This document shows positions 1 to 64,000 of a stretch of 64,000 nt of DNA, in pieces; the stretch's first letter is position 1, and the number at the start of each line of letters is the position of its first letter. A program made the translations under genes and the position numbers. The notes under the pieces are model-generated. The model searched no databases. It worked only from the letters and a program-made list of their open reading frames with translations, and was not told the origin of the DNA. Origin of the DNA: Actinoplanes sp. L3-i22 (GTDB lineage Bacteria > Actinomycetota > Actinomycetes > Mycobacteriales > Micromonosporaceae); assembly GCF_019704555.1 (NCBI RefSeq), contig NZ_AP024745.1, positions 2,600,001 through 2,664,000 on the forward strand, in the 5' to 3' direction.

Positions 1-302
1 AGTACGTGGGTCGTACGGTGAGTATCGCCGGTGATGTGCTGACCGGTAAGGAGATCGCCGAGGCGCTGGCCGACGCGCTGGGGGAGCCGGTGGAGTACCG
101 TCCGGTCACCCACGATCAGTTCCGGGCGTTCGGGTTCCCGGGTGCTGACGAGTACGGCAACATGCTGCAGTACTACACGGAGTTCGCCGCCGAGTTCACC
201 GGCCCGCGTGACCCGGCCAAGGTCCGCGAGCTGACCCCGGAGGTCCGGTCGCTGCGCGAGTGGCTGGCCGAGGTGGGCTACCGCCTCCCGAACGCCGCCT
301 GA
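1..302 (+). CDS. NmrA-like NAD(P)-binding oxidoreductase, C-terminal part (cut by window edge)
   Basis: About 100 residues of a C-terminal region read in an open frame from the left edge to a TGA at 300-302. The segment TVSIAGDVLTGKEIAEALAD followed by the LGEPVEYRPV stretch is typical of the substrate-side region of NmrA/HSCARG-type Rossmann proteins, which sense or reduce NAD(P)-linked substrates. The GTG at 6 is internal; the true start and the glycine-rich nucleotide motif lie outside the window. A long bidirectional terminator follows directly. The family is inferred from the C-terminal part only, so the substrate cannot be named. Confidence 0.7.
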   Translation, partial: YVGRTVSIAGDVLTGKEIAEALADALGEPVEYRPVTHDQFRAFGFPGADEYGNMLQYYTEFAAEFTGPRDPAKVRELTPEVRSLREWLAEVGYRLPNAA

Positions 303-305
303 CAG

Positions 306-356
306 TAGAACGGGGCGGGGACGTGACCCATCGGTCACGTCCCCGCCCCCGTTCTA
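306..356. terminator. Bidirectional terminator hairpin
   Basis: Arms at 306-328 and 333-356 pair over about 23 bp with one bulged G and a 4-nt loop (CATC). It lies between the convergent oxidoreductase fragment and the metalloprotease gene, whose TAG stop lies within the right arm. A short T-run (TTTG) follows on the plus strand. It probably ends transcription from both sides. Confidence 0.8.
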
Positions 357-2288
357 TTTGACCGGCGGAACGGTGAAGTCCTCGGTCGGGGAGAGGTCGG
401 CGGCGCCGTCTGTGCTCGCGTTCACTCCCATCCCGCGTGCGGCGAACACCTGCCAGATCCTGTCCTGGCCCCGGCCGTGGTCGACCACCCGGTCGGCCAG
501 CAGGATCGCGTTGCGCATGTCCAGGTAGGACGGGTCGGCCGGGGCCAGCTCCATCGCCCGGGTCACCAGCGAGCGGGCCGTCCAGCTGCCGATCGACCGG
601 CGCAGGTCCCACAGCGTCTGCGCCCAGATCTCACCGTCGGCGTGGATCTCCGCCCCGCCCGACGAGCGGATCCTGGCGTAGTCGCCGTACGTGTAGCCGC
701 CGCTGCCCGCGGTGGCCGTGCCCGCGCAGACCGGCTCGGTGCTCGCCACCGGGCAGTCGATCGGCTCGCTGCGCACCGAGCGCCCGGCCAGGATGTAGTC
801 GCCCTCGCGGACGTCGCCGTCCACCGCGTCGTCCCGCTCGTAGGCGCTGTCGACCAGGTAGTCCAGGCCGTACCAGTCGCCCCAGGCCTCGCCCATCGCG
901 AGCGCCTGCGCGCCGCTCAGTGTGCCGTTGCCGGCGGCGTCGACGACCAGGCGCTCGGACAGGCCGTGCGTGTACTCGTGGAAGACGATGTCGGCGGCGT
1001 CCCCGGAGTTGCCGGCCAGCACCGACGCGGACCGCTGGAACAGGTACATCTGCATGCGCGGCGGGATGCCGTCCGGGCCGGTCGTCATGTTGGCGTTGTT
1101 GTCGTGGTCGGCGTCCGGCAGGCCGTCCGCGGTGTTCGCGCCGTCCATCGACTGACCCTGGACCGCGTCCCCGTCGACCGCCTCGAAGTTGCCGGCCGCC
1201 CGGGTGAAGCCGATCGGCGCGGCGTTCAGGTGGTCGTGCCAGGTGCCCAGGTAGGCGAAGAGCTGGGCGGCGTTCTGGGCCCGGTTGGCCTGCCAGGAGT
1301 TCGGCACCGCCGGGTTCCACGAGCACTGCCGCTGGGCCGAGCACGGGGCGCCGACCTGGGCGGAGAAGTCGGTGAACGGGAAGTCGAAGCTGCCCGTGGC
1401 GGCCGGCCGGACCTCCTCCGACGGCTGCGCGACGTCATCGTCGTCGACATCCGAGTACACGTGCGCGTTGCCGCCGGACAGCACCGGGGCGTTCCTCGGC
1501 AGCCACTCGGTGAGGTTGACCGGGTGCTGGGTGCCGCCGGCCGCGGCGCCCGGGTAGTTCTCCCAGGTCAGCGCATGGTCGTTGGCGACCAGGCTGCGGC
1601 CGGACAGCACCGTGCCGTCAGCCGCGTCGACCACGCTGAGGTACCCCTCGGCCATGCCGACCACCTCCCACGCCAGCCGGGGGCCGGTCGTGGTTCCGAA
1701 GTAGACCTGACGGGCCCGGCCGCCGTCGGAGAACGTCGCCGACTTCGCCGCGGTCGAGCGCAGCGTCGCCGCCGAGGTGCCCGGCATCGCCGCCCGGCGG
1801 GCCGCGATCGCGTCCAGCGTCGCGGCGCCGGCCGTGGCCGGCAGCCCGGCCAGCGGGGAGCCGTCGACCGCGATGATCCGGCCGTCCCGGGCGACGTGCA
1901 CCTTGACGCCGCTGCCGGCGACCTCCACGCCGCCGACGTTCTGGGTGAAGCTCAGGTGGTGGGTGCCCGCGATGTCGACGTAGTCCTTGCGCAGCCGCAG
2001 GCCGGCCAGCCCGGCCGCGGCGGCGCCGAAGACGGCCCGGTGCGCGGTCAGGTAGTCCCGGGCGATCTTCTCCGGGGCTTCCCCGCCGGGTCCGGTGAGG
2101 AAGCCGTCGAGCCGGGCGATCTGCCGGAGCGTGCCGGCGTCGAACGCGACGACACCCTGCGCGCCGAGCGACTCCCGCAGCGACCGGGCCGCGGATTCGC
2201 CGGCCTGCGCGGCCGCCGGCAGCAGCGCGGCGCACAGCACCGCTGCCGACCCCGCGGCGACGGCATGTCGGACATAGATAGTTTTCAT
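354..2288 (-). CDS. Secreted M36 (fungalysin/extracellular) zinc metalloprotease
   Basis: A 644-aa exported protease precursor. The ATG at 2288 gives a clear signal peptide (MKTIYVRHAV, then an alanine-rich hydrophobic stretch ending AAAQAG); the longer open frame upstream lacks this logic. An FTP-like propeptide comes first, with 'LSFTQNVGGVEVAGSGVKVHV' typical of the inhibitory prodomain. The catalytic zinc site is HEYTH (His437, Glu438, His441) with the third ligand probably Glu467 in GEAWGDW, as in M36 enzymes. The protein should be secreted and self-processed, then degrade extracellular proteins. It stands alone, ending in the shared terminator on its left. Family assignment is firm; the natural substrate is unknown. 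Confidence 0.9.
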   Translation of the reverse strand: MKTIYVRHAVAAGSAAVLCAALLPAAAQAGESAARSLRESLGAQGVVAFDAGTLRQIARLDGFLTGPGGEAPEKIARDYLTAHRAVFGAAAAGLAGLRLRKDYVDIAGTHHLSFTQNVGGVEVAGSGVKVHVARDGRIIAVDGSPLAGLPATAGAATLDAIAARRAAMPGTSAATLRSTAAKSATFSDGGRARQVYFGTTTGPRLAWEVVGMAEGYLSVVDAADGTVLSGRSLVANDHALTWENYPGAAAGGTQHPVNLTEWLPRNAPVLSGGNAHVYSDVDDDDVAQPSEEVRPAATGSFDFPFTDFSAQVGAPCSAQRQCSWNPAVPNSWQANRAQNAAQLFAYLGTWHDHLNAAPIGFTRAAGNFEAVDGDAVQGQSMDGANTADGLPDADHDNNANMTTGPDGIPPRMQMYLFQRSASVLAGNSGDAADIVFHEYTHGLSERLVVDAAGNGTLSGAQALAMGEAWGDWYGLDYLVDSAYERDDAVDGDVREGDYILAGRSVRSEPIDCPVASTEPVCAGTATAGSGGYTYGDYARIRSSGGAEIHADGEIWAQTLWDLRRSIGSWTARSLVTRAMELAPADPSYLDMRNAILLADRVVDHGRGQDRIWQVFAARGMGVNASTDGAADLSPTEDFTVPPVK

Positions 2289-2344
2289 GATCGGTACGGT
2301 AATTGTCCTGAGTGGACAAAAAAGATAGCCGGACTTTACGGGGC

Positions 2345-3037
2345 TCAGAAGGGCAGGGTCTGCAGCCCGGTCCGGCCGCTCTGGTCGCTGCCCACCAGCT
2401 TCTGGTCGACGTTCAGGATGCCGTACTCGCCCCGCAGCTCGAACTGACCGGAGTCGCCGGCCGGCACCACCGCCCAGATCTGGGCGGCGTCGCCGTCGTC
2501 GCAGGGCTTCAGGGTCAGGGCCACCTGCGGGGTGTCGGCCACGCACTCGCCGGGCCGGGCCACCGGGACGATGACCACCCGGTTCGTCCCGGTGACCGGC
2601 GCGGCCCGCAGCGACATCTCGGTGGAGGCGTCCTTCACCGAGCCGGTGAAGTCGACGACGTCGCCCGCGCCGATCTGCATCCAGAGGTCGGCGCCGTCGT
2701 CGGCCACGTCGATCAGCACCCCGCGGTCGAGGTCGACACCGATCCGCCGGAGCCCGGTCAGGTCCGACGTGACCTTCGAGGTGGCGGTGCTGGGGGTGAT
2801 GGCCGACGACGACGGCGGGGGCTGGGCCGGGTGCACCGTCGCGTCCGGGTGCCGTCGCAGGGTGGCGCCGACGCCGGCCGCCGCGACCAGGACCGCGGCG
2901 AAGGCGGCGCCGGTGGCCCGGTTGCGCCGGCGGCGGTCGCCCCGGCGGCGGATCTCGGCGGCGGCCGGCATGGTGGCCGTGCGCTGGACCTGGGTGGCGT
3001 ATGCGTCCAAGCCGTCCTCGAGGAACCTGTCAGACAT
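2345..3037 (-). CDS. Membrane-anchored protein coupled to ECF sigma factor (putative anti-sigma factor)
   Basis: A 230-aa protein with a short cytoplasmic N-terminus, a basic stretch (RRRGDRRRRNRATG), one membrane segment at about residues 43-60 and an exported C-terminal domain. Its start overlaps the end of the sigma gene by 8 nt, the usual arrangement for a sigma/anti-sigma pair; a zinc-binding ZAS motif is not visible. The exported domain (about 95-230) is clearly paralogous to that of the lipoprotein encoded at 3549-4247: both contain GVLIDVADDG, VVDFTG and VPAGDSGQFEL. A QIW stretch hints at a ricin-like beta-trefoil fold, but this is only a resemblance. The anti-sigma role is inferred from position and topology. 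Confidence 0.65.
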   Translation of the reverse strand: MSDRFLEDGLDAYATQVQRTATMPAAAEIRRRGDRRRRNRATGAAFAAVLVAAAGVGATLRRHPDATVHPAQPPPSSSAITPSTATSKVTSDLTGLRRIGVDLDRGVLIDVADDGADLWMQIGAGDVVDFTGSVKDASTEMSLRAAPVTGTNRVVIVPVARPGECVADTPQVALTLKPCDDGDAAQIWAVVPAGDSGQFELRGEYGILNVDQKLVGSDQSGRTGLQTLPF

Positions 3038-3542
3038 CGCTGGGCCTTCGTTCGGTCTCGCGGGTCTCGTCGTCGGCCAGGTACGCGGCCATGGCGCGCC
3101 GGCCCCGCGCCAGCCAGGTGGTCACCGTGCCGGCCGGGATGCCGGTCTCCCGGTGGATCTCGGCCACACTCAGCCCGACGAGATGATGCAGCACGATCAC
3201 CCGCCGCTGGTCGGCGGGAATCCGGCGCAGCGCGGCGACGATCGCCACGTGGTCCGGCCCGAGCGCGTCGACGTGCGCGCCGGCGTGCTCCCGGCGATGG
3301 GCGTGCCGGCGGTTGAAGGCCTTGCGCCAGGCGCTCACCGCGTGGCGGTAGGCGACCTGTCGTACCCAGGCCTCGGGGTTGTCGTAGGTGCTGATCTTCG
3401 ACCATCGGTTCCACGCCCGCAGGTACGCCTCGGCCACGGCGTCCTCGGCCTCCGCCGGGCTGCCCACCATCATCGAGACGTGGGCGAGGACCCGGCGCGC
3501 GGACGTCGCGTAGAACGCGTCGAAGTCCTCGGCGTCACGCAT
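3030..3542 (-). CDS. ECF-type RNA polymerase sigma factor (SigE-like)
   Basis: A 170-aa two-domain sigma factor. Region 2 is seen in FDAFYATSARRVLAHV and the EDAVAEAYLRAWNRW helix; region 4 in ALRRIPADQRRVIVLHHLVG followed by a helix-turn-helix (LSVAEIHRETGIPAGTVTTWLARGRRAM). It directs RNA polymerase to a small regulon, probably for envelope or extracellular stress since both neighbours are exported proteins. It overlaps the downstream putative anti-sigma gene by 8 nt and lies 6 nt... after the lipoprotein gene's stop in the same direction, so all three may form one transcript. No further SnoaL-like domain is present. Confidence 0.88.
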   Translation of the reverse strand: MRDAEDFDAFYATSARRVLAHVSMMVGSPAEAEDAVAEAYLRAWNRWSKISTYDNPEAWVRQVAYRHAVSAWRKAFNRRHAHRREHAGAHVDALGPDHVAIVAALRRIPADQRRVIVLHHLVGLSVAEIHRETGIPAGTVTTWLARGRRAMAAYLADDETRETERRPSDV

Positions 3543-3548
3543 CCGCCG

Positions 3549-4247
3549 CTACGAGAACTTCTTGGTCTGCAGGCCCACGTAACCGCCCCCGCTCACGATC
3601 TTCCCGTTGTCGACGCTGATCACGCCGAACTTGCCGTGCAGCTCGAACTGGCCGGAGTCACCGGCCGGCACGATCGTGAAGATCTGGGTGGCCTGGCCGG
3701 ACACGCAGGTCTCCAGCTTCAGCGCGGTGCCCGAGGTGTCCGCGACGCACGAGCCCGCGCCGAGGTCCTCGTTGTAGAACGGCGGCTTGATGACCACCCG
3801 GTTCTTCTGGCTCACCGGCGCGGCCTTCAGCGACATCATCGTCGAGTCGGTGGCGCTCGTGCCGGTGAAATCGACGACCCCGTTCTTGCCGACGGCCAGG
3901 TACCGGTTCAGGCCGTCGTCGGCGACGTCGATCAGCACCCCGGCGTTCAGTGTGATGCCGAGGCTCTTGAGCTCGCTGAGGTCCGAGGTGGCGGCGGCCG
4001 GCTTGGCCGGGGCCGGGGTGGCCCTGGTCGTCGAGGCCTTCGTCGGCGTGGCCGCGGCGGTGGTCGTGGTGGGCGCGGCGGCGTCGCTGGCCGGGATGAC
4101 CACGACGTCCGTCCCGGCGGAGGACGCGCCCGGGGCCGCGGCCGGGAGCCCGGAGGCCGCGCTCTCCGGGGTCGATCCGGAGTTGGCGCACGCGGACAGC
4201 GCGGCGGCGCTCACGAGGGCGACGGCTCCGGTGATGATCGAGCGCAT
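3549..4247 (-). CDS. Lipoprotein paralogous to the sigma-linked membrane protein
   Basis: A 232-aa protein from the ATG at 4247 with a purine-rich RBS (AAGGAGAC) just upstream. The N-terminus is a lipoprotein signal with lipobox LSAC, followed by a long Ser/Thr/Pro/Ala linker (about 20-90) and a globular domain. That domain matches the exported part of the protein encoded at 2345-3037 in the same motifs (LIDVADDG, VVDFTG, AGDSGQFEL), so one arose from the other by duplication. It sits just upstream of the sigma gene in the same direction. It may be a surface sensor or a target of that sigma factor; no enzymatic motif is visible. The longer open frame to 4373 lacks coding features. Confidence 0.7.
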   Translation of the reverse strand: MRSIITGAVALVSAAALSACANSGSTPESAASGLPAAAPGASSAGTDVVVIPASDAAAPTTTTAAATPTKASTTRATPAPAKPAAATSDLSELKSLGITLNAGVLIDVADDGLNRYLAVGKNGVVDFTGTSATDSTMMSLKAAPVSQKNRVVIKPPFYNEDLGAGSCVADTSGTALKLETCVSGQATQIFTIVPAGDSGQFELHGKFGVISVDNGKIVSGGGYVGLQTKKFS

Positions 4248-4459
4248 GGGGGTCTCCTTGTCGGCGGATCCTGCTTCGGTTGCTCTGACACGCTTCGGCG
4301 GCCCGGCTGATTTCACCGTCGGGTAACGAAGTGATAACGGTGAATCGGGCGCCAAGGAGATCGTGCGGGACACCGGTGCAGAGCCAGTGAATCCGGATAA
4401 ACAGTTTGTGAAGTCGGGCGCTCTACCGTCGCCGCGATCCCTACAGAGAGGTACGTGCC

Positions 4460-4843
4460 TTGCGAGTGGAGCGAACGATCCGGAGGACCCTCGGCCGGTT
4501 GACGGCCGTCGTGGCGATGGTGGCCGTGCTGCTGGGCGTGGCCGTCGCGCCGGCCTCGGCGAGCGACTACTTCCCCGACTACGTGTCGATCAAGGCGTCC
4601 GGCAACTACAGCGCCGAGGTCGTCTTCCCGGACCGGGGTGGATACAGCAGCACGGTGGTCGCCCCGGGCGGCACCTGGACCAAGAAGATGTCGAACCTCA
4701 ACTACACCGAGACGATCGAGTTCTACGGCTACTACAGCAGCGGGCAGACGTTCCTGATCCTGCGGCTGCAACGCAACCTGCACTCGCGCGGCATCCTGCT
4801 GGGCCTGGGCGGCACCACGGCCCGCCCGGTGGTCCAGGGCTGA
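4460..4843 (+). CDS. Small secreted protein of unknown function
   Basis: A 127-aa protein starting at TTG 4460, preceded by GAGAGG at a suitable distance. Residues 1-34 form a signal peptide (RRTLGR basic region, hydrophobic core VVAMVAVLLGVAVA, cleavage near ASA). The mature part of about 92 residues is rich in Tyr, Ser and Gly and looks beta-stranded (YSAEVVF, TIEFYGYYSSGQTFLILRL). No cysteines and no catalytic motif are apparent. It diverges from the lipoprotein gene across a 212-nt intergenic region. I do not recognise a family. Confidence 0.55.
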   Translation: MRVERTIRRTLGRLTAVVAMVAVLLGVAVAPASASDYFPDYVSIKASGNYSAEVVFPDRGGYSSTVVAPGGTWTKKMSNLNYTETIEFYGYYSSGQTFLILRLQRNLHSRGILLGLGGTTARPVVQG

Positions 4844-4974
4844 CCGGCGACGGCGCCGGGACCGGACGGGGTTCCGGCGCCACCGTGTATCGCGAGGGCA
4901 GTCCGGTGTGTGGTCCCGGGCAGCCCGGCCGGTCCGCGCTGTTCACCCGCCGGGCCGGTTGATGGACTTGTCCC

Positions 4975-5325
4975 GTGCCGATCGATCGTGACGACGACCT
5001 CCCGTTCGCGAGTGAGCTGTTCCTGACGCTCGCCCGCGAGGGCCGGCTGGTCCTGGACGCCGCCGACGCGGACCGGGCGATAGCCGGCCTGCAGCACGCG
5101 CTCGACGTCGTGCGCGCCCGGCTGGGCGCCGTGCGGGACCGGACCGGCCTCGATCCGGGGCCGGCCGCGGGCTTCGCCGGCGACGGATCCGCCGAACTTG
5201 TGAACGCCGTCTTCATCGAGCAGATCGCGCCCGGATTTCTCCAGCGGGCCGCCGTCGAGCTGCCCCGATACATCGCCGCGCTGCGCGCCGCACGACGTCC
5301 CGCGGCGGTCCGCGAGCCCGGCTGA
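4975..5325 (+). CDS. Small helical protein of unknown function
   Basis: A 116-aa acidic, Ala/Leu-rich protein from a GTG at 4975 with no strong RBS, so the start is uncertain. It is predicted mostly helical (LFLTLAREGRLVLDAADADRAIAGLQHAL) with no signal peptide or membrane segment. The helical pattern and size recall small ESX/WXG-associated proteins, but no WXG motif is present. It lies 81 nt upstream of a LuxR-type regulator on the same strand. Function unknown. Confidence 0.45.
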   Translation: MPIDRDDDLPFASELFLTLAREGRLVLDAADADRAIAGLQHALDVVRARLGAVRDRTGLDPGPAAGFAGDGSAELVNAVFIEQIAPGFLQRAAVELPRYIAALRAARRPAAVREPG

Positions 5326-5406
5326 CCGGACGATCAAGAGCGGTGTCCAGTCCCGCTCCAGAGGCGCTCTCCACACTTGCCCCCGATCGTGGACGGGAGC
5401 CGGAAG

Positions 5407-6036
5407 GTGGCAGCGGAAGTGGTTCGGGTGGTGGTGCGTTCGTCGGATGCGATCAGCCGGGAGGGGCTGGAGAGCTTCCTGCGGTCCAGTCCTCAGGTGA
5501 CGGTGCCGGCCGAGCGGGAGGCCGCGGACGCCGACGTCGTGGTCGTCTGCTGCGACCGGTTCAGCTCGGAGGTGATCGCGATGCTGCGCCTGGCGGCGGC
5601 CGAGAAGGGCGCGCCGGTCGTGCTGGTCGCCGACGAGATCACCGGGACCGACCTGCTGATCGCGGTCGAGTGCCGGGTGGTGGGCATCCTGCCGCGGGCC
5701 GCGGTCAGCACCGAGCGGCTGCTGCACGCCGTGCTCGCCGCGGCGTCCGGCGGTGGCGTCATGCCCCCGAACCTGGTCGGCGAGCTGCTCAAGCATCTGG
5801 AGCGGCTGCAGAGCGAGGTGCTCGCCCCGCACGGACTGAACGCGTCCGGGCTGACCCCGCGCGAGGTGGACGTGCTGCGGCTGATGGCCGACGGCCTGGA
5901 CACCAACGAGATCGCGGGGGAGCTGTGCTACTCCGAGCGGACGGTCAAGAACGTGATCTACAGCATGACGAACCGGCTCAACCTGCGGAACCGGTCGCAC
6001 GCGGTGGCGTACGCGATGCGCACCGGCATGATCTGA
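5407..6036 (+). CDS. LuxR/NarL-type regulator with degenerate receiver domain
   Basis: A 209-aa regulator. The GTG at 5407 was chosen because GGGAG lies 7 nt upstream and residues start at the receiver-like first strand (VVRVVVRSSDA). The N-terminal half resembles a response-regulator receiver, but the usual Asp-Asp pair is SSD and the conserved Lys after strand 5 is Arg (LPRA), so phosphorylation is doubtful. The C-terminus is a full LuxR HTH (LTPREVDVLRLMADGLDTNEIAGEL, then SERTVKNVIYSMTNRL). It is a close paralogue of the regulator encoded at 14174-14785. An exported protein gene follows 28 nt downstream and may be its target or partner. Confidence 0.75.
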   Translation: MAAEVVRVVVRSSDAISREGLESFLRSSPQVTVPAEREAADADVVVVCCDRFSSEVIAMLRLAAAEKGAPVVLVADEITGTDLLIAVECRVVGILPRAAVSTERLLHAVLAAASGGGVMPPNLVGELLKHLERLQSEVLAPHGLNASGLTPREVDVLRLMADGLDTNEIAGELCYSERTVKNVIYSMTNRLNLRNRSHAVAYAMRTGMI

Positions 6037-6064
6037 GCACGCCGCCCGAGCGAGAGGTACATCG

Positions 6065-7027
6065 ATGTCCGAGTGGCCGCTGGAGCCCACGGAGCAGGAG
6101 ACCGACGAGCCGGCGACCCCGGCCGAGGAGGCACCGGAGCATCCCCGCGGACCCCGGATCTGGGCCGCCGTCTGGGCCCGTTTCCTGCGCTCGCCGTCGA
6201 TCCGGATGGCCGTCGGCGCGGTCGTCACCGTGGCGATCGCGGTGGCCGGGGCGTTCGGGGTAGCCGGCGTTCAGCGCCCGGTGCCGACCGCGGCGGTCAC
6301 GGCGAGTTCCGCGCCGGTGACCGGGCCGGCGGTGGTCGAGACGGCCGGGCACGCCGCCGCGCTTCCGCCCGCGCCGGCTCCCGGGGCGACGACGCCACTC
6401 GCGGCCGAGCCCACCCGTACGGCGGAAGGTCTTTCGGTCTCGGCGAAGCCGGTGGTGGTCGCCGGGACCACCGCGGCGGCCGCGCCCAAGGCGGTCACCT
6501 ATGCGGCGATCGCCGGGATCGGGTGCACCGGCGCGGGCACCAGCTACGCCCACTACGGCTGGTTCAAGGCGGGCAACGGGGGCTGGTGGACGCTGGCCCA
6601 GGGCAGCACCCGGGAGGGCGGTTGCGGCGGCCAGTTCGACGACATGCCGTTGTCCGGGCAGGTGCACGTGGACACCGCGGGCCAGGCCATGGTGTTCGGG
6701 TTCCGGGTCGGCGGCGCCGCGCAGACCTGCGCGCTCGACTTCTACGTGCCGACCAGCCCCAGCGCGCGCGACGTGGTCGTCCACCCGGTGCACTTCGCGG
6801 TGCTGACCGGGACCGGCGTCGACAGCCCGGTCTACACCTCGCCGGCCGGCGACAGATTCCTGTCCCAGCGTGACCACCACGAGAGCTGGCTGTCGCTGGG
6901 CAGCTATCCGGTCCGGAACGGCACGATCGGCATCAAGATCACAAACCGGGGTTCCCCGTACGGCTATCCGGTCTCCGACCCGCACGTCGCGGGCGGCGCG
7001 GTCCGGGCCAGCTGCGTCGCCGCCTGA
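6065..7027 (+). CDS. Membrane-anchored extracellular protein of unknown function
   Basis: A 320-aa protein from ATG 6065 with GAGAGG upstream. It has an acidic cytoplasmic N-terminus (about 1-30), one membrane segment (about 48-68, MAVGAVVTVAIAVAGAFGVAG), a Pro/Ala/Thr linker to about 140, and an extracellular domain with three to four cysteines (GIGCTGAGTSYAHYGWF, GGCGGQFDDMP, AQTCALDFYV). The domain looks like a beta-sandwich with aromatic and Gly-rich turns, possibly carbohydrate-related, but I do not recognise the family. It is 28 nt downstream of the LuxR-type regulator and ends before a strong terminator. Confidence 0.6.
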   Translation: MSEWPLEPTEQETDEPATPAEEAPEHPRGPRIWAAVWARFLRSPSIRMAVGAVVTVAIAVAGAFGVAGVQRPVPTAAVTASSAPVTGPAVVETAGHAAALPPAPAPGATTPLAAEPTRTAEGLSVSAKPVVVAGTTAAAAPKAVTYAAIAGIGCTGAGTSYAHYGWFKAGNGGWWTLAQGSTREGGCGGQFDDMPLSGQVHVDTAGQAMVFGFRVGGAAQTCALDFYVPTSPSARDVVVHPVHFAVLTGTGVDSPVYTSPAGDRFLSQRDHHESWLSLGSYPVRNGTIGIKITNRGSPYGYPVSDPHVAGGAVRASCVAA

Positions 7028-7079
7028 CCGTCCACCAGGAACTCCCCGCCGTCCACCCCCGTCGGCGGCGGGGACGGGA

Positions 7080-7117
7080 GCGGTGGCGCCGCGGACCCCC
7101 GTGCCCGGCGCCACCGC
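7080..7117 (+). terminator. Terminator hairpin
   Basis: Perfect 12-bp arms at 7080-7091 and 7106-7117 (GCGGTGGCGCCG and its complement) with a 14-nt loop. It separates the exported protein gene from the SARP gene at 7151. A second GC-rich hairpin lies just upstream (about 7049-7078). No T-run, as is common in high-GC actinomycetes. Confidence 0.6.
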
Positions 7118-7150
7118 GACCTGACCGATGTTGATAAGGGTGCCCCGGAC

Positions 7151-8974
7151 GTGACACGACTGCGTGTGGAGCTGATGGGCTCGTTGCGGCTCTGGCGCGA
7201 CGACGCCGAGCTGGACGGCGGCCCGCGCCAGCAACGCTGCCTGCTGGCCCTGCTGCTGGCCCGGGCCGGTCAGCCGATCGGGATGACCGACCTGGTCGGC
7301 CTGATCTGGGGGAACGAGGGCCCGGCCAGCGCGGTCAACGTCGTGCACAAGTACGTCGGCGCCCTGCGCCGCCTGCTGGAACCCGGCCTGCCGTTGCGCG
7401 CCCCCGGGTCGTTCCTGGCCCGGCACGGTACCGGCTACCGGTTCCTGGCCGTCCCCGGGATGCTCGACCTGCTGGAGTTCCGCCGCCTGGTCGCCGAGGC
7501 CCGGTCCAGCCTGGCCGGCGGCCGCCCGGACCAGGCGGTCGACCGTTACGCCGAAGCGGCCCGCCTGGTCCGCGGGCCGGCCGGCGACGGCCTGGCCGAC
7601 AACGCGACCGCCGCGACCGCCTTCGCCGGCATCGACGGCGAGTTCTTCGACGCGGTCGTCGCGGCGGCCCGGCTCGCGGTCCGCACCGGCCGCCCGGCCG
7701 AGCTGCTCGCCCCGCTCCGGCTGGCCACCGAGATGGCTCCGCTCAGCGAGCCGCTGCACGCCGGCCTGGTCACGACGCTCGCCGCGGCCGGGCACCGGGC
7801 CGAGGCGCTGGCGCGGTACCGGCAGATGCGCGACCGGCTCGTCGCCGAGCTCGGCGTCGAGCCCGGACCGGAGCTGACCGCGGCCCAGCGGCACGTGCTG
7901 ACCCGGGACGCCGACCCGGCCGTCCCAGCGTCGGCCGCCGCCCCGCCCCGCCCGGTGCGCCCGGCGCAGCTGCCGCCCGATCAGCCGCTGTTCGCCGGGC
8001 GCGAGACCGAGCTGAGCCGGCTGCTCGAACTGGCGGCCGGGACGCGCGACGGCCGGCGCACCGGTCCGCTGGTGATCGCCGTCGACGGGATGGCCGGGGT
8101 CGGCAAGTCCACCCTGGTCACGCACTTCGCGCACCGGGTGGCGGCGGACTTCACGGCCGGTCAGCTCCACCTCGACCTGCAGGGACACCTGGGGGAGGGG
8201 AGCCTGTCGGCCGGGGCGGCGCTGCGCGCGCTGCTGCACGGGCTGGGCGCCCGCGCGCCCGACGTGCCGGACACGTTCGACGCGCTGGTCGGCATGTACC
8301 GCAGCCTGACCGCGGGGCTGGACATCCTGATCCTGCTCGACAACGCGTACGACCCGCCCCAGGTGCGCCCGCTGTTGCCGAACTCGGCCGGGAGTCTGGT
8401 GCTGATCACCAGCCGGCGGGCGCTGACCGGCCTGGCCGTGTCGGCCGGCGCCCGGCTGTTCCACGCCCGCCTGCCGGAGCTGCCCGAGGCCCGCGAGTTG
8501 TTCCGGGTCCGGCTCGCCGCCACCGGCCGCCGGTTCGGCGACCAGGCCCGCCTCGACGAGATCATCGAGCTGTGCGGGCGGCTGCCGCTGGCCCTCGCGA
8601 TCCTGGCCGCCCGGCTCGGGGCGCGCCCGCAGCTGTCACCGGCCACGGTCGCCGCCGACCTGCGCGACGGCGCCCGGCGTCTCGACGCGTTCACCGAGCG
8701 CGGCGGCGCCGATCCGCGCGGCGCGTTCGCCTGGTCCTACCGGCAGCTGAGCCCGGGAGCGGCCCGGTTGTTCCGCCTGCTGTCGGCGGCGCCGGGGCCC
8801 GGCATCACCGCCGAGACCTGGGTCCGCCTGGCCGGGCAGGACCCGGAGCGCACCCGGGCCGAGGTGGAGGAGCTGGCCGAGGCGGCGCTGATCTGCGTCG
8901 GACCGCACGGCGTCATCGCCTGGCACGTGCTGGTCCGGGCGTACGCCGCGGAGCTGCTCGCGCTGAGCCCCTGA
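7151..8974 (+). CDS. SARP/AfsR-family regulator: OmpR-type DNA-binding, BTAD and NB-ARC ATPase domains
   Basis: A 607-aa transcriptional activator of the AfsR class. Residues about 1-95 form a winged-helix DNA-binding domain (LRVELMGSLRLWRD, then the GNEGPASAVNVVHKYVGALRRLLEP helix), 96-250 a bacterial transcriptional activation domain, and about 275-560 a STAND ATPase with Walker A GMAGVGKST and Walker B-like DILILLDNA. It ends soon after the ATPase winged helix and lacks the C-terminal TPR array of full-length AfsR. Such proteins usually switch on antibiotic or specialised-metabolite genes. It is convergent with the next SARP gene, stop codons almost touching (8974/8976), and closely related to it in sequence. 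Confidence 0.88.
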   Translation: MTRLRVELMGSLRLWRDDAELDGGPRQQRCLLALLLARAGQPIGMTDLVGLIWGNEGPASAVNVVHKYVGALRRLLEPGLPLRAPGSFLARHGTGYRFLAVPGMLDLLEFRRLVAEARSSLAGGRPDQAVDRYAEAARLVRGPAGDGLADNATAATAFAGIDGEFFDAVVAAARLAVRTGRPAELLAPLRLATEMAPLSEPLHAGLVTTLAAAGHRAEALARYRQMRDRLVAELGVEPGPELTAAQRHVLTRDADPAVPASAAAPPRPVRPAQLPPDQPLFAGRETELSRLLELAAGTRDGRRTGPLVIAVDGMAGVGKSTLVTHFAHRVAADFTAGQLHLDLQGHLGEGSLSAGAALRALLHGLGARAPDVPDTFDALVGMYRSLTAGLDILILLDNAYDPPQVRPLLPNSAGSLVLITSRRALTGLAVSAGARLFHARLPELPEARELFRVRLAATGRRFGDQARLDEIIELCGRLPLALAILAARLGARPQLSPATVAADLRDGARRLDAFTERGGADPRGAFAWSYRQLSPGAARLFRLLSAAPGPGITAETWVRLAGQDPERTRAEVEELAEAALICVGPHGVIAWHVLVRAYAAELLALSP

Positions 8975-8975
8975 G

Positions 8976-11186
8976 TCAGGTGCCGGTCGGCCGGTACTCG
9001 CCGAGGGCCGGGCGGGTGCCGGCCAGGCCGCGCAGCACGTGCGCCTCGCCGATCCGGTCACCGGCCGCGCGGGCCGCGTCCAGCGAGACCCGCACGACCT
9101 CCTGCCAGTCGTCGAACCGCCCGCTCATCCGCAGCAGCGGCCCGAGGACCTGCGCGAGCTGCCACGCGGCGACCCCGGCCCCGGCCCGTGCCGCGAGCCG
9201 GACGGCCGCGCACAGGACCTCCCGGTGGCTCTCGAACCACTGCCGCGCCTCGGCCGCCGAGGCCGGGTGCTCCGGGACGACGCCGGGGAGCGGCGGATCC
9301 GGGACGACCCGGGCCGGCGGCGGGGCCAGCAGCGAGAGCACCCGGAAGCAGCTGCCCAGGTAGTGCTGGAGCAGCCGGGTCGCCGCCGTGGCCCGGTCCG
9401 CGGCCGGCTCGCCGGCCAGCAGCAGTTCCTCGCCGCACGCCCGGACCAGGACATGCGCCGAGTAGCCGCCGTGGTCGTCCTCGTCGAGCAGGCCGGCCTC
9501 GACGAGTTCGCGCAGCAGCGGGCGGATGACCGACGGCCGCTCGCCGCCGAGACTCGCGCAGGCGGCCAGGGTGACGGCCGGCGCCGGGGTCAGGGCGAAC
9601 AGCCGGAACAGCCGGGCCGCGGCCGGGCTCAGCCGCTGGTACGACCAGGTGAACGTGCTCCGCGGATCGGTCATCCCGGGCCCGCTCGGAAACGCGGCGA
9701 GCCGGTGCGGCCCGTGCCGCAGCTCGGTGGCGACGGCGGCCGGCGACAGCCGCGGCCGGGCACTCAACCGCCCGGCCAGGGTGGCCAGCGCCAGCGGCAG
9801 ACGCCCGCACAGGTCGACGATCTCGTCGACGACGCGGGCCTCGGCGGGCCGGTCGAGGCGCCGGCGGAACAGCGCCCCGGCCGAAGCCGCGTCCGGCAGG
9901 TCGACGTGCATCAGGTGGGCGCCGTCCAGCGCGGCCAGACCGATCAGCGGTGTCCGGCCGGAGACCAGCACCAGGCACCGCGGCGAGTTCGGCAGCAGCG
10001 GGCGGACCTGCGCCTCGTCCTCGGCGTTGTCGAGCACGATCAGGAGACGCCGGCCGGCGATCAGGCTGCGGTACGCCCCGGTCGTCGCCGGGACGTTCGC
10101 CGGTACGCCGAATGAGGTCGACAGCCCGTGCAGAGCCTCGCCCGCGGTCAGCGGTTCGGTGTTCCCGCGGAGGTCGAGGTAGAGGTGACCGTCGGGGAAC
10201 TCCTCGGCGACCTGATGCGCGAAGCGGAGGGTCAGTGCCGACTTCCCGACCCCGCCCATCCCGTGCAGAGCCACCACCAGCGGCCCGGTTCGCGGCCGGG
10301 CGAGCAGCTCGGCCAGCGTGACCAGCTCGCTCGTCCGGCCGACGAAGGTCCGCAGGCCGGGCGGAAGCTGAGCCGGCGGCGCGGCGGCCCCGGCCGGGAC
10401 CACGCTCCGTTCGAGGACCTGCCGCTGCGCGTCCCGCAGCGCCGGCCCGGGGTCGATGCCGAGCTCCTCGGCCAGGCGGTCGCGGACCGCCCGGAACGTC
10501 GCGAGCGCCGCCGCCTGCTGTCCGTCCGCGGCCAGCGCGGTGATCAGGCTCGCCTGGACCTGCTCGTGCAGCGGAGCCATCGACGCGGCCAGCCGCAGCG
10601 CCGGCAGCACCCGGGCGGCCTGCCCGAGCGTGGCGGCGAGCTCGGCGGCGGCGGCGCACGCGGCGTAGAACTCCCCGTCCAGGCCGGTGGCGATGGGCGC
10701 GCCGGCCGCTCCCCGGATCAGCGCGTCCCCGGTGGAGCCGTGCCAGAGCCGGATCGCCTCGACGTAGTGGTCCAGCGCGTCGGCCGGGTTCCCGGCCCCG
10801 CGACCGGCGTGCGCGGCCCGGGTCAGGGTGCGGAACCGGGCCAGGTCCAGAGCGTCCGGACCGGCCGCGATCAGGTACCCGGTGCCACGGCGCAGCAGGT
10901 ACGAGCCGGACGCCCGCGGGGACAGCCCGGGCTCCAGCAGCCGCCGCAGCGTGCCGATGTACTTGTGCAGGATGTTGAGCGCGCTGGCCGGCGCGTCCTC
11001 ACCCCAGATCAGGTCCACCAGGTCGTTCGTGCTGACCGGTCGGCCGGCCGCGGCGAGCAGCAGCGCCAGCACGTGGGCCTGCTGCGGCGGCCCGGTCTCC
11101 AGTTCGGCGCCGTCCCGCCACAACCGGAGCGGACCGAGGATCTGGAAACGCGGGCCGGGCGGACCGGTACGGCGTGCTGCGGACAT
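8976..11186 (-). CDS. SARP/AfsR-family regulator with NB-ARC ATPase
   Basis: A 736-aa paralogue of the regulator at 7151-8974 with the same order of domains: winged helix (FQILGPLRLWRDGAELETG, ASALNILHKYIGTLRRLLEP), BTAD (about 100-255), NB-ARC ATPase with Walker A GMGGVGKSALT and the RRLLIVLDNAEDEAQV Walker B region, then a helical C-terminal extension that may begin a TPR domain. The ATG at 11186 has GGGGGAGA upstream. It is divergent from the LAL regulator at 11429. Likely an activator of a metabolite gene set; the target is not evident in this window. Confidence 0.88.
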   Translation of the reverse strand: MSAARRTGPPGPRFQILGPLRLWRDGAELETGPPQQAHVLALLLAAAGRPVSTNDLVDLIWGEDAPASALNILHKYIGTLRRLLEPGLSPRASGSYLLRRGTGYLIAAGPDALDLARFRTLTRAAHAGRGAGNPADALDHYVEAIRLWHGSTGDALIRGAAGAPIATGLDGEFYAACAAAAELAATLGQAARVLPALRLAASMAPLHEQVQASLITALAADGQQAAALATFRAVRDRLAEELGIDPGPALRDAQRQVLERSVVPAGAAAPPAQLPPGLRTFVGRTSELVTLAELLARPRTGPLVVALHGMGGVGKSALTLRFAHQVAEEFPDGHLYLDLRGNTEPLTAGEALHGLSTSFGVPANVPATTGAYRSLIAGRRLLIVLDNAEDEAQVRPLLPNSPRCLVLVSGRTPLIGLAALDGAHLMHVDLPDAASAGALFRRRLDRPAEARVVDEIVDLCGRLPLALATLAGRLSARPRLSPAAVATELRHGPHRLAAFPSGPGMTDPRSTFTWSYQRLSPAAARLFRLFALTPAPAVTLAACASLGGERPSVIRPLLRELVEAGLLDEDDHGGYSAHVLVRACGEELLLAGEPAADRATAATRLLQHYLGSCFRVLSLLAPPPARVVPDPPLPGVVPEHPASAAEARQWFESHREVLCAAVRLAARAGAGVAAWQLAQVLGPLLRMSGRFDDWQEVVRVSLDAARAAGDRIGEAHVLRGLAGTRPALGEYRPTGT

Positions 11187-11428
11187 GTGTTCTCCCCCTG
11201 ATCGCGGTGAGGCTGATACTGGTCGGCAGTGGACGACAGGGGAACGGCTTGCGCCGCGGACCGGCCAGGCCGGCCGACCACACTGGCCGGTGGCCGGCGT
11301 CGCCTCAGTCCGGCTGAAGAGGCGAGGTCAGTGCGGTTGAAGTGATTGTTCAGTCGCATTCCGCAGACTGCGGTCAGCATCCGGGGACGGATGCCGGAAC
11401 GTTGATCACCGACAGCCGGGGGCCCGTT

Positions 11429-14179
11429 GTGAACACCGATGCCGACAGACCGGTCGCGTTGATCGGCCGCGATGACGAGTGCCGCGCGCTCGACGAGCTG
11501 ATCGGGTCGGTGCGGGCCGGTCACAGCCGCGCGCTGGTCCTGCTCGGCGAACCCGGCATCGGCAAGAGCGCCCTGTTGGAGCACCTGACGAACAAGGCCG
11601 ATGACGTACGGGTCCTGCGAGCCACCGGCATCCGGGCCGAATCGGAGCTGCCCTTCGCCGGCCTGCACCAGATGTTCGGCTCGATGATCGAGCGCATCGA
11701 CGGGCTCCCGGCCCCGCGTCGCACCGCCCTGCGGGTCGCGTTCGGCATCGAGGACGGTGCCCGCCCGGACCGGTACGTGGTCGCCCTGGCCGTCCTCAAC
11801 CTGGTCGGCGACCTGGCCCAGCCGGGACCGGTGCTCTGCCTGGTCGACGACGAGCAGTGGCTGGACCGGCCGACCGTGCTGGCCCTGTCGTTCGTGGCCC
11901 GGCGGATGTCGGCCGGGGCGGCCGGTTTCGTGTTCGCGTCGGCCGGCGGCACCGCCGAGCTGGACGGGCTGCCGGCGCTCACCGTGTCCGGGCTGTCCGC
12001 CCGGCACGCCGGGGAACTGCTCGACTCGGCGCTGACCGGCCCGCTGGACCCGAGCGTCCGGCACCAGATCGTGGCCGAGACCAGGGGAAACCCGTCGGCG
12101 CTGCTCGACCTGCCGCGCGGCGTCGGGCCGGCCGCGCTGGCCGGCGGCTTCCGGTTCCCCGGCGCGATGCCGCTGCCGCGCGGCGCCGAGGCCGGCTACC
12201 GGGACCGGCTCGCCGCCCTGAACCCGCCCGCGCGGCAGTTCCTGCTGCTCGCCGCGGCCGAACCGGTCGGCGACGCGACGACGTTGTGGGCGGCCGCGGC
12301 CCGCCTCGGCCTGGAGCTGACGGCGGCCACCGACGCTCTCGCGTGCGGCCTGGTCATGATCGGCGCCCGGGTCGAGTTCCGGCATCCGCTGGCCCGGACC
12401 GCCGTCTACCGCGCCGCGAGCCTGGCCCAGCGCCGCGAGGCCCACGACGCCCTGGGCGCGGTCACCGACCCGGGTTCGGCCCCGGACCGCCGGGCCTGGC
12501 ATCGGGCGTACGCCGCGACCGGCCCGGACGAGGTGACCGCCGACGAGCTGGAGCGATCCGCGGATCAGGCCCGTTCCCGGGGCGGGCTGGCCGCGTCGGC
12601 CGCGTTCCTGGAACGGTCGGCCGCGCTCACCGTCGACATGCGGGCCCGGGTCCGCCGCCTGCTCGCCGCGGCCGAGGCGACGCGGGACTCGGGGTCCCTG
12701 GAAACCGCCCTCGGCCTGGTGGAGTCGGCCGGCTCGGCGCTCCTCGGCGACGAGGACCTCGCCCGGATCCTGCGGATCCGCGGACTGGTCGGGCTGGAGC
12801 AGTACCGGCGTGCGGAAGGCGTCGGCCTGCTCCTGAAGGCCGCCGCGGGATTCCGGGCCACCAACCGGGCAGCGGCCGTCGAAGCGGGTCTGGAAGCGCT
12901 GGTCGGGGCGCTGTCCGACGCGGAGCCCGACGACGCGCTGATCGCCCGGACGGCCGCCGCGGTGGCCGAGCTCGCCGACCGGCCGGCCGATCCACCGACC
13001 GTCACCGACCTGCTGCTACGCGGCCTGCACCGGCGGGTCACGGTCGGCTACCCGGCCGCCGCGCCGGTGCTGCGCCAGGCCGTGCAGGCCCTGGTCGCGG
13101 CCCGGCCGTCGGACCGCTGGTCGGCGTTCGGCGCGTTCCGGCTGATCCTGATGCTGCCCGCGGAACTGATGGACGAACGGGCGTGGGGAGTCCTGGTCGC
13201 CCGGCAGGTCGCGGCCTGCCGGCGGGACGGTGCCCTCGGCGTACTTCCGGCGGCCCTGAATTTCGCCGCCTACCAGCGCGTCTACGAGGGCGACTTCTTC
13301 GCGGCCGAAGCCCTGCTCGGCGAGGCGAACTCGGTCGCGGCGGTGACCACCGGCCGGTCGAACGCGCACACCGAGCTCATCGTCAGCGCGTGGCGCGGCG
13401 AGGAGGCCCGGACCCGCGAGCTCGGCGGTCAGGTGCGCGCGTCGATCGCGGCCGGGCGCGGCGCGTTCGGGTTCTGCGCCGACTACGCCGACGCGCTGCT
13501 GGCGAACGGGCTCGGCCGGTTCGACGTGGCACTCCCGGCGGCGCGACGGGTGTTCCGGGCCGACCAGATCCCGCTCGGCCCGGCGGTGGCCGCCGAGCTG
13601 ATGGACGCGGCCGCCCGCACCGGCGCCACCGACGACCTGCGCGACGTCCGCGACCGGCTGGCCGAACGCCTGGCCTGCGGACCCGGCCCGTGGCTGTCCG
13701 GCCTGCACGAACGCAGCCTGGCGCTGCTCGCCGGCGACGACGCCGAGCACCACTTCCGCGAGTCGGTCCGGCACCTCGGCGAGACCCGCGGCCGCCTCGA
13801 ACTGGCCCGCTCGCACCTGATGTTCGGCGAGTGGCTGCGCCGGCGGGGCCGCCGCGGCGACGCCCGCCGGCACCTGCGCGAGGCGCACCAGAGTTTCCGG
13901 ACCCTGGGCGCCGCCGCCTTCGCCGGCCGGGCGGCGCGCGAGCTGTCCGCCACCGGCGACGCCGGGGCCCGGGCCGCCGAGGAGCAGCGGGCCGAGCTGA
14001 CCGCGCAGGAGGCGCAGATCGCGAGGCTGGCCGGGGACGGCCTGACCAACCCGGAGATCGGCGCCCGGCTGTTCATCAGCCCGCGGACGGTCCAGTACCA
14101 CCTGCGCAAGGTGTTCCTGAAGCTCGGCATCATGTCGCGATCCCAGCTGCGCCAGGCCCTCCTGGCCCCGGCCTCATAG
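11429..14179 (+). CDS. LAL-type regulator: AAA ATPase with C-terminal LuxR HTH
   Basis: About 916 aa from GTG 11429, chosen because a G-rich RBS (CCGGGGG) lies 6-7 nt upstream and the ATPase begins at once (VALIGRDDECRALDELIG); an upstream GTG at 11342 would add 29 unconvincing residues. Walker A is GEPGIGKSALLEHL, followed by a Walker B-like stretch LCLVDDEQWLD. A long helical TPR-like middle (about 330-840) precedes a LuxR HTH (LTAQEAQIARLAGDGLTNPEIGARL, SPRTVQYHLRKVFLKLG). Large ATP-binding LuxR regulators of this kind respond to inducer binding and commonly control metabolite clusters or sugar use. Its stop overlaps the convergent regulator gene by 6 nt. Confidence 0.87.
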   Translation: MNTDADRPVALIGRDDECRALDELIGSVRAGHSRALVLLGEPGIGKSALLEHLTNKADDVRVLRATGIRAESELPFAGLHQMFGSMIERIDGLPAPRRTALRVAFGIEDGARPDRYVVALAVLNLVGDLAQPGPVLCLVDDEQWLDRPTVLALSFVARRMSAGAAGFVFASAGGTAELDGLPALTVSGLSARHAGELLDSALTGPLDPSVRHQIVAETRGNPSALLDLPRGVGPAALAGGFRFPGAMPLPRGAEAGYRDRLAALNPPARQFLLLAAAEPVGDATTLWAAAARLGLELTAATDALACGLVMIGARVEFRHPLARTAVYRAASLAQRREAHDALGAVTDPGSAPDRRAWHRAYAATGPDEVTADELERSADQARSRGGLAASAAFLERSAALTVDMRARVRRLLAAAEATRDSGSLETALGLVESAGSALLGDEDLARILRIRGLVGLEQYRRAEGVGLLLKAAAGFRATNRAAAVEAGLEALVGALSDAEPDDALIARTAAAVAELADRPADPPTVTDLLLRGLHRRVTVGYPAAAPVLRQAVQALVAARPSDRWSAFGAFRLILMLPAELMDERAWGVLVARQVAACRRDGALGVLPAALNFAAYQRVYEGDFFAAEALLGEANSVAAVTTGRSNAHTELIVSAWRGEEARTRELGGQVRASIAAGRGAFGFCADYADALLANGLGRFDVALPAARRVFRADQIPLGPAVAAELMDAAARTGATDDLRDVRDRLAERLACGPGPWLSGLHERSLALLAGDDAEHHFRESVRHLGETRGRLELARSHLMFGEWLRRRGRRGDARRHLREAHQSFRTLGAAAFAGRAARELSATGDAGARAAEEQRAELTAQEAQIARLAGDGLTNPEIGARLFISPRTVQYHLRKVFLKLGIMSRSQLRQALLAPAS

Positions 14180-14785
14180 GTACCCCTGGCGCAGGGCATG
14201 CGCGACGGCGTGGGTCCGGTTCCGTGATCGGAATCGGACCGTGATGCCGTGCAGCACGTTCTTGACGGTGCGGTCCGAGCAGCCGAGCCGCCCGCCGATC
14301 TCCCGGGTGTCCAGGCCGTCGGCCAGCAGCCGCAGCACGTCCAGCTCCCGCTCGGTCATCGGACCCTGGTCGCCGGGGGCTTCCCGGCGCAGCCGCAGCA
14401 CCGCGTCGACCAGTTGACCCACCGCCTCGCCGGGCAGATCCCGGTCGTCGCGGGCCGCCGCGCGGACCATGTCGGACAACCGTTCCGCGGTGACCCGGTG
14501 CCGGAACAGGACGGTCGAGACTCCGCTCTCCAGCACGCTGAGCAGCTGTGCCTCGCTCAACCCCGAGACGATCAACACCACCTTTCGGGTACGACACCAG
14601 GCGCGCAGATCGGTGAGCACCGGGCCCCCGAGCCGATCGGCGACGACCACCACGACCGCGACCCGATCGTCGTCCGCGGCCCGCAGGTCGATCCCCGGGC
14701 TGTCCCGCAGGAGGCAGGTCAGGCCGGCGTGGATCAGCGGATCCGCGCTGTGCACGGCGACCGGGATCCGGCGTGGGTCTGACAT
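14174..14785 (-). CDS. LuxR/NarL-type regulator with degenerate receiver domain
   Basis: A 203-aa protein from ATG 14785. Residues 1-120 resemble a receiver (RIPVAVHSADPLIHAGLTCLL) but the acidic pair is SAD and the conserved Lys position is Arg (VLFRH), so it probably works without phosphotransfer. The C-terminus is a LuxR HTH (MTERELDVLRLLADGLDTREIGGRL, SDRTVKNVLHGITVRF). It is the closest relative of the regulator at 5407-6036 within the window. It is divergent from the SARP gene at 14994, and the shared 208-nt region holds a repeated palindrome that either could bind. Confidence 0.78.
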   Translation of the reverse strand: MSDPRRIPVAVHSADPLIHAGLTCLLRDSPGIDLRAADDDRVAVVVVVADRLGGPVLTDLRAWCRTRKVVLIVSGLSEAQLLSVLESGVSTVLFRHRVTAERLSDMVRAAARDDRDLPGEAVGQLVDAVLRLRREAPGDQGPMTERELDVLRLLADGLDTREIGGRLGCSDRTVKNVLHGITVRFRSRNRTHAVAHALRQGYL

Positions 14786-14859
14786 CGGGACAGGATAGGA
14801 ACCGGGCACTGACGATCCACTGAACTCGGACTGACATCCGGTGGTCCCGACCGGCGGGA

Positions 14860-14964
14860 CTGCCCGATCGGGCAGCGTGCGAAGCCGACCGGGCAGGTAG
14901 GCTACGCCGGTCAATCAGCTGCGGAACCCTTCCCCGCAGTCCGGCAGCGATGCCCGATCGAGCA
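14860..14964. promoter_or_regulatory. Two copies of a palindromic operator-like element
   Basis: A perfect 16-bp palindrome CTGCCCGATCGGGCAG lies at 14860-14875. A near copy, TGCCCGATCGAGCA, lies at 14951-14964, 90 bp away (about 8.5 helical turns), just 30 nt before the SARP start codon. Both sit in the divergent promoter region of a LuxR-type regulator and a SARP regulator. They are good candidates for the binding site of one of these proteins; binding is inferred. Confidence 0.5.
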
Positions 14965-14993
14965 ACGCCGTCGGCTTCGGAGGTGGTCCCGGG

Positions 14994-17900
14994 ATGGCTC
15001 CCGCCCTGCGCCTGGAGATCCTCGGGCCGCTCCGGCTCTGGCGCGACGGGTCCGAAGTGGACCCGGGCCCGCAGCAGCAGTCGCTCCTGCTGGCGCTGTT
15101 GCTGGCCCGGGCCGGTCAGCCGGTGAGCGTGGCCGAGCTGATCGACCTGATCTGGGGCGAGGACGCGCCGGCCAGCGCGGTGAACGTCATCCAGAAGTAC
15201 GTCGGCACGCTCCGCCGGCTGTTCGAGCCCGACCTCCCGGCCCGCGACGCCGGCGCGTACCTGCTCCGCCGCGGCAACGGTTACCTGTTCACGGCCGGTT
15301 CCGCCGGGCTGGACCTGCGCACCTTCCGCGAGCTGGTCGCCACGGCCCGCGCCGAGCCGGCTCCCGGGACAGCGCTGGAGCACTACCTGGCGGCGGTCGG
15401 GCTCTGGCGCGGCCCGGCCGGTCACGGGCTGCCGCACGGCCCGGCCGCGATGGCCGCCTTCGGCGCGCTGGACGGCGAGTTCCACGACGCGTGCGTGGCG
15501 ACCGCCGCGCTGGCGGTGCGGCAGTGCCGGCCGGCGACCGCGTTGCCGGCGCTGCGCCTGGCCGCGTCGACGGCGCCGTTGCACGAGCCGGTGCAGGCCG
15601 CCCTGATCGTCACCCTGGGCGCGGCCGGGCACCGGTCCGAGGCGCTGTCGGTGTACCGCGAGGTGCGGATCCGGCTGGCCGCGGAGCTCGGCGTCGACCC
15701 CGGCCCGGCCCTGCGCGACGCCCACCGGCGGGTCCTGGCCCCGGTTTCCGCCCCGGCCGCCACGATCGCGCCGCCGGTGCCGGCGGACCCGGTCGACGCG
15801 GCGCACGGCCTGGTCGGGCGGGCCGAGGAGATGGCGATGCTGCGGCACACGGTGGCGTCCGCCTTCGCCGGCGGCACCGGACTGGGCCTGGTCGAGGGCG
15901 AGCCGGGGGTGGGCAAGACCCGCCTGCTGGCGGAGGTCGCCGCCGAGGCCGGCCGGCGCGGCGCGCTGGTCGTCTGGAGCTCCTGCACGGACGGCGACGG
16001 GACCCCGTCGATGTGGCCGTGGGTGCAGGCGATCGGCACGATCCTCGACGGGCTGTCGCCGGCGGCGCGTGAGGAGTGGCTCGCCGGCGGACTCGGCCGG
16101 CTGGTGAAGCCGCACGCCCACGACGTCCCCGAAGCGCCGGTGCTGCCCGACAGCGGCGCCCAGTTCCGGCTGTTCGAGCAGGTCCTCGCGCTGGTCGGGC
16201 AGGCCGCGGCGGAGCGGCCGACGCTGCTGGTGATCGACGACCTGCAGTGGGCGGACGTCGGTTCGATGGACCTTTTCGGTCACCTGACGGCCCGCCTCCC
16301 GGCCGGCGTCGTGGTGGTCGGCGCGCTGCGGGACCGGGCTCCGGCGCCGACGTCCGAGCTGTCCCGGATGCTGGCGGCGGCCAGCCGGGTGCCCGGTCAC
16401 CGCCGGATCCGGCTCGGGCCGCTGGATCTGGCCGCGGTGACGGATCTGGTGCGTCGCGAGGCCGGCCGCATTCCGGATGAGGACACGATCAAGAGCATTC
16501 ATTCCCGTACGGCGGGAAATGCGTTTTTTGTCCTTGAAGTGTCCCGAATGATCGCCGACGGTGGCGACGCCGCGTCGGCGGCCGGCGTGCCCTCCACCGT
16601 GCGTGACGTGGTGCTCGACCGGATGTCCGGAATCGGCCACGAGGCCCGTGAGCTGCTGCGGATCGCCGCGCTCGTGGGCCGGGACGTGGACGTCGCGCTG
16701 CTCGCCGAGATCGCCGGCATCGACGTCGAGACCTGCCTCGAGCTTCTCGAACCGGTCGGCGCGCTGGGCCTGCTCGAACCCCGGCCGGAGGATCCGTTCC
16801 GGTTCCGCTTCGCTCACGACCTGGTCCGCGAGGCGGTCGCCGAGACCACCCCGCCGGGCCGGGCCAAACCGCTGCACCTGCGGGTCGCGGACGCGCTGCG
16901 CAGCCTCGACCCGAGTGGCGAGTCGGTCGCCGAACGCCGCGCCTACCACCTGTGGGCGGCCGGGCCGCTGGCTGATCCGGCGCACACCGCGGAGGCGCTG
17001 GTGCACGCCGGTCGCCGGGCGGCCGTCAAGTCCGCGTTCGAGGCGGCCGAGCGGCACCTGCGATCCGCCGCGCAGGTCGCGCGGACCGCCGGACTGGCCG
17101 AGTGGGAGCTGTCCGCCCTGCTGGAGCTCACCACGATCGTCGGGATGCGGTCGATGTACGGCTCGGCCGCGCTGGACCTGATGACCCGGGCCGAGCAATT
17201 GGCCCGGGAGCTGGGCCGGGACCGGCAGGCCACCGACTTCCTGTTCTCGCGCTGGGCCGCGCACGCCCAGGCGATCGAGCTCGACCGCAGCGGCCCGCTG
17301 GCCCGCCAGATGCTGGAGCGTGGCGAGGCGTCCGACGACCCGGTCCTGCGCGAGTACGGCGTGCACGCCTGGGGCATCCACCAGTGGGCGGTCGGCAACA
17401 TCGGCGCGGCGTTCCGGTACCTGAGCCGCTCCGGCCGCGACCTCGCCCCGCGCGGGGAGGACCCGCTCCGGCACGACCTGCAGCTGCTCTCGGCCGGGAT
17501 GCTGGCCGAGACGACCGCGTTGCACGGCGACGTCCCGGCGGCGTGGGCGGCGGTCGACGCGCTGGAGGACGCGGCGGGGGACGACCCGTACGTGATCACG
17601 GTGTGGGCGACCTTCGCCGTCCGGATCGCCGCGCTGACCGGCGAGCCGGACCGGGCGCTGCGGGCCGCGCGGCGCGGGATCGCCGTCGACCCCGAGTTCA
17701 GCTTCGCCTTCCTCGGCACCTACCAGCGGCTGGCCCGCTGCTGGGCGCTCGCCGTGACCGGCCACGACCCGGCCGGCGCGGCGGCCGAGGCCGAGCGCGT
17801 CATCGCCACCATGCTGCTCGACCCGCCCCGCTCGTGCGTGGCCACCTGGTTCGGCCTGCTCGCCGAGATGCGGCTGGCGGCCGGCGCCCTGGACGAGGCC

Positions 17901-18125
17901 GGCGCCGCCCTCGACCGGGCCGACCACTTCCTCGCCGCCCACGGCCAGCGCTACCCGGAGGGTCTGCTCCTGCTGTTCCGGGCCCGGCTGCTGCACGCCC
18001 GGGGCGAGCCGGTCGCGGTGGTCCGGGCGGCCGCCGAGCGGGCGCGCCGGCTGTCCGCCGACCGCGAGGCCCATCTGTTCGCCCACCGCGCCGACGAGTT
18101 CCTGGCCACCCTCGGCGACACCTAG
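14994..18125 (+). CDS. SARP/BTAD regulator fused to AAA ATPase and TPR-like domain
   Basis: A 1043-aa regulator from ATG 14994 (AGGTGG upstream). Residues 1-95 are the SARP winged helix (LRLEILGPLRLWRDGSEV), 96-250 the BTAD, about 270-560 an AAA_16/STAND ATPase with Walker A GEPGVGKTRLLAEVA and Walker B LLVIDDLQWAD, and about 600-1043 a helical TPR-like region. The N-terminus is clearly paralogous to the two SARP proteins at 7151-11186, while the ATPase is of a different type (LAL-like rather than NB-ARC). The likely role is as a pathway activator. Its stop overlaps a small antisense-strand gene by 4 nt. Confidence 0.88.
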   Translation: MAPALRLEILGPLRLWRDGSEVDPGPQQQSLLLALLLARAGQPVSVAELIDLIWGEDAPASAVNVIQKYVGTLRRLFEPDLPARDAGAYLLRRGNGYLFTAGSAGLDLRTFRELVATARAEPAPGTALEHYLAAVGLWRGPAGHGLPHGPAAMAAFGALDGEFHDACVATAALAVRQCRPATALPALRLAASTAPLHEPVQAALIVTLGAAGHRSEALSVYREVRIRLAAELGVDPGPALRDAHRRVLAPVSAPAATIAPPVPADPVDAAHGLVGRAEEMAMLRHTVASAFAGGTGLGLVEGEPGVGKTRLLAEVAAEAGRRGALVVWSSCTDGDGTPSMWPWVQAIGTILDGLSPAAREEWLAGGLGRLVKPHAHDVPEAPVLPDSGAQFRLFEQVLALVGQAAAERPTLLVIDDLQWADVGSMDLFGHLTARLPAGVVVVGALRDRAPAPTSELSRMLAAASRVPGHRRIRLGPLDLAAVTDLVRREAGRIPDEDTIKSIHSRTAGNAFFVLEVSRMIADGGDAASAAGVPSTVRDVVLDRMSGIGHEARELLRIAALVGRDVDVALLAEIAGIDVETCLELLEPVGALGLLEPRPEDPFRFRFAHDLVREAVAETTPPGRAKPLHLRVADALRSLDPSGESVAERRAYHLWAAGPLADPAHTAEALVHAGRRAAVKSAFEAAERHLRSAAQVARTAGLAEWELSALLELTTIVGMRSMYGSAALDLMTRAEQLARELGRDRQATDFLFSRWAAHAQAIELDRSGPLARQMLERGEASDDPVLREYGVHAWGIHQWAVGNIGAAFRYLSRSGRDLAPRGEDPLRHDLQLLSAGMLAETTALHGDVPAAWAAVDALEDAAGDDPYVITVWATFAVRIAALTGEPDRALRAARRGIAVDPEFSFAFLGTYQRLARCWALAVTGHDPAGAAAEAERVIATMLLDPPRSCVATWFGLLAEMRLAAGALDEAGAALDRADHFLAAHGQRYPEGLLLLFRARLLHARGEPVAVVRAAAERARRLSADREAHLFAHRADEFLATLGDT

Positions 18126-18301
18126 GCCCGTGCGGGTGTCGCCTCGACGGTGTCCGCGCCCGACCGGCGGCGGTGGCGGCCGGTGTAGCGGGCCGGCTCG
18201 GCGCCCCCGGCCGGCTCCCCGGATCGGTCGGGCGGCCAGGCCAGCCCGACCGGCCCGGCGGCGCGGTGGTTCGTGTCGTTGCTGATCGCTGACTCCGGCA
18301 T
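18122..18301 (-). CDS. Small hypothetical protein
   Basis: A 59-aa reading frame from ATG 18301 with a GAGGCGGACAG-type RBS region. The peptide is rich in Pro, Gly, Ala and Arg and has no recognisable motif. It is convergent with, and overlaps by 4 nt, the end of the large SARP regulator. The good RBS is the main support; it may not be expressed. Confidence 0.35.
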   Translation of the reverse strand: MPESAISNDTNHRAAGPVGLAWPPDRSGEPAGGAEPARYTGRHRRRSGADTVEATPARA

Positions 18302-18399
18302 GCTGTCCGCCTCACTTCTCCCTCGACGAAGGTGACCCTCGCCGCTGAAATTAGGCGCACCCACTGGACATCAGGTGGATTTTTACTGGGCGGGCCGGC

Positions 18400-19560
18400 C
18401 TATGCCGCGGTCGCCACGAGGCCGAGGTGGCGGGCGATCAGCATGCGCTGGACCTCGGAGGTGCCCTCGCCGATCTCGAGGATCTTGGCGTCGCGGTAGA
18501 AGCGGCCCACCGGGTAGTCGTTCATGAAGCCGTAGCCGCCGAAGATCTGGGTGGCGTCGCGGGCGTTGTCCATGGCGGCGTTGGAGGCGGCGAGTTTCGC
18601 GATCGAGGCCTCCTTCTTGAACGGTTTGCCGGCGAGCATCTTCGCCGCTGCCGCGTAGTACGCCATCCGGGCGGTGTGGGCCCGTACCTCCATGTCGGCG
18701 ATCTTGAATTGAATGGCCTGATAGTGACCGAGGTGGTGACCGAAGGCCTGCCGCTCGCGGGCATAGCGGACCGACTCGTCGACGCAGCCCTGGGCGAGCC
18801 CGACCGCGAGTGCGGCGAAGGCGACCCGGCCCTCGTCGAGAATGGACAGGAACTGGGCGTAACCGCGGCCCTGTTCGCCGAGCAGGTTCGCGACCGGCAC
18901 GCGTACGTCGTCGAAGGCGAGCTCGCGGGTGTCCGACGCGGCCCAGCCGACCTTGGAGTACTTCTCGCTGACCGTGAACCCGGGCGTGCCGGACGGGACG
19001 ATGATCGCGGAGATCTGCTTGCGGCCGTCCCGCTCCCCGGTCACCGCGGTGACCGTGACCAGCGCGGTGATGTCCGTGCCGGAGTTGGTGATGAAGCACT
19101 TGGAGCCGTTGATCACCCACTCGCCGTCCTCCACCCGGGCGGTGGTGCGGGTGGCGCTCGCGTCGCTGCCGCCGCCGGCCTCGGTCAGGCCGAAGGCGCC
19201 GAGCCGCTCACCCGCGGCGAGCTGCGGCAGCCAGGCGGCCTTCTGCTCGTCGGTGCCGAAGCGGAAGATCGGCATGGCGCCGAGGGAGACGCCGGCCTCC
19301 AGGGTGACGGCGACCGACGAGTCGACGCGGGCGAGCTCCTCCAAGGCCAGGCACAGCGCGAAGTAGTCGCCGCCCATCCCGCCGTGCTCCTCCGGGAACG
19401 GCAGGCCGAACAGGCCCATCGCCCCCATCTTGCGGACCAGGTCGTAGGGGAACGCCCCGCGTTCGTAGAAGTCCCCGATGACCGGGGCGACCTCCTTCTG
19501 CGCGAAGTCCTCGACCGTCGCGCGGAGCGCGGCGTGCTCGTCGGAAAGTTCAAGATCCAT
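18400..19560 (-). CDS. Acyl-CoA dehydrogenase (isovaleryl-CoA dehydrogenase-like step)
   Basis: A 386-aa flavoenzyme of the acyl-CoA dehydrogenase family, normal length. Seen are the N-terminal helical domain ([20 protein letters not shown]), the FAD/substrate strand ([18 protein letters not shown]), the conserved '[14 protein letters not shown]', and the C-terminal helix with the catalytic-type Glu in [16 protein letters not shown]. It oxidises an acyl-CoA thioester to the enoyl form, passing electrons to ETF. Its start overlaps the end of the carboxylase alpha gene by 11 nt, so it is translationally coupled in the same operon. With a biotin carboxylase pair and HMG-CoA lyase upstream, the substrate is probably isovaleryl-CoA or a related branched acyl-CoA, although the Glu position is the one used by straight-chain enzymes. 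Confidence 0.88.
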
Positions 19561-21541
19561 CGCTGGCTCCCTCGATGATCAACAGGACGGTGTCTTTGGC
19601 GACGGTCGCGCCGACGCGGGCGTGCAGCTCGCGGACGGTGCCGTCGACCGGTGCGGTGAGGGTGTGCTCCATCTTCATGGCCTCCACGACGGCGACCGTC
19701 TGACCGGCCGTGACGTGGTCGCCCTCGGCGACCGCGACGACGGTCACGGTGCCCGGCATCGGCGAGCGGACCGGCCCGCCGGCCGCGGCCGCGGGACCGC
19801 CGGCGGCGTCGAGGGCCTCCTGCCGGCGGACCGCCCAGGCCTGGCCGTCGCGGCCGATCCAGAGGATCCCGGCCGGGTCGCGGGCGATCGCGTACATCCG
19901 GGTGGTCCCGTCCTGGCTGTGCCGGCCGTCCGGACCGGTGCTGATCCGGATCGGCGGCCCGCCGTCGACGGTGATCTCGGCGTCGGCCGCGCGCCCGCGC
20001 GAGCGGACCTCGACCGGCGGGTTCCCGTCGATGACCAGCCGGTGGGTCGTCCACGCCCGGCCGCCCGGCCGCCATCCGCCGGGGATGTCGAACGGGTCGA
20101 CGACCCGCCCCGATCCGGCCGGGGGTTCCAGGTCGAGCAGGGCGGTGCCGATCGCGGCGCCGATCACGTCGGCCGGCGGCCGGTTCTCGGTGAGGGTGTC
20201 GAGGCGGCGCCCGACCAGGCCGGTGTCGAGGTTCCCGGCGCGTACGTCCGGGTCGGCCAGCAGGGCACGCAGGAAGCCGATGTTCGTGCCCAGTCCGAGC
20301 AGGACGGTCCGGCTCAGGGCGGCGTCCAGGCGGCGCAGGGCCTCGGCCCGGTCCCCGCCGTACGCGATGATCTTCGACAGCATCGGGTCGTAGTCCGAGC
20401 CGACCAGGCCGCCCTCGGCGATCCCCGAGTCGACCCGCACCCCGGGCAGGCCGTGCGGCTCGCGCAGGGTCAGGATGCGGCCGCCGGTGGGCAGGAAGCC
20501 GGCCGCGGGGTCCTCGGCGTACACCCGCACCTCGATCGCATGGCCGCGGGGGAGCAGCGCGGCCGGCCAGGGCGCCGGCTCGCCGGCCGCGACGCGCAGC
20601 TGCATCTCGACCAGGTCGACGCCGTACACCTCCTCGGTGACCGGGTGCTCGACCTGCAGCCGGGTGTTCATCTCCATGAAGAACCAGTCGTCGGGCCGGT
20701 CACCGGCCACGATGAACTCGACCGTGCCGGCGCCGACGTAGCCGACGCTGCGGGCGGCCTCGCAGGCCGCCGCCCCCATCGCGGCCCGGCGCTCCGCGGT
20801 GAGCAGCGGCGACGGCGCCTCCTCGACGATCTTCTGGTGCCGGCGCTGCAGCGAGCACTCCCGCTCGCCGAGGTGCACCACATTGCCGTGCCCGTCGGCC
20901 AGCACCTGGATCTCGATGTGCCGGGGCGTGGTGATCAGCCGCTCGACCAGCAGGGTGTCGTCGCCGAACGAGCTCCGCGCCTCCCGGCGCGCGCTCGCGA
21001 TCACCGCGCGCAGGTCGCCGGCGTCGTGGACCTCGCGCATGCCCTTGCCGCCGCCGCCGGCCGACGGCTTGAGCAGCACCGGCAGGCCGGTCTCGTGGAC
21101 GGCGGCGATCAGGTCGTCGTCGGACAGGCCGCTGCCGTCGGAGCCGGGCACGACCGGGACACCGGCCTTGGCCACGGTCTGCTTGGCCCGGATCTTGTCG
21201 CCCATCGCCTCGATGGCCGGGGCGGGCGGGCCGATGAAGGTGATCCCGGCGGCCTCGCACGCGGCGGCGAACGCGGTGTTCTCGCTGAGGAACCCGTACC
21301 CGGGGTGGATCGCCTGCGCCCCGGTCGCCCGCGCCGCGGCCAGCACCGCCTCGATGGACAGGTACGACGCGGTCGCGGCGGCCGGCCCGAGCCGGACCGC
21401 GACGTCGGCCGCGGTCACGTGCGGGGCCCGCGCGTCGGCGTCGGAGTACACCGCGACCGCGCGGATCCCGAGCCGGCGCAGGGTCCGGATGACGCGGACC
21501 GCGATCTCGCCACGGTTGGCGACCAGCACGGTGGAGAACAT
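19550..21541 (-). CDS. Acyl-CoA carboxylase alpha subunit, biotin carboxylase plus BCCP (methylcrotonyl-CoA carboxylase-like)
   Basis: A 663-aa biotin-dependent carboxylase subunit. ATG 21541 was chosen because GAGGGA lies 8 nt upstream and the protein begins at the biotin carboxylase domain ([17 protein letters not shown]); ATGs at 21559 and 21574 are possible. The ATP-grasp domain has the glycine-rich [11 protein letters not shown] loop, and the catalytic region [15 protein letters not shown] is intact. The C-terminus is a biotinyl domain with the biotinylated lysine in VEAMKMEH. It makes carboxybiotin from ATP and bicarbonate for the beta subunit upstream. In this leucine-type operon the natural substrate is most likely 3-methylcrotonyl-CoA. 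Confidence 0.9.
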
Positions 21542-21579
21542 CTCGCTCACGTCCCTCATCACATCCGGCTTCATGGTCC

Positions 21580-23148
21580 TCACATCCGGAAGACGCCGAA
21601 GCCGGGCTCGGCGAGCGGGGCATTGGCGGCGATGGACAGCGACAGGCCGAGCACGGTCCGGGTGTCGGCCGGGTCGATCACCCCGTCGTCCCAGATCCGG
21701 GCGGTGGAGTAGTAGGGGTGGCCCTGGGTCTCGTACTGGGCGCGGATCGCGTCCGGGTCGTTGGCGCTGCCGACCGTGCCCAGCACGGTCGCCGCCTGCT
21801 CGCCGCCCATCACCGAGATCCGGGCGTTCGGCCACATGAACAGGAACCGGGGCGAGTACGCCCGGCCGCACATCGCGTAGTTCCCGGCGCCGAACGAGCC
21901 GCCGATCACCACCGTCAGCTTGGGCACCCGGGTGGTCGCCACCGCGGTGACCAGCTTCGCGCCGTGCTTGGCGATGCCGCCGGCCTCGTACTCCCGGCCG
22001 ACCATGAACCCGGTGATGTTCTGCAGGAACACCAGCGGGATCCCGCGCTGGTCGCACAGCTCGATGAAGTGCGCGCCCTTGAGCGCCGACTCGGCGAACA
22101 GCACGCCGTTGTTGGCCACGATGCCCACCGGATGGCCGTGCAGGTGGGCGAACCCGGTGACCAGCGTGTCGCCGTAGTCCGGCTTGAACTCGGCGAACCG
22201 GGAGCCGTCGACGATCCGGGCGATCACCTCGCGGACGTCGTACGGCGTACGCGGATCCGTCGGCACCACCCCGTAGAGCTCGCCCGGATCGACCGCCGGC
22301 TCCTCGGTGGGGATCCGCGGCCAGGGCGCGGGCGTGCGCGGGGCCAGGGTCGACACGATCGACCGGACGATGCGCAGCGCGTCGGCGTCGTCGTCGGCGA
22401 GATGGTCCACCACGCCGGACACCTTGGCGTGCAGGTCCCCGCCGCCCAGGTCCTCCGCGGTCACGATCTCCCCGGTCGCCGCCTTCACCAGCGGCGGCCC
22501 GCCGAGGAAGATGGTGCCCTGGTTGCGCACGATCACCGCCTCGTCGGACATGGCCGGCACGTAGGCGCCGCCGGCCGTGCACGACCCCAGCACCGCCGCG
22601 ATCTGCGGGATCGCCCGCGCGGACATCTGCGCCTGGTTGTAGAAGATCCGCCCGAAGTGCTCCCGGTCCGGGAACACCTCGTCCTGCCGGGGCAGGTAGG
22701 CACCGCCCGAGTCGACCAGGTAGATGCAGGGCAGCCGGTTGTGCAGCGCCACCTCCTGCGCCCGCAGATGCTTCTTGACCGTCAGCGGGTAGTAGGTGCC
22801 GCCCTTGACCGTGGCGTCGTTCGCGACGATCACGCACTCGCGGCCGGCGACCCGGCCGACCCCGGTGATGATGCCGGCCGCCGGCGCCTGGTCGTCGTAG
22901 AGGCCGTGCGCGGCCAGCGGGGACAGCTCGAGGAACGGCGACGACGGGTCGACCAGGCTGTCGACCCGGTCCCGGGGCAGCAGCTTGCCGCGGTCCACGT
23001 GCCGGGTCCGGGACTTCTCCGGCCCGCCCAGCCGAGCCGTCGCGAGCTGCGCGTTCAGGTCGGCGACCAGGGACCGGTGCGCCTCGGCGTTGCGGTCGAA
23101 CGCCGGCGTGCCGGGGCCGCTGCGGGTACCCAGTACCGGGGTCGTCAT
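21580..23148 (-). CDS. Acyl-CoA carboxylase beta subunit, carboxyltransferase (methylcrotonyl-CoA carboxylase-like)
   Basis: A 522-aa carboxyltransferase from ATG 23148 with GTGGAGGCAGC upstream. Both crotonase-like halves are visible: an N-terminal oxyanion region ([35 protein letters not shown]) and a C-terminal one ([36 protein letters not shown]). The NxTGFMVG and SGGAYLP signatures favour the methylcrotonyl/geranyl-CoA branch over propionyl- or acetyl-CoA enzymes. It transfers CO2 from biotin on the alpha subunit to the acyl-CoA. It lies 17 nt after HMG-CoA lyase and 38 nt before the alpha gene. Confidence 0.9.
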
Positions 23149-23165
23149 TGCTGCCTCCACGGGGT

Positions 23166-24092
23166 TCAGGCGCCGGTGAGCGCGGTGACGGCGCGCGACG
23201 GGCTGGGCCGGCCCAGGACACCGGCCATCCAGCGGCTGGTCTCGGCGAGTTTGCCCAGGTCGATACCGGTCTCGATGCCCAGGCCGTGCAGCTGCCAGAC
23301 CAGGTCCTCGGTGGCGAGATTGCCGGTGGCGCTCTTCGCGTACGGACACCCGCCGAGCCCACCGGCCGAGGCGTCCACGGTCGTCACCCCGCGCTGCAGC
23401 GCGACCAGCGTGTTGGCCAGTGCCTGCCCGTACGTGTCGTGGAAGTGCACCGCGACGTGCTCCACCGGCGTACCGTCCGCGACCAGGGCGTCGAGCAGCG
23501 CTGCGACCCGGCCCGGCGTGCCGACGCCGATCGTGTCGCCCAGGCTGAGCTGCGTGCAGCCGAGCTCCATCAAGCGGCGGGCCACGGCGACGACCTGGGC
23601 GATCGGCACCTCGCCCTCCCAGGGATCACCGAAACACATCGAGACGTACGCCCGGACGCCCAGACCCTCAGCACGGGCCCGCTCGACGACCGGGGCGAAC
23701 ATCGTCAGCGACTCGTCGACGGTGCGGTTCAGGTTGCGCCGGGCGAACGTCTCGGTCGCGCTGGCGAACACCGCGATGTCGCGCACCCCCAGTGCCAGGG
23801 CCCGGTCCAGCCCACGCTGGTTCGGGACCAGCACCGGGTAGCGGACCCCGTCGGCGAACGTCAGCCGCTCCAGCAGCTGCTCCGCGTCGGCGAGCTGGGG
23901 CACCCATTTGGCCGGCACGAAACTGGTCACCTCGACCATCGTGTGCCCGGCGGCCACCAGGCGTTCGACGAACTCCGCCTTGATCTCGACGGGCACGACG
24001 GCGGACTCGTTCTGCAGCCCGTCGCGCGGCCCGACCTCGCAGATCGTGACCCGCGACGGGAGGCCGGGAAGGGCGGTGACGCCGTAGTCCAC
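23166..24092 (-). CDS. Hydroxymethylglutaryl-CoA lyase
   Basis: A 308-aa TIM-barrel lyase. The first strand carries [11 protein letters not shown] with the catalytic/metal Asp and Arg, and the signature loop [15 protein letters not shown] holds the active-site Cys; metal-ligand HFHDTYG is also present. It splits 3-hydroxy-3-methylglutaryl-CoA into acetoacetate and acetyl-CoA, the last step of leucine breakdown. It is first gene of a four-gene minus-strand operon with the carboxylase subunits and the acyl-CoA dehydrogenase. The methylglutaconyl-CoA hydratase needed for the pathway is not in this operon. A palindromic operator lies 46 nt upstream of its start. Confidence 0.93.
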
Positions 24093-24137
24093 GTCTTCTC
24101 CTAGGGATCCGCGTCAGTGGGGATACCCGAACGCTAA

Positions 24138-24157
24138 CTGACCGCTCGTACGGTCAG
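24138..24157. promoter_or_regulatory. Palindromic operator in divergent promoter, probable TetR-regulator site
   Basis: CTGACCG (24138-24144) and CGGTCAG (24151-24157) form a perfect inverted repeat with a 6-nt spacer. It lies in the 91-nt gap between the leucine-type operon (minus) and the TetR regulator gene (plus), 26 nt before the latter's start. Size and position fit a TetR dimer site controlling both directions; this is inferred. Confidence 0.65.
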
Positions 24158-24183
24158 CAAGTGCACCTTCGTATAGTGGTCGG

Positions 24184-24858
24184 GTGACCGGCCGAATTCC
24201 CCGTGCGAGCTCCCGCGACGCGATTCTGCGAGTGTTCGCCGAGCAGGTGGCCGAGCGGGGTTACGCCGACACCAGCCTGGGCGACGTCGCGGCGGAGCTG
24301 GGCCTGAGCAAGGGCACGATCGTCCACCACTTCCGCAGCAAGGAAGCGATGCTCGGCGAGTTGCACGTAGCGTACTTCGGCCGGCGTTTCGCCGAGGCGG
24401 ACTTCATCGCGGCCGAGCTCGACGATCCGGTCCGGCGGCTGATCGCCATGATCTACGCCCTGCTGAAGGCCCACCGCGACGACCGCGCCGCCAGCCTCGC
24501 CTGCCTGCGCGAGCTGGTCCGGTACTTCGAGGGCGAGGTCGCCGAGTACGTTCGCGGCCAGCGGGTCGCGTACACCGAGATCCTGGTCGGCATCCTGCGC
24601 GACGGGGTGCGGCAGGGCGTCCTGCACACCGGCGACCCGCGGATGACCGCGCTGCACATCTTCGGCATGTGCAACTACGCCTGGACCTGGTACCGGCCGG
24701 ACGGCCCGCAGTCCATCGAGCAGATCGCCGCCCAGTTCACCCACGACATCCTCGGCGGCCTCACCCACCCGGCCGGCGACGCCGCCCTGACCGACCGGAT
24801 CGACGAGGCGATCGCGACGGTCCGCCGGGCCTCGGGCGGCGTGCCCCACCCGGTCTGA
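24184..24858 (+). CDS. TetR-family repressor, probable regulator of the adjacent acyl-CoA catabolic operon
   Basis: A 224-aa regulator from GTG 24184. The N-terminal TetR HTH is complete (SRDAILRVFAEQVAERGYADTSLGDVAAELGLSKGTIVHHF, then SKEAMLGELH). The C-terminal ligand domain is helical (LIAMIYALLKAHRDD, LACLRELVRYFEGEV) and resembles the KstR/FadR-like TetR_C group that binds acyl-CoA esters. It is divergent from the HMG-CoA lyase operon across 91 nt with one palindrome, so it likely represses that operon until an acyl-CoA intermediate accumulates, and its own gene as well. The leading GTG overlaps no better start. Confidence 0.82.
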   Translation: MTGRIPRASSRDAILRVFAEQVAERGYADTSLGDVAAELGLSKGTIVHHFRSKEAMLGELHVAYFGRRFAEADFIAAELDDPVRRLIAMIYALLKAHRDDRAASLACLRELVRYFEGEVAEYVRGQRVAYTEILVGILRDGVRQGVLHTGDPRMTALHIFGMCNYAWTWYRPDGPQSIEQIAAQFTHDILGGLTHPAGDAALTDRIDEAIATVRRASGGVPHPV

Positions 24859-24948
24859 CCGTTCCGCTTGCTCATCGGATGCTCATCGGGGCACGGCAAC
24901 CTGGTGATCAGCGCGCCGGACGGCCGGCGGTGATCACGAGGGGGACCC

Positions 24949-25740
24949 ATGGACCTGAGGCTCAGCGGTAAGACGGCATTCATCAGCGGATCCACCCGAG
25001 GCATCGGGTACGCGACCGCGAAGGCCCTGGCGGGTGAGGGCGCCGACGTGCTCCTCAACGGCCGCGACCAGGCGAAGCTCACCGAGGCCGTGGCAGCCCT
25101 GCGCCGCGAGGTGCCCGGCGCCTCGGTCAGCGGCCTGCCCGCCGACTTCGCGGTCACCGGCGACGTCGACCGGCTGTGCGACCAGCTCCCGGCCGTCGAC
25201 ATCCTGGTCAACAACGTCGGGCTCTTCGAGCTCAAGGACTTCGCGCTGATCTCCGACGACGACTGGCGGCTCTACCACGAGGTCAACGTGCTCAGCGGCG
25301 TCCGGCTGGCCCGCCGGCTCCTGCCGGGCATGCTCGACCGGGGATGGGGCCGGATCGTCTTCGTCAGCAGCGAGTCGGGCGTCAACATCCCGGCCAACAT
25401 GATCCACTACGGCACCTCCAAGGCGGCGATGCTCGCGGTCGGCAACGGCCTGGCGAAGCTCACCAAGGGCACCGCGGTCACCGTCAACTCGGTGCTGGGC
25501 GGCCCGACCTATTCCGACGGCGTCGCCGGCACGGTCCGGGCGCTGGCCGGCGCGCAGTCCCTCCCCGAGGAGCAGATGAAGGCCGCGATCATCGGGATGA
25601 ACCAGACGACCCTGCTGGGCCGCTTCATCGAACCGGCCGAGATCGCGAACGCGGTGACCTTCCTCGCCAGCCCGGTCGCCTCCGCGATCAACGGCTCCGC
25701 CATGCGCGTCGACGGAGGCGTCCTGACCTCCCTGCTGTGA
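24949..25740 (+). CDS. SDR-family oxidoreductase
   Basis: A 263-aa classical short-chain dehydrogenase/reductase from ATG 24949 with GAGGGGGACCC upstream. The Rossmann motif is GSTRGIGYA, the NNVG motif is present (DILVNNVGLF), and the catalytic Ser-Tyr-Lys are seen as FVSSES and YGTSKAA. It reduces or oxidises a carbonyl/alcohol with NAD(P)H; the substrate cannot be deduced. It follows the TetR gene by 90 nt in the same direction. A fragment of a LysR-type regulator on the opposite strand begins 1 nt after its stop. Confidence 0.85.
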   Translation: MDLRLSGKTAFISGSTRGIGYATAKALAGEGADVLLNGRDQAKLTEAVAALRREVPGASVSGLPADFAVTGDVDRLCDQLPAVDILVNNVGLFELKDFALISDDDWRLYHEVNVLSGVRLARRLLPGMLDRGWGRIVFVSSESGVNIPANMIHYGTSKAAMLAVGNGLAKLTKGTAVTVNSVLGGPTYSDGVAGTVRALAGAQSLPEEQMKAAIIGMNQTTLLGRFIEPAEIANAVTFLASPVASAINGSAMRVDGGVLTSLL

Positions 25741-25741
25741 G

Positions 25742-25866
25742 TTACGGCGCGATCGTCTTGCCGGCGAACTCGACGAAGGCGCCGGTGGCCGGGTGGGTGG
25801 GCGGCCGCGGCCACACCAGGTGGACGGTCACCGGCTCGGCATCGGTGATCGGCAGGCAGCGTCACC
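25742..25866 (-). pseudogene. LysR-type regulator, C-terminal remnant
   Basis: Read on the minus strand the segment ending at TAA 25742-25744 gives about 38 residues typical of a LysR C-terminus: LPITDAEPVTVHLVWP, then HPATGAFVEFAGKTIAP. An in-frame TGA and an apparent one-base shift (VTL / LPIT) stop the frame just upstream at about 25865, and no DNA-binding domain is found. It is therefore a decayed end of a lost regulator. It is convergent with the SDR gene. Confidence 0.55.
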
Positions 25867-25928
25867 GGGTACGAAATCCGCTGAGCCCGGCGCGCCGGAC
25901 GGTCCGGTACCCGCGCGGTGATCTTGCT

Positions 25929-25958
25929 GATGCGGGCCCTGTCGCCGGGGCCCGCATC
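25929..25958. terminator. Terminator-like hairpin
   Basis: Perfect 11-bp arms GATGCGGGCCC (25929-25939) and its complement (25948-25958) with an 8-nt loop. It lies between the LysR remnant and the nitroreductase gene, downstream of the latter on the minus strand. No T-run. It probably ends the minus-strand transcript. Confidence 0.65.
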
Positions 25959-25979
25959 GCGGTCGGTCAGCGACTCACC

Positions 25980-26408
25980 TCAGACCTGGTGGTCGGGGAA
26001 GGTGATTTCGACGAGGCGGCTCACGCGCAGCCAGTCGGCCAGGTGCGTGGGCTGGGCGATGGTGCCCGGGTTGCTGGGCTGGTTGAGGTCGGCGACGACC
26101 TCGGTGAACACCGCCCGGCGCTCGTCCGGGTCGGTGACCGGCCGGGCCCGGGCCCGCAGATCGGCCCGGACACCGTTCTTGAGGTGAACCGTGAAATCGG
26201 GGTTGCCCAGCAGGTTCGCGTACCAGCTCGGCGGCCGCAGCAGCCCGCTGTTGAGGTAGAACCGCCCGCGCACCCGGTAGAAGAAGATCTCGATCCGGCG
26301 GGGGCGGCCGGTGCGACGGCCGATCGTGGTGATGTCGATGATCCGGGCGCGGGTCGATGACGCGGGGGTCAGCTCCAGCGCCCGGCGGATGGCGGCCTCG
26401 GTCGGCAT
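25980..26408 (-). CDS. DDN-like nitroreductase/quinone oxidoreductase (F420-type split barrel)
   Basis: A 142-aa protein from ATG 26408. The pattern IDITTIGRRTGRPRRIEIFFYRVRG, then GRFYLNSGL and 'PSWYANLLGNPDFTVHLKNGV' is that of the deazaflavin-dependent nitroreductase (Ddn, PF04075-like) family of split-barrel proteins. These use F420H2 to reduce quinones or nitro compounds in actinobacteria; cofactor use is inferred from the family. It lies 5 nt downstream of an SDR gene in the same direction, so the two are almost certainly co-transcribed and controlled by the TetR regulator at 27316. Confidence 0.8.
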   Translation of the reverse strand: MPTEAAIRRALELTPASSTRARIIDITTIGRRTGRPRRIEIFFYRVRGRFYLNSGLLRPPSWYANLLGNPDFTVHLKNGVRADLRARARPVTDPDERRAVFTEVVADLNQPSNPGTIAQPTHLADWLRVSRLVEITFPDHQV

Positions 26409-26413
26409 GCGCG

Positions 26414-27199
26414 TCAGCCGATGCCGGCCGGCAGGGCGGGGCCCAGCAGCAGGCCGCCGTCGAGCACCAGCTCGGTCCCGGTCGCGAACGACGCCTCGGG
26501 CGAGGTGAGGTAGAGCAGCGCCGCGCTGACGTCGGCCGGGTCGCCGAGGCGGGGGATCGCGAACGGCGCCGGATCGTAGAAGTCCGAGATCGGCCGCTCG
26601 CCCGGCGCGGCCGGCTCGTGGATCAGCCTGGTCGAGATGACCCCGGGGTGGATGGCGTTGACCCGGATGTTGTCCCGGCCCAGTTCGAGGGCGGCGCTCA
26701 GGGTCAGACCCCGGATCGCCCACTTGCTGGCGACGTAGGAGGCGTAGAGGGCGGTGCCGCCGTACGCCATCGTCGAGCCGATGTTCACGATCACCCCGCC
26801 GCCGGCCCGCCGCATCGCCGGGGTGACGGCCCTGATCCCGAGGAACTGCCCGGTCACGTTGACGGTGAGCGCGCGTTCCCAGAGGCTCAGGTCGGTCGAC
26901 TCGATCGGGGCGGCCGGATTCTGCACGCCCGCGTTGTTGACCACGATCGTCAGCCCGCCGAAGGTTTGTTCGGTCGCGGCGACGGCGGCCGTCCAGTCCG
27001 CTTCGCGGGCCACGTCGAGCCGCACCGCGAGTGCGCGTCCGCCCAGCTCCGCGGCGATTTCCGTGGCCTTGCTCAGGCCGCCGGCGGTGCTGCCGATGAC
27101 GACGTTCGCGCCCTCGGCGTGGTAGGCCCGGACGTGGCTCTCGCCGAGTCCGCCGGTGCCGCCGGTGATCAGGGCGGTCTGGTTGGTGAAGCGTGGCAT
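26414..27199 (-). CDS. SDR-family oxidoreductase
   Basis: A 261-aa classical SDR from ATG 27199. Motifs: TGGTGGLGESH (cofactor), VVNNAG (NNAG), NIGSTMAYGG with the catalytic Ser, and YVASKWAIRG with Tyr and Lys. The C-terminal TGTELVLDGGLLLG is the usual SDR ending. The substrate is unknown; similar enzymes act on steroids or other alcohols. It heads a two-gene unit with the nitroreductase and faces a divergent TetR gene across a region with two near-identical operators. Confidence 0.86.
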   Translation of the reverse strand: MPRFTNQTALITGGTGGLGESHVRAYHAEGANVVIGSTAGGLSKATEIAAELGGRALAVRLDVAREADWTAAVAATEQTFGGLTIVVNNAGVQNPAAPIESTDLSLWERALTVNVTGQFLGIRAVTPAMRRAGGGVIVNIGSTMAYGGTALYASYVASKWAIRGLTLSAALELGRDNIRVNAIHPGVISTRLIHEPAAPGERPISDFYDPAPFAIPRLGDPADVSAALLYLTSPEASFATGTELVLDGGLLLGPALPAGIG

Positions 27200-27223
27200 G
27201 GCGAGTCCTTCGAGCGGTGGAGT

Positions 27224-27291
27224 GGTGAGCTGACCGGCTCACCTCGCCACCAAAGATACGAAGACAAGAGTGGTGAGTCAAGTGACTCACC
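27224..27291. promoter_or_regulatory. Two near-identical palindromic operators, probable TetR sites
   Basis: Site 1 (27224-27243) is GGTGAGC-6 nt-GCTCACC. Site 2 (27272-27291) is GGTGAGTCA-AG-TGACTCACC. Each is framed by the same flanks (GAGT before, TCGCCA after), so they are a duplicated element with centres 48 bp apart. They lie in the 116-nt gap between the divergent SDR and TetR genes, and site 2 is next to the TetR start. Probably bound by that TetR protein. Confidence 0.65.
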
Positions 27292-27315
27292 TCGCCATCC
27301 GGCATACTGGTGCCC

Positions 27316-27936
27316 ATGAGCACCGAGCCCTCGGCGTACCACCGGCGCGTCGCGGAAGAGAAGCGCGCGGCCATCATCGAGGCCGCCACCGGCCTGTTCC
27401 TGGCCGCCGGTTACGACGGCACCTCGCTCGCGAAGATCGCGGAGGCGGCCGGGGTCTCGAAGGCCACCCTGTTCAAGCAGTTCCCCACCAAGGCGGCGCT
27501 CTTCGACGCGATCGTGACCGGGTCCTGGCAGGTCGAGGCCGCCGACGGCCCGGAGCCGTCGGCCGGGGACCTGCGCTCCGGGCTGACCACCATCGGTCAC
27601 CGGTACGTCGAGCTGCTCACCCGCCCCGGCATGACCGCGCTGTTCCGCATCGTCATCGCCGAGCTGCCGCGCTTCCCGGAGCTGGGCGAGGCCCAGTTCA
27701 GCCGCGGCAAGATGCCGTACTTCGAGTCGGTCAGCCGCTACCTGGCCGCCGCCGCCGAGGCCGGCTCCGCGAAGGTCGGCGACCCCGACCTCGCCGCGAC
27801 CCAGTTCCTCGGGATGATCTCCAACTTCGTCTTCTGGCCCACCCTGCTGCTCACCGACTGGGCCCCCGCCCGCTCCGCGATCGACCAGGCCGTGGCCGAG
27901 GCGGTCACCACGATGACCGCCCGCTACGGAATCTGA
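27316..27936 (+). CDS. TetR-family repressor
   Basis: A 206-aa protein from ATG 27316 (GTG at 27310 is an alternative). The HTH is textbook TetR (KRAAIIEAATGLFLAAGYDGTSLAKIAEAAGVSKATLFKQF, then TKAALFDAIV). The C-terminal domain is helical (LFRIVIAELPRFPELGE), matching TetR_C of AefR-like regulators. It is divergent from the SDR-nitroreductase pair and next to two copies of a palindrome, so autoregulation and repression of that pair are likely. A 28-bp perfect palindrome follows its stop as terminator. Confidence 0.85.
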   Translation: MSTEPSAYHRRVAEEKRAAIIEAATGLFLAAGYDGTSLAKIAEAAGVSKATLFKQFPTKAALFDAIVTGSWQVEAADGPEPSAGDLRSGLTTIGHRYVELLTRPGMTALFRIVIAELPRFPELGEAQFSRGKMPYFESVSRYLAAAAEAGSAKVGDPDLAATQFLGMISNFVFWPTLLLTDWAPARSAIDQAVAEAVTTMTARYGI

Positions 27937-27949
27937 CCCGGCGCGCCGG

Positions 27950-27977
27950 GCCGCCCCGGGTCCGGACCCGGGGCGGC
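27950..27977 (+). terminator. Terminator, 28-bp perfect palindrome
   Basis: GCCGCCCCGGGTCC at 27950-27963 followed immediately by its exact complement to 27977. In RNA this forms a stem of about 12 bp with a 4-nt loop, 13 nt after the TetR stop codon. Confidence 0.65.
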
Positions 27978-28042
27978 AGTCGCCCGACGTCACCCGGTGG
28001 GGTCTCGCGGGTCGCCCCTGGCCGGGCGTTTCACTACGTACT

Positions 28043-28330
28043 GTGGACGACATGATCAAGGACGAGGCGCGCGGCGTGTTCCGCCGCTGCCTGCCCGTCC
28101 TCCTGGCGTTCCTGCTGGCCGTCGCCGGCGTGACGCCGGTCGCCCGGCCGGAGCCCGGCCGTGTCGTCCCCGCCGGGGAGCAGCACGAAGCCCGCACCGA
28201 GCCGGCCAGCGATTCCGCCGCCGACGACCAGCGGGCCGCGATCGTGGTCACCGACCGCGAGCAGGTCCTGACGGCGCAGCACACCGTTTCGGTCGGTGTC
28301 TCCCGCGCGCCGCCCGTCACCGCCGTTTAA
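28043..28330 (+). CDS. Small membrane or exported protein of unknown function
   Basis: A 95-aa protein starting at GTG 28043 or ATG 28052. It has a short basic N-terminus (EARGVFRR), one hydrophobic segment (CLPVLLAFLLAVAGVTPVA) and a polar, Glu/Ala-rich tail of about 60 residues, so it is either anchored by one helix or secreted. No family recognised. It precedes a 97-nt leader with several hairpins and another membrane protein gene on the same strand. Confidence 0.5.
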   Translation: MDDMIKDEARGVFRRCLPVLLAFLLAVAGVTPVARPEPGRVVPAGEQHEARTEPASDSAADDQRAAIVVTDREQVLTAQHTVSVGVSRAPPVTAV

Positions 28331-28343
28331 GCACGCATCGAAG

Positions 28344-28412
28344 GCGGACCATCCGCCGTACTTGCTCAGCGCGTCGACGGCCGGAGGCCGTCCGCCTCCG
28401 TTTCTCTCCCGT
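28344..28412 (+). promoter_or_regulatory. Structured leader with competing hairpins
   Basis: Between two membrane-protein genes, GGCGGA (28344-28349) pairs with TCCGCC (28353-28358), GACGGCC (28377-28383) pairs with GGCCGTC (28387-28393), and CGGAGGC (28383-28389) pairs with GCCTCCG (28395-28401). GGCGGAC (28344-28350) can also pair with GTCCGCC (28391-28397). Several of these exclude each other, as in an attenuator. No known riboswitch class was recognised. Confidence 0.35.
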
Positions 28413-28426
28413 AAGGACTCCCGACG

Positions 28427-29203
28427 GTGAACCTCCTGTCGCAGACACTGCTGACCGACTCGACGACCCTGGTGATCATCTGGATGATGCTGATGGTGGC
28501 CGCGCTTCCGGCCATGATGCTGCTGGCGAATCCGCAGTCGGTGCACCGCCCCGGCCAGCTGGCGATGGCCGCCGTCGACCTGCTGCGCGCCCACCTCGAG
28601 GCCCGCGAGCAGGCCCGGCGCGAGGCTGCGGCCGCGGTGCGGTTCGCCGGCCAGGCAAAGATCGCGGCGGTACGGGCGGAGCAGGCGCTCAGCCATCGGC
28701 AGCAACTCTGGCACGAGGCCGGACAGCACACCGGCGACACCTGGCTGAGCTGGCAGGCGGCCGAGCAGCGGGTGACCCGGGCCCGTACCGCGTCGGCGTT
28801 CACCGCGTCCCCGGCCGCGCAGGCGGCGGTCGAGTTCACCGACCGGGAACGTTTCCTGCACCGCAGCGTGCACGCGGCGGTGCGCCGAGGCGACCTGCCG
28901 GCCTCCGCGCTACCGGCCGCGATGGCCGCCCGGGACGGCTGGAACCCACGCCTGCACCCGGTCGACCAGGAGTTGGCCCTGCTCCGCGCGGTCGCCGAGC
29001 ACCGCCGGCACCGCCACCGCCAGGCCACCGCCGCCGAACACTCCGCCTGGCAGAACATCCTGCAAGCCACCGCGACCCGCGACCGTCTGCACACCGAAGC
29101 CCTCGCTGCCGCCCACCATGCCGCCCGGCACCCGCTACGCCCCGGCCGCGCACATCGGACCGTCCCGGCGCCCCGCCCGGCCTGGACCCATCAACCGGCC
29201 TGA
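28427..29203 (+). CDS. Membrane-anchored coiled-coil protein of unknown function
   Basis: A 258-aa protein from GTG 28427 with AAGGA 9 nt upstream. One membrane helix lies at about 14-34 (TTLVIIWMMLMVAALPAMMLLA), followed by a long helical, Ala/Arg/Glu/His-rich region likely to form coiled coil (about 45-130 and 180-240). The tail is basic and Pro-rich. No enzyme motif. Such single-pass helical proteins are common orphans in Micromonosporaceae; function unknown. Confidence 0.6.
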   Translation: MNLLSQTLLTDSTTLVIIWMMLMVAALPAMMLLANPQSVHRPGQLAMAAVDLLRAHLEAREQARREAAAAVRFAGQAKIAAVRAEQALSHRQQLWHEAGQHTGDTWLSWQAAEQRVTRARTASAFTASPAAQAAVEFTDRERFLHRSVHAAVRRGDLPASALPAAMAARDGWNPRLHPVDQELALLRAVAEHRRHRHRQATAAEHSAWQNILQATATRDRLHTEALAAAHHAARHPLRPGRAHRTVPAPRPAWTHQPA

Positions 29204-29289
29204 TCCGCTCCTCCCGACGACCGCGATCAACATCTTGATACGGTTCGATGTCGTCCGGCGGGGGTCCGGGCAGCATCGGGGGAGTAGCA

Positions 29290-31404
29290 GTGCGGCGGAT
29301 TTCCGCGTGGAGCATCATCCCGGTCGTGGCGGCCGCGATCATCGGCGTCGCCCCGCCGGCCCGGGCGGACGCCGACCCGTACGCCTTCACCTCGGCCGAC
29401 GTCGGTTTCATCGACGGCGCTGACACCGAGGGACGCCCGGACCGGATCGCGGCGATGGACGACTACCTCGGCGACAAGAAGCCGATCATCCGCCTCGACC
29501 TGCAATGGGACCAGGTCCAGCCGACCAGCGACGGCGCACCGAACTGGCAGCGGCTGGACCAGACCGTCGACGCCGCCTACGCCCGCGGCGTACGCGTGCT
29601 GCTGATCCTCGACTACACGCCGAGCTGGGCCAACGGCGGCAAGGAACCGAACTGGCTACCGGCCGACGACGAGACCTGGACGACGATCGTCCGGCAGACG
29701 GTGGCCCACTTCGGCCCCAAGGTGCAGGCGTACGAGATCTGGAACGAGCCGAACTACGTACGGTTCGCCAGCTACGGCGACAACAGCACCACGGCCCGGA
29801 TGCAGCGCTACTGGGAGCTGGTCGAGGCCGCCTACCCCGAGATCCACGCCGCCTGCCCCGGCTGTGCGGTGCTGGCCGGTGGCTCCGGCGGCGGTGACGC
29901 CTACGAGAAGGACGGCGTCATCTACAACGACAACGAGGCCATCGACTGGCTCGACTACGGATACCGCAGCGGCGGGGCCAGGTTCATGGACGCCGTCGCC
30001 TACCACCCGTATCCCGACTGGGGCGGCGGCAACCTCCCGTCGTACGCGCAGGATCCGTGCACCGGCACGGTCAACTGGTACCGCTACTGGTCCGGGTTCG
30101 GGCCGGACGACCCGACCTGCGGTGGCCTGGCCGCGCTGCGCGACGTGATGGTGCGCAACGGCGACGCGGACAAGAAGATCTGGGGCACCGAGTTCGGGTT
30201 CCCGACCCAGGGCTCGCGGCAGCCGCAGTCCGCGGAGCGGGTCCGGGACGCCCTCGAGGAGGGGGTGCGGATGTGGCGCTCACGCCCGTACACCGGACCG
30301 CTCTTCATCTATTCCTTCCAGGACACCGCGGCCGACAACGAACTGTGCGTGCGGAACCCGGCCGACGGCGAGTGCCACTTCGGCCTGCGGGACAGCGCCG
30401 GCCGGCCGAAGGAACCGATCTACAGCGACCTGCGCGCGGTGCTCGACGGCGAGAACTGGCTGCCCACGCTCGCCCCGGGCCGCTCCCTGTTCCGCGGCGC
30501 GGCACTGAAGTCCGCCAACGGTCAGTACACGCTCTGGATGCAGGCGGACGGCAACCTGGTTCTGTACGACCTGCGCGGCACTACCGCGAAAGCCGTCTGG
30601 GTGCAGGGCAGCCAAAAGGCCTACCGGCTCACCGACCAGCCGGACGGCAACCTGGTCCTCTACGACTACGCCGACCGTCCACTGTGGGCCACCGGCACCG
30701 AAGGCCGCGGCGCCTCGCCACTGCGCCTGGGCGACGACGGTGCGCTGGTGCTGCAACCGGCGAACCAGACCGAGCCGAGCTGGAACTCCAGCGACCTGTT
30801 CGCCAGCGGGGTCGAGACGTTCCAGGCGGGCAACGCCTGGACCAACTCGGTCTCCAGCACGGCGCCCGGCGGCGGCCTGCGCAACGTCGGCGGCATCACC
30901 GGCACGCTGACCGGCCCGGAACTGCTCAACGGGACCAGCCCGACCGGCGCGCACTCCGGCGGGCGGGTGCTGATGTACTCCGGCAAGGACACCAGCGCGA
31001 GCACGTCGTACGCGTACACCCGGGTCTTCGGTTTCGGCGACCTGCCGATCACCTCGACCACCCGGCTGTCCTACTGGATCTACCCGCAGAGCAGTACGAC
31101 CAGCTGGGGCCTGGCCACCGGCACCAACAGCTCGTGCGTCGCGATCGACCTGATCCTGGTCAACCCGGCCACCGGCGCCCGCACCAGCCTGCGCGACTCC
31201 GGCGCCAAGGACCAGCGCGGCAACCGGGCCCACCCGGCGTACCAGTGCGGCAAACTCACCCTCGACACCTGGAACCTGGTCAGCGTCCCCCTCGGCGCCG
31301 TCGCCGCCGGCAAGACGATCGCCCAGCTGGACATCGGTTACGACCAGGCCGCCGCGACCGGCGGCTACCGCGGCTACGTCGACGACATCCGCATCACCCG
31401 CTGA
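29290..31404 (+). CDS. Secreted glycoside hydrolase (clan A, GH39/GH5-like) with bulb-lectin-like module
   Basis: A 704-aa exported enzyme. GTG 29290 is preferred over 29248 because GGGGGAG lies just upstream and the signal peptide then begins directly (RRISAW, hydrophobic IIPVVAAAIIGVA, cleavage near ARA). The TIM-barrel domain (about 30-390) has the acid/base Glu153 in EIWNEPN and the likely nucleophile Glu301 in WGTEFGFP, both expected for a retaining clan A hydrolase. A bulb-type mannose-lectin-like repeat follows (QADGNLVLYD, QPDGNLVLYDYADRPLWATG), then a C-terminal beta-sandwich, possibly a carbohydrate-binding module. It should cut an extracellular polysaccharide; which one is unclear. 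Confidence 0.85.
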   Translation: MRRISAWSIIPVVAAAIIGVAPPARADADPYAFTSADVGFIDGADTEGRPDRIAAMDDYLGDKKPIIRLDLQWDQVQPTSDGAPNWQRLDQTVDAAYARGVRVLLILDYTPSWANGGKEPNWLPADDETWTTIVRQTVAHFGPKVQAYEIWNEPNYVRFASYGDNSTTARMQRYWELVEAAYPEIHAACPGCAVLAGGSGGGDAYEKDGVIYNDNEAIDWLDYGYRSGGARFMDAVAYHPYPDWGGGNLPSYAQDPCTGTVNWYRYWSGFGPDDPTCGGLAALRDVMVRNGDADKKIWGTEFGFPTQGSRQPQSAERVRDALEEGVRMWRSRPYTGPLFIYSFQDTAADNELCVRNPADGECHFGLRDSAGRPKEPIYSDLRAVLDGENWLPTLAPGRSLFRGAALKSANGQYTLWMQADGNLVLYDLRGTTAKAVWVQGSQKAYRLTDQPDGNLVLYDYADRPLWATGTEGRGASPLRLGDDGALVLQPANQTEPSWNSSDLFASGVETFQAGNAWTNSVSSTAPGGGLRNVGGITGTLTGPELLNGTSPTGAHSGGRVLMYSGKDTSASTSYAYTRVFGFGDLPITSTTRLSYWIYPQSSTTSWGLATGTNSSCVAIDLILVNPATGARTSLRDSGAKDQRGNRAHPAYQCGKLTLDTWNLVSVPLGAVAAGKTIAQLDIGYDQAAATGGYRGYVDDIRITR

Positions 31405-31536
31405 CCCCACCTCGGCTCGGCGAGCACGCAGGCCTGGGGTAGGGCCAGCTATACCCCACAGGTAGTGCAGCCTCACCCGGTTGTGCTACCTCCTGCGCCA
31501 TCGCGCTCCGAATGGTTCCTTCTCTAGCGTCGCCCT

Positions 31537-32409
31537 ATGCGATTCCCATCGACCACGACAACCGGTGCCGCCGAATCAGCACCGGGTTCCGGCCGCAAGA
31601 CCATTCGACTGCATTCGATTTCCGTCGTCGGGTCGCTGCTGGCGGCCGGCGCAGTTCTGGTGACAGCATTCGTGCTCGGTCCCGCCGCCCTCCTGAGACC
31701 CCATTTCGGGGCTTACAACAACGACGAGGTACGGCGGGACGCCATCGGCCGTGCTCTCGTCGAGTATTGGCGAAGCGGAGCCCCGGAGTTCCCCGCCCGC
31801 CTGACGACACTGGTCGACTACTGGTTCCAATGGCATGTGATCAAGGTGGTGATCAGCACGTTGCTGGTCATTGTCCTCACCCTGCTCAGCATCGCGCTGT
31901 GGCGGCGATACCTGCGGGTCCGGGCCGGGTACGCGGTGGTTGCCACGGCCGCGACGGTGTTGACGGTTCTCGCCGTGGGAGTGCTGTCGGTGAACATCCA
32001 GGTGGCGGTCGTACCGTTGATCGCCTTGCTGCCGCTGCTACCCGGTAGAACCGCCGACGGAAAGCTCGCACAGGTTTTGGGTGAGATGCGCGAAGGTCTG
32101 GCGGAATCGGCCGGCCCGCACGCCGGCTCCCCCGCGCTGACGGTATTGCTCGGCGAGGCGGAGCGATACCTGTGGGTCGGTGTGGCGATCTCCGCCCCGC
32201 TGATGGTGGCAACCGCCCTGGCGAGCGCCCATTTCTGGAAGCGGCGTTTCGCCGGTGACCCGAGCGCCACCCGCGTCAGATTCATGCACAGCACACTTGG
32301 TGTGATCACGGCCCTGACCGCAGGTCTGCTGCTGCTCCTGTCGGTGGCCGGCGCCCTCGCGGCGCGGGAACCCGCCACCTGGCTGCACGGCGTCATCGGT
32401 GCGAGCTGA
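31537..32409 (+). CDS. Multi-pass membrane protein of unknown function
   Basis: A 290-aa integral membrane protein with about five hydrophobic segments (near 27-48, 100-120, 127-155, 206-230 and 255-275). The first two are separated by a polar loop (NNDEVRRDAIGRALVEYWRSG), with a cytosolic or external loop around 160-200. The layout faintly resembles DUF1772-type four-helix proteins, but I cannot assign it firmly. It is convergent with the diguanylate cyclase gene 40 nt away. Confidence 0.6.
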   Translation: MRFPSTTTTGAAESAPGSGRKTIRLHSISVVGSLLAAGAVLVTAFVLGPAALLRPHFGAYNNDEVRRDAIGRALVEYWRSGAPEFPARLTTLVDYWFQWHVIKVVISTLLVIVLTLLSIALWRRYLRVRAGYAVVATAATVLTVLAVGVLSVNIQVAVVPLIALLPLLPGRTADGKLAQVLGEMREGLAESAGPHAGSPALTVLLGEAERYLWVGVAISAPLMVATALASAHFWKRRFAGDPSATRVRFMHSTLGVITALTAGLLLLLSVAGALAAREPATWLHGVIGAS

Positions 32410-32449
32410 CACCGCTCCGCCGCGCCGGACGCGGCTCACCTCCGACGGG

Positions 32450-33898
32450 TCAGGACGCCGTCGGCGCAGCGTGCCGGCGCCGTCCCCGGTTGTGCCGTTT
32501 GACCTCGTACATCCTGGTGTCGGCGGCGGCCATCAGATCGTCCGCGCCGGTTTCCGGACCGCCCGTCGCGACGCCGACGCTGGCGCCGATGGTCACGAGC
32601 CGGCCCGGCAGGGCGAAGGGCAGTCCCATGTCCGCCATGAGCTGCCCGGCCCGGGTTCGGGCGTCCGCCGCGTCGGTGACCCCGGGCAGGATCGCGGCGA
32701 ATTCGTCTCCGCCGAGCCGGCCCAGCAGGTCCTGATCGCGCAGGCCGGCCCGCAGCCGTTGGGCGGCGGCCACCAGGAGCGCGTCGCCGGCGGCGTGGCC
32801 GTGACCGTCGTTGACCGCCTTGAAGCCGTCCAAGTCGATGAAGAACAGCGCCACGACCTGCCCGGCGGCAGCGTCCCGGAGCGCCGTCTCCAGCACCCGC
32901 AGCACCTCCGCGCGGTTCGGCAGGCCGGTCAGTGGATCGTGTGCCGCCGCGTGGGCGAGCCGGGCCTGCTGGGCTCGCCGGTCGCTGATGTCGCGCTGGT
33001 TCGAGACGATGCCACGTACGGCCGGATGGTCGAGGGCGTTGCGCAGGGTGACCTCGTGCCAGTGCCAGGTGCCGTCGCGGTGCGCGACCCGCAGTTCGAG
33101 GCGCCCCTGGCTGTCGGCGCCGGCGTCGGCGACGTCGGCCAGGGCGGCGCGGGCCCGCTCCTGGTCGTCCGGGTGGAACAGATCGAGATAGGCGGTGTGC
33201 AGCAGGTCGTCGGCGTCCCAGCCGCTGACCCGGCGCACGGCGGCGCTGACGTGGGTGAGCCGGCCACCGGCGTCGATCACGGCCACCACGTCCGAGGAGT
33301 CCTGCACCAGTGCCCGGTATCGTTCCTCGGTGCGTTCCAGGGCGAGCCCGGCCCGCTCGGCCCGGGCCGCGCTGAGCCCGAGATTGCTCAGTCCGAAACC
33401 ACCCAGGAGCAGGAGGATGGCGGCGGCGCCGTGCGAGTGGGCCGGGGCCACCACCGACGGTACGACGCCGAGTTGGACGGCGACCTGGATCGCCACGGTC
33501 GCCAGTACCGTGATCACGGTTGCCGGGCGCCAGGCGCGGGAGCCGCTCCAGCCGATGTGCGGGGTGCCGATCAGGATCACGGCCGCGGGCAACAGGAAGC
33601 CCCAGCCGGCCAGGGCCAGCACCACGCCGAGCAGCGCGGTGGCGCACACCAGCCGAAGTACGACTCGGTTGTGCAGATGGCCGCCGCCGAGCCGACGCTG
33701 GAACCGCTCACTGCCGGACGCGCCGAACAGGGTGGCCAGGGTGGCCACCGGCAGCGGCGATCCGAGGATCGCACCGTGCCGTTCGCCCCACACCGCCAGC
33801 GCCCAGACCGTGAGGAACAGGAGCGGCGCGCCCACCCAGAGCGGGACGACGTCGGTCGTCGGAATCGCGCCGAGTGCCCGCGGCCGCGCATGCGTCAC
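32450..33898 (-). CDS. Membrane-bound PAS-GGDEF diguanylate cyclase
   Basis: A 482-aa signalling enzyme. Residues about 15-165 contain five to six membrane segments, about 180-310 a PAS domain with PAC-like end (YRALVQDSSDVVAVIDAGGRLTHVS; WHEVTLRN), and about 320-475 a GGDEF domain. The active-site RLGGDEFAAIL is intact and the DGFKAVNDGHGHAAGD nucleotide motif is conserved, so it should make cyclic di-GMP from two GTP. No EAL domain is fused. The sensed signal is unknown. In actinomycetes cyclic di-GMP controls development through BldD, which gives a plausible but unproven role. Confidence 0.9.
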   Translation of the reverse strand: MTHARPRALGAIPTTDVVPLWVGAPLLFLTVWALAVWGERHGAILGSPLPVATLATLFGASGSERFQRRLGGGHLHNRVVLRLVCATALLGVVLALAGWGFLLPAAVILIGTPHIGWSGSRAWRPATVITVLATVAIQVAVQLGVVPSVVAPAHSHGAAAILLLLGGFGLSNLGLSAARAERAGLALERTEERYRALVQDSSDVVAVIDAGGRLTHVSAAVRRVSGWDADDLLHTAYLDLFHPDDQERARAALADVADAGADSQGRLELRVAHRDGTWHWHEVTLRNALDHPAVRGIVSNQRDISDRRAQQARLAHAAAHDPLTGLPNRAEVLRVLETALRDAAAGQVVALFFIDLDGFKAVNDGHGHAAGDALLVAAAQRLRAGLRDQDLLGRLGGDEFAAILPGVTDAADARTRAGQLMADMGLPFALPGRLVTIGASVGVATGGPETGADDLMAAADTRMYEVKRHNRGRRRHAAPTAS

Positions 33899-34036
33899 GT
33901 CGCTCCTTCGCCACCGGGACCGGTCACGCCAGTTATCGGATGGCCGGAGCCGGATCTGAGGAGATGGGTCAGCGGCAGGTAGAAGTCAACGGCCGGTCGC
34001 CGGCAGCCCGGCCGTTCGTCCTGGCGACCGCGATCG

Positions 34037-34292
34037 CTACCTGAGCCCGGCGGTGATGACTTCCACGGAAGCCTTGAATGCCTCGATCGCCTCCGCCCGG
34101 TACTGCGGCTTCTTGTCCCGTCAACGTTTTGTCCAGTGCGTCAAAGACCGCGCTGAGTTCGGCCTCCGTGGCTCGTTGGACAGTGGACACTGCCGGCGAC
34201 GGCGGCGTCGACTCACCGTTCCCGGGGTCGGCGGGCGAGTCGCAGCCCGCCAGAAGGATCATGACGACTGCGCCGGTCACCATTCGTCTCAT
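34037..34292 (-). pseudogene. Lipoprotein gene with apparent frameshift
   Basis: From ATG 34292 the frame gives a lipoprotein signal (MRRMVTGAVVMILLAGC) and a Ser/Pro linker, then AELSAVFDALDKTLT. From about 34125 the natural-looking continuation moves to another frame (KKPQYRAEAIEAFKASVEV, ending ITAGLR and TAG at 34037-34039), while the original frame runs on to 33969 as low-complexity sequence. A one-base indel near 34115-34130, real or a sequencing error, would explain this. The ATG overlaps the stop of the upstream open frame as TGATG, suggesting former translational coupling. Confidence 0.5.
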
Positions 34293-34495
34293 CAGCGGGT
34301 CTGCTCCGTCTCGTAGTCGGGACCGTTCGGGTCGTCGTCGCCGGGGGTCGTGTCGCTGACGTCCGAGGACGCACCAGGAACGTGCACCTGCCGGCCGCTG
34401 CGGTCGGTGTCCCCGGCCCAGTCTTGGTACACGCCGATGACGATCGGCACTGACGACGTGAGTCGCAAGAGCGGAGGTAGAGCCGGAATCGGTGA
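34292..34495 (-). pseudogene. Remnant open frame coupled to the lipoprotein gene
   Basis: An open frame after an in-frame stop (34496-34498) encodes about 67 residues: SPIPALPPLLRL, TSSVPIVIGVYQDWAGDTD, then an acidic, Pro-rich tail ending YETEQTR. It has no good start codon and no RBS, yet its composition is protein-like and its TGA shares one base with the lipoprotein ATG. It is probably the truncated end of a larger gene whose upstream part was lost where the accessory region begins. Function unknown. Confidence 0.3.
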
Positions 34496-34664
34496 TCAGG
34501 TTTCGCTCGGCTCCGGACCCCATCAGGCTGTGGCGATCCCGAACCCGATGTGCTGCCGCAGGCTTGATCCGGACGATCCGGCGGTCGGTCACGGAGCGGA
34601 TCAAGGAGACGCAGAGGCCTATCAGCAGATGAGTCTGCGGCCGACCTATGCCCCGAAAACCAAA

Positions 34665-34825
34665 ACGGTGCGTGCTGATGTCGATCTCAGCACACACCGT
34701 AGGGATTTGGTACGTGTCCGGAGATCGACACAGACCAATGCCCTACCGATCCTATCTATAACTATCTCACTGTAGTAGGGATCCGGGAACGCCGTCCGAG
34801 TGGGTTCACTCGGACGGCGTTTTCG
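34665..34825 (+). ncRNA. Candidate structured RNA ending in a rho-independent terminator
   Basis: Three strong structures follow one another. Hairpin 1: 34665-34678 pairs with 34687-34700 (13 of 14 bp, 8-nt loop). Hairpin 2: GTAGGG, TTGGT and GTGTC (34699-34718) pair in order with GACAC, ACCAA and CCCTAC (34727-34746), with two symmetric 2x2 internal loops and an 8-nt loop. The two loops share the self-complementary GATC and could kiss. An AT-rich linker with a second GTAGGG (34775-34780), able to compete for CCCTAC, leads to a perfect 14-bp terminator with TTTT. No protein frame fits. Orientation is inferred from the T-run. It matches no RNA family I recognise. Confidence 0.5.
34788..34821 (+). 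terminator. Rho-independent terminator
   Basis: AACGCCGTCCGAGT (34788-34801) and its perfect complement (34808-34821) flank a 6-nt loop; the plus strand continues TTCG so that four T residues follow the stem. One of the best intrinsic terminators in the window, with no protein gene ending upstream of it, which supports a non-coding transcript. Confidence 0.8.
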
Positions 34826-34934
34826 TATGGCCTCTGTGAACTCAAGTGGAAGAGTACGGCCAGGGCTGGCGGGGAGCTGGGGCGACAGGGCCAGCGGGGA
34901 AGCGAGAACGCGGATTGTCGTCGCTGATACTCGA

Positions 34935-34974
34935 TTCGAGCCCGCCCGTATCGCAGATAACGGGCGGGCTCGAA
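34935..34974. repeat. 15-bp perfect inverted repeat beside the tandem array
   Basis: TTCGAGCCCGCCCGT (34935-34949) and its complement (34960-34974) surround a 10-nt loop. The right arm runs into the first, partial unit of the tandem array. On the minus strand the array's last T-arm sequence leads into this hairpin, resembling a tRNA end followed by a terminator. Confidence 0.75.
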
Positions 34975-35093
34975 CCCGGTGGGCCGTGTGGGGCTCGAAC
35001 CCGGTGGGCCGTGTGGGGCTCGAACCCGGTGGGCCGTGTGGGGCTCGAACCCGGTGGGCCGTGTGGGGCTCGAACCCGGTGGGCCGGATGTGG
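34966..35093 (-). repeat. Tandem array of 25-bp units matching a tRNA-Lys 3' end
   Basis: Four exact 25-bp units lie at 34978-35002, 35003-35027, 35028-35052 and 35053-35077, with a 12-bp partial unit at 34966-34977 and a degenerate one at 35078-35093. Read on the minus strand each unit is GGGTTCGAGCC-CCACACGGCCCACC, that is a T-loop (TTCGAGC), T-stem (CCCAC) and acceptor end (CGGCCCACC) as in actinobacterial tRNA-Lys genes, recalled from general knowledge. No D-arm, anticodon arm or 5' acceptor strand is present, so these are not functional tRNAs. The units run in frame with nothing credible as protein. Confidence 0.85.
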
Positions 35094-35096
35094 CAC

Positions 35097-35168
35097 AACC
35101 CGAACCGTATTCACGCTGCTCAGGGGCCGATCGTGACCCTGACGGCCGTACGCCGACGCCTACCCTGA
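35097..35168 (+). pseudogene. Fragment homologous to the gene remnant at 41.6 kb
   Basis: About 23 codons ending at TGA 35166-35168 read NPNRIHAAQGPIVTLTAVRR. The same core, NRILAAQRSIVTLTAIRER, occurs at about 41661-41720, and the DNA is similar over some 60 nt. The fragment has no start codon of its own and abuts the tandem array. From 35169 to 35463 I see no supportable gene, RNA or repeat. Confidence 0.45.
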
Positions 35169-35463
35169 CCAGCTCACCGACAGCCACCCGCCGCAGCGCC
35201 GTCCGCTGGACCCGATCCGCGAACAGCATCGGTGCTGCGGCCCCGACCACTCCCGGTGGATCATGACAGCCAAGGCAGTCACTGCCCGCCGGTGGTCCTC
35301 CGCCGACGACCGATATGCGGCGCTTGGCTCCCCGCATACCCAGAACAACGAAAGCATGGCCGCGCGGGAACGAGACCCGCCTTACCGGACACGCGACCAA
35401 GTCCAGATCTGCCATCCAGATTGCCCGTTGAGGCCGCATGTCGAGGCACTAGCGCACCGAGGT

Positions 35464-35637
35464 CTACGCCTCGCCCCCGTCTTCCCGACGGATACGCTCG
35501 TACTGGCGATCTGCGGCGTCTATGAAGGCTTTGCCGACTGCGTGCAGGACGCCGGGAACGACGCGACGGGTGATGTCACGGAAGATCGGGTTTTCCGGGC
35601 GGCGGGCGCCAGGGTCGCTAGAGGAAGACATCGTCAT
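35464..35637 (-). CDS. Small hypothetical protein
   Basis: A 57-aa frame from ATG 35637 (or 35631). Composition and codon use look coding: a Ser-rich N-terminus, then RDITRRVVPGVLHAVGKAF and an amphipathic charged helix IDAADRQYERIRRED. No signal peptide or known motif. It is divergent from the XRE regulator at 35699, sharing a short promoter region, an arrangement common for HTH genes with a small partner. Overlapping plus-strand frames are less convincing. Confidence 0.4.
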   Translation of the reverse strand: MTMSSSSDPGARRPENPIFRDITRRVVPGVLHAVGKAFIDAADRQYERIRREDGGEA

Positions 35638-35698
35638 GTCTCGTAGACTGACACGGCTGGCTGCTGCGACGCAAGAGGACTCCTGTATTCTTCTCTCC

Positions 35699-36403
35699 AT
35701 GGTTGATTACGAGGGTCCGCTCCAAGTTGCGGCGGGGACGCCGGGCAACCATCGCTTCGGCGCGATACTCAAGAGCCTGCGCGAGCGCAGCGGCCTTAGC
35801 CCTCAGCAGCTGGCGGATCAGACGGGAGTGCACGTCTCGTTCGTCCGGGGCATCGAGCGGGGCGCTCAGGCACCGTCGGTGGCGACGGCCCGGCCGCTGC
35901 TCGCGTACCTGGGGGACCAGGACCGGATCCGATGGCTGGACGGAGATCCCTGCGACCTGCTGGTCCGCGACCCAGAGTCCGGGCGGGATGTCGCCTTCAC
36001 GTTCCAGGCAAAGGTAAAGGGCCAGAACCGGCGAGCCTCCGAGGTCGTGGCCCTCACTGCATCGACCGTCGCGGAAAACCCCGGGCTCCTGGCTCTCGTT
36101 GGAGCGCTGGCCGCGGTGCTGGCGCGAAAGCCGGCCCTCGGAAGTGCCCTGGCGTCTATGGGGATGGAGGCAGTGAAGTCGCGGACGACGTGGACAAGAT
36201 CCGAAGCCGCGGAGTCAACCTCACCCTCGATGGCCGAAGCGAAACCCTCGATGGCCGAAGCGAACGACGGTGTCTCGGATCAGTCCGCACCTGCTGACGG
36301 CGACAGGTGGCGCAGGGTGATGGTGCTGCTCGCCGCGGCGGACGACGACCTGCTGGCGAGAGTGGAAAGACTACTTGCTGACCAGCTAGTAGCAGATTCC
36401 TAG
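35699..36403 (+). CDS. XRE-family helix-turn-helix regulator
   Basis: A 234-aa protein. An HTH_XRE domain spans about 20-75 (FGAILKSLRERSGLSPQQLADQTGVHVSFVRGIERG), followed by a less conserved region with a hydrophobic patch (VVALTASTVAENPGLLALVGALAAVLA) and a C-terminal part with a duplicated SMAEA motif. The start is uncertain: ATG 35699 begins directly before the domain and could be leaderless (TATTCT lies upstream), while ATG 35636 has a good GAGGAAG RBS and adds 21 residues. It opens the defence region; its regulon is unknown. Confidence 0.7.
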   Translation: MVDYEGPLQVAAGTPGNHRFGAILKSLRERSGLSPQQLADQTGVHVSFVRGIERGAQAPSVATARPLLAYLGDQDRIRWLDGDPCDLLVRDPESGRDVAFTFQAKVKGQNRRASEVVALTASTVAENPGLLALVGALAAVLARKPALGSALASMGMEAVKSRTTWTRSEAAESTSPSMAEAKPSMAEANDGVSDQSAPADGDRWRRVMVLLAAADDDLLARVERLLADQLVADS

Positions 36404-36511
36404 TGCAGCGTCATGCGGTGCGACGCTTTCGCGAGCACTATCACTGATGAAGGTGCGCCGTCTCCCACTGGCGCAGGGCGTTCCTCGGGCCGAAGGCCAC
36501 GCGGCAACCTT

Positions 36512-37081
36512 CTATCGTGGACTCCGGCCGGCGCGGGAACGTTGGACTTGCAGGAGTACACCACTCGCGTTCAGGCGATATCTGGCCATAGGGACACTTA
36601 CCTGATGTTTTTCCGCGATCAGGTCGGGAGTTGAGGCGGCGTATGCCTCTCGAAGCAGCAGCGGCCTGGGTAGAAGCAGGCAGCCGGCGAGCCAGTTCGC
36701 CTCCTCTTCCTGTTCGGGGTTGCAGGTGAAAAAGGTGTGACCGGCAAGCTGCTGAATCTCTCGGATCTCATGGTTGAGGATCACGTGCGCGATTTCATGT
36801 GCAATGTCGCTGTTGGTACGCCCGGTCTCGCTGAGCGGGTTGCAGACGATGACAGTCCGGCCGCCGGGCAGGTGGAACGTCGCCGCCGAGAACGCACCGG
36901 GTTGCAGCTCGTCGAGTTCCTCAAGGTCTGCACGGTCGACGAGATCGTCGGCGGGATGAATCTCGATGTGGAGATGCGCCGCGAGCTTGCGGATCGGCAT
37001 ATGGGCGTGCGGTTGAAGCCCGAGCTCAACCCGGGTGCGGTCGGCCAGTCTTTCAGCCTCGGTCTTAAAACCTCTTCGCAT
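36512..37081 (-). CDS. ImmA/IrrE (M78)-family metallopeptidase, CapP-like
   Basis: A 189-aa zinc peptidase from ATG 37081 with GAGG upstream. The active site is HEIAH (His95, Glu96, His99), with acidic residues at EQEEEANWLA (about 124-131) supplying the third ligand, as in ImmA/IrrE enzymes. It lies 34 nt downstream of an XRE repressor gene on the same strand, and the pair is divergent from a CBASS operon. Known CapP proteins cleave the CapH repressor on sensing DNA damage and so release CBASS expression; this pair fits that role. The assignment to CapP rests on context and family, not on a diagnostic residue. Confidence 0.78.
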   Translation of the reverse strand: MRRGFKTEAERLADRTRVELGLQPHAHMPIRKLAAHLHIEIHPADDLVDRADLEELDELQPGAFSAATFHLPGGRTVIVCNPLSETGRTNSDIAHEIAHVILNHEIREIQQLAGHTFFTCNPEQEEEANWLAGCLLLPRPLLLREAYAASTPDLIAEKHQVSVPMARYRLNASGVLLQVQRSRAGRSPR

Positions 37082-37115
37082 CAGAGCGCCTACCTCGCCC
37101 GCCTCAATATTCGTC

Positions 37116-37574
37116 TCATGGCATGGATTCCAGCTTCTGCTGCATCTGTTCAAGCAGGCCGGAGAGTTTGCGTGAGGCTTCTGGCTTGAACGTCGCCGAT
37201 GCCCGAAGGTGCACGCGTATCGGCCGTTCCACAGTGGCGAAGCTGGTGTACAGCTCGCGGACAAGCCCGGCGATCTTCTCGGCAGCCGCATCAGTCAGGT
37301 TCGGGTCCCGGGCAAGGTGGTGCGCGATCAGCTCCGGGGTGTTCTCGGTCCGAATCCGAGGCGGCTGGAAGAACCGCTCAGGCGACAGGCCGAGCCAGTG
37401 CACGATGCGCCGGAAGTTCGCGAGGTCGGGAAGGTCACCCTTCTCTACACGCGCCAACGTGTTGAACGGCACTTCGGCCTGCTCGGCTGCGACACGCAGG
37501 CTAAGACGGCCTCGCTTGAGGCGCTCGGCATGCACGAGCCGTCCCAACAGTTCGATGTCGATCGGGTCGCTCAC
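37116..37574 (-). CDS. XRE-family repressor, CapH-like
   Basis: A 152-aa protein from ATG 37574 (GGAGGTG upstream). Residues about 12-65 form an HTH (LVHAERLKRGRLSLRVAAEQAEVPFNTLARVEKGDLP); the rest is a helical region ending in a coiled-coil-like tail (LSGLLEQMQQKLESM) that may dimerise or be cut by the neighbouring peptidase. It is first in a two-gene unit with the M78 peptidase and faces the CBASS operon across 250 nt holding a dyad over a predicted promoter. Repression of CBASS and of itself is the likely role. Confidence 0.75.
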   Translation of the reverse strand: MSDPIDIELLGRLVHAERLKRGRLSLRVAAEQAEVPFNTLARVEKGDLPDLANFRRIVHWLGLSPERFFQPPRIRTENTPELIAHHLARDPNLTDAAAEKIAGLVRELYTSFATVERPIRVHLRASATFKPEASRKLSGLLEQMQQKLESMP

Positions 37575-37686
37575 CTACACCTCCATCGCCGAGCGCAACC
37601 GGTTGTTGAGATCAAAATATCTCTTCTGCCAATTGGCGCATACCCGAGGGCCGACACATGTCCAGCGCGCACCCAACCCAATCAGT

Positions 37687-37716
37687 TTGTACCTCGATCG
37701 GTACATCCCGTAGAGT
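37687..37716 (+). promoter_or_regulatory. Predicted CBASS promoter overlapped by a dyad operator
   Basis: TTGTAC (37687-37692) and TAGAGT (37711-37716) are spaced 18 nt apart as candidate -35 and -10 boxes. The dyad TGTACC-TCGATC-GGTACA (37688-37705) covers the -35 box and spacer. It lies 114 nt downstream of the XRE start and about 110 nt before the ATPase start. A repressor bound here would block transcription of the operon. Confidence 0.5.
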
Positions 37717-37824
37717 CTTCCGCGTCAAGCGTAGCTCGACGCGTCTGCGCGTCGGGCTACGTCCATGCGCCAGCCGACGCGGGAGGGGTGTCAGCTGGCG
37801 CTCGTTGCAGATTTGGGGGGAACC

Positions 37825-38739
37825 ATGACGCACAGTCTTCGCGGGTCAGAAGTCCGGCGGCTGCCGGACGAGGCGGCACCAGGGGTAGCTGATACGCGGC
37901 TGTTGCCGAACGACGCCTTCGCCGCCGCCTGGTCGGCGATCGTGTTGCCGGACGGGATGAAACAGCGGTTGCTACGGACGGCGGTCGCCGAAGCGCATCT
38001 GCGCGCGGCAGTTCCGTTCGACGCGCTGCCGCTTCACGGGGTCATTCTGCTCACGGGCAAACCCGGCGTCGGCAAAACGACGATGGCACGGGGTCTGGCC
38101 AACCAGGTGGCCCGCACCATCCCGACCGCTTCCGAGTGGTTGTTCGTCGAGGTCGATCCGCACAGCCTCGCCAGTTCGTCGTTGGGACGCAGTCAGCGCG
38201 CGGTGGAGCAGTTGTTCGGCACCCTGCTTCACGAACACGCCGCCGTCGGCCCGATGATCGTGTTGCTCGACGAGGTGGAGACCCTGTTCACCGACAGGGC
38301 AGCGCTGTCGATGGAGGCTAACCCGATCGACGTGCACCGGGCGGTAGACGCCGCGCTCGTCGGGCTCGACCGACTCGCCCGGCGCCACCCGCAAATGCTG
38401 ATCCTGGCGACGACTAACTTCAGCGACGCGCTCGACCCCGCGCTGGCCTCGCGCGCGGACTGGATCGTCGAAGTACCGTTGCCGGATCGCGCTGCCCGGC
38501 GACAGATTCTCGAACTCACCGCTGCGGCGGTCGCCGCCGCGTTCCCCGGAGCGAGTCGGCTGCTGGAACCCGCGCTGCTGGACGCGGCGGCTAAGGACTC
38601 GGAAGGCCTCGACGGCCGCCGGCTACGCAAAGCCGTCGCCGCCGCCTGCGCCTACCGGCCGGAGGTGCAGGGCGATCCCGATCGGGTTACCGGCCAGGAT
38701 CTGCTGGCGGTACTACGCGATGAAGGCGGTCACCGATGA
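37825..38739 (+). CDS. cap6: CBASS TRIP13/Pch2-like AAA+ ATPase (Cap6)
   Basis: A 304-aa AAA+ protein from ATG 37825 with GGGGGG 4 nt upstream; the longer frame to 37765 is unlikely. Walker A is GKPGVGKTT (78-86), Walker B MIVLLDEVE (144-152), sensor 1 ATTNFSDALD, with the arginine-finger region SRAD after it. In type III CBASS this ATPase opens the closed HORMA protein and so turns the nucleotide cyclase off. It is first of five plus-strand genes that all overlap by 4 nt (here ATGA with the next). HORMA and cyclase genes downstream make the assignment secure. Confidence 0.88.
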   Translation: MTHSLRGSEVRRLPDEAAPGVADTRLLPNDAFAAAWSAIVLPDGMKQRLLRTAVAEAHLRAAVPFDALPLHGVILLTGKPGVGKTTMARGLANQVARTIPTASEWLFVEVDPHSLASSSLGRSQRAVEQLFGTLLHEHAAVGPMIVLLDEVETLFTDRAALSMEANPIDVHRAVDAALVGLDRLARRHPQMLILATTNFSDALDPALASRADWIVEVPLPDRAARRQILELTAAAVAAAFPGASRLLEPALLDAAAKDSEGLDGRRLRKAVAAACAYRPEVQGDPDRVTGQDLLAVLRDEGGHR

Positions 38740-39206
38740 GCGTCGCATCACGGCAAGTGCCGTCCGTGCCTGTACGCACGTCGGTCTCGACCTGGAACAC
38801 GATCATCGACCTTCTCACCCCACCGGGTGCCAGCGCTCGCACTGACTTGGTGGCGGTCACGAGCACAGTGGCCATGCTGATCGCCGAGGAGTACACCGGC
38901 GAGGCTCCCATCGTGGTGATGCCAACCGCGGGAGACCGGGTACGGGTCTACACGCTGCACGGCTCCGCCGCAGTCGAAGGCGAGAACCCAGCGGCCCTGG
39001 CGACCTGGCCACTGGCCGAGCCTGGCTGGCGAATTTCGCTACCGTGCGGCGCGGTCGACCTAGACGAGGCCCGTGCCGCGTTGGGTTCCTATCCGCATTT
39101 CGAGGTTCGGGACCTCACCGAAGGCATCGCCACGGTGAGTGCGGTGTCGCAGCAAGGAGCCAGCGAACGTGTCGTGATCGACTACACGGAACTGGAGCGA
39201 TCGTGA
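38736..39206 (+). CDS. Unrecognised conserved-position protein inside the CBASS operon
   Basis: A 156-aa protein I do not recognise. It starts at ATG 38736 inside the stop of the ATPase gene and ends inside the start of the HORMA gene (GTGA), so it is fully coupled to the CBASS operon. The sequence has an N-terminal Ser/Val-rich stretch, a helix (ARTDLVAVTSTVAMLIAEEY), then mostly beta-like segments (APIVVMPTAGDRVRVYTLHG, WRISLPCGAVDL, FEVRDL). No membrane segment, signal or nuclease motif. Some type III CBASS loci carry a second HORMA protein at a similar place; this one shows no clear HORMA pattern, though a divergent copy is possible. It could also be a sensor or partner of the HORMA protein. 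Confidence 0.75.
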   Translation: MSVASRQVPSVPVRTSVSTWNTIIDLLTPPGASARTDLVAVTSTVAMLIAEEYTGEAPIVVMPTAGDRVRVYTLHGSAAVEGENPAALATWPLAEPGWRISLPCGAVDLDEARAALGSYPHFEVRDLTEGIATVSAVSQQGASERVVIDYTELERS

Positions 39207-39724
39207 CCACGGCCGTACGCGTCAACACCCACGCTCACGCGACCACGCATGTCGCGACGAACATGCTGCGCGGGATGAAGCAGATCATCCAGCAGAGCGG
39301 CCTGAGCATCACCAAGATTCGGGGTCAGTGGGAGGTGCTGGAGGCCGGTATCGCTGCGTGGCTCAACTCCGGCCACCTCAAAGGCCTCGTGCTGGAAATC
39401 TACGACCCGGGTAAGCGCGTTGGTGACGATCTAGTAGGACGATTCGACTTCACCATCGACTACAGCTACTACGGCGACGGCGACGGCGAGTTGTGGCTGG
39501 ACCCGGACACCGTCTCCTACACGGTGCTCAAGAACGGCTCCTACCCGTCGCGCTGCAACTACCGGCTGATCGCCGACACCGCCCCCGGTTACCCGTCGGT
39601 GGACGGCTGGTCCAATACCACTCTCCGCTCGACCGCCGGGTTCACCCGGCACTCCGTCGGGACCGCCATCGGCGGCGGCAGCCTCGGCGCTGGCCTGCAC
39701 TACTACACCAGGAGCAACGGATGA
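39203..39724 (+). CDS. cap7: CBASS HORMA-domain protein (Cap7)
   Basis: A 173-aa protein from GTG 39203. The sequence TTHVATNMLRGMKQIIQQSGL, then 'WEVLEAGIAAWLNSGHLK' and LEIYDPGKRVGDDLVGRFDF is that of the bacterial HORMA-1 type proteins found in type III CBASS. The Gly/Ser-rich C-terminus (SVGTAIGGGSLGAGLHYYT) would be the mobile safety belt. On binding a target peptide it closes and activates the cyclase; the Cap6 ATPase reverses this. It overlaps its neighbours by 4 nt at both ends (GTGA and ATGA). Confidence 0.85.
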   Translation: MTTAVRVNTHAHATTHVATNMLRGMKQIIQQSGLSITKIRGQWEVLEAGIAAWLNSGHLKGLVLEIYDPGKRVGDDLVGRFDFTIDYSYYGDGDGELWLDPDTVSYTVLKNGSYPSRCNYRLIADTAPGYPSVDGWSNTTLRSTAGFTRHSVGTAIGGGSLGAGLHYYTRSNG

Positions 39725-40617
39725 TCAGCGTCAACGACGCGTTTTACAAGTTCCGCACCAACCTGGAGACCACCGCCAGCGAGGATGCGTCCGCGAGCGC
39801 CCGACAGAAGCGTATCCGTGAACAGCTCGACGCCGACGACACCCTCGACATCATCCGGGACTTCCTCACCGGCGCCTATCGCCGGCACACGAAGACCAAA
39901 CCGCTGCGTGACGTCGACATCATGATCGTGCTGGGCAACACCGAATACCTCGACAGGCATCCCCACGACATCCTCGAAGTCGTCCGGGCCGCCCTGGTCC
40001 CCTACTACGGCGAAGCTCGTGTCATCTGCGACCGGCGCGCCGTCCGGGTGGACTTCGGGGTCCGCGTTGTCGACGACGTCAGCGACGCTGACGAGGTGGT
40101 GTCGTTCGACGTCGTACCCGCCTTCGTCAACGGCGACCACTACCTGATCCCCGATGACGTCACCGGGGAGTGGGTGCACACCAACCCAGAACTGCATCGC
40201 GAGGCGGCTCGGGACGCCAACGGGGCCTTCGCGGAGCAGTGGAAGCCTCTCGTCAAAATGATCAAGAAGTGGAACGAGATCGCTGGCCATCCGGTCGAGC
40301 CGTCCTTCCTCATCGAAGTGATGGCCCTGGAACTAATCACCGGGCCGTGGACCGGCAGCCATCCTCGAGAACTCCGGCAGTTCTTCGCCAGCGCCGCCAG
40401 CCGCATCGACGAGGGCTGGCCCGACCCGGCCCATATCGGGCCCGACATCTCCGACGTCTTAGACGGTGACAAGGTGAAGATGAACAATGCCCGCACGGCA
40501 CTGCGCACGGCTGAGGCCGCCTGCACGGTAGCGATCAACCTCGACCGGACCGGGCGCACCGGCGAGGCCCTGAACGCCTGGCGTGCCCTGTTCGGACCGC
40601 TGTTCCCGCTCTCGTGA
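39721..40617 (+). CDS. CBASS CD-NTase (cGAS/DncV-like nucleotidyltransferase)
   Basis: A 298-aa cyclase. The nucleotidyltransferase core is intact: GAYRRHTKTKPLRDVDIMIVL gives the G(S/A)YxRxT motif at 51-57 and the metal ligands Asp64 and Asp66, with the third acid probably Asp130 (VSFDVVPAF). It should make a cyclic oligonucleotide after activation by the HORMA protein. The clade (C or D are usual with HORMA) and product cannot be told by eye. The start ATG overlaps the HORMA stop, and its own stop overlaps the effector start. Confidence 0.9.
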   Translation: MISVNDAFYKFRTNLETTASEDASASARQKRIREQLDADDTLDIIRDFLTGAYRRHTKTKPLRDVDIMIVLGNTEYLDRHPHDILEVVRAALVPYYGEARVICDRRAVRVDFGVRVVDDVSDADEVVSFDVVPAFVNGDHYLIPDDVTGEWVHTNPELHREAARDANGAFAEQWKPLVKMIKKWNEIAGHPVEPSFLIEVMALELITGPWTGSHPRELRQFFASAASRIDEGWPDPAHIGPDISDVLDGDKVKMNNARTALRTAEAACTVAINLDRTGRTGEALNAWRALFGPLFPLS

Positions 40618-41546
40618 CGGGCACACCACAGGCCCGGCCCGTGCCCGAAGGATCGTCGGCCCGCATCACCCAGCGCCAGGATGAGTCGCAGCACCTCGAC
40701 CGGCTACTCGCCTATAGCCGCGATTTCCAGATTGCCCACCGCTGGCGCCGCGCCCGCGCCCTCGGCACGTTCGCTCTTGCCGCGGTCGGCCCGTTCATAT
40801 CGTTGTTCTTCCCTGCCACCACGGATCTTGTCGCCGCCATCAGCGCCGGATGGCTTGTTCTCGGCCGGACTCTGCTGACCGGAATGGAACAACGAGCCAC
40901 CCAGCACGCCGCCCGAGTTCAAGAACTATACGACACCAACCTCTTCCACATGCCCTGGAACACCGCACTCGCCGGCCGCAAACCCGCGCCCGAAGATGTG
41001 GCAGCCTCCGCCCGCCACATCACCGACGACAGCAACTACCGCAACTGGTACAGCGTCGACCTCGGCACCACCCCCTGGCCCGCCGACGCACTGCTCTGCC
41101 AGCGCCAAAGCATGGTGTGGAGCCGCCAGGAACACCGCGCCTACAGCGCCACCATCCTCACCACTGGTGTGATCTGGTTCATCATCGGACTCGCCATCGC
41201 CCTCGTCAGAGACATCAGCCTCGCCGACTACTTGATCAAGATCTTCCTACCAAGTGCCCCAGCATTCCTCGACACCATCGAACTCGCTCGACAGCATTGG
41301 CAACACTCGAATGCACGACAGCAGGCAGAGCATAAGATCGACGATCTTTGGCAGGCGTACATCGCCCGGCCGGACGCACTCGCCATCAGTGACTGCCGTC
41401 AGGTCCAGGACGCAGCCTTTCTACTGCGCCGTGACGGACCTCGAGTACCGAACCTGTTTTACAAAATCCGCCGGGCGAAATCGGAAGCCAATACGAAAGC
41501 CGGAACTGTAGCCCTGCTGAGTGAAGGCAGTGCTAAGCATCCATGA
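40614..41546 (+). CDS. CBASS effector, S-4TM family putative pore-forming protein
   Basis: A 310-aa membrane protein from GTG 40614. Two hydrophobic hairpins (about 43-83 and 180-225) give four membrane helices (GTFALAAVGPFISLFF, AISAGWLVLGRTLL; AYSATILTTGVIWFIIGLAIAL, YLIKIFLPSAPAF). The linker carries VQELYDTNLFHMPWN, typical of S-4TM effectors. It should bind the cyclic nucleotide made by the preceding enzyme and breach the inner membrane, killing the infected cell. Last gene of the overlapping operon. Confidence 0.85.
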   Translation: MTGTPQARPVPEGSSARITQRQDESQHLDRLLAYSRDFQIAHRWRRARALGTFALAAVGPFISLFFPATTDLVAAISAGWLVLGRTLLTGMEQRATQHAARVQELYDTNLFHMPWNTALAGRKPAPEDVAASARHITDDSNYRNWYSVDLGTTPWPADALLCQRQSMVWSRQEHRAYSATILTTGVIWFIIGLAIALVRDISLADYLIKIFLPSAPAFLDTIELARQHWQHSNARQQAEHKIDDLWQAYIARPDALAISDCRQVQDAAFLLRRDGPRVPNLFYKIRRAKSEANTKAGTVALLSEGSAKHP

Positions 41547-41637
41547 GCGGTCTAAAACGTCCTCACTGAGTTGTTGCCTGGCTGTCCCGGAGCAAGATGG
41601 GCTGCTCGGTGCCACCCCTATTCATAGCCACCCGCTC

Positions 41638-41991
41638 ATGGAATCACGCCTGACAGAAATGAACCGCATACTCGCAGCTCAAAGGTCAATCGTGACCTTA
41701 ACAGCTATCCGCGAACGCACTTGCTTGCCGATCTACCACATGTCGTCGGCGATAGCGCAGCTACGATCGGAAGCCTCTCACGGTTGGTTCGGTCCGCGGG
41801 CAAAGCGATTACGCCTGTCTCCCCCCATTGAATCTCATAGAGCCATCGACTGGGGTGCGCCATGGGGATCTAGCGGCGCGGAGGTGTGGTGGACCAAAGA
41901 GCGGATCTTCAGCGGCTTGCGGTCTCCGGTCCGGATGATCCCTTTTTCGAGCAGTGGTATCAATGATCGGATCACGTGTTCTGGCCGGTAG
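41638..41991 (+). pseudogene. Possible gene remnant, homologous to the fragment at 35.1 kb
   Basis: From ATG 41638 the frame reads MESRLTEMNRILAAQRSIVT, LTAIRERTCLPIYHMSSAIA, then QLRSEASHGWFGPRAKR. The first 65 residues look natural and match the 35097-35168 fragment. The rest, beyond about 41835, is antisense to the TcmP gene and unlikely to be real, so the gene is probably truncated. It lies just after the CBASS effector, 91 nt from its stop. Function unknown. Confidence 0.35.
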
Positions 41992-42962
41992 ACGGTCTCG
42001 AAGAGTGTGAAGGTGCGCAGGTCTTGGACGCTAGTTGGTCCGTTTTCCCGTAACTTCCGTTCGAGTAGACGTGTCAGGGGGCCGAGGATCGGTTCGTCGA
42101 TGTCGAAGAGGGTTTCGGCTTGTTCGTCTCGCGGGTCGCGGAAGCCGACGCCTTGGACGGGGTCGACTTCCCACAGGCTGTCTTTCATCTTCTGCACGCC
42201 GAGGGGGTGCCCTGTGCCGAAGACGAGGTAGAGCGGCTGGCCGTGCCGGGGAACGAGCTCGAAGTCCAGCAGGTATTTGAATCCAGCGGTCTTGAGGGTC
42301 TGGCGGTAGCAGGTCAGGATGTGTCGGCTCTTTGCTGCGGGCGCCAGGTCGGTCACGGTTCGCCAGGTGGGGTCACCTCCGAAGAGTTCGTCGCCGGCCT
42401 CACCCATGTCGCTGACGAACCGGACGAAGTGCTGAGGGAAGAAGGTGACGATGACTTCGCTGGACACGTTCGTCGCGAGACGTTTGAGGAGACGGTAGGG
42501 AATCGGGGCATTTCCCCATGAATCAAGATTGGCGAAGATCGGCTTGCCCCAGGCGTGCATCCCGTCCAGGGCTGCTTCGAGATGGTCCTTGCAGGTGCCG
42601 GTGACGACTTTGACCGGCATCGCATCCTCGGATCGTGGCCGCTTCGGGAAGGTCTCTTTCAGCGTCTTGTTGAGCAGGTCGGTGCATCGCTTGTCGTCAT
42701 CGACGAAGATGATCCGCGCGACCCCTTTGTCCGCTGGGACTTGGCTGGTGAGAGCCTTGATGGCGACAATGGGAGAGCCAAACTCTCCGCCACTGTAGAT
42801 GCCGGGGCCGGAGAAGCCCTCGGCATACGTCACTGACGGCCACGGCTTCGATCGGCGGTTCAGGAGGATGGGGAACCATCGCTCCAGATAGCGACGGTAG
42901 ATGTCGTGCTTGGCGCCTGTGTGCTCATCGCGTTTCCACGGCACGTCGCCTTTGACCGGCAT
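41835..42962 (-). CDS. tcmP: Three-Cys-motif partner protein TcmP
   Basis: A 375-aa protein whose start KRDEHTGAKHDIYRRYLERWFPILL followed by YAEGFSGPGIYSGGEFGSPI matches the TcmP family, soluble proteins always found near a three-Cys-motif (Gp37/Gp68-like) protein. The N-terminal half has a Rossmann-like, methyltransferase-like pattern (TYAEGFSGPG, RIIFVDDD). The C-terminus looks like a winged helix (TLFETVYRPEHVIRSLI). Its partner is encoded 91 nt upstream on the same strand. The pair occurs in phages and defence islands; biochemical role not known to me. Confidence 0.82.
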   Translation of the reverse strand: MPVKGDVPWKRDEHTGAKHDIYRRYLERWFPILLNRRSKPWPSVTYAEGFSGPGIYSGGEFGSPIVAIKALTSQVPADKGVARIIFVDDDKRCTDLLNKTLKETFPKRPRSEDAMPVKVVTGTCKDHLEAALDGMHAWGKPIFANLDSWGNAPIPYRLLKRLATNVSSEVIVTFFPQHFVRFVSDMGEAGDELFGGDPTWRTVTDLAPAAKSRHILTCYRQTLKTAGFKYLLDFELVPRHGQPLYLVFGTGHPLGVQKMKDSLWEVDPVQGVGFRDPRDEQAETLFDIDEPILGPLTRLLERKLRENGPTSVQDLRTFTLFETVYRPEHVIRSLIPLLEKGIIRTGDRKPLKIRSLVHHTSAPLDPHGAPQSMAL

Positions 42963-43053
42963 ACACCCTCCTGGCTACAAATAGTCAGGAGTCAGTCTCT
43001 CACCGCTACCAAGGCAAAGGGAACCCGTCAGTCAGCGACCGGAGCGGCTGGAC

Positions 43054-43809
43054 TCATGCCGGCGCGATGGAGGCCCGGCGAGGCATGGCTGAGTGTTTGC
43101 GCCCGTCGAGGTCACGTCCACCGGCCTTCGGCGTCCGCCCGCCCCATTGCTTGAAGAAGAATGCAGTTCCAGAGGCTTCACATTGATCGCGGATCCCTCG
43201 TACCCAATCTGGATCCATCGGCCGGCAGTTGCTCCCGGACTCACCGCCGACGATCAGCCAGTCGATCCCAGTCAGGTTGAGAGCGGGAAGGGGGCCGAGC
43301 AGCGGTTCGGCGGAGACGAACAGCACGGCTGCGGGTACACCCCGCAGCTCATCGACTCTGCTCAACTGGTCAACGCTCTCGACGCTGACCCCCATCCATA
43401 CGTTCGGCGGCCAGTCGAGAAGCGGGGCGACCTTCGCGAGTCGAGCCGCGCGTTTGGTGAGTACCTGGTAGGTATGCCGGGGCGTCTCTCGCATGACATC
43501 GAATACCTGACTGACATAGTCCAGCGGAACCCGCGCGTGGAACAAGTCGGACATGGAGTTGACGAAGACGACGCGTGACTCCCGCCAGCGACGGGGAATG
43601 TCCAAGGCGTCGCGGTGAACTGTGACTCCGAAGCCTGGGCCCGATGTTCGGGGGTCGCCGTCGGCTTGGTACTTAGCGGACCCCATGGCCTTCAGCCTCT
43701 TGGCAAGGGAGAGGGCGTAACAGTTGTCGCACCCGGGTGAGACACGGTCACATCCGGTCGTCGGGTTCCATGTCGCCTCGGTCCACTCGATGCTGCTGCG
43801 GTCTGCCAT
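43054..43809 (-). CDS. Three-Cys-motif phage Gp37/Gp68-family protein
   Basis: A 251-aa protein beginning SSIEWTEATWNPTTGCDRVSPGCDNCYA, with Cys20, Cys27 and Cys30 forming the CX6CX2C motif that resembles a radical-SAM iron-sulfur site. The following VTVHRDALDIPRRW, VFVNSMSDLFHARVP and 'WMGVSVES' blocks are typical of the Gp37/Gp68 (DUF5131) family. It is probably an iron-sulfur enzyme working with the TcmP protein encoded downstream. It lies between the CBASS operon and a type I restriction system, in keeping with a mobile or defence role. Confidence 0.83.
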   Translation of the reverse strand: MADRSSIEWTEATWNPTTGCDRVSPGCDNCYALSLAKRLKAMGSAKYQADGDPRTSGPGFGVTVHRDALDIPRRWRESRVVFVNSMSDLFHARVPLDYVSQVFDVMRETPRHTYQVLTKRAARLAKVAPLLDWPPNVWMGVSVESVDQLSRVDELRGVPAAVLFVSAEPLLGPLPALNLTGIDWLIVGGESGSNCRPMDPDWVRGIRDQCEASGTAFFFKQWGGRTPKAGGRDLDGRKHSAMPRRASIAPA

Positions 43810-43947
43810 CAGATCACCTCCCCTGAGGTACCAATACTGTCGAACATCTGTTCTGTAAGGAAGAGATCACGCGATGTTGCACTCGACTGGTATCTGCGAC
43901 CGACCGTGGAGCGTGGGGCACATGCGATCTGCTGCGGCTCCACTCCA

Positions 43948-45435
43948 CTACAGCTGATCCACCCCCGTGGCCGCCTCCAAAGCGGCGGCGACGGCTTCGA
44001 ACTCGACGAGCGCGGCGGTGAGATCCTCAACGATCTCGCGGGCTATGACCTCGGGGGCGGGCAGATTGGCCATGTCTTCGAGAGACTCGTCACGAAGCCA
44101 GGTGATGTCGAGGTTGGTCTTGTCGCGAGCGATTAGCTCGTCGTACGTGAAAGGCTTGAACCGTTCGGTTTCAACTCGCTCGGAGCGGAGTTTTCCCGGC
44201 AGGTAGCTGGCGACGAAGTCGTCAAGGTGGGTCCGGCGCAGCGGGTTCTGCTTCAGGGTGAAGTGCTGGTTGGTCCGCAGGTCGTAGATCCACAGCCGGT
44301 CAGTCCAGGGACGTTCCGCGGCGGGCTTTTTGTCGAAGAACAGCACATTGGCCTTGACACCCTGGGCGTAGAAGATCCCGGTGGGCAGCCGCAGCATGGT
44401 GTGCAGGTCGAAGTCGTGGAGCAAGCGACGGCGCAGAGTTTCGCCGGCACCGCCCTCGAACAGCACGTTGTCGGGAAGAACCACCGCAGCGCGACCGTGG
44501 ATAGCGAGAATGGTGGCGATGTGCTGCACGAAGTTGAGCTGCTTGTTGGCGGTGGTGACCCGGAAGTCGGTGCGGGAGATGGCCCGCTCCTCGCCGGCCT
44601 CCCGACCGTCCGCACCGACCATCGTCAAGGACGACTTACGGCCGAACGGCGGGTTCGACAGCACGACTGAATAGCGGTCACCGGGGTCGGCGATCAAGGC
44701 ATCCTTGACGTCGATGAGGCTGTCCCCGGTGGGGGTGCCGATGCCATGCAGCAGCAGGTTCATCGCGGCGAGCCGGGCAGTGCCATCCACCAGCTCGACG
44801 CCGTGCACAAATCCGTCACGCAGGTGAGTGCGTTCGGCCGGGGTCAGAGTTTCGGCGTTGCGGGCAGCGTGGTCGTGAGCTGCGAGCAAGAACCCACCGG
44901 TCCCCGCTGCCGGGTCGACCACGGTGTCACGAACGGTCGGGCGTACGCAGTCAACCATCGCCTGGATGACCGCGCGCGGCGTGAAGTACTGCCCGGCGCC
45001 GGACTTGATGTCCTCGGCGCCCTTGGACAACAGTTCCTCGTACGCGTCGCCCTTGACGTCCGTGCCGGTCGCCGACCAATTCTCCTTGTCGATCAGGTCC
45101 TTGATCAGGCGCTTGAGCTTGGACGGGTCCTGGATGCGGTTCTGCGCCTTGCGGTAGATCGTGCCCAGCGTGCCGGGCTGCCGCGCCAGCTCCTCCAGGA
45201 TGTGACGGTAGGTGACTTCCAGGTCATCACCTTCGGCGTCGAGTAGCCGCTGCCACGAGCAACTCTCGGGGACGATGCGTTCCGGTCGCAGCGGACGAGT
45301 TTCCCGCTCATGAGCCATCTTCAGGAACAGCAGGTATGTCAGCTGCTCGGTGTACTCAATCGTGCCTACCCCATCGTCGCGGAGGACGTGGCAGTACGAC
45401 CACAACTTGTCTACAAGCCGCCGCGCCTCAGACAC
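43948..45435 (-). CDS. hsdM: Type I restriction-modification DNA methyltransferase subunit HsdM
   Basis: A 495-aa N6-adenine methyltransferase. GTG 45435 was chosen because GAGGAG lies 7 nt upstream; TTG 45450 is less likely. The N-terminal HsdM helical domain (ARRLVDKLWSYCHVLRDDGV) is followed by the SAM site DPAAGTGGFLLAA and catalytic NPPFG. With HsdS it methylates host DNA; with HsdR it forms the restriction complex. Last gene of hsdR-hsdS-hsdM, overlapping hsdS by 8 nt. Confidence 0.93.
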   Translation of the reverse strand: MSEARRLVDKLWSYCHVLRDDGVGTIEYTEQLTYLLFLKMAHERETRPLRPERIVPESCSWQRLLDAEGDDLEVTYRHILEELARQPGTLGTIYRKAQNRIQDPSKLKRLIKDLIDKENWSATGTDVKGDAYEELLSKGAEDIKSGAGQYFTPRAVIQAMVDCVRPTVRDTVVDPAAGTGGFLLAAHDHAARNAETLTPAERTHLRDGFVHGVELVDGTARLAAMNLLLHGIGTPTGDSLIDVKDALIADPGDRYSVVLSNPPFGRKSSLTMVGADGREAGEERAISRTDFRVTTANKQLNFVQHIATILAIHGRAAVVLPDNVLFEGGAGETLRRRLLHDFDLHTMLRLPTGIFYAQGVKANVLFFDKKPAAERPWTDRLWIYDLRTNQHFTLKQNPLRRTHLDDFVASYLPGKLRSERVETERFKPFTYDELIARDKTNLDITWLRDESLEDMANLPAPEVIAREIVEDLTAALVEFEAVAAALEAATGVDQL

Positions 45436-46786
45436 CCGCCAACTCCTCAACCATATCTACGTCACATGCCAGCCCGGTCAACCGCCCGGTAAAGGCCGCA
45501 TCCAGAAGCGACTTACGCAAGGCCTCTGATCGGGCCAAGCTAGACGTCACCTGCTTGGTCAGCCGATCAATGCCGGCGAGCTGATCACTGATTTGTTGCA
45601 CCAACCCCGTCTGCATATCTCGCGGAGGGATCGGCAAAGGCATTAGCCGAATTTTAGACAGGCTGATCGAGGCAAGGTTGGTGGTCTGCTTGCCGTTATG
45701 TTCGGCCCAAGGCGCGCCCAATGTATTCGCCGCCCATGAGAGAAGCCGTGGATCGATCCTATCGTCTCGCACCCGGGCACGGAAGACGTGGTTCTGGTGG
45801 ATGCAATCGTCGATCTGACCCTCCCAGATCCAACCCCGGGCGAGTTTGTCGCGGTCTCCGCCTTCGTTAAGTAGGACATCGCCGGGCTTCAGCCGAAGCG
45901 CAGCGGCTTTTGACGGAGCGACCCGGATCGTGGCAACGTAGTCCAGCCTGAGGTGGCCACGTTGAACATTCGCCACCCTCAAGTAAGGAACCTCAACGAA
46001 TGCCGGATCGTCCTGTCGCTTAGAGTCTTTCGTAACCCCGCCAACGACATCAGCGACATCAGCGAGTCGTAGCCATTGCCAGCCGTTAGGCAAAAGGGGG
46101 AAGGCCCCGTCATCCACGCCGACCTCAGGCGGCAAACGATGCTCGCGCGGGCCGGGAAGATTTGCCCCAGTCAGGGCTTCGCGCAGAAAAGCCTCACGTA
46201 ACGCTGAAAGCCTTCGCGTCGAACGAATGAGTCCGGCTTCGGCGGCATCGAGTCTCGAAAGATGGTCTTCAAGAATATCAACGATTCGCCGCTGTTCTGA
46301 AATGTCTGGGAAGCTGAAAGGAATGCTACGTACATCGCCTCCAGCGATCCCGGACTGCCCAGCTGTCGTTTTAATCCGAGGCTCAAGGAAGCTGCGCACG
46401 GATTGCGATTCCAGATATAAAGCAGCAAATCGACTGTCGATTACGTCAGGCCTTAAAACTACCCTTATCAACTTGTCAGGATGCAATAACGGTCCAGCAT
46501 GCTTCGGGACTAGCGCACACCTGCCGACCAGGTCCCGGCTGCCGTTGTAGCGCGTAAGGAGAAGATCGCCGGGATCAATAGAAAACTTCGCTACCGTCTC
46601 CGCTTCGATCCCGTCGACGTATTTACGAGCAGTCAAGTCCAGCCTTCCGCCCTTAACCGCCGAGATGCGAAGGATCGGAATTCCTCCTGGCTCGTCGGAC
46701 GGCCGTCGCGCGAAAATGCCGTTGCGAATCGAAATGGCGATATTGCCCAAATTGTCGGTGCGCCATCCGGCCGGAAGGGTGTTCAT
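45428..46786 (-). CDS. hsdS: Type I restriction-modification specificity subunit HsdS
   Basis: A 452-aa specificity subunit with two target-recognition domains (about 5-190 and 225-410), each ended by a long helix (ISEQRRIVDILEDHLSRLDAAEAGLI; DMQTGLVQQISDQLAGIDRLTKQV) that sets spacing of the two half-sites. Parts of the gene are less GC-rich than the neighbours, as expected for recognition domains that recombine between lineages. It overlaps hsdR by 4 nt (ATGA-type) and hsdM by 8 nt. The DNA target cannot be deduced by eye. Confidence 0.92.
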   Translation of the reverse strand: MNTLPAGWRTDNLGNIAISIRNGIFARRPSDEPGGIPILRISAVKGGRLDLTARKYVDGIEAETVAKFSIDPGDLLLTRYNGSRDLVGRCALVPKHAGPLLHPDKLIRVVLRPDVIDSRFAALYLESQSVRSFLEPRIKTTAGQSGIAGGDVRSIPFSFPDISEQRRIVDILEDHLSRLDAAEAGLIRSTRRLSALREAFLREALTGANLPGPREHRLPPEVGVDDGAFPLLPNGWQWLRLADVADVVGGVTKDSKRQDDPAFVEVPYLRVANVQRGHLRLDYVATIRVAPSKAAALRLKPGDVLLNEGGDRDKLARGWIWEGQIDDCIHQNHVFRARVRDDRIDPRLLSWAANTLGAPWAEHNGKQTTNLASISLSKIRLMPLPIPPRDMQTGLVQQISDQLAGIDRLTKQVTSSLARSEALRKSLLDAAFTGRLTGLACDVDMVEELAGV

Positions 46787-49548
46787 GCGGTGAGTTCGGT
46801 GTTGAGTTGGTCGACCAGGTCCGCGGTGGCCGGGCCGAGGTCGCGGATGGCACCATCGATGCCGCCACGTTCGGTGAACGGGGCGTTATCGAGGTCGTCG
46901 GGGTTGATGCCGGCGGATGCAGCGATCACTTGGGCCATGCGGTCGAGCCACCACCTTTGTGTGTCAGTCAGGCAAACGCCTGCTTGTTCTTGCTGGCGCA
47001 GCCAGCCCGCGTACCGTTCCCGGACCTTCTCTGCGTAAGGCACGAGGTGATCATCTTGCCCGACGGTGTATCGGATCAACGAGACCAGGTCGGTTAGGGT
47101 ACGCCGGTCGTTGTGCCAACGGACCCGGGTGGTGTCGATCGCGGCGTACGCGGCCCAGATCAGGTCGGGTGTCCAATTGCGGGGCGGGCGCTGGATCCTG
47201 TCGGCGAGTTCCTGGATGTCGGCGAAAGAGATCTTCCGGTCCCGAGCCTCGGTGAGCAACTGGATCGCGGTGATCTCGTCGCGGTGTTCGGTGAGGTAGT
47301 CGCGCCAGGAATCGACGATGGACTGGGCGCGGGAGGTGTCGACCACCCCGTAAGCGTCTTCCAGGGCGTCGACGCTGACCTCGTCGATGATTCGGTCGTG
47401 CGCTCGGCGCAGTTCGAGGATCCGAGCGCGAAGGTCGGGGTTGGCGGCGATCGGGCGGACCGCCGCATCAAGCAGGTTTTGGATGGCGGCGGCCGGATCG
47501 GCCGCTGTCGCGGTGATGCGCGCTTGGGTGTCGGGGTCGACGGCGTCTACCAGGCCGCGGACGATGTCGCGGACCGGGGCCCCGGCGACCTGGTCGAGCT
47601 CGACACGTTCTGCTGGTGTGAGCTTTAGTTCCAGCGCCGCCAGCCGGGACGCCAGGGTCGCCGTCTCCGCCTCAGTCAGGGTGAGGGTGGCGGCCTTGTC
47701 CAGGAGTTTTTGCAGGCTGATGTTCTTGTCGCGGTTCAGGGGCGGGTCGACGAAGTCGTGTTCGGTGACCCCGACCGCATCCACGATCACGAACCGGGTC
47801 TTCTCGGCGGCATCGGGGGTGACGGCCTGGAAGTCGGCGGAGGCGATAGTGCGAGCGCCACGACCCTTCATCTGCTCGAAGTACGCAGCGGAGCGCACGT
47901 CACGCAAGAAGAACACGCACTCCAGCGGCTTGACGTCCGTGCCGGTGGCGATCATGTCGACGGTCACCGCGATCCGCAGGCTCGCCGATGTACGGAATGC
48001 TTGAAGGTGACCTTTCGGGTCTTTAGCCTGATAAGTGATCTTCGCCGCGAAGTCGTTGCCCTTGCCGAAGACTTCCCGCACGGTAGTGACGACCTCCTCG
48101 GCGTGCGCGTCGTCCTTGCAGAAGATCAGAGTCTTCGGAACGGTACTGCGGCCGGGGAAGATCTCGGTGAACAGCCGATCGCGGAACGTTTCGAGCACGA
48201 GCCGGATCTGCGAGGTCGCGGTGACCGCCCGATCGAGCTGGCGTTTGGTGTATTCGAGGTCATCATCGAGGGTTTGCAGGCGCTGCACCCGAGTGCGACG
48301 GTCGACGGCCGGCACTACGGTCCCGGCTTCGATGGTGGAGCCCTGCTCGCTGATCTGCGTGCGGATGCGGTACAGGTCGAAGTCCACGTTGACGTTGTCG
48401 GCCACCGACTGAGGGTAGGTGTACTCCGACACCAGGTTCTGCCGGAAGAACCCGAAGGTCTGTTTGCCGGGTGTCGCGGTCAGCCCGACGATGTGTGCGT
48501 CGAAGTACTCCAGAACGCGTCGCCACACCCCGTAGATCGAGCGGTGAGCCTCGTCGACGATCACCAGATCGAACGTCTCCGGCGGAATCTGCTGCTGATA
48601 GGTGACGCTCACCGGCTCGTCCGGGACGAAACCATCCAGCCCGGGATCGTCGTCGGCAGAAACAGTGTCGCCACAGAGTGCCTTGTAGACCCGCTGGATG
48701 GTCGAGATGACCACACTGGAACTGGCCAGCATGCCCGCTCCGGTCAGCTTGTCGACGTTGTACAGCTCAGTGAAGCGGCGCCCGTCGCCCGGGGTCCGAT
48801 AGTTCTGGAACTCCGCCACCGTCTGGTCAGCGAGGTTGTTCCGGTCGACCAGGAACAACACCCGTCCGAAGCCGCCGTACTTGAGCAGCCGGTAGCTTTC
48901 GGTCACTGCGGTGAACGTCTTGCCCGCACCCGTGGCCATCTGCACCAGCGACCGGTCAAACCGCTGCTCGGCCAAGGAGCGCTCGATCCCGCTGATCGCG
49001 GTGACCTGCGCCGGCCGCAGTCCCTCCGCAGGCAGGGCCGGGAGGTGACGGACCTTCGCCCGCCACGTCGGGCGGTCCGGGGCTGCCTGGGCGTCGCGCA
49101 CGAACCGGGCAAGCGTCTCCGGCCGGGGAAACGTGAACACGAGGCGGGCGCGCGGCTGAGGGTCGTAGCCGTTGGTGAAATGGGTCTCGGAGCCGCTCGC
49201 TTCGAACACGAACGGCAACCGGTCGTCTCGGGTCAGCGCCCGCAGGCGTACGGCCGCGGGTAGGCCGGTGGCGTACATGGCCGACTGCCACTCGACCCCG
49301 GACAAGGCCGTTCCGACAGGCTTGGCTTCGATCACCCCGACTACCTGCTGATTTACGTACAGCAGGTAGTCGACTCGGCCGTGCCCTGCTGCCATGATCG
49401 ATTCGCGGACCGCAACGCCAGGCCCGGCGAACAGGTTCAGCGCAGATTTGTCCTGCACCTGCCACCCGGCCTCAGTGAGCTGCCGATCGATCATGACGCG
49501 GGCCCTCTGCTCGGCCTGAAGCCGAATCTCACTCACCGAATCCGCCAC
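46783..49548 (-). CDS. hsdR: Type I restriction endonuclease subunit HsdR
   Basis: A 921-aa motor-nuclease subunit. The N-terminal nuclease has the PD-(D/E)XK elements GRVDYLLYV and GVIEAKPVG. The SF2 helicase has Walker A MATGAGKTFTAV, DEAH box VDEAHRSIYG and motif III LTATP. The C-terminal third matches the EcoEI-type R-subunit domain, so this is an EcoEI-like system. It pumps DNA and cuts unmodified invaders. The start GTG 49548 lacks a clear RBS; GTG 49536 is an alternative. A methyltransferase gene ends only 9 nt upstream. Confidence 0.93.
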   Translation of the reverse strand: MADSVSEIRLQAEQRARVMIDRQLTEAGWQVQDKSALNLFAGPGVAVRESIMAAGHGRVDYLLYVNQQVVGVIEAKPVGTALSGVEWQSAMYATGLPAAVRLRALTRDDRLPFVFEASGSETHFTNGYDPQPRARLVFTFPRPETLARFVRDAQAAPDRPTWRAKVRHLPALPAEGLRPAQVTAISGIERSLAEQRFDRSLVQMATGAGKTFTAVTESYRLLKYGGFGRVLFLVDRNNLADQTVAEFQNYRTPGDGRRFTELYNVDKLTGAGMLASSSVVISTIQRVYKALCGDTVSADDDPGLDGFVPDEPVSVTYQQQIPPETFDLVIVDEAHRSIYGVWRRVLEYFDAHIVGLTATPGKQTFGFFRQNLVSEYTYPQSVADNVNVDFDLYRIRTQISEQGSTIEAGTVVPAVDRRTRVQRLQTLDDDLEYTKRQLDRAVTATSQIRLVLETFRDRLFTEIFPGRSTVPKTLIFCKDDAHAEEVVTTVREVFGKGNDFAAKITYQAKDPKGHLQAFRTSASLRIAVTVDMIATGTDVKPLECVFFLRDVRSAAYFEQMKGRGARTIASADFQAVTPDAAEKTRFVIVDAVGVTEHDFVDPPLNRDKNISLQKLLDKAATLTLTEAETATLASRLAALELKLTPAERVELDQVAGAPVRDIVRGLVDAVDPDTQARITATAADPAAAIQNLLDAAVRPIAANPDLRARILELRRAHDRIIDEVSVDALEDAYGVVDTSRAQSIVDSWRDYLTEHRDEITAIQLLTEARDRKISFADIQELADRIQRPPRNWTPDLIWAAYAAIDTTRVRWHNDRRTLTDLVSLIRYTVGQDDHLVPYAEKVRERYAGWLRQQEQAGVCLTDTQRWWLDRMAQVIAASAGINPDDLDNAPFTERGGIDGAIRDLGPATADLVDQLNTELTA

Positions 49549-49557
49549 GTGACTACG

Positions 49558-50385
49558 CTAACGGACCGAGTCGAATGCCGGGAGCCCGCTACCACGCCGC
49601 CGGCCGATCCGGATGAGGAACTCGTTTTCTTCGGGGAAGACGTCGTTGTCACTGAACTCGGCCAACGTCCGAGCGATGGCCACCTCGAAGTCGGCAAGCC
49701 GGTCCCCGAACAGATGAGGGGCGGCAAACGAAGTCGAGTAGAGGTAGCCGAGGATCGTCTCGGTCGACCAGAGACGGCGTACTGGGACGCGTAGCTCTTC
49801 GACCTGGCAGAACTGAGACTCCTGCATGATTTCGCTGTAGGGGCGGTCGTGGTGGCTGAATATGCCTGTTCCAGCCCGGCGTCGCTCTCCCAAAAAAAAG
49901 TCCAGGATGACGGCGCGAACGGCATCTTCCCAAGGGCTGCCTGCCGCCCAGAAGCTGTTGTCGCCGAAGATCACTACGGCGCCGTCCGGAGCAACCTGAG
50001 TGGCTAGTCGTTCTAGCACAGTTGCTTGATCGAGCCAGTGGAATGCCCGGCAGATAGTGACCAGATCGGCGTGCCAGTCCTCGGGTGGTGTGAATTCTTC
50101 CGCTGAGCAGCATTGCAGAGTCATTCGTGTATTTTTGGGGACTTTGGCGCGTACAGCCGCTTCGGCAGAAGTCAGCATGTCTGCGTCTGTGTCGATGGCG
50201 ATGATGTCGTCGAACCTGGTCAGCAGTGCCTCGACGACGAGCCCCGTTCCGGTGCCGATGTCCAGAAGCCGTCTTGGATGTCGGCCAAGGACCGCAGCGG
50301 CCAGGATTTCGGCGACATCTCGCGGGATGCCGGGGCGGTATTTGCGGTAGTGCTCGGCGGTTCCGGCGAACGTACTCATCGACAT
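49558..50385 (-). CDS. Class I SAM-dependent methyltransferase, possibly a tailoring enzyme of the lanthipeptide cluster
   Basis: A 275-aa (or 273-aa, from ATG 50379 with better-spaced GGAGAG) methyltransferase. Motif I is LLDIGTGTGLVVEAL, with acidic motif IIAIDTDADML and a second-strand ICRAFHWLD block. It resembles small-molecule methyltransferases. It follows the unknown helical protein of the lanthipeptide cluster by 14 nt and precedes hsdR by 9 nt, so it may be transcribed with either. Its substrate could be the peptide, but that is inference from position. Confidence 0.75.
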   Translation of the reverse strand: MSMSTFAGTAEHYRKYRPGIPRDVAEILAAAVLGRHPRRLLDIGTGTGLVVEALLTRFDDIIAIDTDADMLTSAEAAVRAKVPKNTRMTLQCCSAEEFTPPEDWHADLVTICRAFHWLDQATVLERLATQVAPDGAVVIFGDNSFWAAGSPWEDAVRAVILDFFLGERRRAGTGIFSHHDRPYSEIMQESQFCQVEELRVPVRRLWSTETILGYLYSTSFAAPHLFGDRLADFEVAIARTLAEFSDNDVFPEENEFLIRIGRRRGSGLPAFDSVR

Positions 50386-50399
50386 CTCTCCGCGGGAAT

Positions 50400-51479
50400 C
50401 TACTTGTTTCCGGAAATCGACGTTACTGTCCTTGGCCGCGGACTGCGTATCACCTGCTCAATCCTGATCAGTAGCCGGTTCAGCTGGGCCAGGGATTCGG
50501 TAGGGATGCGTCCGCGGTCAAGGCCGCATGCGCGGACAACTTGCCTGAGGCTTCGGACTTGTTCGGCGGTGGCGAGTTTTCGGCAGCCGGGGTGGGCGAG
50601 GACGTCTCGGGCGGCGTACCCGTCGCGGTGGGCATGGTGCAGGAGGTCCAGGGCGAGGGTGGCTGCCTCGGGTTGTTCGATGCCGGCAGCGTCGATGAGG
50701 CTCAGTTGCAGCCTCGTCCAGAAGACCAACTGGCCTGGTTCGGGTTCAAGGCGTCGGTGTAACTGCGAAGTGTCAGCCCGGTCGGTGTGGGGGCACAGGA
50801 GATTGAGGCAGCCTGTCACGGCGTTCTCCCACGGTTCGCCGGGCACGGTGGTTCGGAGTAGGTGGTCGGCCCGGTTTGTGCGTCCGGCGAGGATATGGGA
50901 GATGACGGCGATCTGTCGGCCGTCGAGCATGCGTTGTCCGATGCCGTGGTGGTGTTCGAGGCGTTGTCGGGCTTCGTCCCAGCGGTCTGCGGATGCCAGG
51001 GCGTGGGCCCCGGTGCCGAGTAGCACCGTCCAGACCCATTGCCGTAGTTCTTGGTGGGCGTCGCCGGTTGGGGTGAGGTCGGCGGTAGTGATGGTGATGC
51101 CGTCGATGGTGACGGTGGTGCGGTCGGTGACGGCCTGGTGGAGGGTTTCGAGGATGGTCCAGGCGGTGGTGCCGTCGGCGGCGCGGATGCGGAGCCGGGC
51201 GAGGTTGACGATGGGTTCGAGGGCGTTGCGGTCGGGGTGTGGTCGGCTGAGGGTGGCGTGGGCGAGGCGGTGGCACCAGTGGCGGGCCAGGTCGTGGGCG
51301 CCGCAGTCGGAGGCGATCAGGGCAGCGAGGTTGAAGACGGCGGTCGCGGTCGCGAGATCCCCTGTCGAGGTGGCTTTGTCGGCGAGGGTGTGCAGGTCCG
51401 CGATGCGTTGGGGTAGTGGGGTGCAGGCGGGTCGGGGCCGGGCGATCAATGGGAATCGGCGGGCGGTGCTGGCGTCCAT
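50400..51479 (-). CDS. Helical TPR-like protein of unknown function in the lanthipeptide cluster
   Basis: A 359-aa protein from ATG 51479 that I do not recognise. It is helical throughout, with repeated Ala/Leu/Arg-rich pairs (ATAVFNLAALIASDCGAHDLARHWCHRLAHATL; LARLRIRAADGTTAWTILETLHQAV) suggesting TPR-like repeats, and ends SLAQLNRLLIRIEQVI. There is no signal peptide, membrane segment or DNA-binding motif visible. The start shares one base with the stop of the SpaB_C-type gene (TGATG), so the protein is tightly coupled to the pathway. It may be a scaffold or regulator. Confidence 0.65.
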   Translation of the reverse strand: MDASTARRFPLIARPRPACTPLPQRIADLHTLADKATSTGDLATATAVFNLAALIASDCGAHDLARHWCHRLAHATLSRPHPDRNALEPIVNLARLRIRAADGTTAWTILETLHQAVTDRTTVTIDGITITTADLTPTGDAHQELRQWVWTVLLGTGAHALASADRWDEARQRLEHHHGIGQRMLDGRQIAVISHILAGRTNRADHLLRTTVPGEPWENAVTGCLNLLCPHTDRADTSQLHRRLEPEPGQLVFWTRLQLSLIDAAGIEQPEAATLALDLLHHAHRDGYAARDVLAHPGCRKLATAEQVRSLRQVVRACGLDRGRIPTESLAQLNRLLIRIEQVIRSPRPRTVTSISGNK

Positions 51480-52297
51480 CACGCCGCTGCCTGCTCGGTC
51501 TCGGTGGTGATGGTGGGGTCGTTGCCGAAGACGACAGTGCGGGCGGTGCTGGCGAGTGCGGCTTGTTCGTGGTCGGGGATGCCGCGCCGGTTCCAGGCGA
51601 AGATGACGTGGTGGGTGAGGACGTCTCGCAGGCCCCGGTGCAGGTGTCCGTCGTCGTTGAGGCGGCGGAGTGCTTTGCCGCTGGTGGTGAAGGCTTCGAG
51701 CCAGGTGGTGGCGACGGCGAGTGGGGCTCCGGCTTGGGTGAGGCTGGCCGGGGCGACGGTCAGCAACCGTCGAACCGGGTCGAGCAGGTGTCCGATGGAG
51801 TCGGCGGGGTCGCGGTGGTCGGCGGCTCGGGCCCAGACGTCGCCTTGTTCGTACCAGTCCAGGCCGGCTGCGCGCAGCATCTCGGCGCACAGCAGCAGCG
51901 ACATCTCGCGGGTGCGGGTCGGGCGCGGCGGGCTGGGTGTCGGGGTGAACAGGTGGCGGCTGTCGAGGTGCCAGAGGCGGTGGGCGATTCTCATGGCCCG
52001 GTGTCCGCCGAAAGCGTGGACCTCGGGTTCGTAGACGGTCTCGACGACGTCGGCGAGGTGGCCGGCCCGGTGTAGAGCGGTGAGGCAGTCGGTGATGTGG
52101 GTGTGGGCGCTGCCGGTGCGCGTGGGCAGGTACCGCAGCCGCCAGTGGGTTCCTTTGCGGACGATGAACCAGGCGCTGACCAGCCGGGTGTCCTCGGCGC
52201 GCATGAGGATCGGGATGACGTGGGTGACGGCGGTGCGCTCGGCGTCGCGGTGATCGGCGAATCCGATGATGGCTTGCTGCCAGCCGAACTCGTGCAT
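51479..52297 (-). CDS. Thiopeptide-type bacteriocin biosynthesis protein (SpaB_C domain)
   Basis: A 272-aa stand-alone protein of the lantibiotic dehydratase C-terminal (SpaB_C) type: FIVRKGTHWRLRYLP near the start, a central EMSLLLCAEMLRAAGLDWYEQGDVWARA segment and a helical C-terminus. In split or FxLD systems such proteins accompany the dehydratase and may catalyse glutamate elimination or a related step. The large LanB upstream already carries a similar C-terminal region (PWWFQRYHDPDPHLRLRL), so this is an extra copy. It starts 19 nt after lanC. Confidence 0.8.
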   Translation of the reverse strand: MHEFGWQQAIIGFADHRDAERTAVTHVIPILMRAEDTRLVSAWFIVRKGTHWRLRYLPTRTGSAHTHITDCLTALHRAGHLADVVETVYEPEVHAFGGHRAMRIAHRLWHLDSRHLFTPTPSPPRPTRTREMSLLLCAEMLRAAGLDWYEQGDVWARAADHRDPADSIGHLLDPVRRLLTVAPASLTQAGAPLAVATTWLEAFTTSGKALRRLNDDGHLHRGLRDVLTHHVIFAWNRRGIPDHEQAALASTARTVVFGNDPTITTETEQAAA

Positions 52298-52316
52298 GGA
52301 GTTCTCCGCGGGAGAG

Positions 52317-53555
52317 TCAGGACAGGAGGAGGAAGGCGTCCCAGTCGGTGTGGCAGGTGTCGGTGTGCGCGGTGTGCAGGGCGAGTACGGCTCCGGCGGT
52401 TCCGTTCATGAGCTCCGGCGTGTCGGGCGGCGTGGTCGCGAGTTGCCGGGCGAGGTCGTCGGCCAGATCCGGGATGTGCCTGTTGAGCTGGGCGGCTGTA
52501 TGGCTGTTGCTGGTGATGGCGGTGCGCCAGGCGGCTTGCAGGAGTCCGGCTTTGCCGTGGCAGAGGCCGGGTTCGGGGAGCAAGGTGCGCCAGGCGGGTT
52601 CCCGGATCGCGGCGAGCATCGCGGTTTCGGCATGCTCCTGCCGGACGGTGTCATGGAGGGCGAGCCCGGCAAGTTGCTGAGCGCGGGCGGTTCCGGCGGT
52701 GCCGTAGCACCAGGACGGCCGGTGCCGCGACGGTGCCGGATTGGGTGGGTCGGTGACGTACTGGGGCCACCAGTAGGCGCGGCTGCTGCTGTCGGGCTGG
52801 CGGTGCTGGTCGGTCCAGGAGCACAGGTGGGCGAGCGCTTCGATGGTGCCGGGTGGGTGCTGACCGGTGCGGATGGCGAGAGCGAGTAGGGCGATGACGG
52901 CGCTGATGCCGTGGGCGACGCCGAGGTTGCCGTGCCCGTTCGGGAATCGGGGGTCGGGGGTGCCGGCCAGGCCGGAGTCCAGCCACCAGGGCGGCCGATC
53001 GGGTCGGTCCGTGAGAGGTTCGGTGAGCCGGTTCAGGTAGGTGATGACGTCTCGGGTTATCGGGTGGTCGGGGTGGCGGCGCAGGTGGTAGACGCCGTAC
53101 CCGGTCAGGCCGTGGACGAGGTCGAACTCGCGCATGGGCAGCGGTTGTCCGGCGTCCAGGCGGGCGGTTGCAGCGGTCAGCCGTTCGCGGGTGAGAGCGA
53201 TGGTCCGCTCGGTGAGGGCGGTCGCGGCGCGCTGGTAGCCGCCCAGGGTGGTGGTGGCGGTGTGTAGGAGCAGAGCCAGGGTGGGTGTGCCGTGGAACAG
53301 GTTGGCGTTGGGTCCGGCGCTCACCCCTCCGGTGGCGGCGGCCTGGACCCAGCGGTGAGCGACGGCTTCATCGCCGTTCCCGGAGATGGCGCGTTCCAGG
53401 TGCAGCAGGGCGATTCCTGCCGCACCTCCGGCAAGAGAAGCGGGGCGGGTCCGCTCGCCGGAGGACTGGTCGATGATGGTGGGGTCGGCGAGCTGCGCCG
53501 CGATGCAGGTCAGTAGATCGCCGGTGTTCTGGCTGGTCGGGGCGGTGTGGGTCAT
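52317..53555 (-). CDS. lanC: Lanthionine synthetase C-like cyclase (LanC)
   Basis: A 412-aa LanC cyclase from ATG 53555. The alpha-barrel motifs are present: FDLVHGLTGYGVY, NGHGNLGVAHG with catalytic His215, WCYGTAG with zinc ligand Cys283, and LCHGKAG with Cys332 and His333. It adds Cys thiols to dehydrated Ser/Thr of the precursor to make lanthionine or methyllanthionine rings. It overlaps lanB by 4 nt (ATGA). Confidence 0.93.
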   Translation of the reverse strand: MTHTAPTSQNTGDLLTCIAAQLADPTIIDQSSGERTRPASLAGGAAGIALLHLERAISGNGDEAVAHRWVQAAATGGVSAGPNANLFHGTPTLALLLHTATTTLGGYQRAATALTERTIALTRERLTAATARLDAGQPLPMREFDLVHGLTGYGVYHLRRHPDHPITRDVITYLNRLTEPLTDRPDRPPWWLDSGLAGTPDPRFPNGHGNLGVAHGISAVIALLALAIRTGQHPPGTIEALAHLCSWTDQHRQPDSSSRAYWWPQYVTDPPNPAPSRHRPSWCYGTAGTARAQQLAGLALHDTVRQEHAETAMLAAIREPAWRTLLPEPGLCHGKAGLLQAAWRTAITSNSHTAAQLNRHIPDLADDLARQLATTPPDTPELMNGTAGAVLALHTAHTDTCHTDWDAFLLLS

Positions 53556-56500
53556 GAGGTGCTCCGGGCGCGGGCGGCCCAGCTGAGGGCGGCGGCGCGG
53601 GCGAGGTGCAGGCAGACGGCTTCGGCGGCCCGGTCCGGGCCGGCGACGCGGGTGTGGTGCAGGTGCAGAAGATCGGGCAGCAGCGTGACCGGGTCCACGC
53701 CCCTGGCATCCAGAGCGTCCCGGTAGCTGGCGAGGGCGACGGCCCGCGCTTGCCAGGCGCCCAAGACCTGATGGCCAAAGGGCGCTGCGGTCAGGGCGGT
53801 GCGGGCCGGGTCGGACAGGTGTACCGCCTGTTGGTAGACGGTGCGGGCGGGGGCGGACCGCTGGGTGCGGACGTGGTCGGTGAGCCATCGCCGGGCTTCG
53901 TCAGGGTCGCCGAGCAGGGCGGCGGTGAGGTCGAGCATGCTCGCGGCGGTCAGCGCCTGCAGCGACGGTCCGCCCCGGCTGGTCGTGGCGGTCAGTTGGG
54001 CCATGACGGCGGCGGAGTCAGCGGCGAAGAAGGCTTCCGCGGCCGGGTAGGTGGCGGGGCCGCCGAAGCGGGCGGTCTCAGGGTAGTCGGTGTCGAGTTG
54101 GGTCCTACTGGTCAGGCCGTGTTCGCGGAGCCGCCGGGCCCACCAGCGCAGGGTTGCCGGGTCGTTGCCGGTCAGGCGCAGCCGTAGGTGCGGGTCGGGA
54201 TCGTGGTAGCGCTGGAACCACCAGGGGCCGGGCATCTGAGTGAGCAGCTCGCTGAGGTGGTCGGTGAGGATGCGGTCCTGAACCGTTAGGTCGGCGTACA
54301 CCTTCAGCAGAGTGCGATGGCCGCCGGGTAGGAAACCGTGGTCACGGACCTGCACCACGTCGGTAGGTAACCGGGGAACGGGTACGGGCCGAGCGGTGGC
54401 GGCGAGCGGGATGACGATCTCGTGGGCTCGGTCGCCGATCCAACCCGCACCCGCGGGTGCCTGGCTCACGATCGCGACCCGGTAACGGCCGAGGTAGTCG
54501 CGCAGCAACGCCTGGTGGGAAGGTTCGTCGAGGTCGATGACCAGGCATTGATCACCGCTGCCCAACGCGACCCTCGGCGGGCAGCCGGTCATCTGGCGCC
54601 ACTGCCGAAGCCGACTACTCCAGATCGGCCAGGCAGCGGCAGGGTCGGGCAGTTCGTCAGCGGTCAGCCGCCACCGGGCGGCGCTGAGCACGGTCCGGCC
54701 GTACCACAGAGCAGGCAGGAAGGGCAGTTCGCGGGCAGCGGGACCCCAATCGAACGGATGGCACGGGGCGGCCAGCGCGGTGCAGGCCTCGGCCAGGAAC
54801 CGGGTGATCGGCATCATCTGCCGATCCGGTTCCACGGCGGTGATCGGTACCGGCTGGATCGGCCGACGCCGGGAGAGGCAGATCAGATAGAGCTGTTGAG
54901 GGTCGGCGGTGACGGCGATGTCGTCCACCGTGATCCGCTCCGGGTTGCCGTCAGCGCGGAATTCACCCAGCGAGATGAGGTACGGCAGGACGCGGGGCGA
55001 GCGGGCCACGTCCATGCTGATCGCGTACCGGGTCGGTGCCGCGAGCTGCGAGATCAGGGCACCCTCGACGATCGGTGGGGTGCCCGCTGCGTACGCCGTA
55101 GCGAATCGCTGCTGGTCGGCGGGATCGAGCAGGTCCAGGATCCGTCCGGTGCTGGTCCCGGCGTTGCGGGAGACCCGGACCACCGACAGGCTGAACCGGC
55201 CGTCGCGGATGCTGTCGAGGTCGGGAGCGTGCGCGCGTACGGTCAGCTCGGTGGTGACCTGCACCGCCTCCGGCCGCTCTTCGCCGCACCAGGCGGCGAT
55301 CGTCGTGTCGTCGAGAGCGATCTCCTGCTGCCGGGCCAGCGCTGCCCGTTGGGCCACGGCGACCAGGGTCCGGTCTCGGTCGGTGACCGGCGCCGCCGGT
55401 GCTGGGGCTGCGTCGGCGAACCCGGCGGGGTAGCCGAGACCGAGGACCGGGTCTACGGCATCGAGCACCGGCACCAGGGCGTACGGGCCGAACCGTTCGA
55501 GGAACCGGCGATGCCAGCTCGCCCAGCCCGCCGGCGCCGAAACAGCGAGGCGGGTCAGCGCGGACGCGACCCGGCATGCCTCGGCCGTCACCCCGGCCGG
55601 TAGCGCGACGTCGCAGTCCAGCCGCAGATCGACTCCGACCGCCGGCGTATCGGCAACCACGGTGGCGGTGGTCGCGGCGAGGTCACGCCGGTAGGTGGCG
55701 GCAGCATCGCCGCTCACGGCATGGTCGTGCTCCTGCTTCTGTTTGACGATGCTCCGCAGCACGTCCACCAGCTCAACCGCACCGCCGTCCCCATCGGCAG
55801 TCGAATCCGTGTCCTCGAGAAGCAGACGGTCCAGGACATCCAGCAGGACGGCGAGCGGATCGGTGCAGGTCGTCGAGGGCCGCAGCTCGGTGACAAGCAG
55901 CCGCTGCCGGACCAGCTGGGCGAGCAGCCGGTCAACGGCCGCGGACGTCCCGCCACACGCGGCGGCGACCGTCACCGCCAGCTCCCGAAAACGAATCGGC
56001 GCGTTGGCGGCGGTGAGGGCAGCGGTGACGGGGGCGGTGGCACGGACCCGGACGTGGACCGGGGCTCCGCCCGGTGCCGTACTGGCGCGGTGCTCCAGGA
56101 TCAGGTCGCCGCCCCGCTCAACCAGCAGATCGTTCGCGCGGACCCGCAGGTGCCGGCGGATGCTCGGGTCGGCCTCCAACCGATCCAGAACGTGCTCCAG
56201 CCATGCGGTTCGGATTCGGGCCACCGGCCGATGAGCCGTACCGAACCGAACCTTGGCCTGGTCCTTGACGGTGGCTGCGGCGACACCGGCGAAAAGTCCG
56301 TACGGGGTGGCGCGGGTGGTGGCACGCAGCAGGTAGCGCATGACCGCCAGGACCACCCGTCGGACGTCGCGCTCCGGCGCCCTCCCTGATTGGACAGCGC
56401 GGATGCGGCTGGTGAGGTCGGGGCTCGCGTACTGCAGGGCTGCCGCGAATCCGGGGATCTCCAGCGTCCGGGTCAGCCACGGCATCCACGAAGCCGCAGT

Positions 56501-56590
56501 GCCGTCGATCAGGTCCGGCCACGCGCCGACCTGATCCGGAGTGCAGACTGCCGCTCTGACCAGCACCGCGTCATCCAAGCTCCGGTACAC
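53552..56590 (-). CDS. lanB: Lantibiotic dehydratase, full-length class I LanB
   Basis: A 1012-aa dehydratase from GTG 56590, preceded by a very purine-rich RBS (GGGAGGGAGGGG). The N-terminal glutamylation domain shows RYLLRATTRATPYGLFAG, with the conserved R-x-TPFGLF-like motif, and the C-terminal SpaB_C-type elimination domain shows 'PWWFQRYHDPDPHLRLRL'. It uses glutamyl-tRNA to activate and eliminate Ser/Thr side chains in the precursor. A hairpin and the precursor gene lie just upstream; lanC overlaps its end. Confidence 0.93.
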   Translation of the reverse strand: MYRSLDDAVLVRAAVCTPDQVGAWPDLIDGTAASWMPWLTRTLEIPGFAAALQYASPDLTSRIRAVQSGRAPERDVRRVVLAVMRYLLRATTRATPYGLFAGVAAATVKDQAKVRFGTAHRPVARIRTAWLEHVLDRLEADPSIRRHLRVRANDLLVERGGDLILEHRASTAPGGAPVHVRVRATAPVTAALTAANAPIRFRELAVTVAAACGGTSAAVDRLLAQLVRQRLLVTELRPSTTCTDPLAVLLDVLDRLLLEDTDSTADGDGGAVELVDVLRSIVKQKQEHDHAVSGDAAATYRRDLAATTATVVADTPAVGVDLRLDCDVALPAGVTAEACRVASALTRLAVSAPAGWASWHRRFLERFGPYALVPVLDAVDPVLGLGYPAGFADAAPAPAAPVTDRDRTLVAVAQRAALARQQEIALDDTTIAAWCGEERPEAVQVTTELTVRAHAPDLDSIRDGRFSLSVVRVSRNAGTSTGRILDLLDPADQQRFATAYAAGTPPIVEGALISQLAAPTRYAISMDVARSPRVLPYLISLGEFRADGNPERITVDDIAVTADPQQLYLICLSRRRPIQPVPITAVEPDRQMMPITRFLAEACTALAAPCHPFDWGPAARELPFLPALWYGRTVLSAARWRLTADELPDPAAAWPIWSSRLRQWRQMTGCPPRVALGSGDQCLVIDLDEPSHQALLRDYLGRYRVAIVSQAPAGAGWIGDRAHEIVIPLAATARPVPVPRLPTDVVQVRDHGFLPGGHRTLLKVYADLTVQDRILTDHLSELLTQMPGPWWFQRYHDPDPHLRLRLTGNDPATLRWWARRLREHGLTSRTQLDTDYPETARFGGPATYPAAEAFFAADSAAVMAQLTATTSRGGPSLQALTAASMLDLTAALLGDPDEARRWLTDHVRTQRSAPARTVYQQAVHLSDPARTALTAAPFGHQVLGAWQARAVALASYRDALDARGVDPVTLLPDLLHLHHTRVAGPDRAAEAVCLHLARAAALSWAARARSTS

Positions 56591-56626
56591 GGCCCCTCCC
56601 TCCCGTTCGTTGTGATTCGGCGCAGG

Positions 56627-56661
56627 TCGGGGTGCCCGGCAACCTGCCCAGGGCACCCCGA
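56627..56661 (-). terminator. Attenuator/terminator between precursor and lanB
   Basis: Perfect 11-bp arms at 56627-56637 and 56651-56661 (TCGGGGTGCCC on the plus strand) with a 13-nt loop. It sits 24 nt after the precursor stop and 37 nt before lanB. Such hairpins commonly allow far more precursor mRNA than enzyme mRNA in lanthipeptide operons. Confidence 0.7.
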
Positions 56662-56684
56662 CAGCTGCTACCGCTTGCCGGTGG

Positions 56685-56861
56685 TCAGCAGGTGGTGCAG
56701 GCGGACTGGCACGTGGTGCCGCAGTTGTCGCCGGTCATCTTGATGATGTGTTGGACGCTGTCGCCGGCCTCGACGAACGTGATGTCCAGGTCGAAGCCGG
56801 TCTCCGGCTCGTCGACGTTCGGCGGGACAACGGTGGTGCGTTCGATGGTGGGTGCGGTCAC
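56685..56861 (-). CDS. lanA: FxLD-family lanthipeptide precursor peptide
   Basis: A 58-aa peptide from GTG 56861, with an ideal RBS (GAGGAGG, 5 nt spacing). The leader MTAPTIERTTVVPPNVDEPE is followed by GFDLDITFVEAGD, which contains the FxLD recognition motif (FDLD, residues 23-26). The core is about MTGDNCGTTCQSACTTC, with four Cys, one Ser and five Thr to form up to four rings, and one Asp (residue 45) that the FxLD methyltransferase could convert to isoAsp through a methyl ester and imide. The exact cleavage site is unknown. It lies between the methyltransferase and lanB genes. Confidence 0.88.
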   Translation of the reverse strand: MTAPTIERTTVVPPNVDEPETGFDLDITFVEAGDSVQHIIKMTGDNCGTTCQSACTTC

Positions 56862-56930
56862 AGCAACCTCCTCTGATCGGGGGGATAGCGGGATCTTCCC
56901 GGCCCGCGTGGAAACGGGGCCGGAAACTCT

Positions 56931-58142
56931 TCAGGACCAGCTGATCGCGAGAATGCCGTGGCGCTTCACCGACCGCCATCCGGCCAGACCGGTGACGTCG
57001 GTACCGGCCGGGTAATACACGATGCGGGCGGCACCACGCCGGAAATGGTCGGTGCCCCAGTCCCGGACCAGGGCGAGCATCTGCTCCCCGACCTGCTGCG
57101 CCTGCGGCCCGTGCGCCCGGACCCCGGCCTCGTAGCCGCTGGCGAATTTCTCGCTCTCTCGCTTGATCCGGTAGGCGAAGTTGCCGCCTTGGACGAGCAC
57201 CGGGATGCCATGGCGCACGGCGGGCTCGACGACGCCCTCGTCGACCGCCTTCTGCGCGGCGTGCAGCATCACCATCCCGGAGCCTCCGTTGGTGAGCTGG
57301 AACATCGCCAGCTCGTCGGGCATGTCGAACGGGGTTCCGGCCCACAGATCGACCGGCGCACTGCTCAACGCTGCTCGCAGCGCGGGCACGTCGAAGTCGA
57401 CGTCGTACTGCGGGTCGACGTACAAGCCGAGGTCCGCGGTGATGGGCACCAGCTGCTCGGCGCTGGCCCCGTCCCCCTGCATGGGTACGAAGCCACCGAG
57501 CCGGTAGTTGTCGGCCGTCAACGTCTGGCCGGTACGGTCGAACGCGATCATCCGGGTGATCCCGCTGAACCGCAGCGGCACCACGATCCGGCCAGTGTCC
57601 GTGAGCTGTTCGAGCCAAGCCTGTGGGACGTCAGCGGCTCCCACGGTGACGATGATCCGGTCATACGGGGCATATTCCGGAACGCCGTACTGGGCATCGG
57701 CGAGCACCACGTTGACCCGGTCGTATCCCGTCGCAGTGAGACAGGCACGGGCCCGCTCCACCACGCCGGCGTCGATGTCGACGGTTGTCACCGCGCCGGT
57801 CGGGCCGACGACCTCCGCGATCAGCGCCGCGTTGTATCCCCCGGAGCCGATCTCCAGGACCCGCATGCCGGGCTGGACGTCGGCCATCTCCAGCTGGATC
57901 GCCTGAATGTGCGTGGCCGAGACGACGCTCGACTGGCTCCCGTCGGCGAACAGCACAGGCTCCAGCGTGGTGTGCGTGTCGTACACCTTGGCAAGGTCGC
58001 TCTCCCTAGGGGCGAATGCGTGCCGGGGCACCGTCGCGAGCGCGTCAGCCACCCGTTCGGAGTGCAGTAGGTCCTGCTCACGCAACGAGGCCACCATCGC
58101 CGCGCGGAGCACGGCCGGGTCAGGGGTCGGGGTCACTGTCAT
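56931..58142 (-). CDS. FxLD-system methyltransferase (protein-L-isoaspartate O-methyltransferase-like)
   Basis: A 403-aa protein from GTG/ATG 58142. The N-terminal half is a PIMT-type methyltransferase (VPRHAFAPRES, SQSSVVSATHIQAIQLEMADVQPGMRVLEIGSGGYNAALIAE, VDIDAGVVERARACL). The C-terminal extension (about 240-403, with VQGGNFAYRIKRESEKFASG) is the type found in FxLD lanthipeptide clusters. Characterised relatives methylate a core Asp, giving succinimide and isoaspartate. It is 69 nt upstream of the precursor gene and heads the operon. The Asp in the core supports the same chemistry here. Confidence 0.9.
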   Translation of the reverse strand: MTVTPTPDPAVLRAAMVASLREQDLLHSERVADALATVPRHAFAPRESDLAKVYDTHTTLEPVLFADGSQSSVVSATHIQAIQLEMADVQPGMRVLEIGSGGYNAALIAEVVGPTGAVTTVDIDAGVVERARACLTATGYDRVNVVLADAQYGVPEYAPYDRIIVTVGAADVPQAWLEQLTDTGRIVVPLRFSGITRMIAFDRTGQTLTADNYRLGGFVPMQGDGASAEQLVPITADLGLYVDPQYDVDFDVPALRAALSSAPVDLWAGTPFDMPDELAMFQLTNGGSGMVMLHAAQKAVDEGVVEPAVRHGIPVLVQGGNFAYRIKRESEKFASGYEAGVRAHGPQAQQVGEQMLALVRDWGTDHFRRGAARIVYYPAGTDVTGLAGWRSVKRHGILAISWS

Positions 58143-58385
58143 GATCGCTTCTCATTTCCGGTCATCGGGTCGGTTCTGGTCATGGAAAGGTCTAGCGCCT
58201 GGCCCGGGTCGCCTGATGCGGCGCCTCGCGCCGAAGACGGCGTCTCCTCGTATCGAGTGACAGGTGACGCCGGTTTGCTGGCGACACCTGGCCTAGTAGT
58301 AGGCGACCTTCGGATCCGTCGGGGCGGTGGGTGGTCGGGGCGCCAGCTCAGGACGGGCACGGGGCCGCGGTCGAGGAGTTGCCAG

Positions 58386-58658
58386 TCACCGAACAGGGTG
58401 GCCGCAGATCGCATCGGCCAACGTGGGGCGACTCGGGCCCGGATTGCGCGTCGGCAACCGCGACGTACGGGAGAAGACAACGACCGCCGTCTCGCGCCGC
58501 CAGCAAGGCCCAGAGGATCCACACTTCACGCAGCAGCCCGTCGATTTGGAAGTCGCATGATCGGTGAGAACTGCGCAGGCCGCCACCAATTGCTCGTCAG
58601 CGGAGAGCCCGTGGTAGGCATCCCTCGACGGTTCAGATATACCAGCCAGGCTCTTCAT
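58386..58658 (-). CDS. Small Cys-rich hypothetical protein
   Basis: A 90-aa protein from ATG 58658 with a strong RBS (GAGGAGGAGCGAAG) and TATACT just upstream. The N-terminus (GLSADEQLVAACAVLTDHA) is helical, followed by GCCVKCGSSGPCWRRETAVVV, where CxxC and a further Cys suggest a zinc ribbon, and a Pro-rich tail. This pattern recurs in small actinobacterial orphans near regulator genes. It precedes the lanthipeptide operon on the same strand by 243 nt; no link in function is shown. The 58143-58385 gap presumably holds the cluster promoter. Confidence 0.6.
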   Translation of the reverse strand: MKSLAGISEPSRDAYHGLSADEQLVAACAVLTDHATSKSTGCCVKCGSSGPCWRRETAVVVFSRTSRLPTRNPGPSRPTLADAICGHPVR

Positions 58659-58745
58659 CTTCGCTCCTCCTCAGTATAGGTTTGCGAAAAAGTGTGTTCG
58701 TTTCGACGATAACTAATTAAGCGCCGGTAGAGGAATGTTGGCTTT

Positions 58746-59576
58746 CTAGGCTGAGCTTTCAGGTTTGATGGCTACCGCGCCATAAACCGAGACGTCTTCG
58801 GCCTTTGGTGTATCGGCAGAGTCACGTCGCCAGTCGCTGACCGCCGTGACGCCGGGGTTGACTAGGTCCAGCCCGTCGAAGAAACGCAGGAACTTCGTAC
58901 GGCTACGTCCGATGAAGCCCTCAGCCCCCGTAACGCTCTTGGTAGTAAAGGCTCGCGTGACGTCGGCGTCCATAAAGTCGTAGGTGGCGTGCGAGGCGGC
59001 GAGGTAGCTGCCGGCGGGTAGCGCCTGCATCAAGGTGTTTACGGCCGTGTACGCCTGCACGTCGTCGGGCAGGAAGTGCAGCACGGCGACGAGCAGCAGA
59101 CCTACCGGTTCGCGCAGGTCGAGGACGTTTGTAAGGGTTGGGCCGCCGAGAATTTTGGCTGGATCAGTTAGGTCAGCGTCGATGTAGGCGGTGCGACCTG
59201 CGGGGTGGCTGGTGAGCAGCGCGCGTGCGTGGCTGAGCACGAGTGGGTCGTTGTCGACGTAGACGATGCGCGCGGCAGGCTCGACAGTCTGGGCGACCTC
59301 GTGCGTGTTGGGGGTTAGGGGAAGGCCGGTGCCGATGTCCAAGAACTGCCGGACGCCTGCCTCTTTAGCCAGATACCGGACGGCGCGATGCAGGAACCAT
59401 CGGTTTTCCCTAGCGGAAAGGCGAATGTATGGATGCAACTTCTCGATGGCGTCGCCGGACTCACGATCGGCGGCGAAATTGTCCTTGCCTCCGAGCCAAT
59501 ATTGGTACCGGCGGGCGGGATGCGCGACGCTAGTATCGATTATCGAATTTTGGTCGACGCCCATCGGCGGAGGCAT
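58746..59576 (-). CDS. DUF574-type SAM-dependent methyltransferase
   Basis: A 276-aa protein from ATG 59576 (ATG 59564 also possible). The opening DTSVAHPARRYQYWLGGKDNFAADRE and the block 'FLDIGTGLPLTPNTHEVAQ', then RIVYVDNDPLVLSHARALL mark the Methyltransf_19 (DUF574) family, which is abundant in actinomycetes and often linked to metabolite or regulatory loci. SAM binding is expected; substrate unknown. It has its own upstream region, separated from the GNAT gene by a 16-bp inverted repeat. Confidence 0.88.
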   Translation of the reverse strand: MPPPMGVDQNSIIDTSVAHPARRYQYWLGGKDNFAADRESGDAIEKLHPYIRLSARENRWFLHRAVRYLAKEAGVRQFLDIGTGLPLTPNTHEVAQTVEPAARIVYVDNDPLVLSHARALLTSHPAGRTAYIDADLTDPAKILGGPTLTNVLDLREPVGLLLVAVLHFLPDDVQAYTAVNTLMQALPAGSYLAASHATYDFMDADVTRAFTTKSVTGAEGFIGRSRTKFLRFFDGLDLVNPGVTAVSDWRRDSADTPKAEDVSVYGAVAIKPESSA

Positions 59577-59615
59577 TTTCTCGGGCTCTCGTTAGGCGGA
59601 TAAGGCTTCTAGGGT

Positions 59616-59665
59616 GAGGTGGTGTGCCGTTGCTGGGGGGCTTTCGTGAAACGGCACACCACCTC
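59616..59665. terminator. 16-bp perfect inverted repeat
   Basis: GAGGTGGTGTGCCGTT (59616-59631) and its perfect complement (59650-59665) flank an 18-nt loop. It lies 46 nt downstream of the GNAT stop and 39 nt upstream of the methyltransferase start, both minus strand. Most simply a terminator of the permease-GNAT operon; no T-run, so an operator is an alternative. Confidence 0.6.
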
Positions 59666-59711
59666 GGCACCGGCTCGCCAGGCGGGGGCGTTGAGCCGGT
59701 CGACCAGATGG

Positions 59712-60350
59712 TTATCCGGCAGCGCCGGGCCTGGGGGGACGCCACATCGGAAGCGCCTGCGGGCTGTCCTCGGCCAGCAGGTACGGCGGGTGGGGTTGGT
59801 AGCCGTGCCGCAGGTAGAGCTGCTGGTTGCGAAGGCCGGTGGCCTCCAGGTACGCCGGGATGGCGTGTTTGTCGAGGTACCGGTGGTGGCACTCCAATAA
59901 GGCGCTGCCCAAGCCGTTCCCGCGCAGGCGGGGACGGACGGCGAGGAAGGCGAGGTAGTGATGCGCGCCGGCCGGGTGGTGTTCCTCGAGCGCCGCATCG
60001 AGCGCCTGGAAACGCGGCAGCGCTTCCGGGCCGACCGCGTCGGCGAGCCGATGCTGGTAGCGGGGAATCGGCACCGCAGCAATCGGGGCCGAGCCGAGCG
60101 TGTGCCAGACTGCCACAGCCTCGCCGTCACCGGCGAGTTCAACCCAGCCGGTGCTCAACGCGTGCTCGGCGAGGATCCGGAAATAGCCCGGGTAAACGGC
60201 GGCCCGGGTAGCGGGCTCGGGGATCAGCCAGTCGGCGAAGTCGCCGTCGTGGAAGCCGGTTGCGAGAGTGTCGACGATCGTGTCCAGGTCACCGAGTCCG
60301 GCGGTGTGGATCGTCACGTTGGGTGAAGTATGGGTCATGGCCGTGCTCAC
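59712..60350 (-). CDS. GNAT-family N-acetyltransferase
   Basis: A 212-aa protein. Starting at GTG 60350 it overlaps the permease stop as GTGA, so the two are coupled; ATG 60338 is the alternative. The acetyl-CoA site is VRPRLRGNGLGSALLECHH, followed by the beta-5 region AYLEATGLRNQQLYLRHGY. It should acetylate a small amine, perhaps one moved by the coupled permease; a toxic amino acid or antibiotic is possible. Confidence 0.85.
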   Translation of the reverse strand: MSTAMTHTSPNVTIHTAGLGDLDTIVDTLATGFHDGDFADWLIPEPATRAAVYPGYFRILAEHALSTGWVELAGDGEAVAVWHTLGSAPIAAVPIPRYQHRLADAVGPEALPRFQALDAALEEHHPAGAHHYLAFLAVRPRLRGNGLGSALLECHHRYLDKHAIPAYLEATGLRNQQLYLRHGYQPHPPYLLAEDSPQALPMWRPPRPGAAG

Positions 60351-61864
60351 CGTCGGGCTGCCGCGGGTGCGGGCGGGAGGCCGACGACGGGCGGCTCCGG
60401 AGGTCGGCTGGTGCCGATCGCCCGATAGACGTCCGGTTTGGCTAGGCGCAGCCAGGCCGCCCAGATCAGGCCGAGGACAAACAGGACAGCGAAGCTGCCA
60501 GGGAAGATCCAGCGCAGCGGGTCATCATCGGCGACACCGAGCAGGGTCTGGAACTGCTGCAACGTCTCAACCAGCACCACCCCGAGCAGCAGCACCGAGA
60601 CGATCGGGGCTACGACGCCACGTGCGATGCCGATGCCGTAGGACCGGTTGACGACGTGTCGGAAGAATGTAGCGGTCGCGGCGCTGGTGATTACCATCAG
60701 CACGAGCACCCCGAAGCCGCCCTCTACGGTCAGTTGGAAGAACAGCTTTGTCAGCGGGTCCCAGCCGTTGATCGCGTACAGGGAGACGATCACCAGGACG
60801 ATCACGCTCTGCGTGATTGACGCGGAGATGGGCGCGTGGCTACGCGCGCCGGTCTGGGCCAGGCGCCGGGGCAGGACGCCTTCGCGGCCGAGGGTGAACA
60901 GGTAGCGCGAGGCCACCGACTGGAACGCGAGCGCGGAGGCGAACAGGCTGGACAGCAGCAGGAAGTGCCCGGTGGTGATCAGCCAGGTCGGCACGTACGG
61001 AGCGGCGAGGTTGAACATGGTGTTCGTGCCGTCGCTCGTGCTCTTCGCGACGATGTTGTCGGTGCCGGCCGCGACCACCATCGCGAGGGCGGTCCCTCCG
61101 TAGACCAGGCCGACGATGCCGAGCGCGAGATAGGTCGCCAGCGGCACGGTACGGCGCGGGTCTTTCGACTCCTCCGACAGGTTGCCAGTGGCCTCGAAGC
61201 CGACGAAACCGGCAATGGCGATTGCGCAGGCGGCACCGAACCCGGCCACGAGGATCTGACCTGGGGAGATCGCGGTGTAGGAGACGTGGCCGCCTGCCGG
61301 GTGCGCGAACATCACCACGGCGAGGATCACCGTCACCAGGACCTCGGCACCGAGCAGAACCGCAAGGACCTTTCCGACCACGTCAACGTGCAGCACGCCT
61401 AGAACGGCGATGATCACCCAGGCGGCCAGCGCCCACGCCCACCACGGCGTGCCCCAGCCGAGCTGATCGGCCAGCAAGGGCTTAGCGACCGCGCCGAAGC
61501 CGCCCAGCAGCCCGGCGCCCATCGTGCTGTACGCGAAGAGCGCGATGGCCCCGGACCCGACTCCGGCGGGCCGGCCCAGCCCCTTCGCCGGGAAGGTGTA
61601 GAGCGGCCCGGCGCTGATCGAGCCTCGGCTCATCGCCGTGTATCCGGTACTGAACAGAATCAGCAACGCGGCGATGACCAGATAAGCAAGCGGGATCGCG
61701 ACGACCCCGGCGACAGCCCATCCGGTCGTCGCGCCACCGGCGACCACCGTCAGCGGGGCGATAGCGCCGCCCACGATCGCCACCACGGTCCACACACCGA
61801 GCCGGTTCGCGGCCAGCGCCTGGCTGACCCGGCTCGGTGGCGGTGAGGCTTGCACTGTTGTCAC
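60347..61864 (-). CDS. APC-family amino acid/polyamine permease
   Basis: A 505-aa transporter from GTG 61864 with AGGAG 8 nt upstream. About 12-13 membrane helices are visible; TM1 (VVAIVGGAIAPLTVVAGGA) has the unwound Gly-rich centre of the APC fold, and GFVGFEATGNLSEESKDPRRTVP is the classic TM6-loop signature. It imports or exchanges an amino acid or amine by proton or solute coupling. It is co-transcribed with the GNAT enzyme, with a 4-nt overlap. Confidence 0.9.
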   Translation of the reverse strand: MTTVQASPPPSRVSQALAANRLGVWTVVAIVGGAIAPLTVVAGGATTGWAVAGVVAIPLAYLVIAALLILFSTGYTAMSRGSISAGPLYTFPAKGLGRPAGVGSGAIALFAYSTMGAGLLGGFGAVAKPLLADQLGWGTPWWAWALAAWVIIAVLGVLHVDVVGKVLAVLLGAEVLVTVILAVVMFAHPAGGHVSYTAISPGQILVAGFGAACAIAIAGFVGFEATGNLSEESKDPRRTVPLATYLALGIVGLVYGGTALAMVVAAGTDNIVAKSTSDGTNTMFNLAAPYVPTWLITTGHFLLLSSLFASALAFQSVASRYLFTLGREGVLPRRLAQTGARSHAPISASITQSVIVLVIVSLYAINGWDPLTKLFFQLTVEGGFGVLVLMVITSAATATFFRHVVNRSYGIGIARGVVAPIVSVLLLGVVLVETLQQFQTLLGVADDDPLRWIFPGSFAVLFVLGLIWAAWLRLAKPDVYRAIGTSRPPEPPVVGLPPAPAAARR

Positions 61865-61931
61865 GACAGAAACTCCTTGATGAGGGGAACGACTACGACC
61901 CGGCGCGGGCCGCGAGGGGAAATTGAGACGT

Positions 61932-62912
61932 TCAGTGCAGACGGCTCGCGGAAGCGGCCATCACCGCGTCGAGCCGACGCCACAGCTCAGGAAAGGGCTC
62001 CGGCAACCGGTCGGGGGCGCCGAGCAACCTCGCGACCCCGTCCGATGGTTGGCCGTCGAACACCCATCGGTCCGCGCCCGTCGCCCGGCACAGCCCCAGC
62101 AACGTCAGATCCAAGTAGTCAAGCTCACCGCCACGTAGCGGATGCAGCAGCCGGATCGCAGGCCACACAGCCTCGTTCGCGTTGGCCGGTCGATAGACGA
62201 CCGATCTACCGAGCAAACGGCGAGGCCGGCAGACGTGCAGATGCCCGGCATCCACCAGCCTCTGCGAGACCTGATCAGGCGCGAGAGGGGCCAAGTAGGC
62301 AAGCCACGTCTCGACCGGCAACAGATCAGGCTCCGAATAGATCACCATCAGGAACTCGTTAGCGATTCGGTCAGGCACCAGCGCAGCGGGTGCACCGCCG
62401 GAAATCGCCGCAGCTTGGATGCGGTAGGCCAGGGCCGCACTGACTTCTGAGGCGAGGCGAAGGTGACCCTCCCGATTGAGCACGACCTGGCCGCCGAGCA
62501 GCAGTTCGATCATCAACGCCGCGCCCAAACCCAGGCCGATCAACGCGGAGTCCGCCCGTCGGCTCCCCGAGCGGTCGCTGTGTACCACTCGCCAGAAGTC
62601 GTCAGCCAGTTGAGGCCATCCTGCAGCCGACCAGGTTCGATCCATCCGGCAGTGGGTTCCGGGCGTGATCAGCCGATGCCGCCACCAGTCATACTCGCCA
62701 GGGGCAGGTCTACGTGCCCGGAAGGCGCCGCTGGTCTCCGGCACCGCGGGCTGTGCATACGACGGCGTGGCGGAGACCCCATACCGCCGATCCGGCTGAA
62801 CGTGGGACGGCGCCATAGGCTGCGAATATGGCCTTGCGCTCGCATCTTCCGCAGGTGACCACGGAGGCCTGGTCGCCATCGCATCCGACGGTGAGTGATG
62901 ACGGCCGATCAT
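61932..62912 (-). CDS. GPP34 (GOLPH3/Vps74)-family protein
   Basis: A 326-aa protein from ATG 62912 with GAGG 6 nt upstream. The first 85 residues are polar and disordered (Pro/Ser/Arg-rich); the rest contains 'SALIGLGLGAALMIELLLGG', then QVVLNREGHL, the hallmark of the GPP34 phosphoinositide-binding family, which actinobacteria carry in many copies. Eukaryotic members bind PI4P at Golgi membranes; the bacterial role is unknown. It is divergent from the epimerase-like gene across a 418-nt region. Confidence 0.75.
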   Translation of the reverse strand: MIGRHHSPSDAMATRPPWSPAEDASARPYSQPMAPSHVQPDRRYGVSATPSYAQPAVPETSGAFRARRPAPGEYDWWRHRLITPGTHCRMDRTWSAAGWPQLADDFWRVVHSDRSGSRRADSALIGLGLGAALMIELLLGGQVVLNREGHLRLASEVSAALAYRIQAAAISGGAPAALVPDRIANEFLMVIYSEPDLLPVETWLAYLAPLAPDQVSQRLVDAGHLHVCRPRRLLGRSVVYRPANANEAVWPAIRLLHPLRGGELDYLDLTLLGLCRATGADRWVFDGQPSDGVARLLGAPDRLPEPFPELWRRLDAVMAASASRLH

Positions 62913-63330
62913 CTCGAACCTCGCCGTCCAGCGTCCGCGCTCAACGGCACAGCCACGGGATTCATTGGACCGCCCTCCCTGGACGACGCACTCATGAAGA
63001 GTTCTCAGCCGCCGTCACCGGGTTCTGGGGAGTTCCTGCGAGGTGCGGCAGATTTGTCGGTACCAAGGAGTTTGGTCAACGATGTCGCCTGAAAGTGACA
63101 CAGATCAGTGTCACTCACCGATCCAGGGCGGCTGCGCAGCGTCGCGCGGCCGCGATGCGTACGAGGCACTACGGTTGAGCGCGCGTCCCTACTAGGCGAT
63201 GATCGCTCGCCCGAGGCAGCCGTCTCCGACGAGTTTGACGAACTGGCCACGCGGTATGTGGAGTAGATGGGTGTATCGCCAAGTGCAGCTCAAGCCGGGC
63301 CGATGACCTGGGCAGGTTAGGAGATCGAAC
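62913..63330. other. Intergenic region without a supportable gene
   Basis: This 418-nt gap separates the divergent GPP34-family gene and the epimerase-like gene. Short frames (for example 62895-63092 on the plus strand) lack good RBS and family features. Apart from the palindrome at 63094-63115 I see only a weak hairpin near 63062-63078. It presumably holds promoters for both directions. Confidence 0.5.
63094..63115. promoter_or_regulatory. 22-bp palindromic operator-like element
   Basis: AGTGACAC (63094-63101), spacer AGATCA, and GTGTCACT (63108-63115) form a perfect dyad with a symmetric outline typical of a dimeric repressor site. It is 215 nt upstream of the epimerase-like gene. The cognate regulator is not in view and may lie to the right of the window. 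Confidence 0.5.
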
Positions 63331-64000
63331 GTGTATGTAGTGGGCGGTCACGGGTACGTCGGTTCTCGCGCTGTCTTCTATGCGGAGGCGGGAGGAGACG
63401 ACGTAGTCGTTGTGAGCCGAGGCGGAGACACTCGCGGCGGCGTGCCGAGCGTTGCATGGGATGACTTCCTGATCGATCTACGGCAGCGTGCCGGCCAACC
63501 ATCCTCCATCGTCTGGATCCTCGACGGTGCGAAGCATGACGAGCTAGAGCGGCTCAACGCACTGCTGAGGGTGGTTGACGAATCGACTTACGTAGTTGGG
63601 GTGTCATCGTGCACCGTCTACGGCAATCGGCACGGAGAGGTCTGCGTCGAAAGCACACCGCTGAGCCTCGTGACGCCAAACGCTGAGCTCAAAGCCGCTT
63701 GCGAGGATTCACTTGAGGCGGCACCGGTCTCCTACGGGATCCTGAGGCTAGGCGCGCTTTACGGAGTTGATGATCGGGGAATCCGCCGTGACCGGGTCGA
63801 GAAGTGGGTCACCGAAGCCGCTCAAGTCGGAACGGTGACTGTCCCGGAACCGAGCCATTGGCGCGGTTGGCTGCATCGTGACCAAGCGGCTCGGGCGCTC
63901 GTTCGTGCCGCCCGAGACAGAGTTGAGGGGACATTCAATGTCACGTCCTCGAACTATCGCTTCGGCGATGCGGCATCGTTCGCTGCGGACCCGTTCGGCG
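63331..64000 (+). CDS. NAD-dependent epimerase/dehydratase-like protein, N-terminal part (cut by window edge)
   Basis: An open frame of 223 codons from GTG 63331 to the right edge, with AGGAG 7 nt upstream. It begins MYVVGGHGYVGSRAVFYAEA, a Rossmann strand with the GxxGxxG-like GGHGYVG, followed by GVSSCTVYGNRHGEV (Ser/Thr and Tyr of an extended SDR, with Y in VYG) and SYGILRLGALYGVDDRG. Substrate unknown: extended SDRs of this type often act on nucleotide sugars, but the typical YxxxK is altered to an AELKAACE stretch, so activity may differ. Codon use is less GC-biased than in housekeeping genes nearby. Confidence 0.75.
   Translation, partial: MYVVGGHGYVGSRAVFYAEAGGDDVVVVSRGGDTRGGVPSVAWDDFLIDLRQRAGQPSSIVWILDGAKHDELERLNALLRVVDESTYVVGVSSCTVYGNRHGEVCVESTPLSLVTPNAELKAACEDSLEAAPVSYGILRLGALYGVDDRGIRRDRVEKWVTEAAQVGTVTVPEPSHWRGWLHRDQAARALVRAARDRVEGTFNVTSSNYRFGDAASFAADPFG

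Follow-up and report, generated by a model that had tools for sequence, protein, structure and literature searches.

The window, which is the whole 64,000-nucleotide stretch of Actinoplanes sp. L3-i22 DNA analyzed, carries five plus-strand genes in a single array. In order, these encode a TRIP13/Pch2-like AAA+ ATPase (positions 37825 to 38739; PADLOC TRIP13 model PDLC00915, E value of 3.9e-120; Pfam AAA, 2.6e-20), a 156-amino-acid (aa) protein (38736 to 39206; PADLOC PDLC00881), a main HORMA protein of the bacHORMA_2 family, related to P. aeruginosa HORMA2 (39203 to 39724; Pfam PF18173, 2.9e-58; PDB 6P8S chain A, 5.1e-33), a CD-NTase, the CBASS oligonucleotide cyclase (39721 to 40617; NCBIfam NF041117, 307 bits against a cutoff of 200; 6P8U chain A, 4.3e-79), and an S-4TM membrane effector (40614 to 41546; Pfam PF18159, 1.3e-85; PADLOC 4TM effector, 5.5e-64). 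Within PDB, the ATPase matched Pch2 (4XGU, 9.5e-25), with VCP-like ATPases scoring slightly better there; the main HORMA protein also matched 6P8R and 6P8O, and the CD-NTase, assigned to the Pfam/NCBIfam families SMODS and CBASS_cyclase_b, also matched 6P82 and 6P8J. The main HORMA and S-4TM genes have GTG start codons, and the ATPase gene has an extra in-frame ATG at 37765 besides its start at 37825. All four junctions overlap by 4 nucleotides (nt), reading ATGA, GTGA, ATGA, and GTGA in order, as an earlier note made from this DNA had reported, and the gene labels given there were confirmed by Pfam and PADLOC. Such overlap suggests translational coupling; it does not fix stoichiometry, and the fixed ratio of products given in that note is an inference.

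The 156-aa protein had no match in the Pfam and NCBIfam library copies searched and therefore looks unknown there. To that extent, the remark in the earlier note that it held no recognizable motif was right, but matches in PADLOC and PDB were strong. PADLOC HORMA model PDLC00881 covers residues 1 to 155 (5.5e-28). The gene is real: a protein search returned 65 database proteins at an E value of ≤0.001. One of these, P0011, is the protein of the window itself, annotated from a later start; all the others are 34 to 87% identical to the 156-aa protein. Pfam accession PF27322 is on 65/65 of these relatives and was not reported for the window's protein by the Pfam copy searched. When 31 of the 65 were aligned with the window's protein, PDLC00881 was matched by every sequence (32/32), and the alignment profile retrieved exactly two PDB sequences at an E value of ≤10, namely, 6P8P chain A (4.9e-32) and 6P8S chain C, HORMA1 (2.4e-29). 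The predicted structure is a HORMA fold (Foldseek-listed matches, VIA-align 2), with 38% identity in the structural alignment (VIA-align 2) to HORMA1 of the P. aeruginosa ATCC27853 2-HORMA type III CBASS (6P8P and 6P8S), to which the 156-aa protein is orthologous in kind. A wholly new family was rejected because PADLOC, the PDB profile, and the fold all give HORMA. One relative is publicly named “SseB protein N-terminal domain-containing,” which looks like a misannotation; an SseB-like protein was rejected, being supported by no search made.

Judged from its sequence and modeled fold, the 156-aa gene encodes the second HORMA of a 2-HORMA type III CBASS; it belongs, in diverged form, to a family already known and is no new component. 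The guess of a divergent second HORMA protein was thus borne out by PADLOC, the profile match to solved P. aeruginosa HORMA1, and the predicted fold; the other guesses in the note (HORMA ligand, sensor of infection, or inhibitor) may or may not apply to its role. The same note had called the gene unrecognized and suggested that it would add a component to a known defense system, a description that did not hold, as the family is in PADLOC, has had two structures solved (from 2019), and belongs to a subclass already named in the part of PMC9122588 consulted; the note had named a confident hit to an established HORMA family as evidence against its own claim of novelty, and such hits were found with both PADLOC and the PDB profile. 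By gene content, the operon is a type III CBASS of the 2-HORMA subclass (CD-NTase, TRIP13/Pch2-like ATPase, main HORMA, second distinct HORMA, and known effector all present), and its antiphage activity via a cyclic oligonucleotide is predicted. “Type III (1-HORMA)” and “Type III (2-HORMA)” systems are counted apart in the same excerpt of PMC9122588, where the single-HORMA type III CBASS of E. coli (cdnC, cap7, and cap6) has CD-NTase, HORMA, and TRIP13 modules in common with the window operon and lists one HORMA gene, whereas the window operon has two. Naming varies by source: the PDB name of the relative is HORMA1, cap8 is used in two-HORMA systems (PMC10002423, in part), and CBASS operons with HORMA2 and HORMA3 are mentioned in a portion of PMC10419184. 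This settles an annotation gap: in Micromonosporaceae and on proteobacterial plasmids, the “hypothetical protein” encoded between the genes for TRIP13 and HORMA can be named as the second HORMA of an established CBASS subclass.

Eighteen distinct loci were compared, comprising the window, L002, L003, L004, L005, L006, L007, L009, L010, and nine plasmid records (L012 to L020) from Rhizobium (2), Agrobacterium, Polaromonas, Tistrella, Methylobacterium, Pseudosulfitobacter, Shinella, and Sulfitobacter. Repeats of the same locus were counted once (L008 with L002 and L011 with L003), as were two loci from a contig scan that reappeared in the scan of the family genomes, and the homologue in L004 was found by profile search, not by tblastn. 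The order TRIP13, 156-aa homologue, HORMA2, CD-NTase was found in 18/18 loci; because the search began from the 156-aa gene, this count shows that the gene never occurred without the operon among the fetched loci, not how many type III operons lack the gene. Homologues in these loci thus always lay between ATPase and HORMA genes, an arrangement that the earlier note had raised, and their absence from other CBASS operons was not seen. The note had also described the gene as fused to its neighbors at both start and stop. In the 17 loci where overlaps were measured, the window among them, contact was conserved, with a 4-nt overlap into the HORMA2 gene in 17/17, but the claim of exactly 4 nt did not extend to the TRIP13 side, where the overlap was 4 nt in 12/17 and 1 nt in 5/17. 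The gene is rare, occurring in 8/354 genomes of the family (Micromonosporaceae) and 2/396 genomes of the phylum sample, own genome included in both, and a genome-wide scan found one copy in its own genome. The S-4TM gene came next in the actinobacterial loci reaching that far (L001, L002, and L005 to L010; tblastn). At the effector position, seven annotated plasmid loci had a DUF6602 gene, and the one tested (L013) matched PADLOC NucC (4.6e-111), so that the effector is S-4TM in the window versus NucC in the plasmid operon examined.

Directly upstream of the operon lies a divergent pair of minus-strand genes. The nearer encodes a helix-turn-helix (HTH) regulator, CapH-like by position only (37116 to 37574; Pfam HTH_31, 1.3e-4, below its cutoff), which had no PADLOC match and is kept as a neighbor in the family loci reaching that far. 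The farther encodes a CapP-like ImmA/IrrE-type metallopeptidase (36512 to 37081; Pfam Peptidase_M78, 1.2e-17; PADLOC capP, 1.2e-12), the capP match spanning positions 21 to 149 of 242 and so covering part of the profile; both scans used 36512 to 37078, one codon short of the ATG. A stronger capP match (PADLOC, 2.7e-55) was present at the same place in L013. The pair suggests CapH-CapP-like control by DNA damage, the mechanism described in the section of PMC13373217 consulted. On three Rhizobiaceae plasmids (L012, L013, and L015), a small DUF2188 gene separates the regulator pair from the ATPase gene, and that of L013 (3260 to 3496) matches PADLOC PDC-S16 (6.3e-34). Downstream minus-strand genes (41835 to 42962, 43054 to 43809, and 43948 to 45450) match the PADLOC candidate defense families PDC-M30A (2.4e-37) and PDC-M41B/M30B (DUF5131) and a type I methyltransferase. 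Going by these gene assignments, the region is a defense island.

Predicted order in the window's 156-aa protein ends near residue 130; in the solved relative 6P8P, 130 of the 156 residues of chain D are visible. As modeled, the protein is a short HORMA domain (approximately 130 ordered residues) with no visible C-terminal safety belt; a flexible linker follows, and the chain ends in a conserved motif. A safety belt ordering only on binding may fit too. The linker (residues 131 to 150; codons at 39126 to 39185, plus strand) has a pLDDT under 50, and its columns are variable, with a mean entropy of 2.74 bits over positions −12 to −25 counted back from the C terminus; the linker runs for 20 to 33 residues behind the ordered domain in the 48/51 nonredundant members measured.

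The analysis shows the family, fold, operon context, and conserved gene order of the 156-aa protein; its role is proposed. From general CBASS knowledge, the main HORMA would close on a peptide and then activate the CD-NTase, the cyclic oligonucleotide would open or trigger the S-4TM membrane effector, and TRIP13 would reopen the main HORMA. Regulation of the cyclase by peptide-binding HORMA proteins and Trip13 is described in the portion of PMC9122588 consulted. The joint best explanation, to which we give a probability of about 0.7, is that the second HORMA of this 2-HORMA type III CBASS pairs with the closed main HORMA and regulates CD-NTase switch-on, a p31comet-like adapter being preferred. 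Pairing with a closed partner is most likely by comparison with the solved relative, as P. aeruginosa HORMA1 was crystallized together with HORMA2 and a peptide (6P8S). The second HORMA would pack side by side with the peptide-closed main HORMA, so tuning CD-NTase activation by closed HORMA, and would serve as an adapter through which the TRIP13-like ATPase is presented with closed HORMA and reopens it. The comparison is with p31comet, which is a HORMA protein. An adapter or restraining role is judged most likely because the second HORMA is short, has no visible belt, and was cocrystallized with HORMA2 and peptide, and because p31comet is in eukaryotes the TRIP13 adapter for closed MAD2 (PMC4439613, in part). 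The adapter element comes from eukaryotic analogy only. Similarity to the spindle checkpoint system (Mad2, p31comet, and TRIP13) went no further than 6 to 7% identity in structural alignment, and p31comet had no entry among the structural matches listed by Foldseek for the 156-aa protein. Adjacency to the ATPase gene could stem from operon history alone, and the solved P. aeruginosa relative shares only 38% identity with the 156-aa protein.

In the spindle checkpoint, open Mad2 pairs with closed Mad2. By this analogy, the main rival to the adapter or restraining role is a positive cofactor, which we regard as possible at somewhat under half the probability of the preferred reading. The second HORMA would then be the template or scaffold with whose aid the main HORMA closes on its peptide or keeps hold of the CD-NTase.

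A slightly less probable alternative places the function in the conserved tail, which would be a built-in closure peptide for the main HORMA of the adjoining gene and would keep that HORMA poised or autoinhibited until an infection-derived peptide displaces the tail. The C-terminal motif IDYTELERS (39177 to 39203, plus strand) is a candidate short linear motif. Its mean entropy over the last nine positions is 1.23 bits, low beside that of the linker, whose predicted disorder would suit a tethered ligand. Most of the window's family has the form (I/V)(D/N)YxE(L/M)ER(S/P), plasmid relatives have forms such as LDPKGFLGS, and solved P. aeruginosa HORMA1 ends in LDLGGFLKS, of like shape. A loose motif, [ILVF][DN]xxx[LFM] followed by one to three residues, fits 64/66 family members (49/51 after near-duplicate removal) and 9/9 plasmid relatives. 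When the tails of the 51 were shuffled for 500 rounds, fits averaged 0.16 and never exceeded 2, a generous control because the motif was framed after the sequences had been inspected. The two members that miss are P0064 and P0023, whose record is incomplete at the C terminus. P0059 is counted as a fit, yet its end looks unrelated, and in L004, outside the motif counts, six residues come after VIDLTRL, so that the motif does not fit. The tail partly encodes GGAG, which occurs in the last-residue codons just before the next gene's start in eight actinobacterial loci and is likely the ribosome-binding site of the main HORMA gene, whose translation would explain part of the tail conservation; however, columns −7 to −9, upstream of that site, still average 1.27 bits versus 2.74 for the linker. 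No tail can be seen in 6P8P, and the 133-residue HORMA1 chain of 6P8S lacks it, so the complex crystallized in 6P8S forms without a tail. A literature search, which did not reach Ye et al. 2020 on the P. aeruginosa complex, found no account of the tail, which that paper may already treat. If true, a tail acting as built-in ligand would bear on how these CBASS systems tell infection from quiet.

Less favored again is a combination of the two roles, in which the second HORMA is both partner and ligand, carrying its own decoy on the flexible linker, and phage detection would be a competition for the closed HORMA. An inhibitor or infection sensor of a new kind, unrelated to HORMA, is highly improbable: the lack of a Pfam/NCBIfam match in the copies searched and the single SseB name would agree with it, but the PADLOC, PDB profile, and fold results and the PF27322 assignments refute it at the sequence and fold levels.

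A joined query was used to look for natural fusions of both HORMA proteins in which docking of the tail might be examined, and none of the 7 proteins returned was usable. Two span both HORMA families by Pfam and one more adds the CD-NTase family; at the junctions of P0066, P0067, and P0071, the tail motif is missing and the sequence is frameshifted in appearance. P0068 (470 aa) carries bacHORMA_2 and S-4TM Pfam domains; it appears to have arisen by a deletion that left HORMA2 joined to the effector, with what remains of the CD-NTase start between them.
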